DNA from: Hysterangium stoloniferum
Taxonomy: Eukaryota; Basidiomycota; Agaricomycetes; Hysterangiales; Hysterangiaceae
Length of the DNA stretch: 64,000 bases
Direction of reading: 5' to 3'
Assembly (NCBI GenBank): GCA_015178975.1
Contig: WHVD01000032.1
Span: forward strand, 248,001-312,000
Numbering within the stretch: the stretch's first letter is position 1; each line of letters begins with the position of its first letter. The notes under the pieces were generated by a model, which was not told the origin of the DNA, did not search any database, and saw only the letters and a program-made list of their open reading frames with translations. The position numbers and the translations under genes were made by a program. Shown in pieces: positions 1-64,000 of this stretch.

Positions 1-277
1 ATTGCTACCTATGTAGTAGCTGACATGTTACCCTGATCACCACTCATAGTAGACCTAGTTTATGTCTTATGAGTGGTGGTTCTTGGGTTAAAGTGTGTCT
101 GAGTTCTAATTGGTGCTGGGTGCACCCACAAGTATACACAATGCTTCGAACTAATGAAATATGCAATATTCGAAGAATATGAAAGATAGAAAAATATGAA
201 TAGAATATGTAAAATATAAATAAAATAAAAGGAGTGTTTTACCACAATGAAACTGTGGTAAAAGCATACTCCTCACA
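1..277. repeat. LTR, family C, left-truncated by the window edge
   Basis: The sequence matches the downstream part of the LTR at 316-717 and ends in the same cctcaca terminus. The base run gactg follows it. It holds the same hairpin as its sister copy (TTTTACCACA pairing with TGTGGTAAAA). Roughly the first 125 bp must lie outside the window, so its own TSD cannot be checked. Only 38 bp of reverse-transcriptase coding sequence separate it from the next LTR. Confidence 0.8.
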
Positions 278-1860
278 GACTGGCGTGGCAATGGGAATTC
301 ATCGGGAACTGTTAGTGTGAAGAGTGGTGGAAGTTCTGACCATTCTATATATGAAGAAATGAGTAGAATGGGAGGAAGGATGATTCGAGTGGAGGCCTCG
401 ACTGTTATAGTTTGAGGCCAGAAGTGTTCGCTAGCTCAGATAATGCCACCTATGTGGTAGCTGACACGTTACCCTGATCACCACTCGCTGTAGACCTAGT
501 TTGTGTCTTACGAGTGGTGGTGCTTGGGTAAAAGTGTCTGAGTTCCATTTGGTGCTGAGTGCACCCACAAGTATACACAGAGCTTCGAACTAATGAAATG
601 GTGCAATATTTGAAGAATATAAAGGATAGAAAAATATGAATAAAATGTGTAAAATATAAATAAAATAAAAGGAGTGTTTTACCACAATGAAACTGTGGTA
701 AAAGCATACTCCTCACAGTTAGGCTGTTCAACTTCCTATAGTCAATCACCACTCACAGTTTCCCATTGCGATAGATGACAAAGGCTGGTGCCCCCCAAGG
801 ACTTTTGGACGGTTTGATTACTCCCTGTTGAAACCAAGTATCCATTTGTTCATCAATGACCTTCTTATTGGCTGGGGAAGTTGGAAACATTGGCATCAAA
901 ATAGGTTGTGTGCCTTCTTTCAACGGGACATTGACTTTGATGTCTACTTGTCCTAAATGCCCATCTACTCCAAAGGCTTGGACATTCTTAGTCAATACCG
1001 ACTCCAAGTGAGAGGAGACATCAGTAGGAATGTCAGGTCCTAAGTTAACCAACTTACGTAGGTAGTCCACATGAAATGTTTCCGTGGTGGCAACCTCTGA
1101 TATTTTAGGGCCTGCTGGTCGAAATCATCTGTGAGTTCCCATTCTGGGGGCTGTCTGGAAGGTCAAGGGTTAAGGACATGCTCCTCTTCTATTCTTGATA
1201 GGCTCTCTATGAGGTGAGCGATCTTGGTTGCCATTGACTGCATTGATGCCTTCTCAGTTGGAGATCTAGGCGTCTGAGCCCATTTGTTCATATCATGAAT
1301 TAATCCAACAGTTTCCCCTCATCTAATGATTCTTGGTGTCAGAGAGGGGTTAGTGAGAGGTATCACAGCATGTTCCCTAGAGATAGCAGTGGTGGGAGCA
1401 GCTAGTATACTTCCATCATCATTCTGCAAGACAACTCCCTCGACTATCCATTGGTCACCGATAAGATCTCTGACAAATATTGGTACTAATTGAGCTGATT
1501 CCGGCTCTATAGTACAATCCTGTAGTGCCTGTGCAACTCTTTCAGTATGCACCCCTTTGTCTGGTTTGGAAGTCAATTCAGGTGAGCCATTGCTCAAGGG
1601 GGATCTTGCTAATCGAGAAGGCTAAAGGTTGCAGCTCCTTGGAGGAACTGGCTGGGATAGACCCTGCCCTCCCTGGTAGAATCAATCTAGAGCCCAACAG
1701 CTGGTCTCGTAGTGTCCCGATCTCACGTGAAAGTCCTCCCCAAGAAGAATCAGTGCAGTCATGCCTCAGACAATGTACATTTTGGTGGTAACTTTAAGGA
1801 GCATACTGGTGTCATCTTAAAGGTAAATGGGGACATTGACGTATCCTAAGACCTTAGCAT
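278..1860 (-). pseudogene. Ty3/gypsy pol remnant (protease C-terminus to RT N-terminus)
   Basis: Minus-strand frames show a protease-type stretch (ILLGEDF near 1740), a linker with repeated stops, then Ty3 RT landmarks: VIKPSKSPWGAPAF (about 790) and VIDYRKLN (about 740). Beyond the inserted LTR comes FPLPR (about 290). The sequence is broken by stops near 1318 and 1070 and by the two family-C LTRs. Gag, RNase H and integrase are not visible here. It is clearly a different lineage from the family-A elements further right, because their RT reads VRKKDGSLRLCVDF. It is non-functional. Confidence 0.8.
316..717. repeat. Solo LTR, family C (402 bp), TSD gttag
   Basis: It starts TGTGAAGAG and ends CTCCTCACA, and is flanked by the perfect 5-bp direct repeat gttag (311-315 and 718-722). 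It lies inside a reverse-transcriptase reading frame. Removing the LTR plus one gttag restores the expected RT motif order (VIDYRKLN followed by FPLPR on the minus strand). It is therefore a solo LTR left after LTR-LTR recombination. Confidence 0.9.
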
Positions 1861-2165
1861 TGGTGCTTTACGTGATCTTCAATGTATTTTAGTAGTTCAA
1901 ATAACTGATAGTCTATAGTCATCCACAAACATGTACTTAGCTCTCCAGTTCATATCTCAAATTAGTCTTGACTCAGTCTCAAGTTAGTCTAATCTACTCC
2001 TTTGTTCATTCTGTATACTCGATATCCAGAACTCTTCAGGACTCCGGTTATCTACACCTCTCATTTAGACTGTCAGTTTGAAATACTGTAAGGACACCCA
2101 ACCATGTACATATGTGAGGGTGCAGCACATAAGCTGAAGCCAAGTCCTACTCATACCCTGCAACT
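1861..2165. other. Remnant sequence including an LTR-B-like segment
   Basis: No gene is seen. From about 2090 to 2155 it resembles the 3' portion of the family-B LTRs (ggacaccc..., then ATAAGCTGAAGCCAAGTCCT), so element 1 abuts or interrupts a decayed family-B LTR. Confidence 0.5.
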
Positions 2166-2989
2166 TGTTATGACTGGAATTCCCACCAGAGTCTGGGCAC
2201 TAACTTATATGCACCCATGCCCTATATGCACCAATTGTCAGATTACTGGAATTCCCGCTGGACTCCATATGACAGACTTGTCCATGTTCGACTTCATTAT
2301 GTTGTGTTTCAGTCACTGGAATACCCACTGGACTCCATCTCTGTCTATGTCTGACCTCATCCCACATATCAGTCACTGGACCCCTCTCAGAAAACCCGTC
2401 ATCCCTCTAACAGAGCCCCGTTCCCATTTCAGTCAAATGACCTGTCATGATTTGGACTCCACTCCCGCTCTGTTTCCCGTTATGGTTTATGATTTGTCAT
2501 GATTCGGACTCTGCTCCATTCCGTCCTGTTCCTAACACCAAATGTGGTGTTTACTATTCTCATTTTATGTTTTGCTAGTTTCGTTTCATTATTACTTGAT
2601 TTGGTATGTCATTCATTCCACAGTCTATTTAGTCTGGCAGATGTTGTACATACAATCCAGTCAGAAAATTGGCTTAGATTCCCCCCAGTAATCTAATACA
2701 TTTTCCACTCTAAACTCCTACTTGACTTACACCACTCACGCTAGTCAGAGCCCACAGGCTCCGGCGCATCTATCTCTCTTACCTATCTCAACTCATGACC
2801 TCTCGACCCATGACCTCCGACCTATGACACCTCGACCCACAAACCACGCCTGGACTCCCCGGGATTCCCGTCCACCTGTCTGAAATTGGACAACACAATC
2901 TTGCGAGGGTGCAGCCTATAAGCTGAAGCCAAGTCCTACCGGATAACCTGTGGGTTTCTCCGGAAACCCACCATGTACGTACCCTAACA
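2166..2989 (+). repeat. 5' LTR of Ty3-A element 1 (824 bp)
   Basis: TGTTATGACTGG...CCCTAACA, paired with 10074-10879. Landmarks are a palindrome around ACACCAAATGTGGTGT (about 2536), a TATA-like box near 2624, the candidate transcript start motif AGTCAGAAAAT at 2659-2669, the 20-nt motif ATAAGCTGAAGCCAAGTCCT near 2919, and a stem-loop at 2951-2970 (TGGGTTTC/GAAACCCA, loop TCCG). Confidence 0.9.
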
Positions 2990-2991
2990 GT

Positions 2992-3002
2992 ATTTTCTGA
3001 CT
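2992..3002 (+). promoter_or_regulatory. Candidate self-priming primer-binding site
   Basis: ATTTTCTGACT lies two bases after the 5' LTR and is the exact reverse complement of AGTCAGAAAAT at 2659-2669 in the same LTR, about 35 nt after a TATA-like box. No obvious tRNA-type PBS was recognised. This is the geometry known for Tf1/sushi-type elements, where the 5' end of the mRNA folds back as primer. The role is inferred. Confidence 0.55.
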
Positions 3003-3025
3003 AAGACTTGCAGATTGTTTTCAAT

Positions 3026-4018
3026 ATGCCACCAAGAAGAAAAGTGCATGCACAGGCATCATTACCTGGACCATTGACTCTTCATTCCCCATTAACTTTG
3101 TATACCAGCCAGATGCTTGCGAACCAGTTGGAAGACATGGAAGAAGCCTGTATCGAAGTAGTCCTGGAAAACCAGGACAAATCCGAGCATGAGGACGAGT
3201 CCATGGCCCCCAACAAGGGCAAAGGTGTCGAAAATCCTCCATCCAGCGATCAACTACCTCTTTCAGATCCTGCCTCTGAGTATTTAGCAATCACTTTAGA
3301 AAGGTTGATGAATTATATGCTCGGAGAAGGCAAAAAGAAAGATCCGGAACCCCTGCAGTCAAAAGTCAATGCTCTGGAACCCTTCACGGGTTCCAACCCA
3401 AACAAACTCTCTACTTTCCTCATGCAATGTCACTTCAATTTCTGCAATTGATCCGCCGCATTCTCCACAGACTCCCAAAAAGTCAACTACGCACTTTCAT
3501 ACTTGTCGGGATCTGCGTTGAAATGGTTCAAACCAGCTTTTAGTGGACTTTCCAAGGAAGAGCCGCTTTGGCTCAAAGATTGGGATGCTTTTGTTGAGGA
3601 GCTTGAAACCAACTTTGGCCTGTATGACCTGGCAGGAGAAGCTGAGAACAGTCTCACAAATCTTTGTATGAAGGACACACAGTGCATCACAGACTATATC
3701 ATCCAAGTCAATAATCTTGCAGCTCATTGTCAGTGAGGCGATCCCACTCTCCACCACCAATTCTATGCTGGTCTGCCTTCCCACCTTAAAGACAAAGTCT
3801 CAAAAGGAGAAGATGGGAAGCCAAAAACCTTGTCCTGTATGCACCTCAAAGCTCAAAATGTGGATGCACATTATTGGGAACATCGCATGGAAGTTGCCCA
3901 TGGGACCTCCGCAGACAAAGTGAACAACTCCACGGCCAATAAAACCAACCACAACAACTTGTCAACCAGCAACCAAAACTCCATGCAATCCAACAAGAAG
4001 AACAATAAAAAGTCTTCT

Positions 4019-4074
<56 letters not shown>

Positions 4075-4287
4075 GGGTCAACAGTCCAGCAAGCAAGCCA
4101 GAAAACCCGACCACACAGGCAAACTCGGACCTTATGGCAAATTGACCCCACAGGAAAGACAACGACATATGGACAATAACCTCTGTCTCTTGTGCAGAAA
4201 ACCTGGTCATCACGTCCCGGAATGTCCACTGGCAAAAAAAACTCTGCAAAGGGTTGAACAGCCAAGACCTCCACAGAAACCCCATTG
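3026..4287 (+). pseudogene. gag: Ty3-A gag (element 1), with zinc knuckle
   Basis: The ATG at 3026 begins MPPRRK. The capsid-like region includes ALKWFKPAFSGL and the LTNLCMKDTQ segment. An Asn-rich linker follows, then a CCHC knuckle (CLLCRKPGHHVPEC, about 4189). In-frame stops at 3449 and 3734 and a frame change break it. The homologous copy in element 2 reads continuously to its Asn tract, so these are decay in this copy. Gag would package the element RNA. Confidence 0.85.
4020..4073 (+). repeat. (AAC)n microsatellite encoding poly-Asn in gag
   Basis: 18 uninterrupted aac triplets. Element 2 has only about six Asn at the same site, so the tract has expanded here. It also opens the other frames and creates spurious poly-Val, poly-Leu and poly-Cys antisense frames. 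Confidence 0.9.
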
Positions 4288-4296
4288 AAGGACAAA

Positions 4297-7200
4297 CCGG
4301 CTTCCAACTCGAAAAAAGAGTAAGCAACCCTGCAGACTCCACATGGGTTGGGGGTTGCGTTGCCTCTCCGCACATTCAAGAGTTTACCTGCCTCAATGCA
4401 TCCGCTCTTTCCCATTCTGATTCATTTTTTGTTAAACTTATGTCTAATATGATTCCGAAATTTGTTTTTTCAGCTCTTCTAGATTCTAGCTCAACTCATT
4501 GTTTTTTAGATACAAAATTCATGCAAAAAAAACTTGTTGTCAACTTATCCGATAAATCCCATCAATCTCCACCTCTTTGATGGCACAAGTAATTTGGTTG
4601 TCACCCAAGCTTGTGATTTATCCATCTGTTTCCCATGTGGAACATCTCAATTGGTCACTTTCTATATGACCCAGTTAGACTCAAGTTGCTCAGTGGTCCT
4701 AGGACACAACTGGCTTACCCACTACAATCCGTTGATTGACTGGATAGCTAACAGTATAACATTCCGGACTCCCATGGCAGCCGAGGAAACTGTGCCCCTC
4801 ACAGCCTCCATGGCACCCATGGCCTTCCCGGCACCTGCAGTCTCGAGGACTCCTATGATCCCTATGGCACCCATAACTTCCCCGGAACCCACGGCACCTC
4901 TGTATATTTCTCTGATTAATGCTGCAGCTTTTATTAGGGCTACAAAAATGGACGGGTCCCAGGCATTCACTATCAACTTGAAAATTGATGAAGCAACTGG
5001 ACATTTTTCAACCCCGGTATCCACATCTGAACAAGCCACTGACCTAGAAGGCATCCCAGAGAAATATCATGACTTTGCAGATGTTTTTAGCAAGCGAAAA
5101 GCTGACCGGCTTCTGCCCCACAGAGAATACGACTTAAAAATTGATCTCGAAGACAGCGCCCAGCCACCCCTAGGACATATTTACCCGCTCTCGTCCATGG
5201 AACTTTCCACGATCTGTGATTTCCTGGATGAACATTTGTCCATAGGTTTTATCAGACCCTCAAAGTCTCCTTTTGGAGCACCTGTTCTGTTTGTCAGAAA
5301 AAAGGATGGATCTCTTAGACTATGTGTTGATTTTAGAGGACTCAATGCTGTCACCAAAAAGGATAAGTATCCACTTCCACTTATATCTGATCTGCTTGAT
5401 GCTCCACAGAATGCCCAGATTTACACCAAAATAGATCTAAAACATGCCTATCATTTGGTCCAGATCACTGTGGGCGACGAATGGAAAACCACTTTTAGAA
5501 CCCACTATGGGGCCTTTGAGTGGTTGGTGATGCCCTTTGGACTCACCAATGCTCCATCTGTTTTTCAGCATTTTATCAATGACATTTTCTCCAACATGCT
5601 CAATGTATGCATTATTGTTTACTTGGACGACATTCTTATCTACTCTGAGAATCCCGCGGAACACGACAAACAGGTCGGTGAAGTTCTCTGGAGACTCAGA
5701 CAACATGGTTTATTTGTGAATGGTAAAAAATGTACTTTTGACACAGACTCTGTGGAATACCTGGGTTTCATAATGGGACCCGACAGACTCTGCATGGATG
5801 AAACTAAAGTGCAAGTCATCAAAGATTGGCCTGAACCCCAAAAAGTTAAAGATATACAATCCTTCCTCAGCTTTGCCAATTTTTACAGATAGTTTATCCG
5901 CAGATACTCTGACATCATGGTTCCCCTTACCCATCTTACGCGTAAGGATACTCTGTGGAACTTTAACAATAAGTGTCAAAAAGCTTTCAATCTTTTAAAA
6001 AATTCTTTTTCTTCAGCTCCTATTTTGTCACATTGGAAACCGGACTTCCCACTCATTGTTGAAATGGATGCCTCAGACTATGCACTTGGAGCCATTCTAT
6101 CTATCCAGGACTCCAATGGAGAAGTCCACCCTGTGGCTTTTCTGTCCCAGACTTTTACTGGAGCAGAGCTCAACTACGATGTTCATGATAAGGAACTCCT
6201 GGCAATTTCTTCAGCTTTAAAAGCCTGGCGACACTATTTGGAAGGCTTGGGAACTCCGATTGACATTGTAACAGATCACAAAAACCTGGAATACTTTTCT
6301 ACCACAAAACTTTTGACCTGTCGGCAGGCCCACTGGTCTGAATATCTGCCTTCAATATGATTATCCGTTTTCGACCTGGCCATCTCAGTGGCAAACCAAC
6401 ACTTTAACTAGACGATGGGATGTCTATCCTAAAGAGGGGAGCAACGACTATGCCACAGTAAACCTGCACAACCTGAAACCTATTTTCACGAATCAACAAC
6501 TTACTGCATCGGTCTGCACAACTTTCCTCATCAATCCCATTGTCTGTGGAATTACCATTATGGATATTGAGAAGTTACATCAAGATATTCTATCAGCAAT
6601 TCCACTAGACCCGATAACTAAAGCTCACCTCAACAATCCTGTGGACCCCAATCAACCCCAGTGGTCTCTTGCTCAGCATGGTTTCATTAGACTTGATGAT
6701 CGGATCTATGTACTGGACTCCAATGGCCTCCACCTCAGGATCCTTCAATACAAACATGATCATCCACTTTCAGGACATTTCCGGTACAACAAAACTCTAT
6801 CATTATTAAGAAGAGAATATACTTGGCCTGGACTCCGAAGGCTTTTCTGCCATTCTAGTCATTGTTGACAGATTCTCAAAACAAGGTATATTCATCCCTA
6901 CTTATGATACAATTATGTCCGTGCAGCTAGCAGAACTTTTTATTATCCACGTATTTTCCAAGCACGGAGTTCCATCCCACGTAACTTCCGACCAAGGATC
7001 AGAGTTCGCTTTAGAAGCTAGATCCAAGTATTCTATAATAACGTAGACATTAAACTTAGTAAGTTAAGAAGAGTGTCACCAGAAACTGAATTCATGTTTC
7101 ATTTCTTTGGGAAATCCTTGGACATGAAATTACATTTCACGTCTGGACATCACCCGGAAGGCGACGGACAAACCGAACGTGTCAATCAGACATTGGAACA

Positions 7201-7951
7201 ATATCTCCACGTATATTGCAATTACCAACAGGACAATTGGAAATCCTTGTTACCACTTGCAGAATTTGCTTACAACAATGCACCCTCAGCCAATACTGGT
7301 GTTTCCCCGTTCTTTGCAAATAAAGGATATAATCTAAATATTACAGTACATCCAGAATGAAATCTCACCTCTGCTCACACTCAAGAGTTCACCACAGACC
7401 TCCACGAGCTCCACGAGGAACTCCAGACTGCAATAAAGTCCGCCCAAGAGCAATATCAACTTTCAGTGGACAAACACTACTTCAAAATTGGTGATCATGT
7501 TTTTGTCAAAGCTCAATTCTTCCAGACTACCCATCCATCAAAAAATCTTGCTGAAAAATATTTAGGTCCATTTGAAATTATTGCACAAGTAGGTTCAGTC
7601 TCTTGGACCCTACAGCTTCCAGATAGCATGCGTGTGGTACACCCAGTATTTCATGTTTCTATGTTAGAACCTTGTACTGCTAACACTATCCCGGATTGCG
7701 TGCAATCTCCACCTCCTCCGGTCATTATTGATGGAGAACCTGAGTTTGAAATCTCGCAAATTTTAGATTCGAAAATTGACAAGCGTCGATGCACTTGTAA
7801 ACTGCTTTACTTGGTCAAGTGGGCAGGTTACGAGGGCACCGATGAAGAAACCTCATGGATTTTGGCCACGGAACTCGGTAATGCCATGGAAATCATTATT
7901 GACTTTCATACAGCTAACCCACTCAAACCCGGACCACTATCTTCTCCCTGA
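4297..7951 (+). pseudogene. pol: Ty3-A pol (element 1): PR-RT-RNaseH-IN-chromodomain
   Basis: Domains in order: aspartic protease (LLDSSSTHCFLD near 4480, with Ser where the family has DSG), RT (GAPVLFVRKKDGSLRLCVDF near 5275, YLDD near 5620), RNase H (VEMDASDYALGAIL near 6060, VTDHKNLEYF near 6270), integrase zinc region (GHFRYNKTLSLLRREYTWPGL near 6775), integrase core (HHPEGDGQTERVNQTLEQYL near 7150), integrase C-terminal part, and chromodomain (CKLLYLVKWAGY near 7795). Defects are a stop at 5890, a frame break near 6360, loss of about 150 bp of the zinc domain near 6832, an unrelated insert of about 75 bp near 7010-7090 and TGA at 7358. The element cannot encode its own enzyme. Confidence 0.9.
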
Positions 7952-8174
7952 CCACACTCTGTGGACCCCGTGTTACATTTGGACTCATTTTCATTATTCC
8001 CTGTCGCCCTATGTCTCTCTTTGCTTTTACAGGTTCTGACGTGTCTTTCAAGTCCCTAAGCAGATTCTCCACAGACTTTGACTTTGACTTTGACTTTGAT
8101 AATTTTTTCACATTTTACTTTTATGATTTCAAAAAAAAAAAACTATTATTAACTTTTATTATACTTTTCTCAGT

Positions 8175-8895
8175 TGTTACGACCGTGTCGCAACCCTATC
8201 GGCCCCGAGGTTATCGCCACTTGTCAACATTTCAAGTCATCCTCTCGGAAACCATCGGCCCCGAAGCTGACGAATGTTTCGCGAAGATCAAACTCCATTT
8301 ACGCCCACGTCAAAATAACTCGTATTGTCTGGTCAAACTTTGATACGTCCCCTTTATTATGTTGATCCATTCAATCTTATGTTTCGCATATGTCTATCTA
8401 TATTTGTAGTCCTTGAACCATTTCCTTTTATCGTAATCCCGCTCTCGGTTATCATCGGCCTCTGAACTAATCATAAACTTCCCGTTCCTAGTCAAGCTTA
8501 TTGTTAATACCGTGTTCCGCCCTTCTCCCCATTAGTATTTTCCAGACGCCTGTTACTTGTATATGAACCCGCTGTAATTGTAGTTACTAGGCAATCAGAA
8601 TATCGACTCAGAATACCCTCATACGTCTGTAGCAGTCTCATACTAGAAGAACCCCCTTCCGCCTTCGCGTGCGCTCGCCCATTCTCGGCCCGATCCCTTG
8701 GCCCGACACTTGACCTGTCCTTCGGTTCCGATCGGTATCTCACCGAAAGGTCCTTCTTAGGATATAGTCTTCGCCTGTCCGAAATTTAAGGACAACCTAC
8801 GGATATTTGCGAGGGCGCAGCACATAAGCTGAAGCCAAGTCCTTCCGATCGGTCCCCGTCGGCCACCGACATTAGTCAGTTTCCAGTTCTTAACA
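8175..8895 (+). repeat. Solo LTR, family B (721 bp), TSD tcagt
   Basis: TGTTACGACC...TTCTTAACA flanked by perfect tcagt (8170-8174 and 8896-8900). It is inserted in element 1 between pol and the antisense gene. The TSD overlaps the antisense gene's stop codon, which is preserved. It carries the shared 20-nt motif ATAAGCTGAAGCCAAGTCCT near 8826. Confidence 0.93.
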
Positions 8896-9866
8896 TCAGT
8901 CTACATTTATGGGACTAAGTTTTTTCCTTACCTCCTCAGCCATCTCCTCAGGGAGCTCTGTGACCTCTGCAGGAACCCTGTCCTCATCCGACCTGGCATC
9001 CTCGGAACTCCCGACTTGCAGCTCTTCATACATATAGCCACCATACTCTGCCAGGAACTTCCAAAACTCCTCGCAGAGTCTGCAAAGTTCCTTTGCCACC
9101 ACAATTTGGACTTTGTTGCTCTTCTGGAGCAACTCGTTTTGGGCCTCTATGCCCTCAGCGATCCATCCCAAGACCTCATCCAACCTGGAAAACCCATCTG
9201 ACCTGCTGATGTCTTGCACCCTGGACCCCGTGGCCTGCTTGTGAACCAAAGAGCACCTCGCTTTGAGGTGCGTACATTGGTAGCAGCCCGGACCCTGCCT
9301 GGACTTTCAGTTGCATTCAGTGTTCTGGTCATTATAACTGGAACACCGCAGGTCATTCCGTGTTGGTAGGCAGACTGGTGCTGCCTTCCTTGCCTTCTGT
9401 TGATATGGTTAGTTCCCCAGATGCTCCCACAGACCCGAGACTTACCTTTTGGGGGCTCTCCAGCTCCCCCTCGGACTCGGACTCAACCTCTGTCGCCTTG
9501 TGCTGAAAATGCCAAGTCAGTCAAAAATGACATGTTGTTTCTATGGGACTTACCTTGCCCCTTGCCCACGGCAACCGCGGCCCTGTCTACAGCCACCCAT
9601 GCTTTCTCCACAGCCACCCGTGCAGCCTCCTCCTCATCTCTTTTCTTTTGCCTCTCAGCCTCTTCCTCCACAGCCAATGCCGCCTGGTACTCCCTGTCCA
9701 GGGCCTCCTCAGCCTCCCTGGCCTCCTTCTCTGCTTCCTCATGTAGTTGGTGCTGTTCCTCTCATTGTGCCAAAATTTGGGCTGCACTGAGAGGTGCCTG
9801 ATATGGAGGGCCCGTGGAGGGCCCGGCAGTCAGCATAGGTCTTATTGGCATTGGTTTGGGACCCAT
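8896..9866 (-). pseudogene. Antisense Zn2Cys6-like/coiled-coil gene of Ty3-A element 1
   Basis: Three exons on the strand opposite gag-pol: 9866-9554, 9502-9446 and 9396-8896, with gtaagt...ag introns of 51 and 49 bp. Exon 1 gives a charged Glu/Lys/Arg/Ala-rich helix (likely coiled coil). Exon 3 contains the cysteine cluster, with the second Cys replaced by Tyr and an in-frame stop after the third Cys, followed by GYMYEELQ and an acidic tail ending SPINVD. Another stop interrupts exon 1. A TATATAAA box lies about 60 bp upstream of the ATG. It is a decayed copy of the gene better preserved at 28756-31122. The function is unknown; DNA binding is an inference from the signature. Confidence 0.7.
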
Positions 9867-9965
9867 ATAGTGAAGATGGGGGAGATAGAGAAGAAGAAAT
9901 TTCATTTTTTCAAATTTTTATATAGGCTTGTTGCGTCTGAACCTTACCTTCCAGATCACCTGACT

Positions 9966-10018
9966 CTTTGACACATACGTGTAACTGACATGACTTTGAC
10001 ACATGCGCGTAGCTGACA
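9966..10018 (-). promoter_or_regulatory. Duplicated ACAC-NNNN-GTGT-type palindromes upstream of the antisense gene
   Basis: Two tandem versions, about 28 bp apart, of tttgacacat(a/g)cg(t/c)g... The core ACACATACGTGT is near-palindromic. Related copies stand at the same place in elements 2 (near 28613 and 28642) and 3 (near 47252). Position suggests an upstream element of the antisense promoter. The role is inferred. Confidence 0.4.
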
Positions 10019-10073
10019 AGAACCTTATCAAGGTCTAGAGCCTCTTTGGGACTTCAGCATAAAGGGAGGGTAC

Positions 10074-10879
10074 TGTTACGACTGGAATTCCTGCTGGACT
10101 CTGGGCACTAACTTATACGCACCAATTGTCAGATTACTGGAATTCCCGCTGGACTCCGTATGTCAGACTTGTCCACATTTGACTTTGTTACATTGTGTTT
10201 CAGCCACTGGAATACCCACTGGACTCTGTCCCTGTCTATGTCCAACCTTGTCCCACGCATCAGTCACCGGACCCCTCTCAGAAAACCTGTCATACCTCTA
10301 ACAGAGCCCCGTTCCTGTTTTAGTCAAATGACCTGTCACAATTCGGACTCCACTCCCACTCTGTTTCCCATTATGGTTTATGATTTGTCACGATTTGGAC
10401 TCCGCTCCGTTCTGTCCCATTCCTAACACCAAATTTGGTGTTTACTATTCTCATTTTATGTTTTGGTAGTTTCATTTCATTATTACTGGATTTGGTATGT
10501 CATTCATTCCACGGTCTATTTAGTCTGGCAGATGTTGTACATGCAATCCAGTCAGAACATCGGCTTAGACTCCCCCCAGTAATCTAATACATTTTCCGCT
10601 CTAAACTCCTACTTGAATTACACCACTCACGCTAGTCGGAGCCCACGGGCTCTGGCGCATCTATCTCTCTTACTATCTCGAATCACAACCTCTCGACCCA
10701 CGACCTCTGACCTCTGACCCCTCGACCCACGAACCCCACCCGGACTCCCCGGGATTCCCATCTGCCTGTCTGAAATTGGACAACACAATCTCATGAGGGT
10801 GCAGCCTATAAGCTGAAGCCAAGTCCTACCAGATATCCCACGGGTTTCTCTGGAAACCCACTGTGTATGTACCCTAACA
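10074..10879 (+). repeat. 3' LTR of Ty3-A element 1 (806 bp)
   Basis: TGTTACGACTGG...ACCCTAACA, preceded by the purine tract aaagggagggtac. It contains the perfect 18-bp palindrome AACACCAAATTTGGTGTT at 10425-10442 and the stem-loop near 10848. Confidence 0.92.
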
Positions 10880-11743
10880 TAACCAACCTCCTTTATGTCA
10901 TCTGACTACTTGTCCTCACCCAGCATGGTTTCTGGGGCCCTCAGGCCTTCTGACTTCCAGTTCTCTGGCATATTCTCATACTCCTTGGAATTCCTGGAAC
11001 AATGCCTGTTTGAAGTTTTGATCCAACAATTGTGTGAGGGCATGGTCAAATCCTTTTCATACCCTGGTAATATTCAGCCAACTCCCAGATCATTTCCTGC
11101 AAACTCTGCAGACTATTCCCCAGTCCACTTCCCAGGAACTCCTCAGAATATTCCCTGTAAAGCCTGGGTAGATTTCCTGCACTTAACACTTGAGTTTCCA
11201 ATGACATCAAGATGGTCTGTAGGATTGAATAAGAAGTCAGAAGGGAAAGAATGATAGCAATGGCAACAAGGTTGTCTTTTACCTCATTTTTGAGAGCTCT
11301 AAGTGACTGATAGGTGACCCACATTTTATTTATCTATAGTTTGAGGCCTTCCAAGTCAACAAGGCTGTTTAGAATAGCTCACCAATAAGGTAAGCCACTT
11401 TTTGAGTTCCTTTTCCCCCATATCTAGCACATAATTCTTCCCAGACCTCCTTAGCAGACTCATGGCCAATGATCCCATTCAAGGGTTCACCTTTCAGGGT
11501 CAGTACAATCTGGGCTCTAGCCTCCCAAATTTTTGTCTGATCTGTTTCAGTGCCATCAAGGGCTTTTGACAACCATGCTGGTTTGAGTGCAATATTTTTA
11601 TGACTGGAAATTTGATCCAGTGTCATCTAGATGTGTATGGAATGTCATAGAGATAAGAGGAAGTTTTCTAAATGGAATTTGTGTTGTGGGAATTTGTCAT
11701 CTTGAATTTGCAGTGAACACACTAGTGGGGCCCTATAACCTGT
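10880..11743 (-). pseudogene. gag: Ty1/Copia gag remnant (Copia-3) with PBS region
   Basis: Minus-strand frames read a UBN2-type Copia gag: LNGIIGHESAKEVWEELCARYGG (frame 11626-11369), then LRALKNEVKDNLVAIAIILSL (frame 11324-11046). A frame break lies between them. Upstream on the minus strand is GGTTATAGGGCCCC, equivalent to the PBS region of the other Copia copies. The gag is cut at 10880 by the family-A element. No protease, integrase or RT survives. Confidence 0.75.
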
Positions 11744-11942
11744 TGTAATATGAAGCTATAACAATAATACTCAGTTTCATAGAAAGTAAACAAGAACTAT
11801 ATTCTATAATGGCTAACCTATAACAATAATACTATAGAAGTATCAGTAATTAGTTATTGTGCATTATTTGGTGAATATCTACTAACCTCAGCATCATATA
11901 AAGTAAGCAAGAACTGAGGGAAAACTTTCTAACTCAGATTAA
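11744..11942 (-). repeat. Probable 5' LTR of Copia-3
   Basis: It lies directly next to the PBS-like sequence and reads TGTAATATGAAG...CAGATTAACA on the plus strand. The outer boundary is an estimate. Confidence 0.4.
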
Positions 11943-11999
11943 CAGTATATATTGACACATACCCATGCTGGACCGTAGTGGACCCAAAAGACACGACTC

Positions 12000-12470
12000 A
12001 CTCGAAACTAGAAATACCCGCATCTTGAGCATATACAGTTACGCCATTTCAATTTAGTTGTACACAATATAAACATAGCAGCTTTGATGTTTCCGACCTG
12101 TATCGAATCTGAAGTTATTATGTCTCAGTTGATAAAGAGTAAGAATCGATAAGAAGTTTTGTAACACCGGTATTTATGTGTAAAAGAACAATAGCGGTAG
12201 GCATGTGTCATGTGGTTATGCTGTGTGTTAGAACAATAAGCTAGTGACGAGAACAAAACGTATAATAAACCAGACGTCCCAATAGAGACGTACAATCAAG
12301 ACAGCGGGTATTCGTACCCCTTCTAGCTTTATGGGCACGCATAGGCCTAATCCAACAGAAGTCAATAACAATGAAGGAGTCACCTATAAGTTCTGCTAAC
12401 CATGCAGTTGACTCAGACATGCAAAATATCCACGTTGTTGTTAACTCTCCGGACACTTTCGAAATTGAAC
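12000..12470 (-). pseudogene. Fragment of an unknown multi-copy gene (motif SESTAWLAELIGDSFIVIDF)
   Basis: Minus strand: a reading frame with the motif at about 12420-12360, interrupted by a 242-bp insertion, then homologous sequence continuing to about 12000. Similar coding fragments occur at 16853-17020 (+) and 24925-25140 (+). I do not recognise the family. The conserved core is about 40 residues. No start codon or full gene model can be defended. Confidence 0.4.
12116..12357. repeat. LTR-like insertion (242 bp), TSD gaagt
   Basis: tattatgtct...aatccaaca is flanked by gaagt at 12111-12115 and 12358-12362. The homologous copy at 16.9 kb lacks it. One end is TGTTGG (minus strand) and the other is TA, so this is an atypical short solo LTR or other insertion. 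Confidence 0.55.
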
Positions 12471-12782
12471 CATACAGAGTTTCAGTAGCATCCTCAACGC
12501 CCGAATGTGTCCCAAAGATGTAATATTTTTAGTCCACTAGCAAAGGACAAAGGGGATCTCTCATGAACAAAGTGGTCCACACTACATTCCGGCATCAAGA
12601 ATGCCCCCAAACTTTATCCAAGTAGTTCAATCCGGAAAGTGCCTGTATAATTCTTTAGTTGCGCCTAAGTGCTGTGTCTCTTGTTCCCATAATTAACCCT
12701 TGCCGGATAGCTACAGAAAACTACATCTTTGAGCAGACAATATGTGAGAAATACTCTGCTTTGCATCTTTCATATCAATAGG

Positions 12783-13112
12783 TTATATACAATTAATTGA
12801 AAACAGGGGTATAAAGATTCTCGATTTACAAATGTATGGTCGTGCACTGCGCTCACTGATAACAGTTAATATGCGATTTAAGAGTCGGATGGCACTTACG
12901 GTAGCAGCACACCATCCTACCCTCACAAAAAAACCACTAGGTCGCTTGCTACTTTCTCTGGAGCTATTGGTGTCATGTGGGACCAGGGCTATGAAAAGTA
13001 TCAAGTCGCACTCACAGTTGGTCTCGTGCGGTAGGGGACGTGGTCCGGCTACCACACCGTGAACGGTGAATAATACCACAAAAATGATAACTCTGAAGTC
13101 TTTTGAGAGATT
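12783..13112 (-). CDS. Possible small secreted protein gene, unknown family
   Basis: The ATG at 13112 (minus) begins MNLSKDFRVIIFVVLF..., a basic start then a hydrophobic stretch typical of a signal peptide with a likely cleavage near VVAG. GT-AG pairs (gtgcga... to ctccag; gtaagt... to atcag) suggest short introns, but the 3' structure is not clear. A diverged copy lies at 26570-26890, also minus strand. The function is unknown. Confidence 0.35.
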   Translation of the reverse strand, partial: NLSKDFRVIIFVVLFTVHGVVAGPRPLPHETNCECDLILFIALVPHDTNSSRESSKRPSGFFVRVGWCAATVSAIRLLNRILTVISERSARPYICKSRIFIPLFSINCI

Positions 13113-13119
13113 CATTTTA

Positions 13120-13779
13120 CTGACGGTAGGGTAGGGGAAGCAAATCGTAACGGGAATAACGATGAGGCGGCATTTATAGTCGTCCATTCGATGCTCCATG
13201 TTTGTATGGCGGTATCTTTACCTTCAGTAGCATCCCATTCTCCGGGGTTCGCCGCTCATGGTAGTTGGCTGAATTCGCCATGGTGATCTGATTCTTTTAT
13301 CCTTAAAGATGTGCGACAATACAACCTTCTGTATTTGTGGATGGTAACCCCATGCGACTCGTATTGTTCTCCGATATAGGCTATAGGTCCGAGGTGTGAT
13401 AACCTTGTAGGATTCAATTCCCGCGCACTTATATTATAGTCAACCACGTGGGCTACGCGTTATGCTCCCGGCAAGCTCCATTCTGAATACAAGAAGGATC
13501 CATGAGGACAGTACTTATAAAGTGTCGGATGATCCGAGTCTGGTGCAATGATAGATTCTGACTTGACTTGATATTTGGCACGAATCTTAACTTCTATCAC
13601 ACAGCCCTGTGGCAGAGCCTAGCAACACTTCGAGATAGAAGGATCAATGGTGGATATCACCTTCCGGGTCTTGGGAAATAGTTGTCAATTTGTGAATACA
13701 GAAGATGTCGGTAGGGTGTTATTTCCCTAATTACCAGAATAGTTCCCTGTCCCTTCTTCATTTACATTCACAACCTGGC
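13120..13779. other. No supported gene
   Basis: Short frames only. One minus frame (13447-13256) has no recognisable motif. The region is CpG-rich compared with the transposon blocks. Confidence 0.5.
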
Positions 13780-14432
13780 ATGTCAATAAAAAATCCCCTT
13801 TCCCTCCCCGTATACCTCTTATGCATCGTTTCTCTCTTTCACTCATTCACTCTCCAGAGATACCTTTGGGAAACAAATAATGGCTCCATTAGCCTGTCGC
13901 CGATATACCATATTGGATTTTCAGGTGATGTTTTCCTGTCGAGCTTCACGTTTTATGCTGACATATTTCGTTATTTAGGTGGTGAGCCAAGGAGTCTACC
14001 GCTTCGTGTGGATCCCAGAGTGCTCTTACGCACCGGGGAGACTACTCGATACAACTACTCTACTCCCGAGGCAGACCGGGAGTGGCTGGCAATATATCCT
14101 AGTGGTGCAGGCACTTATCGCCTGAAAAACCCCGCAAACAACCGCGCCGTCTTTGTCTCGGCTTTCCACCAACTTCACTGCGTCCAGACGTTCGCGAAAG
14201 AGCTTCTCAAAACTAACAAGGATAATTGGTCGCATATTCAGCATTGCCTCAATTTCTTACGCCAGATTATCTTATGTCGACCCGATTTGACCCTTGAACA
14301 GGGGACTTTACAAAGAAACACTTCACAATAGAAAGAAATGGCACGCCACATATTTGCCGGGATTGGAATAATGTTTATTCGAGCTTGCTTGCCGATATGA
14401 TGGATTGGGATGAAATCAGAAACCAGGACTAG
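13780..14432 (+). CDS. UstYa/DUF3328-family protein, copy 1
   Basis: The ATG at 13780 gives a short N-terminus with a hydrophobic segment (LPVYLLCIVSLFHSF), fitting the single TM anchor of the family. A 54-bp GT-AG intron (13925-13978) is likely. Later motifs are EADREWLAIYPSG, the first histidine motif HQLHC (about 14170) and the second, HCLNFLRQIILC (about 14243). UstYa-family proteins act as oxidases or cyclases on ribosomal peptides in some fungal pathways, and mushrooms have many uncharacterised members. After LTLEQG the frame breaks in a run of four G (about 14300). One extra base would continue it to HICRDW...MMDWDEIRN and the stop at 14430-14432. It is either a recent pseudogene or an assembly indel. 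Confidence 0.7.
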
Positions 14433-14739
14433 TTAATAGGAGCTAAAAATATTTACTTCAGTGAATTGAATATTAGGTTGTGCAAATGTAGGTTTGCATC
14501 AGTGATTTGGAAAAGATTTATGGCAAGTTCGTCAGCTATATAGACTACCTAGACCATCTAAATCATATAGTGATAATCAGTCTATGATACTTGAACAGCA
14601 CTAGTGTGCGATTTATTCTAGCATCGTGAAAGAAACTACCAGTAGCTATCAGGCGTACAGGAGCTAGCAGTTTGGAATTCCATCTCCTCATATCTATGCA
14701 TTTATAAGTTTTGGACTCTACGTTGGTTACACTGCCTTT

Positions 14740-14885
14740 TAAAACTCTGACTTTGGAATAGAGGTTCCATCTATATATCGAATACAAGCTCAACTCGTCG
14801 ATCAGGATTGACATCGAGATGCACACCGTCACTGAAATCAGCAAAATGGAGAAAGGGCTCCATGGTTTGAAGATGGAGGTTATTT
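14740..14885 (+). pseudogene. 3'-end relic of the 7-TM gene
   Basis: It aligns with the last exon of the gene at 19651-20888 (atcgaatacaagctcaactcg..., gagatgcacacc..., gggctccatggtttgaag). Only the terminal ~140 bp remain, with stops. It marks the left edge of the duplicated block (see findings). Confidence 0.7.
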
Positions 14886-15332
14886 GACTAATAACCAGAA
14901 CTGCAGTGGTTCTTTAGAAAATCTTTCTGCTATGGTAATGTCTATACACTCAGTGCCCTGGGTGGGATCTATTTATTACTCATGTGCCACACGTGCCTCA
15001 CTGCAAGGAGTTGAAGGGTTGGGCAGGGTGTCCTATTGTAGCAACTTTTGAAATTAACTTGTCTATATTGTTCTTCAGAACTGACATAAAGTAAGACAGA
15101 TTTGAGTTACTGGCAGCGTATGAACGTAAAGGGAACTAGTGAATTTTATATGTTATAACAATGACGTTTCTGCACTTTTACTCAGAGCAATCTCTAAAAT
15201 ATGATTCAATGTGGGTGATGTACACAACTAGCGGCCTCCATTTGGAAACAATTTCAGTCAAAACTCATCCAACTATCTCGTTGATGATGCCGACTGACAG
15301 ATAAAATCATGGCATGTTGTATATCTACGATT
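14886..15332. other. Noncoding part of the segmental duplication
   Basis: No gene. It is similar to 20889-21812 in the same order and orientation. Confidence 0.6.
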
Positions 15333-16369
15333 TCACAACTGGATAACATCTTTGCTATCGTAAGAGAGGAGGAATTCGCCCCATGGAGTCTCTTCAGTCC
15401 CGAATTCGATGCGATCCTTTAGCTTAAAACCTAGCTTTTCGTACCAAGCCACCTACAGTAAAGTTAATGCGGATGAAGCCATTTTAGGAAACATGCTCTC
15501 ACATTGCTTTCGTTCTGGGTGCCTAGGGCAACTATAACACCATCTGCAGCTGCCTGAAATAATTTGTAATTTATTAGCCCTTCAGGTGTCTGCCCGATAA
15601 GATAGACTCACAAGTTGGCATACTTCTTTAACTATGGCGGAAGCGCAACCTTTTCTTTGGTGAGAGGGATGAGTTGCTATAAGATTCGCGAACCAGCTAT
15701 TCTTGGTGATCTAACGGACAATTAGTACCATAGAAGATCCATTCCAAAATACAATTACATTAGGGCCCATGCAGGCAGTAAGTGCCGCGTCGTGTCTGGG
15801 ATAAAACTCATTGATGGAGTTAATCAGCAACAAATGCTCTTATCATCTGGTTCCTCACTCACCTCTTTCATCCACCAGTCTTGCGCTTCCGGAGATATAG
15901 CGTTGTAAAACTCTGTCCATCCAGCCTTTTGCTGGGCTTCACTATGCAAGAAAAATCCAAAGGTGTTCAGCTCGACGTTATTTACTGGTTTTGAACACTT
16001 ACGAGTCCATCATCACCTTTCCTGGCTTAAACCAGATTCCTATTGATACTATGTTGTCCGCGCCGTCACTTACAGTGAAAAAGCTACCTTCAACAGCTCC
16101 CGCGCCTACCATCGATCGGAAGAGGAGCTCTTGAAGTGATTCGTTGCCCCCAGTCATATTCTTGGCACATAGATCTGAAAAGCTTGTAATTACCCAACAT
16201 GCTGACGATGTTTGATGTCAACGTACCTCCCTCGAAGGCGGCAAGAGCAACTGCTATTGCCTGCTTGATCTGCCTCTCTGATGGGAACGCAATCAAAGCC
16301 GACGGTGACACAATAGGTATGAAGGCTCATACCTGTTGGATTTTCAAGGAGCTTTACCGAGATTGCCAT
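15333..16369 (-). CDS. GNAT-family N-acetyltransferase, 8 exons, intact
   Basis: Exons (minus): 16369-16333, 16277-16227, 16174-16003, 15941-15863, 15806-15759, 15710-15612, 15553-15503, 15452-15333. All junctions are GT-AG and keep frame, giving about 218 residues. The start MAISVKLLENP was chosen because it is the first ATG in phase with the next exon. The acetyl-CoA-binding motif A is visible as IATHPSHQRKGCASAIV (Q-R-K-G-C-A), with the downstream NVAWYEKLGF typical of the fold's end. No signal peptide or TM is seen, so it is likely soluble. The substrate is unknown. A decayed duplicate lies at 21813-22645. Neighbours are unrelated in function. Confidence 0.88.
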
Positions 16370-17405
16370 ATCTGCTGGAGTATGAAAACAATAGGTAATG
16401 GGGCAACGAAGCGGGCGGTGATATACGCTAATTCGAGTTGGCCAGACACCAGACGGGACAAAAAGGTAGGTAGGCTTGCAACACTGTGCTTCAGGTGATG
16501 CCCGGTAGCAATGTAATCACAGGAGCTCCGACTTATATACCGGAAGATAGGAAGCTCAATGTCAGCCTAGGGATGACCAGGGCGTCGGTTCTCATAACAT
16601 TTTGTCTTTTTTTGGCGTTTTATTTGAAAGGAAGCGGTGTCCGTCCGCGCTTCTATATATAGTCTTCGCTCACATGTCCGAGAAGGTTTGACGCATCTTC
16701 CATTTGATTCAATATCCACACAATTAAATCACAATCATGATGTAACCGATCTTTGTAACTCGGTTAAGGATCCCACATGCGATTTGTAGAGGCTACCATC
16801 AGCGGAGATAGGGAGACGGTGCCGAAATGGCACCTTTGAAGATCCCCCTGAGTCAACTGCATGCTTAACAGAACTTATAGGCGACTCCTTGATTGTCATT
16901 GACTTCAGATTTGATACAGATTGGAGACATCAAAGTACTATCTTTATGATGTGTAGCAACTAAATTGAAATGGCATATTTAGATATGCTCAAGATGCGGG
17001 TTTCGAGTGACTAGGGATATTCAAAGTAGCCGGCTGTTGACGCAGAGGTTGCCATCAACGGAGATAGGGAGACGGTGCCGAAATGGCACCGTTGAAGATC
17101 TCCCACGAGTTGTTGCGGAGGGTTATTAATGGAGAACACTGGTAGCTTGCCTGTTCGTCGCTGATGGATTCGTTACACACAGAATCAAATCCTTTCGAAA
17201 TTAATATGCGCAGTTGATAACCCATGGCAGCAACTCTATAAGCTTAAAGCAATCAGAAGTGTGGCTCTGACCTATACATCCGGAAAGCAAAGAACAATTC
17301 AACTCCGCAAGGCCCTTGTGCTCTCGTTTTGTATGGGTGTCACCAAAAACCCTCTTTTTTTATAAAGCCAGAGTGACGAAAATAGAGTTCGCTCACGTCG
17401 CACTA
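16370..17405. other. Intergenic, with a gene fragment between direct repeats
   Basis: 16853-17020 (+) encodes the ELIGDS-type fragment seen at 12.4 kb. It is bracketed by two ~60-bp near-identical direct repeats (16788-16850 and 17044-17105), each containing the hairpin GGTGCC-gaaat-GGCACC. No intact gene. Confidence 0.6.
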
Positions 17406-18348
17406 ATGGCGGTTGATGGATACCTTCTGGTACCGCAGAACGAGTCCGAAGTTGGCCATGAAAACAAGGAAGACGAACCGCGTGAGTAGTCGACAAGCTC
17501 TGCACAAACGAGACGTTCATGGCTTTAAACAGATCCTATCCAGAAAAATAGTCGTTTGATTGTATGGGCCATATGGATTATTGTCGCCTGCTCTGTGCTT
17601 GACTTAGTGACTCTGGCATATATTTCCAGCGTTCCGGGTTTGAAACCTCCGACTGCACTACCGTTCGACAAACTGCCGTTTTTGAGCTCATACTTACATA
17701 TTGACGAGGTTTACGCCGCCGGAGGCATTAAACCCTCCCCACGAGAGCCTATTCTCAATATTCCCCATGTATTGGCACAGGTCGACTCCTCTGCGCCAAC
17801 GAGTGTGCAATATCCCTATCCCAAGATGTTCTCCACGCATGGTGGCATGATTCCGTTCGATGAACGCCGCACCATTGTCACGCCTCAGGTATGTTCTCGG
17901 TGATTCTCTTCTTCCCCGCGGCTTTCCTTTCCGTCCCCGTTTTCAAGTGCTTGATATCCTCATATCTTTCATAGATGTCCACTGTCGCAGAATTTCACGT
18001 TATGGATTATGGGATGGAAAATTGCAGCCTTTTTCTCACTATACCACCCGCAACAAACGACACGACTCCTTGGATTTCCCATGAGGCAATTTTGTTTGAC
18101 GTGTGGGATTCACCTCGTTTATCGATGTGGGACGGCTTAGCTGGAATACAAAACCACAGCGGGGAAAGCACCTAGGAACATTCATTATGTCATTTGACAC
18201 GACACAGCAGATCCAGGCGTACTCGTGCAAAATGGGTACTTATCAGAACTTCGAAATTTCATGCAGGACTGGTCCTTGTAATCTCCAGGTCTTTGCTAGT
18301 GGGGGTGTGGATGCGGTTGGTATGTCTTCTGTTCCTGTCGCTGGTTAG
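17406..18348 (+). CDS. But2-C-terminal-like type II membrane protein, probably frameshifted
   Basis: Exon 1 is 17406-17481, intron 51 bp, exon 2 17533-17888, intron 86 bp, exon 3 from 17975. The N-terminus is a short acidic cytosolic piece, then a TM helix (LIVWAIWIIVACSVLDLVTL), then a Pro-rich lumenal stem. Exon 3 begins STVAEFHVMDYGMENCSLFLTIP, a stretch I associate with mushroom proteins annotated with a But2-like C-terminal domain. A one-base frame break near 18105 is needed to reach FIDVGRLSWNTKPQRG and YQNFEISCRTGPCNLQVF. The true 3' end is unresolved; the reading frame ends at TAG 18346-18348. The function is unknown. Confidence 0.6.
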
Positions 18349-19650
18349 GTTTACGTCGAATGTCGGCTTACAATAATAAGAAGGCCTCTACATGAAGCAA
18401 TATCAGACGGTTTAAACCAGACTGCAAGGATACATTCTCTAATAATTCAGGGAATCATTGGGACAAGGTGAATCCTCGTCATACTCAAGAAATGCGCAAA
18501 CGTATGGAAAGAGGCCGCCGACCCGACTTTGTTAAGGGTTATGTTAGGTCCGGTCACATTTATTCTATCTTATTCTGAAAATCGTTCCAATTCAACACCA
18601 GCCACATATACAATGAGAAATGGAGACCTGATTGATTGTTTAGATATATTTATATTTCTCACTATTATAGAGTATAAGCAGCAGGCAGAATTGTCTATCA
18701 TAGAGGATCCCAGTGTGAGACCATGCGAAAGGGCCGAAACTGTAATCCCGTCGTCAATTGGGATCACTGGCGGTCACACAAGTTGACAGGACCACGGTGT
18801 ATTGTCCAGAGCAGAACAAGATACAGGCAAGTGCAGCGTACGGTAAGATCTAAGTCCTCCGGCTACTTATACGGGTGCAACGCGGTGATTATGTAATCAC
18901 GTGTTGATTGAAACGAGAATGTAAAACTAAAGGGTCCGTGCGTAAGACTGGGCACCAGGATTACAGAAACTGTCTCCTGAAAAAAAAAAAAAAAATTCAC
19001 AAATATGAGTAATAATAATAATAATGTTAAAATGATGTTTCTTGACTATATCATGAATTAACATAAAACAATGAGATTTTGTTTGGCACGGATCAATAGC
19101 GTTACCACCCATAAATATCAAGTGGATTTATCAAGGCTGTTGTCGAGATATAACCGTTTGAGATTAGTCAAAATCATAGTATTATACATTAGGCCCTCGG
19201 TAGACATTCCCACTGTCCATGGGATGTTGTCTTTGTGAGAGATTGAAGTCATAGCCCGAGAGAAGATCAGAAGCCCGCGCACTGTCACGGTACCGGTCCC
19301 CCGAACAAGACCGCCGATCGTACACGGAAACCGGATGGGTTTCCGCTATTCAAAGTCTGGCACGACATCATCTCAGCTGAATGGCAGAGCCATAATGCAG
19401 AGTGTCATAATAAAGGTTCTTATTATCTCTGATAGTTCACTAACACACTTATATTTGTGGCTGTGTCTCTCATTCACAAAGAACAGTATACAAATGATTG
19501 TTCTATTTTTGGCTTACAGCAATTGTTTCGTGACGTGCAACTGGGGAAGCGGAGATGAACTGAGAATGAACTGCGCGATGGACACTACTTTAAATGGGAC
19601 TGTCGACTCGCAATATCCCCCGTTGTAGTATATACCTCGAATTGCCTGCG
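18349..19650. other. No supported gene; duplicated noncoding patch
   Basis: 18751-18850 (gatcactgg...gttgacaggaccacggtgtattgtc) recurs at 22672-22770, and 18937-18960 recurs near 23178. A 15-A run followed by ATA repeats sits at 18980-19025. Short frames show no domain. Confidence 0.5.
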
Positions 19651-20888
19651 ATGTCGAGCGCGACCTCCAATACTACGCTCGACGCGCCTTCCCTCCATAT
19701 CGTCTTTGAGAGGTCAGTGTTCTATGGTACCATATTTATGTCATTATGCTACGGTATGTGTAATTTAACTAGGATATGCATATGTGCATATCTCAATCTC
19801 CCTTCACAGGTGTCTGCGTGTACATGTTCTGCCACTCCTTAAGTCTCTATTTCAACTTCGACGCAACCTTGCGCAAACAATATCGCCTTTACATTATCAC
19901 CGGCACAGCATCTATTGCTCTCATCAGTGTCGCTGTGTTTGTCGATATAGTACTCGCGCAGTTCATGTGGATTGACCACCGAGACTTTGAAGGCGGACCT
20001 ATGGGTTACTTGCTCGCGACTACTTCCGCATGGTGGCAAGTTCTCGGTACAGCGGCTGACATGACTGCCAATTTAATTGGGGATGGACTCTTGGTAAGAA
20101 ATTTGAATTCACATTGCAACGTCTTCTAATCATTTTCTATAGATGTACCGCTGTTACATTATCTGGCATGGAAGCTGGCTAATTGTCATATTTCCCATAG
20201 TCATTTACCTAGCATCAATGGGTAGGTTCTTGCTCATCACGTCATAGAATTCTCGTTGATCCAGCAACTTTCCCAGCCATGGCTTTGGTCACACTTGTGC
20301 AGAGCGCTAAACCGGGTGACTTTTTCACAGGGATGGTAGTCAACTTTGGAGTACCATGGGCAGTCCTCTCAGTCGTCCTGAATGTCTATGTTACAGTTGT
20401 GATCACAGTCCGTCTAATGGCAATCAGACGGCGCCTCAAAGGTATCCTGTCAAAAAAAGCGTTGTCTATTTATACAGGTATCTCGGCGGTCCTCGTGGAA
20501 TCTTGTCTACCATTCAGTGTACTTGGTATAGTTTTTGCCGTCACATATGGAAAGGGTTTACCCGTAGCCTCTGCGTTCTTATTTATTTGGGGTGTGTTTC
20601 TTGTGAGTTTTATTATGTAAACCGGGCACCGTTAGGGTCTTCTAACAACGGATCTAGGCCCTTGCTCCTCAATTCATTATTTTTCGAGTCATGAACGGCA
20701 AGTCATGGACTACTGATCTCGTGGCCCAGGCGACCGCTGGTCGCTCGAACACAAACACTTCCTTCGGCTTCCACACCGGTTCCGTGCCGACATCGAATAC
20801 AAGGCTCAACTCGCCAATGACAGCATCGGGAAATGAGGTCGAGATGCACACCCCCACTGCAATCAACAACAAGGGCTCCATAGTTTGA
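19651..20888 (+). CDS. Seven-transmembrane protein of a basidiomycete family, 5 exons, intact
   Basis: Exons: 19651-19753, 19810-20093, 20143-20221, 20265-20602, 20658-20888. All GT-AG, in frame, 344 residues. Hydrophobic segments include YGTIFMSLCYGVCVYMF, LYIITGTASIALISVAVFVD, the MYRCYIIW...IVIFPIVIYLAS block, VPWAVLSVVLNVYVTVVI, and FSVLGIVFAVTY plus VASAFLFIWGVFLALAPQFII, consistent with seven TM helices. The tail is Ser/Thr/Asn-rich and cytosolic. The ending PQFIIFRVMNGKSW is the usual close of this uncharacterised Agaricomycete family. The ligand is unknown. Its last exon also exists as a relic at 14.74 kb. Confidence 0.85.
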
Positions 20889-21812
20889 AGATGGGGGTTA
20901 TATTAACCAGGACTGAAGCCATTAAACCCTTACCGCTATCGCAATGTCTATATACACACTGGGATCTATTTACTACTCAAGTGCCAAACGTGCTGTGTGA
21001 GAAGGGTTTGTCAGCATTTCGTATTGCAGTAAATTGTATAATTAACTTGTCTATAGTGTTCTTTTATAATTTTATGACTTGGGACATAAGATAGACGTTA
21101 TGTACCATTGTGGGTCTATAGTAAAACCACGGTGAATCTTCGTCTCACTCATGCATGTCGGTGTCTGTGTTTGAGCTCCTACACTTTCAGTTTTTTGTAT
21201 CCACCTCCCTTTGTCATTCTAATAGGATTGTCATGAGGTGAGGCTGTTGTGAATAAAGACTAGCGTATGCTCCAGACTGTGAACCCATTGGAGGGATGTG
21301 ATAAACAATATAGTGTTTTCTTTTGTTTAACAATTTACAAGGCAATAATGTCTCACACACATGGACTCTTTTCCTTTGTCCATTTTTCCTTTTGTCCCAC
21401 AACTCCCATTGTCCTCGATTACTCATAACTACTTCAGAACGACAAGCGATGCCTTAGTCGATTCCACTGTCCGTGTCGACTGAGGTAAGTTACATATTCA
21501 TAATTCCTTCATCACATGTGATACTCATTTCACATCAGAGATTCTATTCATTATAGAGGCAACTTTGAGTTACAGGCAGTGAATGAGCGCAGGATGAACT
21601 CTCGCGGCTCCTCTCATACCTGATGAGTTTTAAAAGTCATTGCAATGCTGTTTCTGCACTTCTCTAGGAGTCGGGTTTAGAGCTTGGTTTGGTGTCGTTT
21701 CTGTACACAACTGGTCGCCTCCATTTAGAACAATTCTGGCGAAAATTCAACTGTCTCCTTGATGATGCCAACTAACGGATGGGGTCCTGGTATTTTGTAC
21801 TAATATGCTATT
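20889..21812. other. Noncoding half of the duplicated block
   Basis: No gene. It parallels 14886-15332. The stretch 21100-21560 has no counterpart there and looks like inserted sequence. Confidence 0.5.
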
Positions 21813-22645
21813 TCACAACTGGATGTCATCTTTGATATAGTAACAGAGGAGGAATTCGGCCCATGAACTTTCTTTAGTGCCGAATTATATGCGATCTTAT
21901 ACCTCAAAAACAAACTTTTCGAACCAAGCCACCTACAGTAAAGTCCATGCGGATGAAGCCATTTTGGGAAACAGGCTCTTACATTGCATTCGTTCTGGGT
22001 GCATTGGAAATTTATAATACCTTAAACAGCTGCCTAAAGTAATTTGTAATTTCTTAGTCCTTCATATGCCTTCCCGATACGATAGGGTCACAAGCTGGCA
22101 AACTTGTTTAACTATGGCGAAGGCGTAACCTTTCTGTGATGAGAAGGATGAACTGCAATAAGATTCGCGAACCAGCTGTTCTTGGTGATCTAAAGGACAA
22201 TGAGCACTGTATGAGATCGATTTATTCGAAAGTGCATTTACATCAGGGACCATGCGGGCAATAATTCCCCCGTCATGTCTAGGATAAAACTCACCGATGG
22301 TGCTAATCACCAACAAGTGCTTTCATTATCTGGTTCCTTACGCACTTCTTTTATCTGGGCTTTTGGAGATACAGTGTTGTAAAGTATTATCCATCCTACT
22401 TTTTGCTGGGCTTCTCTATACACGAATAATCGAAAATATTCATAGTGATTTACTGTTTTTGAATGATGACTATGTTGTCCGCTCTGTCACTTGAGGTGAA
22501 AAACCTGCTTTCAATAGCTCCTGCGCCTCCACCACCGTCCGGAAGAGCCTAAGAGGTGTGCTCGAAGCGTTTCGTTGCCCCCAACCATATTATTGAGACA
22601 CGGCTATTAAAACTTCTTATTCTCTGATATGTTATTGATATTTGA
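21813..22645 (-). pseudogene. GNAT pseudogene (duplicate of 15333-16369)
   Basis: Homologous to exons 8 to 3 of the intact GNAT, in the same order. About 45 bp of exon 3 are missing and stops appear throughout. Homology stops at about 22650, but an exon-2-like piece (cctttctcgaaggcggc) reappears at 23207-23240, so about 560 bp have been inserted between them. Confidence 0.75.
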
Positions 22646-22811
22646 TGTAGACTGGAATCTCGTTGTCAATGAGATCACTGGTGGTCACATGAGTTGACAG
22701 GACCACGGTGTATTGTCTAGAACCGAGACAGGATACAGGAGGTTACAGCATACAGTAAGGTAAGAGAGAGAAAACTACCTAGGCTATATACATATATGAT
22801 GTTATTAAAAA

Positions 22812-23071
22812 TAGTATGAGTTGACTCTATTGCAATACACAATATACAAGGGATTAATAAGCTTGTAATAAAAGTACTTTGTGTCTCAATATCTTGTGTC
22901 AGTTAGTGTAGCACCTCCTGACAATATAGGTTGGATGCTCTGGGAGGTGTATAGTGGTTCTGACACACATTAACCTCCAAATGCATGGTCCACAATTAGC
23001 ATCTTCATATGAAAAGTTGCAATAATTGGTGGACTCCCCCTATAAAAAGGTGTGTTTCATCATCAAATTTA
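22812..23071 (+). repeat. Dispersed repeat R, copy 1
   Basis: About 260 bp, also at 53619-53885 and 58658-58926 in inverse orientation. It contains TATAAAAAGG (23044) and the inverted pair tgtcag/ctgaca. No coding capacity. It lies in the insertion that split the GNAT pseudogene. It could be an LTR or a MITE. Confidence 0.65.
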
Positions 23072-23074
23072 ACA

Positions 23075-23613
23075 GATGTGGTCATGTGCCAGAACAAAAG
23101 GAGTGGAACAAAGGAAACAAGAAACAAAGGGTGAACACATAACAAAGGAGTGAACATGTAACAGGAACAATGAGTGAACGCGTAAGACTGGGGCGCCAGG
23201 CTTACATAGATGTACCTTTCTCGAAGGCGGCGGTCGTCTCAGTTGAGTGGCTCTGTCCCTGTGCATTTCTGGTATGTTAAACTGATACCATTCTTATCTC
23301 GAAAACTTCTATACAATATTAACAAGACACATGGTTGAATGGCACGGGCACCTCTCCGCTAATCTATTGTGTTGAGAAGCCCCTCAGAAGCCCCTCAAAT
23401 CATAATTGCAATCCAATTGTTTTGATTTTGAATTAATCATTGATCACAACCATTATTCCATTTTAAAGTAAGACCCCTGAGTCATGACAAGAAGCCTAAC
23501 TGTCGGTTCATTACCTTATCATTATTCACTCAACCAGGTGATGATCTTTTGGGTTTAGGCCGTTCAACCACAACCACTACTCAGGCTTACTTCTCACAAA
23601 GCTCTGTGCTCAA
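23075..23613. other. No supported gene
   Basis: Contains the stray GNAT exon-2 fragment (23207-23240). A purine-rich aacaaagg-like repeated stretch spans 23090-23170. Confidence 0.5.
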
Positions 23614-24270
23614 ATGGCCTCCACATTTGTTCAACAACTTCGTAGAACACCTTCTAAACCGTTACTGGTCGTTTTGTATGTCATTCTTTTGGTAAAACTC
23701 GTTGGGATAAAATGGATCCATGATATTTCTGGTGGTTATTCTCAGAGTTCAGAGGTTGAAGCTGCCGGCAAGCACTTCAGTAATCGTGCGTTGGGTTTAG
23801 AATATGTTTGAGTAGGACTTGTTCACCCACATGCTGTGGACATTTCCCATACCACTGCTGCGCCATGTCCGTACCTTTATTGCGAACACTGCACATTACC
23901 AGGTATCAGACAATGATGCTGAGTGGGCCGCACTCATACCTGGTGACGGGGTGGTATACATTGAGGAGGGAAAAAATGCCCAACCGTACACAGTCTCAAT
24001 ATACCATCAACTACGCTGTCTCGACATCATCCGGAAAGGCATAGTCTTGTTGGAGGCCACCACATCTAGGGGAGTGCCGATAAACTCCCTAACCCATTAA
24101 CGCATCATTGCATCAACTATTTACGGGAGATGGTGCTATGCAGGAGTGACATTGACACCGACAGCATCTTGGGATGCCCAAAGCCCATTGTGACCACAGA
24201 TTTGTATCAGTGTTGGGACTGGGAGGCTTTACACTGCTGTGAAGGGCAATCAGAGAGCTCACACCGATAA
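23614..24270 (+). pseudogene. UstYa/DUF3328-family gene, copy 2, disrupted
   Basis: Starts MASTFVQQLRR with a TM-like segment PLLVVLYVILLVKLVG. The core then lies in another frame: ANTAHYQVSDNDAEWAALIPG and HQLRCLDIIRKGIV (first His motif, His-Cys kept). The second motif, HCINYLREMVLC, returns in the first frame, followed by CWDWEAL and a stop at 24268. Two frame changes (near 23815 and 24100) without clean GT-AG pairs suggest decay, though missed introns cannot be excluded. It differs in sequence from copy 1, so it is an old paralogue. Confidence 0.6.
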
Positions 24271-24924
24271 TCCACTGGTATAACCCCCTTCTCCAAAAAG
24301 CTTCAGGATCCTTAGTGGAGTCTTCTTTTATATAAACTCCAATAATTATCCATTGAATCCTTATGAGTTAGAATTGGGTAGGAATCTTTTGAGGATCCTC
24401 AAGTTCATTGGATTCTAAACTCTGCAACCACATGTTAGATACCTAACCAATTTCAACTTGGTTATGGATCTTTTAAGGATCCAAAAGTTCGTTGGATTCT
24501 AAACCCGATGAATGATTGGCAAGGGGTAAAAGAGAGGGTACAATATTTTTCTGATCACTACTGTGTTTCAGCTCTATTATTTGTCATTAGGGGATTTGGT
24601 CTATTATTGCTGGCATAAAAGAGGCACCCCCCCACTAGATACGATACTCTTTTTCAAATTGGAGCCTAGTCCTACTCCATGCATTCCTGTTCATAAGAGG
24701 TCTAACTGAAGGATTACACTATTTCCAAAGCCGAACCTTACATGGACAACCTATGTTTCCAAATCAAGAAACTTTATGCTGCTGTTTTTAATTAATTGTA
24801 TAGCCCATTGATATGAAATATGTAATTCAGAATACTTCTGACATTGTCTGTTTGATGGTGTAATTATATTGAGCAACCTGGAAAGCCTGAGGGGTGTTTA
24901 TGGAAACAAAATTGGAACAAGAAA
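24271..24924. other. No supported gene; short direct repeats
   Basis: Two imperfect copies of a unit with (a/t)aggatcc...agttc(a/g)ttggattctaaac (24390-24420 and 24476-24505). AT-rich. Confidence 0.45.
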
Positions 24925-25140
24925 ATGGATTGGACCCACTTAGTGTCCCAACTCCATGGGCCCTCAGCTCAATATTCTGTGGAGTTAACAATGTGGATAT
25001 GTTGTACGTCTGAGTCACCTGCTTCTCAGTTACAGTTAACAGAATTTATAGATGACTCCTCAATTGCTATTAGCTTCAAGTTTGGTACAGATTGGGGACA
25101 ACCAGAACTGGATATTTATAATGACCAAATCCTATTATCA
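24925..25140 (+). pseudogene. Third copy of the ELIGDS-type gene fragment
   Basis: The frame reads VELTMWICCTSES, then LTEFIDDSSIAISFKFGTDW, matching the fragments at 12.4 kb (minus) and 16.9 kb (plus). No flanking exons could be identified. Unknown family. Confidence 0.4.
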
Positions 25141-25349
25141 GTCTCCTACTATTCTTTGTCTTTGTCTATGTTTGGGTGAGTGGGCCCCCAGTGGATGTGA
25201 ATCCAGGGGCCACAGGCTCCATTGTGCAAAACATGCTGATGGGGACATGAGCGAGCCCCTACAGCATGCCAAACTAATAGTAAATACATGGAAAATCAAT
25301 CTAAACTACGAGTTTTAGGGAAATAAAGGAGCAGGAAAGGGTGGGATGG

Positions 25350-26085
25350 TGTTATGACTGTGTCACAGCCGTTTGGCCCCGAGGTTATCGCCACCTATCA
25401 ACAATTCAAGTTATCACTCAAGTCACCGCATCGGAAACCATCACCCCCAAAGCTGACATATGCTTTCGCGATGATCAAACTCCATTTACGCCCACGTCAA
25501 AATATACTTGTACTATCTGGTTAAACTTTTGATACATCCCTTTTATTATCATGATCTGTTCTATCCTATGTTTGACATATGTCTATCTATATTTGTAGTC
25601 CTCGAACTATTTCCTTTTCTGTAATTCCACTCTCGGTTATCTCTTCAGCCTCCGAACTAATCATAAACTTCCTGTTCCTAGTCAAGCTTATTGTTAATAC
25701 CCTTTTCCGCCTTTCTCCCCGTTAGTATTTTCTAGACGCCTGTTACTTGTATATGAACCCGCTGTAGTTGTAGTTACTAGGCAATCAGAATATTGACTCA
25801 GAATACCCTCATATGTCTGTAGCAGTCTCGTACTAAGGATCCCCTCATCCACCTTTGCGTGCGCTCGCCCACTCCCAGCCCCGACCCCTTGGCCCGACAC
25901 TCGACTTATCCTTCGGTCCCGATCGGTATCTCGCTGAAAGGAACTCTTTAGGATTAGTCTTCGCCCATCCAAAATTTAAGGACACCCTATGGATATTTGC
26001 GAGGGTGCAGCACATAAGCTGAAGCCAAGTCCTTCCGATCGGTCTCTGTCAGCCACCGACATTAGTCAGTTTTCAGTTCTTAACA
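25350..26085 (+). repeat. Solo LTR, family B (736 bp), TSD gatgg
   Basis: TGTTATGACTGTGTC...TTCTTAACA flanked by gatgg (25345-25349 and 26086-26090). It carries the shared 20-nt motif near 26015. Confidence 0.93.
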
Positions 26086-26090
26086 GATGG

Positions 26091-26894
26091 TGGGAAAAAG
26101 AAAATTACTCAAGGAAAGCCTGAGCAATCCTTGAGGGCCGGCCACTCAGACGATGGTGGCAAGAGACAAAAGGTGGTGGAAGCTGACTCCACGATGGCAG
26201 AGCTTAAAAGGGGAAACATTCCCATTACAAAGAACATGTACTAATGGAATTAGTCCACTCCAACATCCTTCACCAGAGTTTTCACGACCACCGGAGTCAA
26301 GTCGGGTTCACTAAGGTCTATTTTTGCATATTATGATATATTTCGGTTACTATATACAATTAGCGTTACTCTAAGTGATAGAACCTGCATCATCATTGAA
26401 TGAATATCTGAAAACACCACAGGGGTGCCCACTGGCAGATGGATCCTCAGTAGAGGCTTATTATATATAAACTGCATCTTCTGAGACTCGGTGGTGGACC
26501 GTGGACTGCCTGGTTCCAAGCCCACCGTCAAGTCCACTCCCATTACAGTCCAGATTCAAGTTCAGGCTGTGTTCTTGTGGAAAGTCAATATGCGCCTGAA
26601 GACTCAGATAGCATTGAGAATAACTTACGGTAGAACTATAACATGCTACAATTTATAACAAAAAGCATGTGTCGACTTCTTTTTGCACTGGGATTATTGG
26701 GGTCATGGAGTCATGAAAAGTATCAAGTAGCACTCACAGTAGCTGTCATCGACATTCTGTTCAGGACACTGGTATTGATGCCACAGTGCTAACAGTGAAT
26801 AATACCACAAGAACGACAACTTTTAGTCTTTTGAGAGATTTATTTCAATGATGTTAGGGGTAAGGGGAGTGAAATAATACTGCGAATGGTGATA
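26091..26894 (-). pseudogene. Unknown sequence plus a relic of the 12.8-13.1 kb gene
   Basis: 26570-26890 aligns with 12850-13165 (for instance gaaaagtatcaagtagcactcacag and gaataataccacaa...tcttttgagagatt), same strand, but without an intact start. 26091-26560 has only short frames with no recognised motif. Confidence 0.5.
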
Positions 26895-26984
26895 GGTTCG
26901 ATCAGTAGTTGTTCCCTTTGTTGTTTTAAGTCCCTATTGTTCTTCTGGGATAATTCAACTGGTATTGTCCCCTTTATTACAACA
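26895..26984 (-). repeat. Truncated 3' LTR of Copia-1 (~90 bp)
   Basis: Matches the first ~90 bp (minus sense) of the 5' LTR: TGTTGTAATAAAGGGG and gatcagtagttgttcccttt. It is preceded in minus sense by a polypurine tract. The remaining ~155 bp are missing at the junction with the host-gene relic. Confidence 0.75.
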
Positions 26985-27044
26985 CTCCCCCTCAGTTGAA
27001 TTATCATTTAATCCTAACTGCATTGTTGGAAACTTATGTTGTTC

Positions 27045-27692
27045 TCATGGTAAGGACTTTGTGAAGATATCGGCTAAATTGTCCTTGGTATTTATTTCAT
27101 TGACACTGATTGTTCCATCGGTGATCCTTTCACGGATGTAATGATATTTGATATCAATATGTTTTGTTCTCTTGTGATAAACATTGTTTGAGGCAATTGA
27201 TCGAGCTCCAAGGGAATCACTGAAAAGGTTAATAGGAAGATCAACTTCAAAGAAGAGTTGTTGAAGCAAAGATATGATCCATTGTGTGTGTTTGGAGCAT
27301 TCTGTGAGGGCCATGTATTCTGCTTCGGTTGAAGATAATGCAACAGTTTGTTGTCTTTGTGTGGCCCATGCTATTGCTCCCCCTGAGAGAATGAAAGTAC
27401 ATATATCCTGTTGTTGATTGGCAATTGTCCTTGTCTCCCACCCAATCAGAATCACTGTATCCAATCAGTTCTGTGGAATTATTCCTTCCATAGGTCAATG
27501 TGCATTGTTGTGTCATTGCAAGATACTGTAGGGTATGCTGAGTGGCATTTAAGTGAGCAGATGTAGGATTAGAACTGTACTGTGAGAGTCGATTGACCAC
27601 ATAGCATATATCCAGCCTTGTTCCCAGCATGGCATACATGAATGATCCGACAAGTTGTTGATAGCTTGTCCTAACTGTGTAATCCGAGTCAG
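27045..27692 (-). pseudogene. pol: Copia RT C-terminus and RNase H
   Basis: Minus frames read FMYAMLGTRLDICYVVNRLS, GYSDSDWVGD (27480), VALSSTEAEYMAL (27340) and HKRTKHIDIKYHYIRE (27160), the signature series of Copia RNase H. A one-base shift near 27450 separates two frames. The N-terminal continuation resumes at 37136 beyond the inserted Ty3 element. Confidence 0.85.
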
Positions 27693-28551
27693 TGTTAAAG
27701 AGTGTGTGGAGCTTATCAGAGGGTTTCTGGAGAAACCCGTGGGAAAGCCGGTAGGACTTGGCTTCAGCTTATAGGCTGTGCCCTGCGAGATTGTGAGGTC
27801 CAATTTGAGATGGTGGATGGGAAAAATGGGGAGTCTGGGAGTAGTTGGTGGTCAAGGGGTCAGGTGGTGATGAGTCAGAGGTTGAATGATAGATGGGTCG
27901 GAGCCCATGGGCTCCAATGAGGTAAATAGCGGTGTGTTTCAAAGAGGAGATTAGAGTGGAAAATGTACTGAGATTACTGGGGGAATCTAAGCTGATTTTC
28001 TAACTAGATTGTATGTACAACATCTGCCAAACTATATAGACTGTGGAATGTATAACATACCAAATCCAGTAATAATGAAATCCAAACTAGTAATCATGAA
28101 ACAAGATAAGTAAACACCAAATTTGGTGTTAGGAATGGAACAGAGCAGAGCGGAGTCTGAAATGTGACAGGTCGTTAGACCATAATGGGAACGGGGTGGG
28201 AGCAGAGTCTGAAATGTGACAGGTCATTTGACCATAATGGGAATGGGGCAGGAGCAGAGTCCAAAATGTGACAGGTCATTTGACCATAACAGGAACAGGG
28301 CTCAGTTAGAGAGCTGTCAGGTTTTCTGAGAGGAGTCCAATGACTGGTACGTGGGACAGGGTTGGAGATAGACAGGCATGGGTCCCGGCAGGTATTCCAG
28401 TGACTGATACATGAAGTAATGAAGGTTGAGCATGGACAGGTTTGATGTCCAGAGTCCAGCGGATATTCTGGTAAATTGATGACTGGTGTGTGTAGGGTGT
28501 GGGTGCATATAGGGTAGTGCCAGGAGTCTGGCAGGTTTTCCAGATGTAACA
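27693..28551 (-). repeat. 3' LTR of Ty3-A element 2 (859 bp)
   Basis: Contains three tandem copies of a ~57-bp unit (28156-28299: aatgtgacaggtca...ccataatgggaa) where the partner LTR has two, which accounts for the length difference. It has the palindrome aacaccaaatttggtgtt near 28116 and the TATA-like tatatag near 28035. Confidence 0.9.
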
Positions 28552-28755
28552 GTACCCTCCCTTTATGCCAAAGTTCCAAAGAGGCTCTAGAACTTGATAA
28601 GGTTTGTTGGTTACACGCATGTGTCAGAATGTCATGTCAGTTACACATATGTGTCAAAGAGTCATGTGATCTGGAAGGTAAGGTTCAGATGTGATGAGCC
28701 TATAGAAAAAATTGAAAAAATAAAAATTTCTTGTTCTTTATTACCCCCATCATCA

Positions 28756-31122
28756 ATGGGTCCAAAACCAACACCTCGCAAACTGATGCCCACTGGCCCT
28801 CCATGGGCTTCCCATATTGGGCTCCACTCACTGCTGCCCAGATCTTGGTGCAGCGGAATGAGCAGTGTCGACAAAGGGAGGAAGTGGAAAAACAGGCCAA
28901 GGAGGCCAAGGAGAACTTGGACAGGGAGTACCAGGCAGCGCTGGTCACAGAGAAAGAGGCTGAGGTGGAAAGGAAAAGAGATGAGGAGGAGGCAGTGCAG
29001 GTTGCCACGGAGTGTGCCAAGGCAGCTGGGGAGAAGGCCACATTTGCCATGGGAAAGGTAAGTCTCGGTGATCCACAGAGTCGAATCTACTGACTCTGCC
29101 TTTTTAGTGCAAAGTGGTAGAGGTCAAGCCGGTGTAGAGAGTTCAATCGGAAAGTAACCTATATGGCAATAGTTTCAAGTCATGTCACAGCACAAATTCT
29201 TATATATACTTTGGCACTCAAGACGACTTCTACACAGCCAAATCAGTTTCATCAAACAGACGACCAAAACTCCATCATGTTCAACACTGCATCGTCCTCC
29301 AAAGTAACCCTCAGTTCCTACTCGAAACCGACTCTTCACTCCCAAATAGAACTCCAGCCAATAACATCTCACTTCTCCTCATCCTCAGACATCATTTCCA
29401 AGCCCCTACCAGCCCACTCATGCTCCTCCAAGAAATACCATCGTTTCCTCCATTGACAAGGTATTCGACTCCCATATGCTCCAGATGATCCTGTCTTCAT
29501 TCGTATAGAGCACTATAATGGCTCCTCTGAAATCCTCCACTATCAATTCGATCGAGTGTTCCAGCAGGACTGTTCCCCACCGTCATCGGGAATCTATTAC
29601 ATGGCAACGTTCACTCCAGTAGGAGATCACAGAGGACCCAAGTTATTTAGGACCCCGGTTCCAGAGGGAAGTCAAGTAGAGCCTCGTCGAGGTCGTCGTC
29701 AATTCGTGTTCCTTGCGCGGTTGTGGAGCCTACTCACCACTTGGTTCTAAAATGGTGATTGATTGTGTCCCCTCCTTATACTGCAAAACTAGGAACACAA
29801 TACATCCAATCTCGGTTCATCGATTGGTAATATTGTCAAGATTTCGAAATCAAGCATAGCATTTGAGGGTGATGCATTATCATGGGATTCCTGTGTTTCT
29901 GACTCATATCATCGATGTTTCATCAGCCATCACTTCTATTACTCCATCATCCCTATTGTCTGACTCACTTCCCCTATTGTTCTATTGTGTTTCCCCATTT
30001 ATCCGTATCACATGTCGGATCTCATCTTTTGTTTGTCATTCTCTTATTGTTCAGCGCAGCCTCCCCCTATTATTGTTCACAGCTTTACTAACACTCCTAT
30101 TGTGATGACTCAGAGATGACTCACACCATATCGCATCGTTATTGTGTTGTTGTTTGTAGATGTTTGATTTGACCTGTGCTCTCTCATGTATATAAGGGCC
30201 TCTCTTTTGCCCACTATGGAACAAGCAATTTCGTTGTATCTCATTTCGAAGCTCATTCTTAAGGACAATCTCTTAAGTCTTACTCTCAGTCTCACTCCTA
30301 CGGCCAGTAAGGGATACTGTGGTGTCTCTTATTGTTGAAGTTCTACACTCCTCGACATTGGGATTATGTCAGCCTTTTGTATTCATCTTCATTTACGTCA
30401 TCCAAGGTCCGATCTCTAGCCTCTCGCTCTGAGTGTGTTTGGTTATACACTGGTTTCAAGAACGACTGTGTCAGTGACCGTCATAAAGACTTGACCATTG
30501 CGTGCAGGTTATTAGGTCTTTTCCTAGTAGCGAACTTACACCGGAATCTGAGGGGGAGCTGGAGAGCCCCCAAAAGGTAAGTCTTGGGTCCATGGGATAT
30601 TCTGGGGACTAACCACATCAACAGAAGGCAAGAAAAATGGTCCCAGTCTGCTTGGAGGTGAAGAATGACCCACAGTGTTCCGGTTGCAATGACCAGAACA
30701 CTGACTGCCATCAGAAGTCTGGGCAGGGACCAGGCTGTTGGCAATGTGCACACCTCAAAGCGAGGTGCTCACTTGTTCACGAGCCCATGGGGTCCATGGC
30801 ATGGGAAGTAGGTGGACTAGCGGAGAGGCCTGGGGCCTTGGAGGAGGTTTTGGGGTGGATAGCTGCAGGCATAGAGGCCCAGAATAAGTTGTTTGAGAAG
30901 TGCAACTGGGTGCAGGTAGTCATGGCAAAAAATCTCCAGGGGCTCCATGGGGAGTTTTGGGTATTTCTGGCAGAGTATGGTGGGTATGTGTATGCAGAAC
31001 TGCAGATCAGGAGTTGTGAGGAGCCCAGCTCGGATGAGGATGGGGTTCCTGAGGAGATAGCAGAGCTCCCAAAGGAGATTGCTGAGGTTGGGCAGAAGCA
31101 TAGCCCTATAAATGTAGATTGA
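28756..31122 (+). CDS. Antisense Zn2Cys6/coiled-coil gene of Ty3-A element 2
   Basis: Lies opposite to gag-pol, between the pol end and the 3' LTR. Exons: 28756-29057, 29108-30576 (57 nt once the 1.4-kb insertion is removed) and 30625-31122, with gtaagt...ag introns of 50 and 48 bp. Exon 1 encodes APLTAAQIL then a long Glu/Lys/Arg/Ala helix, probably coiled coil. Exon 3 has C-x2-C-x6-C-x9-C-x2-C-x6-C (CSGC...CHQK...CWQC...ARC), exactly a Gal4-type Zn2Cys6 spacing, then GIEAQNKLFEK, AEYGGYVYAEL, an acidic Ser/Glu/Asp region and SPINVD. An early frame shift near 28800 and the exon-2 insertion break this copy. The function is unknown; regulation of the element is the inferred possibility. Confidence 0.65.
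29133..30540. mobile_element. 1.4-kb insertion inside the antisense gene, 4-bp duplication ccgg
   Basis: ccgg at 29129-29132 and 30541-30544 brackets TGTAGAGAG...AACTTACA. The other two elements have an uninterrupted 57-nt exon here. It contains TATATAAGG (30189) and is richer in CpG than its host element. TG...CA ends and a promoter-like box suggest a long solo LTR or a non-autonomous LTR-type element. No coding domain recognised. Confidence 0.6.
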
Positions 31123-31216
31123 AAATAATAAAGTTTAATAAAGTTTTTTTAAAATAAAAGTAAAACATGAAAAGCATAAAAGTCTGCGGAAAGATCCACT
31201 AGGACTTGAAGACATG

Positions 31217-34200
31217 TCAGAAACCTGTAAAAGCAAAGAGAGACATAGGGTGACAGGGAAAAATGAAAATGAATCCAACATAACATGGGGTCCACAGAGT
31301 GCAGTCAGAGAGAGGATAGTGGTCTGGGTTTGAGCAGGTAAGCTGTGTGAAAGTCAGTAACAATCTCCATGGCATTACCGAGTTCTGTGGCCAAAATCCA
31401 TGAAGTCTCTTTGTCTGTGCCCTCACAGCCCACCCACTTGACCAAGTAAAGCAGTTTAACAATTGCATCAACACTTATCTATTTTTGAATCTAAAATTTG
31501 TGAAATTTCAAACTCGGGTTCTCCATCAATAATGACTGGAGGAGGTGGAGATTGCATGTGATCTAGGATAGTGTTAGCAGTACACGGTTCTAGCATAGAA
31601 ACATGAAATACCGGGTGCACCACACACATGCTATCTGGAAGCTGTAGGGTCCATGAGACTGAACCTACTTTTGCTATTATTTCAAATGGACCTAAATATT
31701 TTTCAGCAAGTTTCTTTGATGGATGGGTAGTCCAGAAGAATTGAGCTTTGACAAAAACACGATCACCAATTTTTAAGTTGGGTGATGGAATCCGGTTTTT
31801 GTCTGCTGAATGCTGATATTGCTCTTGGGTGGACATTATGGTAGTCCTGAGTTCCCCAAGGAGCTTGTGTAGGTCTGTGATGAACTCTTGAGCATGGGTG
31901 GAGGTGAGATTTCATTCTGGGTGTACTGTAATATTTGGATTGTACCCTTTATTTGCAAAGAATGGGGAAATGCCGGTAGTGGCCAAGGGTGCATTGTTGT
32001 AAGCAAATTCTGCAAGTGGTAACAAGGATTTCCAATTGTCCTGTTGATAGTTGCAATATACACAGAGGTATTGTTCCAATGTCTGGTTGACACATTCAGT
32101 TTGTCCGTCGCCTTCCAGGTGATGTCTGGATGTGAAGTGTAACTTCATGTCCAAGGATTTTCTGAGGGATCTAAAGAAGTGAGATACAAACTCTGATCCT
32201 CAATTGGAAGTTACATAGGATGGGACTCCGTGCTTGGAAAATACATTGATAATAAAAAGTTCTGCTAACTGCATGGACATGATGGTATCATGTGTGGGGA
32301 CAAATGTATGTACCTTGTTTTGAGAATCTGTCAACAAAAACTAGAATGGTGGAAAAGCCTTCAGAGTCCAGTAGGTGTTCGATGAAATCCATAGAGATGG
32401 AATTCCATGGGTGTTCTGGTACCAGGAGTTGTTTCAGAAGGCTGTATGGCTTGTGATGCTGTGCTTTAGAGTGTGGACAAGTAATGCAAGATTTACAATA
32501 GTGCTTAATGAAGCCTCAGAGTCTGGGCCAAGTGTATTCTCTTCTTATTAATGATAGAGTTTTGTTGAACCCAAAATGTCCTGAGAGTGGGTGGTCATGT
32601 TTGTACTGGAGAATCCTGAGGCAGAGTCTGGCAGAGTCCAGTACATAGATATGATCATCAAGTCTAATTAAACCATGCTGGTTGAGAGACCACTGGGGTT
32701 GACCGGGGTCCACGGGATTGTCAAGGTGTGCTTTAGTTATTGGGTCTAGTGGAATTGCCAATAGAATATCTTGATGTAACTTCTCAATATCCATAATGAT
32801 AATTCCATGGAGGATGGGATGGATGAGGAAAGTCATGTAGACTGATGCAGTAAGCTGCTGGTTCGTGAAAATGGGTTTCAAGTTGTGTGGGTTTACCATG
32901 GCATAGTCGTTGCTCCCCTCTTTAAGATAGACATCCCATTGTTAGTTAAAGCATCGGGTTTGCCGCCAAGGTGACTGGGTTGAAAGCGGATAATCATATT
33001 GAAGGCTGATAGGTATTCAGACCAGTGGGCCTGCCAACGGGTCAAAAGTTTCATGGTAGAAAAGTATTCCAGGTTCTTGTGATCTGTTACAATGTCAATC
33101 GGCATTCCTGAGCCTTCCAAATAGTGTTGCCACATTTTGAAAGCTGAAAAGATTGTTAGGAGTTCCTTGTCATGAATGTCATAATTGAGCTCTGCTCCAG
33201 TGAAAGTCCAGGACAGAAAAGCCACAGGGTGAACTTCTCCATTGGAGTCCTGGATAGACAGAATGGCTCCAAGTGCATAGTCTGAGGTGTCCATCTCAAC
33301 AATGAGCGGGAAGTCCAGTTTCCAATGTGATAGAATTGGAGCTGACAAAAAAGAATCTTTTAAAAGATTGAAAGCTTTTTGACACTTATCATTAAAATTC
33401 CACAGAGTATCCTTGTGCATAAAATGAGTAAGGGGTACTGTGATGTTGGAATATCCACAGATAAAATGTCAGTAAAAATTGGCAAAGCTGAGGAAAAATT
33501 GTATATATTTGACTTTTCTGGGTTCCAGCCAATCTTTGATGACTTGTACTTTACTTTCATCCATACGGAGTCTGCTGGGTCCCATAATGAAACCTAGATA
33601 CTCCATGGAGTCTATGTCAAAAGTACATTTTTTACCATTCATGAATAAACCATGTTGTCTGAGTCTCCAGAGAACTTCACAGACTTGTTTGTCATGTACT
33701 GTGGGGTCCTCGGAGTAGATAAGAATGTCATCCAAGTAAACAATGATGCATACATTGAGCATGTCAGAGAAAATATCATTAATAAAATGTTGAAAAACAG
33801 ATGGAGCATTGGTGAGTCCAAAGGGCATCACCAACCACTCAAAGGCCCCATAACAGGTCTGAAAGTGGTTTTCCACTCATCTCCCACAGAGATCTGGACC
33901 AAATGGTAGGCATGTTTAAGGTCTATTTCAGTATAAATCCAGGCATTCCGTGGAGCATCGAGCAGGTCAGATATAAGTGGGAGTGGATACTTGTCCTTTT
34001 TTGTGACAGCATTGAGTCCTCTGAAATCAACACATACTCTGAGGGATGCATCCTTTTTCTTGACAAACAGAACAGGTGCTCCAAAAGGAGATTTGAGGGT
34101 CTGATAAAACCTATGGACAAATGTTCATCCAGGATATCCTGGATTGTGGAAGGTTCTGTGGAGGAAAGCTGGTAAATATGTCCAAGGGGTGGCTGGGCAC

Positions 34201-34900
34201 CTTTGTCAAGATCAATTTTTAAGTCATACTCTCTGTGGGGTGGAAGCTGGTCAGCTTTTTGCTTACTGAAAACATCTGCAAAGTCATGGTATTTCTCTGG
34301 GATGCCTTCTAGATCAGCAGTTTGCTCAGATGCAGATACTGGAGTTGAGAAACGAGTGGTTGCTTCATCAATTTTCAAATTGATAGTGAATGCCTGGGAT
34401 CCATCCATTTTTGTAGCCCTAATAAATGCTGCAGCATTAATGAAAGAAATAGACAGAGGTGCCGTGGGGTCTGGGGAAGCCATGGGTGCCGTAGGGATCA
34501 CGGGAATCCTCAAGACTGCAGGTGCCAGGAAGGCCATGGGTGCCATGGAGGCCATGTCGGATACAGTTATTGAGGGTGCCATGCGTGTCTGGAAAGTTAT
34601 GCTGTTTGCTACCCAGTCAATCAATGGATTATAGCAGGTAAGCCAGTTACATATGTCCTAGGACAACTGAGGAACTTGAGTCTAACTGGGTCACATAGAA
34701 AGTGACCAACTGAGATGTTCCACACAGGAACTGGATGGATAAATTGCAAGCTTGGGTGATAACCAAATTGCTTGTGCCATTGAAGAGTCAGAGTCTGACT
34801 GGATTTATTGGATAAGTTGACGACAGATTATTTTGCATGAATTTAGTATCTAAAAAACAATGAGTCAAGCCAGAATCTATGAGTGCTGAAAAAACAGATT
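31217..34900 (-). pseudogene. pol: Ty3-A pol (element 2)
   Basis: Minus order: protease (ALIDSGLTHCFLDTKF near 34890), linker, RT N-part (LSIGFIRPS, where a one-base loss shifts the frame), YLDD (near 33730), RNase H (VEMDTSDYALGAIL near 33290), integrase zinc region (GHFGFNKTLSLIRREYTW near 32560), core (HHLEGDGQTECVNQTLEQYL, with Arg to Cys in GQTER), TGA at 31912-31914 shared with element 1, and a chromodomain (CKLLYLVKWVG-like, near 31440) in a shifted frame. Multiple lesions; inactive. Confidence 0.88.
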
Positions 34901-34938
34901 TCAGAATCATATTAGACATAAGTTTAATAAAAAATGAG

Positions 34939-36297
34939 TCAGAGTTCAAAAGAGCAGATGTGTTGAGATGGGTAAACTTGTGAATGCATGGAGAGGTAAT
35001 GCAACCCCCAACCCGCATGGAGTCTGCAGGGTTGCTTACTCTTTTTTTGAGTTGGAAGCCAGTTTGTCCTTTGATGGGGATTCCATGGAGGAAGTCTTGG
35101 CTGTTCAACCTTTTGCAGAGTTTGCTTTTGCCAACAGACATTCTGGAACTCAATGGCCAGGTTTTCCACACAAGAGACAAAGGCTATTGTCCAGATGCCA
35201 CTGCCTTTCCTGTGGGGTGAGTTTGCCATTGGGTCCGAGCTTGCCTGTAAGGTTGGGTTTCCAGTTTGCTTGCCAGACTGCTGACCTTTGTTGTTGTTGT
35301 TGTTGTTGGAAGACTTTTTATCATTCTTCCGATCAGATTGTGTGGAGTTTTGGTTACTGGTAGATGGAGTGTTGTTGTTGGTTTTATTGGCCATGGACTT
35401 GGTGACCTTGTCCACAGAGGTCTCATGGGCAACTTCTGTGTGACATTCCCAATAACATGCATCCACATTTTGAGCCTTGAGGTGCATATGGGACAGTGTT
35501 TTTGGCTTGCCATCTTCTCCTTTTGAGACTTCATCTTTAAGTTGGGATGGCAGACTGGCATAGAACTGGTGGTGGAGAGTGCGATCGCCCCACTGACAAC
35601 GAGCTGCAAGATTGTTGAACTGGACAATATAGTTCATGATGCACTGGGTGTCCTTCATATGAAGATTGGTGAGACTGTTCTCGGCTTCTCTGGTTAGGTC
35701 ATATGGGCCAAAGTTGGTTTCTAGCTCCATACCAAAAGCATCCCAATCTTCAAGCCAAAGCAGGTCTTCCTTGGAAAGTCCACTAAAAGCCAGTTCAAAC
35801 CATTTCAATGCAGATCCCAAGAGGTATGAAAGTGCATAATTGACTTTTTGGGAGTCCGTGGAGAATGCAGTGGATCGATCATGGAGATTGAAGTGACATT
35901 GCATGAGGAAAGTGGAACGTTTGTTGGGGTTGGAACCCATGAAGGGTTCTGGAGCATTGACTTTTGACTGCAGAGGTTCCAGATCCTTCTTGCTGCCTTC
36001 TCGGAGCATGTGATTCATCAATCTCTCTAAAGTGATTGCTAACAACTCAGAGGTGTCCGCAAGTGGTGGTTGATCATTAGACAGGGAATTTTCGACACCT
36101 TTGCCCTTGTTGGGGGCCACAGACCTGCCCTCGTGCTCGGATTCGTCCGGGTTTTCCCAGACTTCTTCAATACAGGCTTCTTCCATGGTGTCCAGCTGGT
36201 TTGTGAGTGTCTGGCTGGTATACAAAGTAAGTGGGGAATGAAGAGTTGAAGGTCCAGGTAATGATTCCTGTACCTGTGCTTTTCTTCTTGGTGGCAT
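34939..36297 (-). pseudogene. gag: Ty3-A gag (element 2)
   Basis: Starts MPPRRKAQVQ. It is continuous through the capsid-like region (ALKWFELAFSGL, HHQFYASLPSQLKDE) and the Asn-rich linker. It then shifts frame, so the zinc knuckle (CLLC...-type, near 35160) is out of phase and the tail is missense. It is better preserved than the gag of element 1. Confidence 0.85.
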
Positions 36298-36317
36298 ATT
36301 GACAATCTGTGAGTCTT

Positions 36318-36328
36318 AGTCAGAAAAT
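36318..36328 (-). promoter_or_regulatory. Candidate self-priming PBS, element 2
   Basis: Minus-strand ATTTTCTGACT, two bases after the 5' LTR, complementary to AGTCAGAAAA(A)T at 36646-36635 in that LTR, which lies 33 nt downstream of TATATA (36679-36674). The LTR copy has one additional A. Confidence 0.5.
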
Positions 36329-36330
36329 AC

Positions 36331-37135
36331 TGTTAAAGAGTGTGTGGAGCTTATCAGAGGGTCTCTGGAGAAACCCACAGGAAAGCCAGTAGGACTTGGC
36401 TTCAGCTTATAGGCTGAGCCCTTGTGAGATCGTGACATCAAATTTCAGATGGGCAGATGGGAATCCCAGGGAGTCCAGGAGTAGTTGGTGGTCAAGGGGT
36501 CAGGCGGTGATGAGTCAGAGGTTGAATGATAGATGGGTCGGAGCCTGTGGGCTCCGATGAGGTAAATAGTGGTGTGTTTCAAAGAGGAGATTAGAGCAGA
36601 AAATGTACTGAGATTACTGGGGGGAATCTAAGCTATTTTTCTGACTGGATTGTATGTACAACATCTGCCAGACTATATAGACTGTGGAATGTATAACATT
36701 CCAAATCCAGTAATAATGAAATCCAAACTAGTAATCATGAAACGAGATAAGTAAACACCAAATTTGGTGTTAGGAACGGAATGGAGTGGAGCAGAGTCTG
36801 AAATGTGACAGGTTGTTAGACCATAATGGGAATGGGGCGGGAGCAGGGTCTGAAATATGACAGGTCATTTGACATAATGGGAATGGTGCTCAGTTAGAGA
36901 GCTGTTGGGTTTATGAGAGGAGTCTGGTGACTGGGATGTGGGACAGGGTCAGAGATAGGCAGATGCAGGTCCTATTCCAGTGACTAATATGTACATGAAG
37001 TAATGAAGGTCGATCACAGACAGGTCTGACATCCAGAGTCCAGTGGGTATTCCAGTAAACTGATGACTGGTGCATGTAGGGTGTGGCTGCATATAGGGTA
37101 GTGCCTGGAGTCCAGTAGGTTTTCCAGTCATAACA
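36331..37135 (-). repeat. 5' LTR of Ty3-A element 2 (805 bp)
   Basis: On the minus strand TGTTATGACTGG...TTTAACA. It has TATATAG at 36680-36674, the 18-bp palindrome near 36766, the 20-nt motif (as its complement) near 36391 and the stem-loop near 36362. Confidence 0.92.
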
Positions 37136-38170
37136 GTCAGCTTCTGTGTTTGCTATTAGAGTAGTCCCTGCAGGGAAGGGGGTGCATGCAGGCCAACAGT
37201 TCTTCATATTAAAATAATCAATTATTCATTGAATGTAATGAGTTTGATCTATTGTTATGGTCTTCTTATAGTGATTTCGAGTGATGTGGAGTCCTAGAAA
37301 GTGTTCGATTCCCCCTAAATTGGTGTATTTGTACTTGGAACCAATAAAGCTTTTGACATCTTGTATGTTTTTCAAGGTCCTTGTCCTTCTCAGCTTTCCA
37401 TTTCTTTCATTCACTTTGCACTTCCTCTTTTGAGAGATTGCACTGTTTGCATCGACAGTCTCATTCCCAGTGCCTTGGGGCACCACAGAAGTTACAAGTA
37501 TTGTTAGTCCTCCTTTTTCCTTGTTTTATGGCATTAACTGAAGTATCCCTTGTCATAGTTCTTCAGATAAAATGCAGGCACACATATTTGCAGAGGTGAG
37601 TGTCTTGTAATCACTCACATTTGCTAGGATGGTTTGTTGAATTATTTCGTATGTAGGTGGCAAGGCACAAAGGATGAGGAGCACATGGAGGCTATCTGCA
37701 ATGGGCATTCCAGCAGTTTCAATGCAGGAGTGGTATTCAGACATTTTGTCTATCTATTGTGTGAATGGAAGATGGGTTGTGATAGATGTATTGAATTATT
37801 TGATGATGTTGACCAAAATATTGAGTCCTGTGTGAGTGCCATAAGTTTCTTGTAGTCTTTTCCAGTTGTCTGTGAGGCTCTCATCATCTTTGATAGATTG
37901 CCTGATCATTGGCTTGATTGTGAGTTGTATCAAGCCTAGTCCTTCATCATTTCTTCTGTCCCATTTGTTAATGGCCTGTGTTTCTTCACTCATAGGGGGT
38001 CCCAGGTGCTTTTGGTGTAGGGCGAGTCTCATTTCCCTCAGCAATGCATAGTATGTGCATGAGGCAAAATGCACTTCATACTGAATATGACCAATCTTCC
38101 CAATTTGTTCCATCAAATTTTTCAATTGAACTGAGGAGTCTGGAAGCAGTTGATGACATGTTTTGAGTGT
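37136..38170 (-). pseudogene. gag: Copia-1 gag fused by deletion to RT C-terminus
   Basis: Gag frame 38125-37796 (ALLREMRLALHQKHLGPP, QAINKWDRRNDEGLGLIQLT) continues to a CCHC knuckle (CNFCGAPRHWE.DC near 37500). Directly after KAEKDKDLEK the sequence enters the RT end: IEHFLGLHITRN...TITIDQTHYIQ (37320-37230) and CTPFPAGTTLI (37170). Everything between gag and the RT end is deleted. Confidence 0.8.
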
Positions 38171-38252
38171 TGCAAAAAGATGTGTGTGTTGTAGATGTTG
38201 TCAAGTGATAATAATGCTATACGTATGTTAGGCAATGGGGCCCATAACCTAT

Positions 38253-39065
38253 TGTAAAAGGTCACAACTTGTATGTGCAGTGCCACTCAGGAAACTCCTG
38301 AGTGTGAGTGTAACTGACTCTGTTGTTATCCTACTGTACATTCTGTAGTTATTTTATACTACTGGGTCCTATTGTTCTATGAGTGGCACAATGGGATCTA
38401 ATAATAGGTTTGATCAGTAGTTGTTCCCTTTGTTGTTTTTAAGTCCCCATTGTTCTTCCAGGATAATTCAACTGGTATTGTCCCTGTTAAGTGCCGTGTC
38501 GGGAACTTATTCCGGAACTATCGGGAAGTCACCGGGAAGTCGGGACAACTAGATAGGGTCAGGACGTCGTCTTCAGCTTATGTGCTGCACCTCTACGCAA
38601 ACGCTCAATGTCCTTAATTTCGGAGGTGAGACTTGTGATGGGAGTTACGGATATTCAGAGTTCTGAAGAGTTCCGAATATCGAGCGTACAGAAAGACGGG
38701 AGAAGGAATAAGAAACTAAGTCGATATCAGATCTAAGGTAAAGTACAAATTCGCGGAAACTAATATAAGTCTGCTCGTTATTGTACTACAAACTAAGACC
38801 ATAATAAGACGGAAACGGAAGTGTTCTTAAAACGGAAATACAATAAGACATATTAGGAAGGCAATATTCCGTAACAGGAATATAACAAACAAACGAGTGA
38901 ATACTTGTCAACGGACAAATTACCAAATGTGGAACAAGGGAAGAATGCGGATGATACGGTAACTATGATGTTCCGTAGTCGGAGGTCAAAGTTGGAAGTC
39001 GGGGATCGGAAGTCGGATATTGAAACATCCGGGAACGGGTCGTAACAGTCCCCTTTATTACAACA
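38253..39065 (-). repeat. 5' LTR of Copia-1 (245 bp without the nested solo LTR)
   Basis: Minus sense TGTTGTAATAAAGGGG...CCTTTTACA, followed by ATAGGTTATGGGCCCC as the PBS region. It is split by the solo LTR at 38485-39047. Confidence 0.8.
38485..39047 (-). repeat. Solo LTR related to family B (563 bp), TSD gtccc
   Basis: TGTTAAGTGCC...GGTCGTAACA flanked by gtccc (38480-38484 and 39048-39052) inside the Copia-1 5' LTR. In minus orientation it carries the same 3' motif (gtgcagcacataagctgaag) as families A and B. Confidence 0.9.
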
Positions 39066-39109
39066 GGACACACTTCTAGCATTACTCAATCTAACAGAAT
39101 TTGGCCTGG

Positions 39110-39712
39110 TGTGAAGAGTGGTGGAAGTTCTAACCGTTCTATATACAAAGAATATCGACCATTTAGGTACAACACGATGATGTATTGACTGTTTAGTTCA
39201 ATATGGTCAAGTGAATTAGCTATCTAAAGTAGAATAGAGAGCTAAAATGAATAAAGGAGAATCAACTGTAAAGTACAATTCTGAATGACTGCTCGAGTGT
39301 TGAAGAGAATAATGAGAGAGTCAAATAACAGAGTAGCGCAGATATAGTCCACGCAGATTGAGATAATGGTTTGAGTTTCAACTAGTATAGTTCAAAACCC
39401 TGATTGCACTAGTAGTTAAAGCCCATCTGTGATGGTCAAGATGATACCCCAATCACAACTTACAGGACATTAACTGGGTGTCTGGGTAAGTCGTGGTTGC
39501 GGGATAAAAAGTGTCTGAGTTCTAACTACCGGCACTAGAATACACAAGTCTGGCATGTATGCACCCACAAGAGTCAATGTACCGAATGCATAGGTCGTCG
39601 AACTAATTATATGTGTATAATAAAATAGAGAAAAAATAGAAAAAATAATGGAAATATAGTATGAGCTCGTCCAGACTATATTTCCGGAGTATATTTCGCC
39701 ATACCTCTCACA
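39110..39712. repeat. Solo LTR, family C (603 bp), TSD cctgg
   Basis: TGTGAAGAGTGG...ACCTCTCACA with perfect cctgg at 39105-39109 and 39713-39717. Confidence 0.93.
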
Positions 39713-39717
39713 CCTGG

Positions 39718-40175
39718 TATCAGACTGGGACATCTTGCAGGACTCTCCTGCTGCATCTGACCACAACCCCATTTAGTGGCTCAGCCACCCCCAACCCCCC
39801 CTCCCCCTGCTGTGGAGGAACTCCAATGACCCTTCCAGATTGACCCTTCCCTACATGCTGACTGGTGTTGTGCTTTCACCCAAGCCAGTACTAACCCTCC
39901 CCCTGCAGACTACTGCTCTCAAGATGTTGAACTATGTAGGTGCCTCTGCCCTCCTAGATGCCTTCTTGTCAGCCACCTCCTCTGTGATGCCCCATAGCAG
40001 GGGCCAAGCCCCCCCCCACTCCAAGTGGTGGAATGAGGCCTGTAATGAAGCCATGCGCTACACATGCAGCCCACAATGTGATGTCACCCATGGCTGCCTA
40101 CATGTCACCCATGGCTGCCTACATGCCACCATCTGGAAAGCCAAATGTGACTGGACTATGGACATCATCCAATGA
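39718..40175 (+). pseudogene. Non-LTR (LINE) retrotransposon fragment
   Basis: Endonuclease end motif SDHNPI (about 39757), then in another frame SKWWNEACNEAMRYTC (about 40025), the linker typical between LINE endonuclease and RT. It is frameshifted and truncated, and has a local tandem duplication of atgtcacccatggctgcctac. No RT domain follows. Confidence 0.65.
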
Positions 40176-40859
40176 ACTGATCATACTTAAAGGTATATAT
40201 TGTGAATCAGTAAAGCATATTCACATAATATCTTAAGTGTTTGAGCATAAATAAATACTGAGAATATCCTTGCAAGATCCGTAAGACTACATTAAGATCC
40301 TGATAAGTTAGTATCACAGTAGACCCTGTAGGTTAGTGTAAATAAAGCATATATTAGCCAAATAGTGTTTTATTCTATATCTAATCTTTGACCTGTTTAT
40401 AAATATTTTTACTGTTTGATAAATAGTATAAAATATATATAAACTAGCTAGAATTGAAGTTAAATCTAGCTTCAGAATAAGTAAATTGTTATTCTTATTT
40501 TAATAGTTGTTGTCACAGAAAAAGAACAAGCTTGCACAAGCAGCTCTCAAAACCTTCTTTGTGAAGTAGGGTGCATATATTCAAGTAAACTCTTGACTTC
40601 AGGGGTTCTAAGTCTACCAAGGCTGCCACTGATTAATATCAAATACTTAAATTATTTTACCTTGCAGTGAATTGAGTATTTGCACATTTTGATAGAGCAT
40701 TGGACTCCTTTTTCGGAAAATAGTATTAAAATAAGGCTAATACATTACAGCCATCTAGGAGAACTAGCTAGTTTGGCTAGACTCACTAGATGCACTATTT
40801 TCATGAGATCCCTATTTACTAGTTGGTATAAAAGCTTACTGTAGAACTAGGGAATGGGA
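40176..40859. other. AT-rich, no gene; repeat shared with 57.9 kb
   Basis: 40752-40853 (ccatctaggagaactagctag...tataaaagcttactgtag) recurs at 57903-58019. The TATAAAAG suggests an LTR or promoter fragment. Confidence 0.5.
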
Positions 40860-41300
40860 CACCATGCATGGAAAATACATGAGTGATAAAAAGTCCCAGT
40901 AGTTGCATGGATGTGATGGTGGATGGTGTCATGTGTAGGGATGAAAATACCTGGCATGGAGAATTTGTCAACATGACTAGGATTACAGAATAGCCTTTGG
41001 AGTCCAGTCAGTGTTCAATAAAATCCATGGTACCAGGAGTTGTCTGAGAAGGCCATATGGCTTGTAATGCTGTGATTTAGAGCATGAACAAGTGATGCAT
41101 GATTTACAATAGTGCTTAACAAGGCCACAGAATACAGGGGAAGTATACTCTCTGAGAATCATTGCTAGAGTCATCTTGAGCCCAAAATGTATGGACATCA
41201 GGTAGTCATATTTGTACTGGATAATTCTGAGGTGAAGGCTGCCAGAATCTGGTACATACATATGTGTGATTGTCAAGTCTAATAAAACCTTGTGGCTGAC
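40860..41300 (-). pseudogene. Ty3-A-like integrase fragment
   Basis: The minus frame reads LHLRIIQYKYDYLMSIHFGLKMTLAMILREYTSP, then CKSCITCSCSKSQHYKPYGLL, the integrase zinc-binding region (second half C-x2-C). Flanks to about 40860 match the integrase core DNA of elements 1-3. Isolated fragment. Confidence 0.75.
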
Positions 41301-41474
41301 ATGAATTGAATTTCCTTCAATTAAGTCGAATAATATTTGTAATTTATTCTACTAAACCAAATACAGAAGCCTTGTTCAACAAAGTATAGATTCACCCTGT
41401 TGATGAAGTGAGAGGCTAATACCAGTTGCAAAGGCTCACAGATGATAATGTTGAAGAGTTTTAATAATCACATA

Positions 41475-41686
41475 CAGTAGGCAACAAAACCCTTACAATG
41501 TTTTGTACTTTTTGAAAGACATGGCTATTCCTCCAGAAGTAAATTTTGTAAAATGCCGAAAATATTATGTAATATACTTCAATATCATACCTTCCAGAAA
41601 TGCACAGCCACAAGGCACCACATCCTTATTTGGTAAGTCCACATCACACAAACCAATAGCTCATTGTAAGGGTTTGGTTGCACACA
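41475..41686 (+). repeat. Left TIR of the mariner element, with internal inverted site
   Basis: Begins GGCAACAAAACCCTTACAATG (from 41480) and ends with its inverse copy cattgtaagggtttggttgc. The right TIR has the same pair, so four copies of the putative transposase site are present. Confidence 0.85.
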
Positions 41687-41760
41687 TTTTTAAAGTTCAA
41701 AATGGGTCCTAGTCACATGACTTTGTTTATAAAGTTCAACAAAGTCATGTGACCACTCTT

Positions 41761-42295
41761 TTTTTTTTTTTTTTTTTTTGATATATTTGTATCCCACTTC
41801 AAGCAACAATGGCTAACTGCGGCTAGGGGGTGAAAAGGCCCCCAGAGAAACTATGCTACAGTGGTACAAAGTTCCGAGTGAGCTACGTGTGTGGAAGGGA
41901 TTTTAGTAAGCAAAGGGGGGGCATGTAGATATGTATAGAGCTGAGGCCTTAAGGCCTTGGGCCGAAGCCCCAAGAAAAGCCTGAGATCCTGCTAGCAGGC
42001 ATTGACAAGGGCTGCAGGCACACTGAAGTCTTGCATTGCTAGTGCATAGGTGAATGCTGGAGTCGGGGGTGGGTAGGAAGGGTAGACCACTGCCAGGCAG
42101 CAGTCATGGTTGGTAGGTGCCAGTGACGTTCCGCAGACGACACTGGTGCATGGCTGAAGGCTGCCGACTTTGACAGAGCAGTGAATTCAAAGGCCCCCGA
42201 ACCTGTTCACTGTCATCCGCCTCTCTGCCCCTCACCACGAGCACTGGGGGCCCCAACCCCAGAGACAGGTGGTGGTCACGGAACAAGAGAGCCTT
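41761..42295 (-). mobile_element. Poly(A) retroposon (LINE 3' end or SINE), 17-bp TSD
   Basis: Direct repeats gtcatgtgaccactctt at 41744-41760 and 42296-42312 flank a 535-bp insert that begins with a run of T (a poly(A) tail on the minus strand). The tail is preceded (minus sense) by ...gggatacaaatatatc. No RT coding was found. Target-primed integration fits. Confidence 0.85.
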
Positions 42296-42369
42296 GTCAT
42301 GTGACCACTCTTCCTCAATGTATATAAGATGAAGGCAACCAGTTGGAATCCCACAATCACCTACTCACA

Positions 42370-43385
42370 ATGAAAAAGCTCTCCTCCAGCCAAATCCAAC
42401 ATGTTCTTACTCTACTTGACTCTGGCATTTCTGGAGCTCAAATATGTTACCAAACTCATCTCAGCAGTGCCACCATCAGTTGTATTCACTCTGAGCATCA
42501 CCCTGACCTCCCCAAATTCTCTGGTGGCTGTCCTACAAAGCTTACCACAGCCAATATTGCCTATGCTAGAAGAATAATTTGCATGGGGAAGGTTGATAAT
42601 GCCACACAGGCAACCAAGAAACTTATACACATCATCAACACTCCTATTACTTCACAAACAGTGCATCGCCACCTCAAAACCATAGGCATGAGGGCTGTGG
42701 TAAAGAGAAAAAGGCCACTTCTCAAACCTCATCATTGGAAATCTCAAATGGAGTTTGCAGAAAGGCATTTGGAATGGACCTGGAGTACTGGAAGAGGGTC
42801 ATATGGTCTGATGAGACTAAGATTAATAGGCTGGGATCAGATGGAAGGAAATATGTGTGGAAAAATGTGGATGAGGGGTTAAATGATAGGTTAGTAGAGG
42901 GAACAGTCAAGTTTGGAGGAGGAAACCTGATGATGTGGGGATGCATGGGCTGGGATGGGGTTGGGTTTGCAACCAAAATTGATGGGAGGATGGATACTGA
43001 GCTTTATGTGGAGATCCTGGATGATGAACTTCAGCAAACCCTCAAATATTACAACAAAACAGTGGCTGACATTGTGTTTCAACAAGACAATGACCCCAAA
43101 CACACCAGCAAAAAGGCCCATAAATGGTTCACTGACCATGATGTTACAGTCCTCAAGTGGCCTGCACAATCTCCTGACATGAATCCTATTGAACATCTGT
43201 GGAATCATGTCAAAAAGAAGCTGGGGGAGTATGAACAGCCTGCAAATAGTGTTTATGAACTGTGGGAGAGGGTGCAGAAGGTGTGGGAAGAGATCCCAAA
43301 GGAGGAGTGTCAGAAGCTTATTGAGAGTATGCCTAGAAGACTTGCAGCAGTGATTAGAGCAAAGGGGGGCCATACTAAATACTAA
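42370..43385 (+). pseudogene. Tc1/mariner transposase, DD34E, single frameshift
   Basis: The N-terminal HTH region (MKKLSSSQIQHVLTLLDSG...QTVHRHLKTIGM) is in one frame up to AERHLEW (about 42778). The DDE domain follows in another: VIWSDETKIN, QQDNDPKHTS, QSPDMNPIEHLW. There are 34 residues between the second Asp and the Glu, so DD34E. All catalytic residues are present. Restoring one C in the ggacctgg stretch would rejoin the frames. It cuts and pastes at TA sites. Recently active, or an assembly indel. Confidence 0.9.
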
Positions 43386-43622
43386 TTTCTTGTACAGTAA
43401 TAATAGTCTCAAAATAGTGTGCAACAAAACCCTTACAATGAGCTATTGGTTTGTGTGTGATGTGGACTTACCAATTAAGGACATGGTGCCTTGTGGCTGT
43501 GCATTTCTGATGTTGAAGTATATTACATAATATTTTCAGTAATTTACAGAATTTATTTCTGGAGAAATAGCCATGTCTTTCAAAAAGTGCAAAACATTGT
43601 AAGGGTTTTGTTGCCTACTGTA

Positions 43623-44622
43623 AGATAAGATTGAGAGGTAGATTAATAACACATATAACTAATATACAATGGAGAGATTTTCTGACTGAGGTCCTTTGCT
43701 CTTCTAATTGCCCTTTTATGCCTTTCTCCATTAAAATATGATGAAACTATGACCTATGAATGAAATCACATATGACATTGAAATGAGACAAGTTGAATGT
43801 AAGTTGAATGTTCATTGAATAAATTCGAGGGTGTTGAAGATGTCAAATAGAATGTCGAGTTGGAGTTTTTGTCAAAGATAAATCAATGTGTCAAAGATGA
43901 GTCAAAGAGTTGTCAAAAGTTACCTTGAATGTTTTGTGACAATGTTGTGACTGTGACAGTTGTGACAGTGGCTCTTAGGACCACTGAGGTTAATGCAATC
44001 TTCTCTTGTTTCTACATTTATTTTCTCCTCCTGCACAGTTAATATTTATTCTAATTTTTCCTATATTTCCTTGACATATTTTAATTAAGATTTTCTTTTT
44101 TTTTTTTGAATATCTGATTTCACATTAATTCAAAGTACTATCTATATCTGTGTGCACTAGGTGCTAAAAGGACAGAGATATTTTACCCTTTCTTCTTTCA
44201 TTGTCCTACACTATACTTAACAATATACTGTAACCTCAAGTGCCTGTTCCTATTAGATTACATATATACACACTGAACTCAGAGATGTATTAGAGAGTAT
44301 TTGCAACTAATAATTATCAGCTCTGGAATGATCCAGACATCAACTCTGCCTATTATTTATTGTCAATCAAAGTATTATCCCAATGTGTGACCTAAAATGT
44401 GACAGCTGAGTCTCCAAACTGGGCTCTTTACCCTAACGGACATGTTCCCAAGACCATCACCTCAAGTTCCAGTGGTCCCTATGTTGAAATAATATTGTTA
44501 TGTAAGCTACCTTTGGTAAGCTGGAATGCAGTGTAGGGTAACTGTATAGTTACATTACACTTATGGATACTATATAGTATAGAGACCGACCACATAGCCT
44601 CTCAGTGAAGGTGTATCACTCA
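43623..44622. other. No gene seen; low-complexity tract and partial minisatellite unit
   Basis: 43790-43970 is rich in gtcaaag/gtgacag words. 44440-44490 resembles one unit of the 45.4-kb minisatellite. Confidence 0.5.
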
Positions 44623-45258
44623 CTGTAAAGAGTGGTGGAAGTTCTAACCATTCTATATACAAAGAATATCGACCATTTAGGTACAACACGAAGATGTATT
44701 GACTATCTAAGTCTAATACAGACCGAACACGTATTGACTATTTAGTTCAATACGGTTGAGTGAAATAGCTATCTAAATTAGAGTAGAGAGCTAAAATGAA
44801 TAAGGAGAATCGACTGTTAAGTACGATTCTGAATGACTGCTCGAGTGTAGAAGAGAGTAACGAGAGAGTCAAATAACAGAGTAGCGTGGATGTAGTCTGC
44901 ACGGATTGAGATAAAGGTGGAGTTTCAACTTGTATAGTTCGAAACTCTGATTGTGTAGATAGTTAAAGCCCATCTGTGATGGTCGAGACGGTACCCCAAT
45001 CACAACTTACAGGACACTAACTGGTGTCTGGGTAAGTCATGGTTGCGGGGTAAAAAGTGTCTGAGTTCCAACTACAGGTGCTAGAATACATAAGTCTGGT
45101 GTGTATGTGCCCACAAGAGTTGATGTACCACATACATAGGTCATCGAACTAATTATAAGTGTATAATAAAATAGAGAGAAAGTAGGAATAATAATGGAAA
45201 TATAGTATGAGCTCATCCAGACTATATTTCCTCAGTATATTTCACCATACCTCTCACA
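44623..45258. repeat. Solo LTR, family C (636 bp), TSD ctcac
   Basis: TGTAAAGAGTGG...ACCTCTCACA with ctcac at 44618-44622 and 45259-45263. It is about 90% similar by eye to 39110-39712. Confidence 0.92.
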
Positions 45259-45414
45259 CTCACTGAAAAGTATGCAATTTTCCCTTAGTTCTACATTAAT
45301 AGTTTACTTACTATTAATTCAGTATTATTTAGGTAGATAACAATACATGTTATCGTGAAGGTTTATCACTCACTGAGAGTATTATTTAGAACTGTGCAAA
45401 TAATCTCAACACCC

Positions 45415-45870
45415 TAGTGAGTTCAACCTGTGCCCTCTGTTTTCTATGTTAACATACTCTTTTCTGAGGCTGTCATCACATTTTCCAGGTTTCTCAGTGC
45501 ATCCAAACTATATCCCTTCTCTCCCTAATCTAACACATGTGTTCTCAAGGCCATCACTTCATGTTCCAGTGGTCCCCAGTGAGTTCAACCTGCCTTCTCT
45601 GTTTTCTATGCTAACATGCTATTTTCAAAGGCTGTCATCACATTTTCCAGGTTTCCCAGTGTGCCCAGACTGTATCCCTTCTCCCTAATCTAACACACAT
45701 GTTTTCAAGGCTACAACCTTGTGTTCCAGTGGTCCCCAATGAGTTCAACCTACCCCCTCTTGTTTTCTATGTTAACATACTCATTTCTGAGGCTGTCACC
45801 ATATTTTCCAGGTTTCTCAGTGCATCCAAACTGCATCCCTTCTCCCTAATCTAACATGCATCCCCAAGGC
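45415..45870. repeat. Tandem repeat, ~160-bp unit, about 3 copies
   Basis: gagttcaacct... restarts at 45418, 45582 and 45740. Each unit carries ggctgtcatcacattttccaggtt and ccctaatctaacac. Confidence 0.85.
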
Positions 45871-45949
45871 CCACATATTCTGAGTGCCATGTCCTACCAA
45901 TTCAGGACCATGTCACCTTCTGACTCCTATCACACTTACCTTCCCTTGC

Positions 45950-46293
45950 CCTCACCTCCTCTCCCATCATCACATGCAGTGGAATTGGCATAGGTGACAA
46001 CAGTTGACATTGGTGGTTCCATGCATGTCCTAAAGGTATAGAATTCCCCAGATCCAGGTCTGGAGGGGGTAGTAGGCATTACTGCAACATTTTCAGTTGA
46101 CTTTGGTGTATTAGTTTGTGGTTTTTGTTGTGGTACATTTTAATTTCCACCAGTAATGACCCCCTTGTTTCTCCACCAATCTGGATATTAACCTTCCATC
46201 CCCCCCCCCCCAATTTGAAGCACCTGTCAAGAGTGCACCTGACATGCTTGCAATTTGGATTGAAGAAAAGGTTGGTAGAACAGTTAGATCTGA
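45950..46293 (-). pseudogene. Copia-2: gag zinc knuckle and protease start
   Basis: The minus frame reads a knuckle-like CFKLGGGGW context (CSTNLFFNPNCKHVRCTLDRC, with a damaged Cys pattern). Further left comes VTYANSTACDDG, equivalent to the TYADSGA active-site region of Copia protease. It continues the gag at 51727-52532 across the inserted element 3. Confidence 0.65.
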
Positions 46294-47188
46294 TGTTAAG
46301 GGACATGCAGGCTCACAGAGGGTCTCTGGAGAAACCAGTGGATAAACTGGTAGGACTTGGCTTCAGCTTATAGGCTGTGCCCTCATGAGATTGTAGTGTC
46401 CAATTTCAAACAGGCAGATGGGAAAACCGGGGAGTCTGGGAGTAGTCAAACAGTCAATAGGTCAAACAGTCAATAGGTCAAACAGTCAATAGGTCAAACC
46501 GTCAATAGGTCAAACAGTCAATAGGTCAAAAGGTCAAAGACCAGTCAGAAAGCCCATGGGCTCTGACAAGGTTGAAAGTGTTGTTTCAAAGATGAGAGAT
46601 GGGGATGGAGCAGAATACAGTATATGCTAAGTAACTGGGGGAGAAATTAGTCGATTTTCTGACCAGATTGTATGTACAAACATTGCTAAGATATATAGAT
46701 TGTGGAATGTATGCAATACCAAATCCAGTAGTAATTAAAGACAAAACAAGTAATCATGAAATGAGAGTAGTAAACACCAAACTAGGTGTTAGGGATGGAA
46801 CAGAATGGGAGTGGGGTCTGAAACATGACAGGTCATTTGACCATAACAGGAACAGGGCTCCATTAGAGAGCTGATGGGTTGTCTGGGTGAGTCCAGTGAA
46901 CTGGTACTTGGGACAGAGTCAGATATAGACAGGTTGACATACACAGTTCCTGGCAGGTATTCAGATGACTGGTGCATGAGATGCAGAGGGTTGGGCATAG
47001 ACAGGTTTGATGTCTGGGTCCTGGCAGGTTGTCCAGTTGTGAACTTCAACTTGGTGGGTATAAGAGTTGGGTGCATATAGGGCAGGGTCCAGATGCCAGT
47101 GGGTTTTCTGGTTAGCTGTAACCTGGAATAGAGATTTGGGTGCAGGTAGGATGGGGTCCAGAGCCTGGTGGGTTTTCTGGTCCTAACA
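46294..47188 (-). repeat. 3' LTR of element 3 (895 bp) with a 16-bp tandem array
   Basis: Contains five copies of GTCAAACAGTCAATAG at 46445-46524. The palindrome is degenerate here (acaccaaactaggtgt, near 46775). Confidence 0.88.
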
Positions 47189-47368
47189 GTACCCTCCCTT
47201 TAAGCTGAAGTCCCATAGAGGCCCTAGAATGTGATAGAGTTTGTTGGTTACACATATGTGTCAAAGAGTCATGTGATCTGGAAGGTAAGGTTCAAACACA
47301 ATGAGCCTATATAAAATTTTGAAATAATAAAATTTCTTCTTCTTTTATACTCCCATCATCTACTCACC

Positions 47369-48652
47369 ATGGTCCAAACCCACACCTCAAAAATCAAATG
47401 CAACAGCCAGACTGTCCATGGGGGCCAGTTGTTAGAGTATGATACTACAGCTCTAACATAGTCTATTATGATCTCTATATTTTTCTGATATTTGTAGTAT
47501 TTTTCCCAGCACTGTAGGTGCAGTATTGAGTGAGTTACCTTAGGTCGGTACCTCCTGTATAGGTGCTTAGATAAGTACCTAGTAGTATAGTCCACTGTGG
47601 GTGTGGGAAAGTCTCCTTAGTGTTTACTTTCCAATCACACTCACAGGTATGTCTTTACAGTTGAATATACTTAGTGTTTACTTTCCAATCACACTCACAG
47701 GGGTGTTCTGCAAAGTGTTATTCAACTGTTTCAACACCAGTTACCAGGCCCCTCTCACCACTGCTCAAATACTTGAGCAGTGTGAAGAACAGCAGCAGCA
47801 ACAGGACAAGGAGGAAAAAAGGGTGAGAGAGAAGGAGGAGGAGCTTGAGTGAGATTACCAGGCTGCACTGGCCGCTGAGAGGGAGGTAGAAGAGGAAAGG
47901 AAGAAGGCAGAGGAGGAGGTGGCATGGATTGCTGTAGAGCATGCCAGAGCAGCTGTGGAGAAGGCTGCAGGCAAGGTAAGTCAACTTCTTCCCTTTCTTT
48001 CCTGACTTCACTTACCATTACTCTCTAGTGCAAAGCAGTAGAGGTAGAGTCAGAGTCCAAGGGGGAGGCCGAGAGCCCACACAAGGTAAGTGGCAAGGTC
48101 CATGGATATGTCTGAGACTGACCAAACAACAACAGAAGTCAAAGAAAATGGCTCCAGTACATCTGGAGTCAAAAAAATGTCCTGTGATGCACAGGGTGCA
48201 ATGACTGCAACACAGTGTTACCAGAAGTCTGGCCAGGGCTTGGGCTGTTGGCCAGGGCTTGGGCTGTTGGCCATGTGCACACCTCAAAGTGAGGTGCTCA
48301 CTGGTTCATGAGCCCATGGGGTCTGTGGCACGGGAAGTGGGTGGCTTGGCAGAAAGGCCTGGGGCCTTGGAGGAAGTTTTGGGGCAGATATGTAGTGGTG
48401 GGCATAGAGGCCCAGAACCTGTTGCTTGAAAAGAGCAACTGGGTGCAAAGGATCATAATGGAGAGTCTCCAGGGACTCCATGGGGAGTTCCAGGAGTTCC
48501 TGGCAGATTATGGAGGATTTGTGTGTGAGGAGTCCAAGGGCAGGAGTTCCGAGGAGCCCAGAGAGGAATCTGGGGTGGCTGAGGAGCTGGTGGAGCTTCA
48601 GAAGGACTTTAATGAAAATAGGCAAAAACATAGCCCCATTAATGTAGATTGA
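47369..48652 (+). pseudogene. Antisense coiled-coil/Zn-cluster gene of element 3
   Basis: TATATAAA at 47309, ATG at 47369. Exons to 47976, 48029-48085 (57 nt) and 48136-48652. Introns of 52 and 50 bp have gtaagt donors, at the same places as in elements 1 and 2. Exon 1 is split by a solo LTR. It retains APLTTAQILEQ, the Glu-rich coiled coil, ADYGGFVCEE and SPINVD. The Cys cluster is damaged, partly by a 19-bp tandem duplication (48234-48272). Confidence 0.65.
47430..47736. repeat. Solo LTR, family E (307 bp), TSD ccagt
   Basis: TGTTAGAGTATG...GTTTCAACA with ccagt at 47425-47429 and 47737-47741. It holds an internal duplication of cttagtgtttactttccaat. Confidence 0.88.
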
Positions 48653-48735
48653 AAAGAAATAATAATAATTTTTTAATTTTCAAATAGAAATGTGAGAAAG
48701 TCTGCAGGGAGGTCCACTAAGACTTAACAGACATG

Positions 48736-50955
48736 TCAGAAACCTGTAAAAGCAAAGAGAGACATAGGGTGACAGGGAAAAATGAAATGAATCCAATATA
48801 TACACAGGGTCCACAGAATGTGGCTAGAGAGAGAATAATGGTCCCAGTTTGAGTGGGTAAGCTGTGTGAAAGTCAGTGATGATCTCCATGGCATTCCCAA
48901 GTTCCATGGCCAAAATCCAAGATGTCTCTTCATCTGTGCCCTCGTAACCCGCCCACTTGACCAAGTAAAGCAGTTTACAAGTGCATCAACACTTATCTAT
49001 TTTTAAGTCTAAAATTTCTGAGATTTCAAACTCAGGTTCTCTGTCAATAATGACTGGAGGGGGCGGAGATTGCATACAGTCCAGGATAGTGTTAGCAGTA
49101 CACGGTTCTAGCCATAGAGACATGAAATACCAGGTGTACCATGCACATGCTATCTGGAAGCCACAGGGTCCATGAAACTGAACCAACTTGTACTATTAAC
49201 TCAAATGGACCTCAATATTTTTCAGTGAGTCTCTTTTATGGATGGGTAGTCTGAAAGAATTGAGCTTTGACAAAACATGGTCACCAATTTTGAAGTTGGA
49301 TGGTGGAATCTGGTTTTTGTCCACTGAACACTGATATTGTTCTTGTGTGGATTTTATCATGGTCTGGAGTTCCTCGTGGAGCTCATGGAGGTCCATGACA
49401 AACTCTTGAGCATGGGTAGAGGCAAGATTCCATTCTGGGTGTACCGTAATACCTGGATTGTACCCTTTATTTGCAAAGAATGGGGAAATGTCAGTAGTGG
49501 CCAAGGGTGCATTGTTGTAAGCAAATTCTGCAAGTGGTACACCCTATCAGATGGCTCTAATATTGGTGCTGTAGCAAGTGCTAACTCATTACTTTCCTCC
49601 TTGATTGCATTGGGAAAATCGGAAGACTGCTGGGTCATGACAGAGAGATTCTCAGGCCCCTGGGAATCACAGGGTTGGAAAGCCATGTAATTGATGAAAT
49701 CAATGCTGTCATTGTGAACTCAAAATTGACACACATCCAGTCAAAAAAAGAATATATTCAAATATAGCTCAAATATCTATGCACCAAATTATTATTTTTT
49801 CTTAAGTTGTGAATAATGAAAAGTTTGGACTACATCTTACTGCTGCCTCGACAAGTTGATGGAAGGAAGTGAAAAGGGAAATGAGAAATGAGAGGGCACT
49901 TCATCTGACATAAGCTGTTCCAATATAAACCTAAAACAAACCACTTCTCAAGGTATATAACAAGGAGTCCAATTGTCCTGTTGATAGTTGCAATATACAC
50001 AGAGATATTGTTCCAATGTCTGATTGACATGCTCAGTGTGTCTATCACCTTCCAGGTGGTGTCTGGATGTGAAGTATAACTTCATGTCCAAGGATTTCCC
50101 GAGGGATCTAAAGAAGTGAGATACAAACTCTGATCTTGATTGGAAGTTATGTGGGATGGAACTCTGTGCTTGGAAAATACATTGATAATAAAAAGTTCTG
50201 CTAACTGCACAGACGTGATGGTATCATGTGTGGGGATGAAAATACCTTGTTTTGAGAATCTGTCAACAATGACTAGAATGGCAGAAAAGCCTTTGGAGTC
50301 CAGTAGGTGTTCAATAAAATCCATAGAGATGGAATTCTATGGGTGTTCTGGTACTGGGAGTTGTTTCAGAAGGCCATAAGGCTTGTGATGCTGTGATTTA
50401 GAGTGTGGACAAGTAATGCAAGATTTAAAATAGTGCTTAACAAGATCTCAGAGTTTGGGCCAAGTATATTCTCTTCTTATTAATGATAGAGTCTTGTTGA
50501 GCCCGAAATGTCCTGAGATTGGGTGATCATGGTTGTACTGGACTATTCTCAGGTGGAGGCCATGGGAGTCCAGTACATATGTATATGTGATTGTCAAGTC
50601 TAATGAAACCATGCTGATCTAGAGACCACTGGGGTTGGCTGGGGTCCATGGGATTGTCAAGGTGTGCTTTGGTTATCAGATCTAGCTGACTTGCTGACAG
50701 AATATGTTGATGTAATTTCTCAATATCCATAATGATAATTCCATGGATGCTGGGATGGATGAGGAAAGTTGCACAGTCTGATGTGGTAAGCTTCTGGTTC
50801 ATGAAAATGGGTTTCAAATTGTGCAGGTTTACCGTGGCATAGTCATTGCTCCCCTCTTTAGGATAGACATCTTATCGTCTAGTCAAAGCATCAGATTTGC
50901 CACTGAGGTGGCTGGGTTGAGAACAGATGATAATATTAAAGGCAGACAGGTATTG
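48736..50955 (-). pseudogene. pol: Ty3-A pol remnant (RNase H end, integrase, chromodomain), element 3
   Basis: Minus: LDLITKAHLDNPMDP (50700), SLDQHGFIRLDNHIY, integrase core (MDFIEHLLDSKGFSAILVIVDRFSKQGIF near 50320), HPEW (TGG here where elements 1-2 have TGA), and FEIS...LDLKIDK leading to the damaged chromodomain (49000-48740). An unrelated ~420-bp insertion lies at about 49540-49959. Many stops. Confidence 0.85.
49540..49959. other. ~420-bp insertion in the element-3 integrase
   Basis: Absent from elements 1 and 2. Flanked at most by TA. No TIRs seen. A short minus frame (MAFQPCDSQGPENLSV) is of unknown origin. Confidence 0.5.
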
Positions 50956-51726
50956 TGTTAAAAGGTGTGTGGAGCTTAGTGGAGGTTTCTGGAGAAACCC
51001 ACGGATAATCCAGTAGGACTTGGCTTCAGCTTATAGGCTGTGCCCTCGTGAGATCATAGCATCCAATTTCACACAGACAGATGGAGAACCTGGTGAGTCC
51101 AGGTGTAGTTGATAGGTCGAAGGTCGAAGGTTAATATGTTGAAAGACCAGTCCAAAAGGCCACAGGCTCTGATAAGGTCAATAGTGTTGTGAGATGAGAG
51201 ATGGGGATGGAGTGGGTTATATGTCTAAGTAACTGGGGAAAACTTTAGTCAAAAACTTAGTTGATTTTCTGACCAGATTGTATGCACAACATTGGCTAGA
51301 TTATATAGACTGTTGAATGTATGCAATACCAAATCCGGTAATAATTAAGATCAAAACAAGTAACTATAAAATGAGACAAGTAAACACCAAACTAGGTGTT
51401 AGGGATGGAATGGAACAGACACAGAGTCCAAACATGACAGGTCATTTGACCATAATGGGAATGGAGCTCAGTTAGAGAGCTGATGGGCTGTCTGGGGTGG
51501 AGTCCAGTGACTGGTGTGTGAAACAGAGTCAGACATAGACAGGTTCAACATGCATGAGTCCCAGTGGGTGTTCCAATGACTGATGCATGAGACACAGAGG
51601 GTCAGGCATAGACAGGTTTGATGTGCATGAGTCCTGGCAGGTTTTCTGGGTAGCTGTAACCTGGTATAGAGAGTCAGGTGCATGAAGGATGGGGTCTGGA
51701 GCCTGGTGGATTTTCTGGTCCTAACA
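50956..51726 (-). repeat. 5' LTR of element 3 (771 bp)
   Basis: In + orientation tgttaaaagg...ggtcctaaca. Contains GGTCAGAAAAT (minus) near 51277, the counterpart of the self-priming donor, although the PBS itself is deleted. Confidence 0.88.
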
Positions 51727-52532
51727 TCTGACTTGTGTTATTGCCGGGGCTTGGGATGACTGGGGGGTCTGCTTTCTGTGCCAAGCAAGCATTGAATCAT
51801 ATAAGGTGAGGTTTGCAATTACTTCCTTTGAGATCTTTAGAGAGAACAGTGTGCCAATGACAAAGTCACACTCCTTGTGCATCAATGCAATCATAATCAT
51901 GCAGAAAGTGGAATTGTCCATTTTTCCTTCTTGTGCTTTAACCTTTGCCCATCCCTCATGCATCCATGTGAAGTGAGTTATTATATCTGCACTATCAGTA
52001 TGCTTGATTGAACAAAGTTTATTGTCAGCATTCAGTAGCCCTATATCAGAGAAAGTGCTATGAACCTCCTTTAAAGCAGGCCAGGCTTTGCCACAGTGTC
52101 CATGGGTTGGATGTCATGACCAACTAGGTTTTTCACATTGAGGTCAACCATTTCTTTTGTATGTGCATCATGGTGTTCCCACTCCCCAGGTGAAGACTTG
52201 GATCCTCAGTAAGTTATGTATCATGCTGGGTGCAAGTGGGGAAGGCTTCAGGATAGTCCCATCCAGGTATCCTTGGACACCTTGTGCACCTGCAGAAGAC
52301 CAGTCATATATGAACCAATCATGTCTGTTGAACCACTTGATGGCTGGTAGCAAAAAAAGTGCTGGTTGAGTCGACATATTTACTTGGTGTGGATAGGATT
52401 TGGGTTCAGTCAGTTGGGCTCAGGTAGGGATTGAGTCCAGTCAGTCATGGTCAGATTCAGTCAGTTCAGTCAGTTCAGTCAGTCAGGGTTAGGTACAGTA
52501 GTGGACTAGCAGCTTTGTTGGGGCCCATAAAC
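51727..52532 (-). pseudogene. gag: Copia-2 gag and PBS region
   Basis: Minus frames read PALFLLPAIKWFNRHDWFIY (52350), then MHEGWAKVKAQEGKMDNSTF and SKEVIANLTLYDSMLAWHRK (51960-51750), Copia gag features. GTTTATGGGCCCC (minus) at about 52530 corresponds to the PBS region. An LTR should start at 52533, but its outer end was not found. Confidence 0.65.
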
Positions 52533-53618
52533 TGTAACAAATACACTCAGTCAACACAGGAAGGTGGTTCAACTGAGGTATGGGCTGCTAGCATTGAAGA
52601 TAAATAGACATGATTAAAATGAGAGTGAGACATGGTATATATGGGTAAGATATGGTGCAGCATGATGTAACCATTTAGACTTGGCAGGTGATTATATGTG
52701 TGAGAGACATAGAATGGGTGTTAGTGCAAGAGCCTAATTTAACACTTGTTCAAGTCAATGTCTGCACCTGCCCCAGAACCTGTGGCTTTGCTAAAAATAT
52801 GTTTGCTCATCAGCTCTATTGCCTCTTTACTATACTGAACATTTGTACACACTGCATGGTACTTGCTTGCTTGAGCCAAATGCCCATTGAACCCCTGCAG
52901 CAGAAAGTTCACTTTAAACTTGACCAGGGTAGAATTCAAACCATGACCTGTGTTTAACTTGTCAGCAAGTAAGGGCTGAAGCCCCTGTGGCCTGCCACTC
53001 TCTCCTGTCACTTTTTGTTGACTATATTTCCATGTGCATTTTTAGAGGTGAAGGTTTGTGGTTTGTGGTTTTAGGTTTTAGAGGTCAGGGTTTCAGGGAT
53101 CAGAGCTTTAGATTAGAGCTTTGTATATTATTTTGTGTTTTGGGACAACTGTGTGACTAGATTATATGAGATTCCCACAGACACATGGGTGCAGGATTGC
53201 ACACAGGGTGGCTGTAAGGCTGTCGGTATCAGCCTCACTCGGTCAACACGGACAGGACTAAGTTTTCTTTATTTTTACATATCAGTAGGATACAAGGTGA
53301 ATGCGAGGTTCCCTAGGGAAGAGTGGGGAAAGGATTAAGGGTCAAGGAGAAGATATTCTATCACTATAAGATATGGGGTTTTTTATATAGAGTCAAGGTG
53401 AATGGGGTGGAAGAACAAGGAACCACATGATCAGGCACAGGGGTGCTACTTAACAATAAAGTGGCGGATCAATGAGTGGCTGATGGGAGAGGTTGGTGAT
53501 GATGACCGCATGATAAGGCACAAGGGTGCTATCAAATGGCGGAACAATGAGTGGTTGATGGGAGAGGTTGGTGATGACGTATGTGGTAAGGTGGCCAGGC
53601 TTACAGTGGCCCTGTTGG
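52533..53618. other. No supported gene; probable Copia-2 LTR then unknown sequence
   Basis: 53405-53585 holds an ~80-bp tandem pair (aatgagtggctgatgggagaggttggtgatgatg). No conserved domain is seen in the short frames. Confidence 0.45.
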
Positions 53619-53885
53619 AAATGATGATGAAACACCCTTTTCCTAGGGGCGGCTCACCTATTCCTTCAATTTTTAATATGAGAATGTCAATTGTGGACCA
53701 TGCCTTTGGAGGTTAATGCATGATTTTTACCAGTGTACAACTAAACTAGCACCAAACCTATCATGCCAGAAGGTGATTTACTAACTGACACATTAATTAC
53801 GTACAAGTACATCCTTCTATTACAAGTCTATTAAACCCTTGTAGATTGTGTATTACAATAAGCCAACTCATACTATTTTTAATAG
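53619..53885 (-). repeat. Dispersed repeat R, copy 2
   Basis: Diverged inverse copy of 22812-23071 (gatgatgaaacaccctttt...aactcatactatttttaatag). Confidence 0.6.
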
Positions 53886-54792
53886 GCCCCACACATACCA
53901 CATGTCCCCTTCACTCATCCAGATAAACCAGGGTTATCTCCCACTATCCATAGCTCACAGCCCCATTGATCCAGTGCATAATAAGCCGGAGATCTTCATT
54001 TGGAATTAGAGTATTAGAAAGTTTATGATTGTGAGTATATTTTGATATTAAGTGGGAACTAATAGATCACTTCCACGCTCCCTCAGGCCACCCTCACACT
54101 ATTGCAGTATGAGATATGCTCATCAAGTGAATAGTGAAGTAAATTTCCGAATTATCTCCTTTGCACTCATCTCTCCCCGTCACTTTGCAGTGAGTAAGGT
54201 TTCAACGTCTGGCATGCCCATCTACGATCGATATTTATGTACCGCCTTCAAATCAATGACAGTGGCAATTGTATGAACGGAAGGTATGAAACGCATGACT
54301 TCTTTGGCAAGATAATCAGCTTGCAGGTGTGCTTGCAATTTTCACTAAAACCAAGAATATACTGTAGTTCCACGGACTCGTTATCACAACCCATTTTTAT
54401 TACACGAGCGAAAAAACCATAACAGGCTTGACTTATAATATCGTGGTCAGCAAGATGTATACTATTCATCCATCTCGGATATTGTCCACTGAGTTTGGCA
54501 TAGCCATCTATGGGGTCATCTTTAAAGGATGTGTTAAATTTACGAAGCTAATGTAGACATCTCTCTTGCCTAGTTCCTCCGAGAACGAAGCATGCGACTA
54601 TTACTTGAGCTGAGTTTAGGCGTGCCCGTCAGGTCATTAGCCCGAAGACGATATAATTATAAATACTCTAAATACGGGCCACACGGTTACTGCTTTAAAT
54701 CTCTTCAGTCTTGAATTCTCTCTGTTCAAAAATGCGTGTTTGCTGTACCCGATCATAATGTTCAAAAATCTCGCTAGTATATACACAGTAAA
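53886..54792. other. No supported gene
   Basis: Only short frames. CpG content rises again toward the host gene at 54.8 kb. Confidence 0.5.
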
Positions 54793-56858
54793 TTAGAGAA
54801 TATCGTAATCGCTCCAAGTGCAGCCCAATGCAACATTGCCCTCTCGAGTAAATGAAATAATATGGTTCCCCAAGATCTTAGTTTGAAAACCAGCTTCACA
54901 ATAATCGCTACAAATAATTACAGTCACAACTCTGTCGAAATGGTTCGCCGGAACACTTACAAGAAATCTGTCATTAGGAATAGGGTGGTGCTTATAAGGC
55001 TTCAAAAAACATAATTTAGAATAGGGGGACACACATATCCATTTCCGTCTGAATATCTCCACATACTCTGGAGAAAGATTATGCTCTCTGTGCAGTGCGG
55101 GCGCAATGACCGATTGGAAGTTGTAGATGAAATTGGATTTCCATTCACGCAGCGTGCGTGCATAATGGGGGCCGATGTTCGATACTGAATCGGTTATAAG
55201 GCGTCCACAACTGCCATTTTCCATGCTGCTAATCAAGAAGCTGCAACTTGGAATATATGCCCCTGGGAAAACTGCATAAAAGAAACTTTTGTGTTAGCGC
55301 TATAGGGACAAAAACTAAAATGTAGCTTACTCTGTACGTAAATTACGAATTAGATGGTAAGTAGAGGGTGATGTAGTTTAAATCCACTTACCCATTTCCG
55401 AATAAAGTCAAAATCTTGATCATACTGTTTCACCCCTGTAAGCAAATGAGTGAGTCATTGTATCTTCACGCCATCGCTCCAAAATGTCTTACTTGACTCG
55501 GGCAACGTGGTTACCTGTACGCATCCTACAGCACCATCCTCCTTCAATGCCCAGTCCACCACTTCCCAGTACGTTTCAAAAAAGTCTTTGCCTACATGTT
55601 CCATCATTTCTACGCTCATGAACCTGTCAAAGCTGTGTTCCCATTCCGGAAGAGACTTAATATCCCGATAGTCCATTAAATGGACTGTGATTTTGTCGGA
55701 GAGTCCGGCTAACTTTATACGCGCTTCTGCCAAGACTTGCTGCTCAGAGGAAAGTGTGACCGTGTCAACAATGCAGTCTGTCATCTCAACGGCCATAATC
55801 GCGAGTGCCCCCCAACCGGTACCTGGCAAGCCGTTAGTGAACGCTGAAGTGCAAGCTTATATCCAACCTATTTCAAGGACGTGGTGCCCTTTTTGAATAT
55901 CGGAGCTGCGAATTATGTTTCTGCAAAAGATTTATGTTAATTCGCATACATTTCTGGTAACATTGAAAAATCTACCGCATTTTTCGTATTTGCGCGTCAG
56001 ACAGACTTTCTGGCGGGCCCTCTTTAGGCTCGATGTCTTCGGTAAAGTCCTTGAAGATGGCACTAGAATAATTCATGTCAGAGCTTAGAAATGCAGCAAA
56101 CCTATTAAAATTATCATTCACGATTCTATCTGGACAATGAATAATCAACACACATCGTGTTTCCGATATCATAATGCGCAGAAATATTTGCGCGAGAATT
56201 AGTAATATCTCCGAGGAAACGAACAGCTGTAAGAAATTTGGGTGCAGATAATATGGTGTTGACCAACGTCTTAGACTTTGCATGCTGCTTGTTGGAAATT
56301 AAGAGCTATTAAAACAGTATATATCAATATTTCAAATATCGCATCAGGCTGTAAGCGACGCTCACCCGAAGCAGGGCAGACACATTATCACAGTCGACTA
56401 AAACAGAAAGAGGTAATGACGTTGAACTAAGTCATAATTTATTTCAACGCTTTTGCTAACCATCTCCGTACATAAATGCCTCAGCAAACCCGAGATCTTG
56501 GGAAAATAAAATTCTGGTCCAAAAGGTTGCACGTTTGACGCGAATTTCGGCCATTAGATCACTAGATTGGTGGCTTCCGAAACACAGAGTTTCCGTTGCA
56601 GTCACAATGCGCAACTCGCCGTGTTTCAGCTCCTTCAATGTACTGGTAAGTATCACTTCAATATTAGAATTATTAATAGACTTTAATTACATGTTTCAAA
56701 TACCTGAGGACAAGGACTTGTGCGAGCCTTGGGAAGGAAGCGGACATCACGTTGACGACTGCTTCGGAAGCTCTATTCCATAGAACATCCAGAACGCCCG
56801 CTATAGATGCGCGATGAATGGCAGGTGTATGAAGGAGTTGAGTGGAATAAATGCTCAT
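54793..56858 (-). CDS. Cyclopropane-fatty-acid-synthase-like SAM methyltransferase, ~11 exons
   Basis: Exons (minus): 56858-56704, 56642-56461, 56397-56366, 56305-56154, 56101-55976, 55920-55868, 55822-55493, 55435-55392, 55271-55035, 54967-54961 (7 nt), 54907-54793. The N-terminal part has GFAEAFMYGDVDC, then ISAHYDIGNTMF and LSSDMNYSSAIF. The SAM motif is VLEIGTGWGALAI (about 55830), with MDYRD and FMSVEMMEHVGKDFF further on. The C-terminus reads ALHREHNLSPEYVEIFRRKWIYFFDYCEAGF. These motifs define the CFAS family, which adds a methylene or methyl group to unsaturated acyl chains of phospholipids. It is likely membrane-associated without TM helices. All junctions keep phase except 55392/55271, where one base is missing before VFPGAYIPS. 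Confidence 0.82.
54961..54967 (-). other. Putative 7-nt exon of the CFAS-like gene
   Basis: ATTTCTT between an acag acceptor and a gtaagt donor. Including it gives RRKWIYFFDYCEAGF, the family consensus. Skipping it loses the frame. Confidence 0.65.
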
Positions 56859-58657
56859 AGTTCTTCAGTGTAAAAAAAAAGAATATTAGCCAGTTAGAAT
56901 GCTGTGACGGTCAGGAAAGCAGGAGAAAGTTTAGAGATAAGTTCATTTAGAAATGTAATGGCTCACACAGGTACTTATGCTGTATTACACGCGCATGGGA
57001 TATCCAGACAGAGTCTGGGTAATGAATCATCCTTGACCGAGAGAAATGGGATGATATAGGCTCCGGGTCCCACATCAGGGAATTGGGAAGGGGCGCCTAA
57101 ACGGGATCGGGATTCCCACTGGCAGTGGGAATCCCGACCCTAACACTGCAATGAATCATGTTGGAATATGGGAATTTCAGCAATAAATCATGAGAAATAT
57201 CAGATAAATGAGGGAACAATGAATCAAGATGATTAAGAAAGCGGATCAGGTGTTCAAAAACAAGACCCCAGAATATCTCAGTCACATATAACAGTAGTAA
57301 ATGGACTGTATTATGTACCTAGGTACATGTATAATCAATAAAAGAAATATAGAATGTAGTAAAGGATTGACTCACCTCAGTCATATTTAACAGTAGTACC
57401 ACAGACTGAGGTGTAGCTGTGATGGATGAGTGGTGTACATGTGATATTGAGAACAATAGAGAGAGTGTGGTGAATAAGGGGAAGAGTGGCACAAAGACAT
57501 GCATCACTCCTTTGTGCACCCATTGTGTGGCCTCCATCACATGGTCTAAAAGTGGACCTTGTCTTGGACTCTGTTGTCCATAATGCTCCTTAGTGTGGAC
57601 AACAGTTATGAGCTCCTTCTCATGCATGGGATAATTAATTACTGGGGACTGAGTGAAAATTGAAGATTGGTAAACTTCGTCAAGTTGAGTGGGTTTGCAA
57701 CTATTGACACATTTGTAGATGCAATGCAGAATCATTTGTAAAGCACTCAGCTATACAGATGCAATGAATGGTCCTTTCAAATGAGGAATATGTTATGCTC
57801 AAACAAGGAAAAAATGTTGTCAGATGAGAAAGGTATGGCAATTGAATGAGGAAAATGGTGCTCTCCATCAGGAAAGTGGGAAGATCAGTAAGTATGCCAT
57901 CTATATTGTCTAGAGCCATCTAGGAGAGCTAGCTAGCTCAGCTAGACTTGGCTAGACACACTACTTTTGCAAGATCCCTATTTACTAGTCAGTATAAAAG
58001 CTTACTATAGATCTAGGGAGTCTACATAATGGGTGTAGACATTCCCAAATCCCTGATGTCGGGTAAAGAAAATGTTGTGTCTGAATGAGGAGAATACTGT
58101 GGAAAGGCTTGCTGGGTTATATAAGGTAGGACTGAAATTGTCCTCCTGGACTCATTTTGTCTTGTAAAAGCATTGATGTACTGTTAGACAAATGTAGAAA
58201 TAAAATAGGTTGTTGAGATGTATGGCAGTCATTGTCTAGGAAGCTTGCTGAGTCACATAAGGTAGGGCTAAGATTCTCCTCCTTGGCTTGGATAGTCTTG
58301 TATCAGATCGACATGCGGTTAGAAAAAACAAATAATACATTATTGATGGTGTTCCAAAGTGGGCTTTGATGTAAAAAAATCCATAAGGCAAGATTTCAAA
58401 GTTTTCTGCTGTCATGGTGTTTAGGTTTTGTTCCTCACAATGCCATCACCTCTTGATAATGCATGTACCTTCAAAACCAAAGTGGTCACATGTTGGGAAA
58501 AAGAAATTTGGGCTTGTACCCTATAAATGTGCCATTAATAGTGTCCCCAAAATGACCATTAAGGGGTGGTTTGATCCATTTCTTCTCTGAGTGGTTGCAG
58601 TAGACATTAGAAAAGGCTACCCAAAAAACAATATACATAGCTGACAGAGAAATTGTT
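56859..58657. other. No supported gene; palindrome and shared repeat
   Basis: Contains the 31-nt palindrome (57107-57137) and, at 57903-58019, the repeat shared with 40752-40853. Short minus frames at 57.3-57.9 kb show no domain. Confidence 0.5.
57107..57137. repeat. Perfect inverted repeat, 15-bp arms, 1-nt spacer
   Basis: TCGGGATTCCCACTG - g - CAGTGGGAATCCCGA. Confidence 0.9.
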
Positions 58658-58926
58658 AAATTTGATGATGAAACACACCTTTTTATAGGGGGAATCCACC
58701 AATTATTGCAACTTTTCATATGAAGATGCTAATTGTGGACCATGCATTTGGAGGTTAATGTGTGTCAGAACCACTATACACCTCCCAGAGCATCCAACCT
58801 ATATTGTCAGGAGGTGCTACACTAACTGACACAAGATATTGAGACACAAAGTACTTTTATTACAAGCTTATTAAACCCTTGTATATTGTGTATTGCAATA
58901 GAGTCAACTCATACTATTTTTAATAG
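58658..58926 (-). repeat. Dispersed repeat R, copy 3
   Basis: Close inverse copy of 22812-23071. The TATAAAAAGG box is on the minus strand near 58685. Confidence 0.75.
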
Positions 58927-59048
58927 AAATATGCAATGGCCAAAAAGCTTGCTCAGAGGCAATAGTAAGATGATGGTGCCAAATGGCACAAAGTGTAAAG
59001 AGTCGAGTAAATTACCACTCAATGTGCAAGCAATATCAACTTGTAACA

Positions 59049-59724
59049 GTGTGACAGTGAGATCGACCTATTAGAATATGTAGTAGTAACTGAATGATAT
59101 TATAGTCTACTATTCTAATGATAGAAGTAGGATCAACCTTCAAGGTGTGATCAATGGGATGAAATACCTAAAGATGGAGATCAACCTCAAGGTGTGATCA
59201 GACTGACACTAGTTGGATGAATTGATTTAGAGAAACAATTAAGGATTACTTATAGAATGAGAGAGAGAGTAGAAGTAGTGTTGCTACTATGAGAAAGGAA
59301 TGTAATAGCTTTGAGAGATGTGTTCTGTTGCACTGAGTCTTACCATCAAAGATGAGTTGGGTAGTAGTGAGCAAGCTTTGACTATTTCAGTATGAAGCTT
59401 TGCTCACAATCAAAATATAAGTGTGGTGATGCAAACATTATTGAGACAGAACCCCAGACTGATACTTGCATTGTGCAGGTGGTGGTTGTTGGGGTTAAAA
59501 GTGTCTTAACTATTGTAACTACTATAGTTACAAGTGTCACTGTTGTGGTCTTGTGGGCGCTCATGCACCTACAAGCATACATGGGCCTTTGCACTACTAA
59601 ATGTGAGATGTATCTCATGTTTGAAGTGAAGGAAAAATAATATAAAATATAGAAAAAATAAAGAACCAAAGTAATACTCAGTTCCCTTATGGAGTATTGT
59701 GCTGTTCTCAGCCAATCCTTCACA
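59049..59724 (-). repeat. LTR distantly related to family C
   Basis: Ends ccttcaca at 59724. Internal landmarks follow family C in order (ggttaaaagtgtct, gcacctacaag, aaaatatagaaaaaataaag, ggagtatt). The next bases on the right are, in minus sense, ACTGGGGGGGAC, a polypurine tract, so this should be a 3' LTR of a minus-strand element. The left boundary is estimated. Confidence 0.5.
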
Positions 59725-61584
59725 GTCCCCCCCAGTTTGAAGGGCTATGTCATGCAAAGTCCTGTAGCTTACTAGGGACACCATCCCATGCTTCCTTGTT
59801 GGAGCCTCCCAGCTGTAGAATCACTTGTCCCCATTCTTCTCATTTTCTATGAAGTGTCTCTATGATATACATAGCAGATCTTGAGGTAGTGCAAGTCAGA
59901 AGCCAACTGTTCCACCTTATGTATCATGGATACCCAATGACCGTAAGCCTTTTGTTGCATCCTAATGATGGCATGTATCCTATCAGCTGGATTGAGGGCT
60001 AATCATGAAAGAACAAGGGGTTGTTGGGGAGTGTCACTATGCACAATTCCTTCATTAGGGTCCACTTGAATATTGTTAGTCAGTAGTAACCCTTTGAGTA
60101 TATTGACAAGATTGGTGAGAGAGGTACAGGTAGAGGTTTCTGGAGGAATACAAGAGGAGGTCACTGTTAACTACCTGAATGGGGATAGTTTAATTTCTGA
60201 GACGAGTCCCTTCAGCCTTTCCACTTCTGCTGCATCATCAAAATGCAAGTAAAAGTCATGCATGGTCTCCTCTGGTGGTGCTAGCCCTTTGCATTTGCTT
60301 ACTTTCCCTTCAAGTAAGGGCTGTTGCAATGCCAGTAGCAGCTGGCCTAGGACTGTTGCAACAGTGAACTGTGCCAAGTGGTAGTTGATTGCTATTTGCA
60401 ACCAAGTGCCATTATCGGGCACATTTTGTGCTGTCAGTGTCTCCTCAATCTCCATTTCATTCATGTTGGGGGCCTTTTGCTTTCCTTTTGCCATCTCACT
60501 TAGGGGAATGGGGGTAAGAGGTGACTCAATAGCTTGAGGATCACTTGTGATAGTATCACCAATTGGTCCCAGTTGGTGTGGGTCCATGAGGTCTTCACAG
60601 AGGATGGTGGGAGTGGACAGTGGGCAGTTTGGAAGGCTTCCAAAAGGCAAGTGGTTGGTTAGAGAAGGAGGAGAGGGGCAGATGGGGGTAATAACTTCTG
60701 ATGAGGAAGTAGCTGGGAAAGAGCATATGGCGATGGGGGATTGGACAGGGTTTCCAGTACTGGGGATGAGAGGGAGTTCAAGAGAATGTTGCAGTGACAG
60801 TGGTAGGGGTGCTCATGACTTGGGTCAGTGAGTCATTGGGTGAGGAAGAGTGACTGAGGTAGGGTGTGGGATGATGGGGTTTGAACAAAACTTCCAGCAG
60901 TGGGGGTAATTAGGGTTCTGCTTGGTCAGTACCCTCTCCATACTCTGGTTGATGGTTTAAGTGCCCTTATTTGATTAGGGTTGCTAGAGACAAAGTGGAT
61001 CATGCTGGCAGTAGAAACCCCTTGTGTAAATCCTCCCCTAAATACTTTAGCTTGTATCGAGGGTTGACCAGATCATTGTCTTCCAAGTCCAAAGAGGAAT
61101 CAATAGGGCCCACTCAGTATCTTTTCTGCAATAACCCTCACTGGAAGGTGGCTTTGGGGGGTAACTCCCTTCTGTCTCCTTGAGTTAGCTGGATACTCCT
61201 GAGTTTGATTTGCCTGTTCAACTCCCAATCTTAGAACATGGTGCCATCCTTCTCTTTATGAATTTTAGCTCCTACTGCATGTATGCACAACATTCTGTTA
61301 TCACTCTCTGCCATTTCTCTGGAGTCCACCCATTTTTTCTCTGGGGGAAGGGGAAATAGTCACAGTCAAGATATGGTCTTCTTGGATTCTTTCCTCCCTC
61401 CTTTGTGCCTTCAAGGGTACATCCACTTGTGCTCCCCTTGCTTCGTGGTCTCATAGAAATTCCTCTCTCCTTTCTCTTTTAGGTTTCTTGTGCTCCTGTT
61501 GACTTTGAGTGTTGTGTTCTTCATTTTGGCAACACTTCTGAGCTTCTTCTTCAGGTGAGGGGGTTGGGAAGACTTGATCGAGAG
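59725..61584 (-). other. Internal region of an unclassified LTR element; one ORF (60650-60171)
   Basis: The minus ORF of 159 residues has KGKQKAPNMNEMEIEETL and a hydrophobic FTVATVLGQLLLALQQPLL stretch. No RT, integrase or RNase H motif is found. I do not recognise the protein. Its position before a PPT and LTR suggests an element-borne ORF. Confidence 0.4.
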
Positions 61585-63034
61585 AACCAGCCTGTTACTC
61601 AAGCCCTCCACAGTCTTTTTCCAGACCCACTTCCTCCCATCTGACCCCAACCTGTTGATTTTGGCTTCATCAGACCACACCACCTTCTTCTATTCCTCCA
61701 CAGTCCAATGCTGATGTGCTATAGCAAAGTCCATCCTTGCCTTCCTGTTATGACCGTGTCACAACCCGACGGTCCCCGAGGTTATCACCACCTATCGATG
61801 TTTCAAGTTATCATTCAAGTCATCGCATTGGAAACCGTCAGTCTCCCAACACTGACGTATGCTTTCGTGGTGATCAAACTCCGTTTGCACCCCTGTCAAA
61901 ATATACTCGTACTATCTGGTTAAACTCTGATATGTCCCTTTTTATTATGATGATCTGTTCTATTCTATGTTTCACATATGTCTATATATACATGTACTTG
62001 TAACTCTTGGACTATTTCCTTTTCTCATAATCCCGCTCTCAGTTATTTCACGGCCTCTGAACAAATCATAACCTTCCTGTTCCTAGTCAAGCTTATTGTC
62101 AATAATGTTTTCCACTCTTCTCCTAGTTAGTATTTTCTAGATGCTGAATACTTGTATATGAACCTGCTGTAGTCGTAGTTACTAGGCAATCAGAATATCG
62201 ACTCAGAATACCCTCATACATCTCTAGAAGTCTTATACTAAGTATTCCGCCCTCCACCTTCCCATGCGCTCACCCACTCTCGGTCCCCGACCCCTTGGCC
62301 CGACACTCGACTTATCCTTCAGTCCTGATCGGTAACTCACCGAGAGGTACTCGTCAGGACTAGTCTTCCCCTGTCCAAAATTTAAGGACACCCGACAGAT
62401 ATTTGCAAGGGCACAGAATATAAGGTGAAGCCAAGTCCTTCCAATCGGTCCCCGTCAGCCTACCAACATTAGTCAGTTTTCAGCTCTTAACACTTCCTAT
62501 GCTTCTTGCTAAGGAGGGGTTTTTTCTTCTTCATCACAGCCTTCATCCCAACCATCTTGAGATGATTTCACACAGTTTGGGTAGAAATGGACTGGGTAGA
62601 AATGGACTGGTTGGTGAGATTCCTAAGGGCTTTGGTCACATCAACAGCAGTGTCAGCCTTCTCCCAGGGCTGATGAGACACTGTGCATAGTGAATGTTGG
62701 TAGGGGAAAGCTTTGGGGATGACCACCAATGGACTTAGGGAGATGAGAAAAATGCTTAGAGTGAAGCTTCGAGACTGTGCCAATGCTATGACCAGTAGAA
62801 ACTGCAATGTGGCTAGCTGAATGACCAGCATCAAGCAGTGAGAGGAGTCTCTTGTATATAAATATTTGTAATATTTCCATATTTGGAGCTTATGTAATGG
62901 CACCATACTTCCATAATCTAGATATGATAGAGCATATTCACAAATATTCTTGATATTTTTGCATTTTTATTCTTTGAGCTATCAGGGATATAAGTCTGAA
63001 GTACAAAACATGCAAAGGGTTTTTTGAGTCACTG
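61585..63034 (-). mobile_element. Tc1/mariner remnant 2, split by a solo LTR
   Basis: The right end is ...TTTTTTGAGTCACTG followed by TA (63035-63036). Minus frames read an HTH region (KRLLSLLDAGHSASHIAVSTGHSIGTV, 62850) and, after the LTR, WTVEE-stop-KKVVWSDEAKINRLGSDGRKWVWKK (61690-61600). It is truncated after the first catalytic Asp at about 61585, and the left TIR is lost. The ends resemble those of the 41.5-kb element. Confidence 0.8.
61746..62492 (+). repeat. Solo LTR, family B (747 bp), TSD cttcc
   Basis: TGTTATGACCGTGTC...GCTCTTAACA with cttcc at 61741-61745 and 62493-62497. The mariner frame continues across it. Confidence 0.93.
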
Positions 63035-63165
63035 TATATCAGTATGAATGGATCAAAGTTTCAGATGGATGAGACAAAGGTACAATGGGTGGTGTTGTTC
63101 ACGAAGACTGGTTGAGCTGCCCTTTTTGCAAACCAGCTCATGAAACGGTGGAGTCAAGGAGAAAT

Positions 63166-63543
63166 GGTGGTTTCATGGGAAATGGTGGTTTCATGGGAAA
63201 TGGTGGTTTCATGGGAAATGGTGGTTTCATGGGAAATGGTGGTTTCATGGGAAATGGTGGTTTCATGGGAAATGGTGGTTTCATGGGAAATGGTGGTTTC
63301 ATGGGAAATGGTGGTTTCATGGGAAATGGTGGTTTCATGGGAAATGGTGGTTTCATGGGAAATGGTGGTTTCATGGGAAATGGTGGTTTCATGGGAAACG
63401 GTGGTTTCATGGGAAATGGTGGTTTCATGGGAAACGGTGGTTTCATGGGAAACGGTGGTTTCATGGGAAACGGTGGTTTCATGGGAAATGGTGGTTTCAT
63501 GGGAAATGGTGGTTTCATGGGAAACGGTGGTTTCATGGGAAAC
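63166..63543 (+). repeat. 18-bp minisatellite, 21 copies
   Basis: Unit ggtggtttcatgggaaat. Most variation is aaatgg versus aaacgg, concentrated in the right third. The unit is a multiple of three and has no stop in any frame, so all six frames are open. Confidence 0.97.
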
Positions 63544-64000
63544 CTTTGCACAGACCTTTGAACGCAAGTGTTTCCCAGCCGATGAAGCAGCTATGGCCCA
63601 TATCAAATTAGAACAACTTACCACCAAGCCCAAAGAACGGTCAATGAGTACACAGATGAGTTCCAAGAACTCATTGACCTTGCAGGTTACAAGGACCCTC
63701 TGGCCATTGTCATGAAGTACTGACATGGACTATTACTGAGCATCCAGGCCAAGGTTGCAACAATGGAAAACTGCCCGAAGGACAATGACAAACAGGGCTG
63801 GTACAATGCTGCCTCCCACTTCAACCAAAACTGAAATGAGAATGATATCTTTCACTCTGCAGGTGTCATGACACAACTGGTCTCACTGAAGCCCCCGATG
63901 CTCCCACGTGTTGTTCCCCCACATCCCCCATATCCTACACCAATACTGCCCCCCTCTAAACCAATTGATATAATGGATGTCAATGCAGTCACCAAGCTCA
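63544..64000 (+). pseudogene. gag: Ty3/gypsy gag fragment running off the window
   Basis: FERKCFPADEAAMAHIKLEQL, then (frame change) EYTDEFQELIDLAGYKDPLAIVMKY and QGWYNAASHFNQN with stops, the standard Ty3 gag capsid order. It is a lineage different from family A. The minisatellite lies at its N-terminal side. Confidence 0.8.

What the first reader, a model, noticed from the sequence alone, without database searches (positions are those of the whole stretch)
28756..31122. Antisense Zn2Cys6-type gene carried by a Ty3 chromovirus
All three family-A elements carry, between pol and the 3' LTR, a gene on the opposite strand (8896-9866, 28756-31122, 47369-48652). The best copy shows C-x2-C-x6-C-x9-C-x2-C-x6-C, the Gal4-type binuclear cluster spacing, plus a coiled coil and an acidic tail, the layout of a fungal transcription factor. 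Retention in three independent, TSD-flanked or LTR-bounded copies argues that it is part of the element. A retroelement-encoded regulator read from the antisense strand would be unusual. DNA binding is inferred.
Basis: partly seen in the sequence, partly recalled or inferred. Interest (0 to 1): 0.87.

Follow-up and report, generated by a model that had tools for sequence, protein, structure and literature searches.

The report
Retrotransposon with a backward-strand regulator gene
A retrotransposon family in a fungus that is likely the false truffle Hysterangium stoloniferum carries, on the strand opposite its own genes, an extra gene preserved by purifying selection that is predicted to be spliced and to make a zinc-binding nuclear protein that would likely regulate the element itself.

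Summary
The stretch 28756-31122 is a damaged copy of a predicted three-exon gene, antisense to gag-pol, between pol and the 3' LTR of a Ty3 chromovirus. Exon 1 is frameshifted, exon 2 is split by a 1.4-kb repeat, exon 3 is open. Elsewhere in the genome (likely Hysterangium stoloniferum) the gene is intact in a complete element with identical LTRs and a target-site duplication. TATA box, ATG and intron signals recur in 42-46 of 53 copies. Exon 3 is under purifying selection (median dN/dS 0.20). Of 101 best pol copies compared, 98 keep exon 3 or a large part of it in place. The six cysteines are nearly invariant. The Gal4-type label is only partly right: Pfam scores stay below the cut-off, and the half-clusters look swapped. 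Antisense accessory genes in LTR elements, including fungal Boty, are published, so this is a new variant of a known kind. Best mechanism: a nuclear DNA-binding regulator of the element's own LTR (inferred). Expression, splicing, zinc and DNA binding are untested.

The parts
28756..29057 (+). copy B, predicted exon 1 (charged Ala/Glu/Arg-rich helix); frameshifted near 28797
   Evidence: tblastn with L039 exon 1; donor GTAAGT at 29058; frames printed
28700..28709 (+). copy B, TATA-like box of the antisense gene (CTATAGAAAA; TATATAAAA in most copies)
   Evidence: sequence; 42 of 53 copies keep TATATA/TATTTA; copy B counts as a miss there because its insert displaces this part
29108..29132 (+). 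copy B, 5' part of predicted exon 2
   Evidence: acceptor TTTTTAG ending at 29107; comparison with other copies
29133..30540 (+). repeat insertion (solo-LTR-like, TG...CA) that splits exon 2 of copy B; not part of the gene
   Evidence: 41 matches listed, 37 others full length at 95-97%; CCGG on both sides
30541..30576 (+). copy B, 3' part of predicted exon 2 (acidic ESEGELESPQK)
30577..30624 (+). copy B, predicted intron 2 (GTAAGT ... CTAAC ... CAG)
   Evidence: donor in 50 and acceptor in 51 of 53 copies
30625..31122 (+). copy B, exon 3, open: basic stretch, six-cysteine cluster, helix, acidic tail, stop
9554..9866 (-). copy A, predicted exon 1 (one stop)
9446..9502 (-). copy A, predicted exon 2 (57 nt, no stop)
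8896..9396 (-). copy A, exon 3 with one stop and second Cys changed to Tyr
48136..48652 (+). copy C, exon 3, frameshifted in the cluster; the upstream part (from about 47369) is broken too
31308..36312 (-). copy B gag-pol remnants (sense strand of the element)
27693..28553 (-). copy B 3' LTR as aligned (82% identical to 36331-37137)
36331..37137 (-). copy B 5' LTR as aligned

Best explanation
This Ty3 chromovirus family carries, antisense between pol and the 3' LTR, a gene under purifying selection that is predicted to be spliced from three exons and to encode a nuclear six-cysteine protein of about 294 residues that likely binds DNA and regulates the element's own transcription. Shown by sequence: the position, opposite strand, recurring TATA box, ATG and GT/AG sites, selection on the protein, near-invariant cysteines, and an intact copy in a complete element with identical LTRs. 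Inferred: transcription comes from the gene's own TATA promoter; the introns survive retrotransposition because the RNA that is copied is the sense strand, where they are not recognised; the protein dimerises through its helices, enters the nucleus through its basic KKARK stretch, folds a two-zinc cluster, and binds CCGG-centred repeats in the LTR U3 region, which lies upstream of both the sense promoter (5' LTR) and the antisense gene (3' LTR). That would let it tune gag-pol and its own gene.
For: Complete element L039: GCTGA directly outside both LTRs, 822-bp repeats at 100% identity, open gag (438 codons) and pol (1304 codons), gene intact. In 53 distinct copies (55 aligned; L040 and L041 dropped as duplicates): TATA in 42, ATG in 45, all four splice-site signals in 46. 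Exon 3 free of stops in the coding frame in 35 of 53, in the other five frames in 0-3 of 53. pN/pS 0.31 in the coding frame against 0.94-1.39 in four other frames (0.39 in the fifth, see against); median dN/dS 0.20 over 523 pairs of 33 copies. Exon 1 0.43 in 12 intact copies, with 0.58 in its mirrored frame and 0.97-1.18 in the rest; pol C-terminus 0.49 as benchmark. Exon 3 lies 205-221 bp from pol on the opposite strand for 91 of the 101 best pol copies compared, and 7 of the other 10 keep it whole or in large part in the same place. Cys conserved 0.99 against 0.72 for other residues in 46 of 53 copies of in-frame length. Element half-clusters resemble the opposite canonical half in 40 and 39 of 41 copies. 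TCCGG occurs 12 times in the L039 LTR; 500 shuffles gave mean 3.06, maximum 10. Own promoter and nuclear location are published for the comparable Grande gene23 (PMC7264820).
Against: Pfam Zn_clus stays under its cut-off in every copy scanned, and none of 52 whole-genome Zn_clus places overlaps the 145 gene places compared. Profile comparison with four host Zn_clus domains gives 12.8% probability over 13 columns. Only one of four copies tested as half-fragments matched Zn_clus at all. The AlphaFold2 model has mean pLDDT 49 and does not resolve the cluster (3 aligned rows). No significant match among solved structures. The non-coding spacer between gene and pol is as conserved (0.787, with 14% gaps) as exon 3 (0.772). 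One sense-strand frame also has low pN/pS (0.39), as expected from shared third positions; 0 of 53 copies are open there. One copy with open, 100% identical pol C-terminus (L064) keeps exon 1 but shows no exon 3 in the fetched stretch, so the protein may be replaceable in trans. No RNA or protein data.
Confidence: 0.45

Rival explanations
1. Accessory replication factor: the same protein acts after transcription, for example as a nucleic-acid chaperone, nuclear-import partner of the pre-integration complex or integration-site tether, not as a transcription regulator.
For: Basic stretch, cysteine cluster and long charged helices suit any nucleic-acid-binding role; retroviral accessory proteins are the comparison drawn in PMC7264820.
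Against: Its separate TATA box and antisense position mean it is not made with gag-pol; the U3 repeats fit a DNA-binding regulator.
Confidence: 0.22
2. Anti-silencing factor: the protein counters host silencing of the family at LTR repeats, as VANC proteins do for plant VANDAL transposons (recalled, not looked up).
For: Old copies are CpG-depleted (CpG o/e 1.17 over the L039 element, 0.33 over the copy A gene, 0.16 over copy B exon 3), which suggests methylation of the family; repeated CCGG-centred motifs in the U3.
Against: No credible family match in Pfam or NCBIfam; CpG decay alone is common for mobile DNA.
Confidence: 0.18
3. Antisense RNA: the transcript, not the protein, matters, through dsRNA or transcriptional interference with gag-pol.
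For: The promoter is the best conserved part (identity 0.863); PMC7264820 raises this role for plant elements.
Against: Codon-structured selection, near-invariant cysteines and conserved splice signals are not expected of an RNA-only role.
Confidence: 0.08
4. Passenger: a captured host gene fragment without a role in the element.
For: The cluster resembles host Zn2Cys6 halves.
Against: Purifying selection across deep divergence, and exon 3 or a large part of it in 98 of 101 best pol copies.
Confidence: 0.03

Closest known systems
brtn, antisense gene of Boty-like retrotransposons in Botrytis (Zhao et al. 2011, known to me only through passages and reference lists of PMC8365987, PMC4227169 and PMC7264820)
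   Same: Fungal LTR element with chromodomain pol; extra gene antisense, between pol and 3' LTR
gene23 of maize Grande and relatives in rice RIRE2 (PMC7264820)
   Same: Antisense accessory gene between pol and 3' LTR; own promoter; nuclear protein
   Different: Plant element; no clear similarity to known proteins; no introns mentioned in the text seen
TRP28 antisense ORFs of plant Retand (PMC11963269, abstract and passages)
   Same: Antisense, pol-3'LTR region, present in nearly all recent copies, predicted DNA binding
   Different: TRP28 domain (PF04195); non-chromovirus lineage; the word intron does not occur in the main text
Zn2Cys6 (Gal4-type) fungal transcription factors, PF00172
   Same: Six-cysteine spacing; helix and acidic region after the cluster
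   Different: Score below cut-off; half-clusters appear in the opposite order; sits inside the protein after a long charged helix
HBZ of HTLV-1 (named in PMC11963269 passages; antisense promoter in the 3' LTR per PMC7264820; domain details recalled)
   Same: Antisense-encoded nuclear regulator of a retroelement
   Different: bZIP protein, not a cysteine cluster; promoter inside the 3' LTR rather than between LTR and gene

Membership tests
Zn2Cys6 binuclear cluster family (PF00172) | C-x2-C-x6-C-x(5-12)-C-x2-C-x(6-8)-C spacing (recalled pattern) | tested here: met
   41 of 53 copies have the full spacing with x9 (the test tolerates a stop inside a half)
Zn2Cys6 binuclear cluster family (PF00172) | Pfam gathering score of 21 bits | tested here: not met
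   14.7 bits for copy B; 4 of 9 members match at E<=1, best 18.4 bits; 0 of 52 genome-wide Zn_clus places overlap 145 gene places
Zn2Cys6 binuclear cluster family (PF00172) | basic half-cluster first, then the second half | tested here: not met
   order reversed in the matches with shown coordinates and in 40/41 and 39/41 copies by a matrix from 19 host domains, leave-one-out 35 of 38 correct
Zn2Cys6 binuclear cluster family (PF00172) | binds two zinc ions and DNA | not testable with these tools
   needs protein; the model was unresolved
Antisense accessory ORF between pol and 3' LTR (aORF-3R of PMC7264820) | position between pol and 3' LTR, opposite strand | tested here: met
   L039; 91 of 101 pol copies, 0 same-strand
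Antisense accessory ORF between pol and 3' LTR (aORF-3R of PMC7264820) | present in most copies of the family | tested here: met
   91 of 101 plus 7 of the other 10 with exon 3 whole, in pieces or cut by a contig end; L069 a C-terminal remnant, L064 exon 1 only, L065 a 15-aa match to exon 1. Best pol copies only; older copies were not counted this way
Antisense accessory ORF between pol and 3' LTR (aORF-3R of PMC7264820) | transcribed antisense from its own promoter | not testable with these tools
   only the conserved TATA box and ATG are seen
Ty3 chromovirus | protease-RT-RNase H-integrase order with a chromodomain | tested here: met
   RVP_2, RVT_1, RT_RNaseH, H2C2, rve, SH3_Tf2-1 and Chromo (27.7 bits, cut-off 25.1) in order in L039 pol
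Boty brtn | protein homology to brtn | not tested
   sequence not held; two word-based protein searches, each scoring about 8,000 candidates, returned only two proteins, both named Hysterangium

The most novel reading that the evidence does not exclude
A retrotransposon that ships its own transcription factor on its antisense strand: an intron-bearing gene for a half-swapped (permuted) two-zinc cluster protein that reads CCGG repeats in the element's own U3 and so controls gag-pol from one LTR and itself from the other, a self-contained regulatory loop in a mobile element.
Probability: 0.22. Interest if true: 0.82.

Novelty: new variant of a known kind. Interest (0 to 1): 0.6.

Why it matters
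Antisense accessory genes of LTR elements have no established function (PMC7264820). This family offers many young, near-identical copies with the gene open, a gene structure with conserved promoter and intron signals, a measurable selection signal and a candidate target in the LTR, so the open question of what such genes do becomes testable. If the cluster really is a permuted Zn2Cys6 fold, it would also extend a large fungal transcription-factor family. Two gene models in public databases (BU17DRAFT_80596 and BU17DRAFT_86143) look like fragments of this mobile gene annotated as hypothetical host proteins (their genomic places were not checked).

Tried and rejected
Searching with the 161-aa exon-3 ORF found nothing (19 candidates, none scored E <= 0.001); the predicted 294-aa product and a 9-row profile found only P0001 and P0002, both named Hysterangium. 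Viral contigs: 74 pattern matches, none a relative. NCBIfam: nothing credible. Solved structures: three weak hits, best talin-1 at E 0.084, one at 0.52 with the profile. AlphaFold2 with the few permitted rows: poor model, so no fold search was run. Sense-strand reading of the region: rejected because 0 of 53 copies are open in the frame that shares third positions, and splice signals and ATG are on the other strand. Host-gene origin: not tested; besides this genome only prokaryote genomes can be searched, and the scored lists here are saturated by young copies. Codon-level sliding conservation showed no strong RNA-level element inside exon 3 except perhaps its last four codons. An opposite-strand accessory gene in a DNA transposon of Ectocarpus (PMC12477816, passages) is a more distant parallel.

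Full report
What is at the coordinates. The 64-kb window lies in contig C246 of a 111-Mb genome. The host is inferred to be Hysterangium stoloniferum: the two protein relatives found are named from that species, and one sits on a contig of 1,976,920 bases, the length of C334 here; a passage of PMC7550596 names the species as ectomycorrhizal Phallomycetidae. The finding's stretch is an old, damaged copy. Exon 1 (28756-29057) is frameshifted, exon 2 is split by a 1,408-bp insertion (29133-30540) with 37 other full-length copies at 95-97% among 41 listed matches, and exon 3 (30625-31122) is open. Copies A and C in the window are also broken. All three lie on the strand opposite pol.

The gene elsewhere in the genome. 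The protein search scored 150 copies out of 1,204 first-look candidates. With the young copy as query it scored 150 of 1,341. Copy L039 is a complete element: 822-bp repeats at 100%, GCTGA read directly outside both LTRs, open gag of 438 codons, open pol of 1,304 codons with chromodomain, and an intact antisense gene. I pasted 101 of the 150 best pol C-termini (3,701 first-look candidates) into a comparison with the 150 gene matches. 91 of 101 have exon 3 of the gene 205-221 bp beyond the end of pol on the opposite strand, and none has it on the same strand. The other ten were fetched: seven hold exon 3 in the same place, whole, in pieces or cut by a contig end; L069 has only a C-terminal remnant, L064 only exon 1 and L065 only a 15-aa match to exon 1. 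So 98 of 101 keep exon 3 or a large part of it. These are the copies best matching the young pol; older copies were not counted this way. Among the 29 loci L010-L038 fetched around the gene, most show pol on the opposite strand, but L022 has its nearest pol piece on the same strand and L032 has no pol match and a gag match on the gene's own strand, so old copies are also rearranged.

Gene structure. 55 copies were aligned; after dropping two duplicates (L040 identical to L039, L041 the same place as L010) 53 remain. A TATA box is found in 42, the ATG in 45 and all four intron signals in 46 of 53 (the tests allow common variants such as GTGAG, and copy B counts as a miss because its insert displaces the 5' part). 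Introns are 47-59 bp (29 copies). A gene with introns in an element copied through RNA is best explained by an antisense gene: the sense RNA carries the introns in reverse, where they are not recognised (inference). Mean pairwise identity is 0.863 for the promoter, 0.748, 0.824 and 0.772 for exons 1-3, 0.656 and 0.699 for intron interiors, and 0.787 for the spacer to pol (406 pairs of 29 copies). The spacer value weakens any argument from identity alone.

Selection. The stronger test is codon-based. For 33 copies with open exon 3, pN/pS is 0.31 in the coding frame and 1.02, 1.21, 0.94 and 1.39 in four other frames. The remaining frame, on the sense strand, gives 0.39, as it shares third positions, but 0 of 53 copies are open in it. 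Median dN/dS is 0.20 over 523 pairs with at least 8 synonymous differences; pairs are not independent, and choosing open copies favours low values a little. After leaving out CpG, TpG and CpA sites, third positions still differ most (0.28 against 0.11 and 0.06). Exon 1 gives 0.43 in 12 intact copies, with 0.58 in its mirrored frame and 0.97-1.18 in the other four, and the last 60 or so codons of pol give 0.49 (33 copies), so the gene looks constrained at least as much as that part of pol.

The protein. L039 predicts 294 residues: a short N-terminus, a long charged Ala/Glu/Arg stretch, an acidic exon 2, a basic KKARK stretch, the six-cysteine cluster, a helix modelled from residue 65 to 125 of the 161-aa copy B product, and an acidic tail ending in SPINVD. 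Over the 46 of 53 copies of in-frame length the cysteines are kept in 44-46 each and average 0.99, against 0.72 for the other residues; arginine is at 0.35, in keeping with CpG decay.

Is it a Zn2Cys6 protein? By the curated Pfam score, no: the best is 18.4 bits against 21, and none of the 52 Zn_clus places found in the whole genome overlaps the 145 gene places compared. In the matches with shown coordinates, the element's first half aligns with the profile's second half (positions 15-34) or its second half with the profile's first (positions 2-18). Unaltered half-fragments of one of four copies tested repeat this; the other three gave no Zn_clus hit. Profile comparison with four host domains aligns the element's first half with their second, at 12.8% probability. 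A matrix from 19 of 23 complete host domains (four near-duplicates left out; four incomplete loci and L077 gave no complete domain) tells canonical halves apart in 35 of 38 leave-one-out cases. It puts the element's first half with canonical second halves in 40 of 41 copies, and its second half with canonical first halves in 39 of 41; 12 of 53 copies lacking the complete spacing were left out. So the cluster is Zn2Cys6-like with reversed halves, or an independent six-cysteine motif. AlphaFold2 could not decide (mean pLDDT 49).

A possible target. The LTR of L039 holds TCCGG 12 times (both strands; shuffled mean 3.06, maximum 10 of 500) and GTCCGG 7 times (mean 0.88); internal repeats of the LTR inflate such counts. 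Seven of the 12 lie in the last 220 bp before the inner LTR edge, the U3 start in sense orientation. Of 37 LTR stretches tried, 30 aligned (L041 repeats the place of L010, and L040 the sequence of L039). Four of the seven sites keep TCCGG/CCGGA or a form one CpG change away (1875 in 23, 1934 in 26, 2060 in 28, 2066 in 29 of 30); two more (1993, 2080) seem kept but shifted by one alignment column; 1923 is not kept. Zn2Cys6 proteins are known for CGG-containing sites (recalled), so this is a lead, not a proof.

How it most likely works. I commit to an element-encoded nuclear regulator of its own LTR. Shown: gene, strand, position, selection, cysteines. Inferred: promoter use, splicing, nuclear entry, zinc, DNA binding, LTR target and regulation. 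Rivals are a post-transcriptional accessory factor, an anti-silencing factor, and an RNA-only role.

Prior art. [quoted passage not shown] PMC11963269 (abstract and passages) reports TRP28 antisense ORFs of Retand with predicted DNA binding. PMC4227169 and PMC8365987 (passages) mention brtn; the former gives a chromodomain for that element. Searches for a cysteine-cluster or basidiomycete case showed none in the titles and abstract starts listed; PMC3411680 on Laccaria elements and PMC2864245 on fungal chromoviruses appeared in a listing and were not read. The library lacks most subscription papers, so absence is weak evidence. Hence: a new variant of a known kind, interest 0.6.

Noticed in passing
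window 8896-9866 and 30625-31122 versus L039 1273-9375: CpG depletion with age: CpG observed/expected 1.17 over the young element, 0.33 over the copy A gene and 0.16 over copy B exon 3 (the stretches differ), suggesting methylation-driven decay.
   Followed up: partly
window 29133-30540: A solo-LTR-like repeat of 1.4 kb with 37 other full-length copies at 95-97% identity listed; its parent element was not identified.
   Followed up: partly
window 27045-27768 and 37226-38200, minus strand: Copia-like RNase H and reverse-transcriptase reading frames (motif recalled) flank element B, which may have inserted into a Copia element.
   Followed up: no
window 63142-63726: Short tandem repeat with a step of about 18 bp and overlapping open frames of 158-191 aa on both strands.
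   Followed up: no
L064 (C2:325100-327400): A copy with open, 100% identical pol C-terminus that keeps exon 1 of the antisense gene but shows no exon 3 in the fetched stretch.
   Followed up: partly
L002 and L072-L091 (contigs C115, C56, C113, C209 and others): Several small host groups of Zn_clus domains, some close together on one contig, with a pattern of halves in the usual order.
   Followed up: partly
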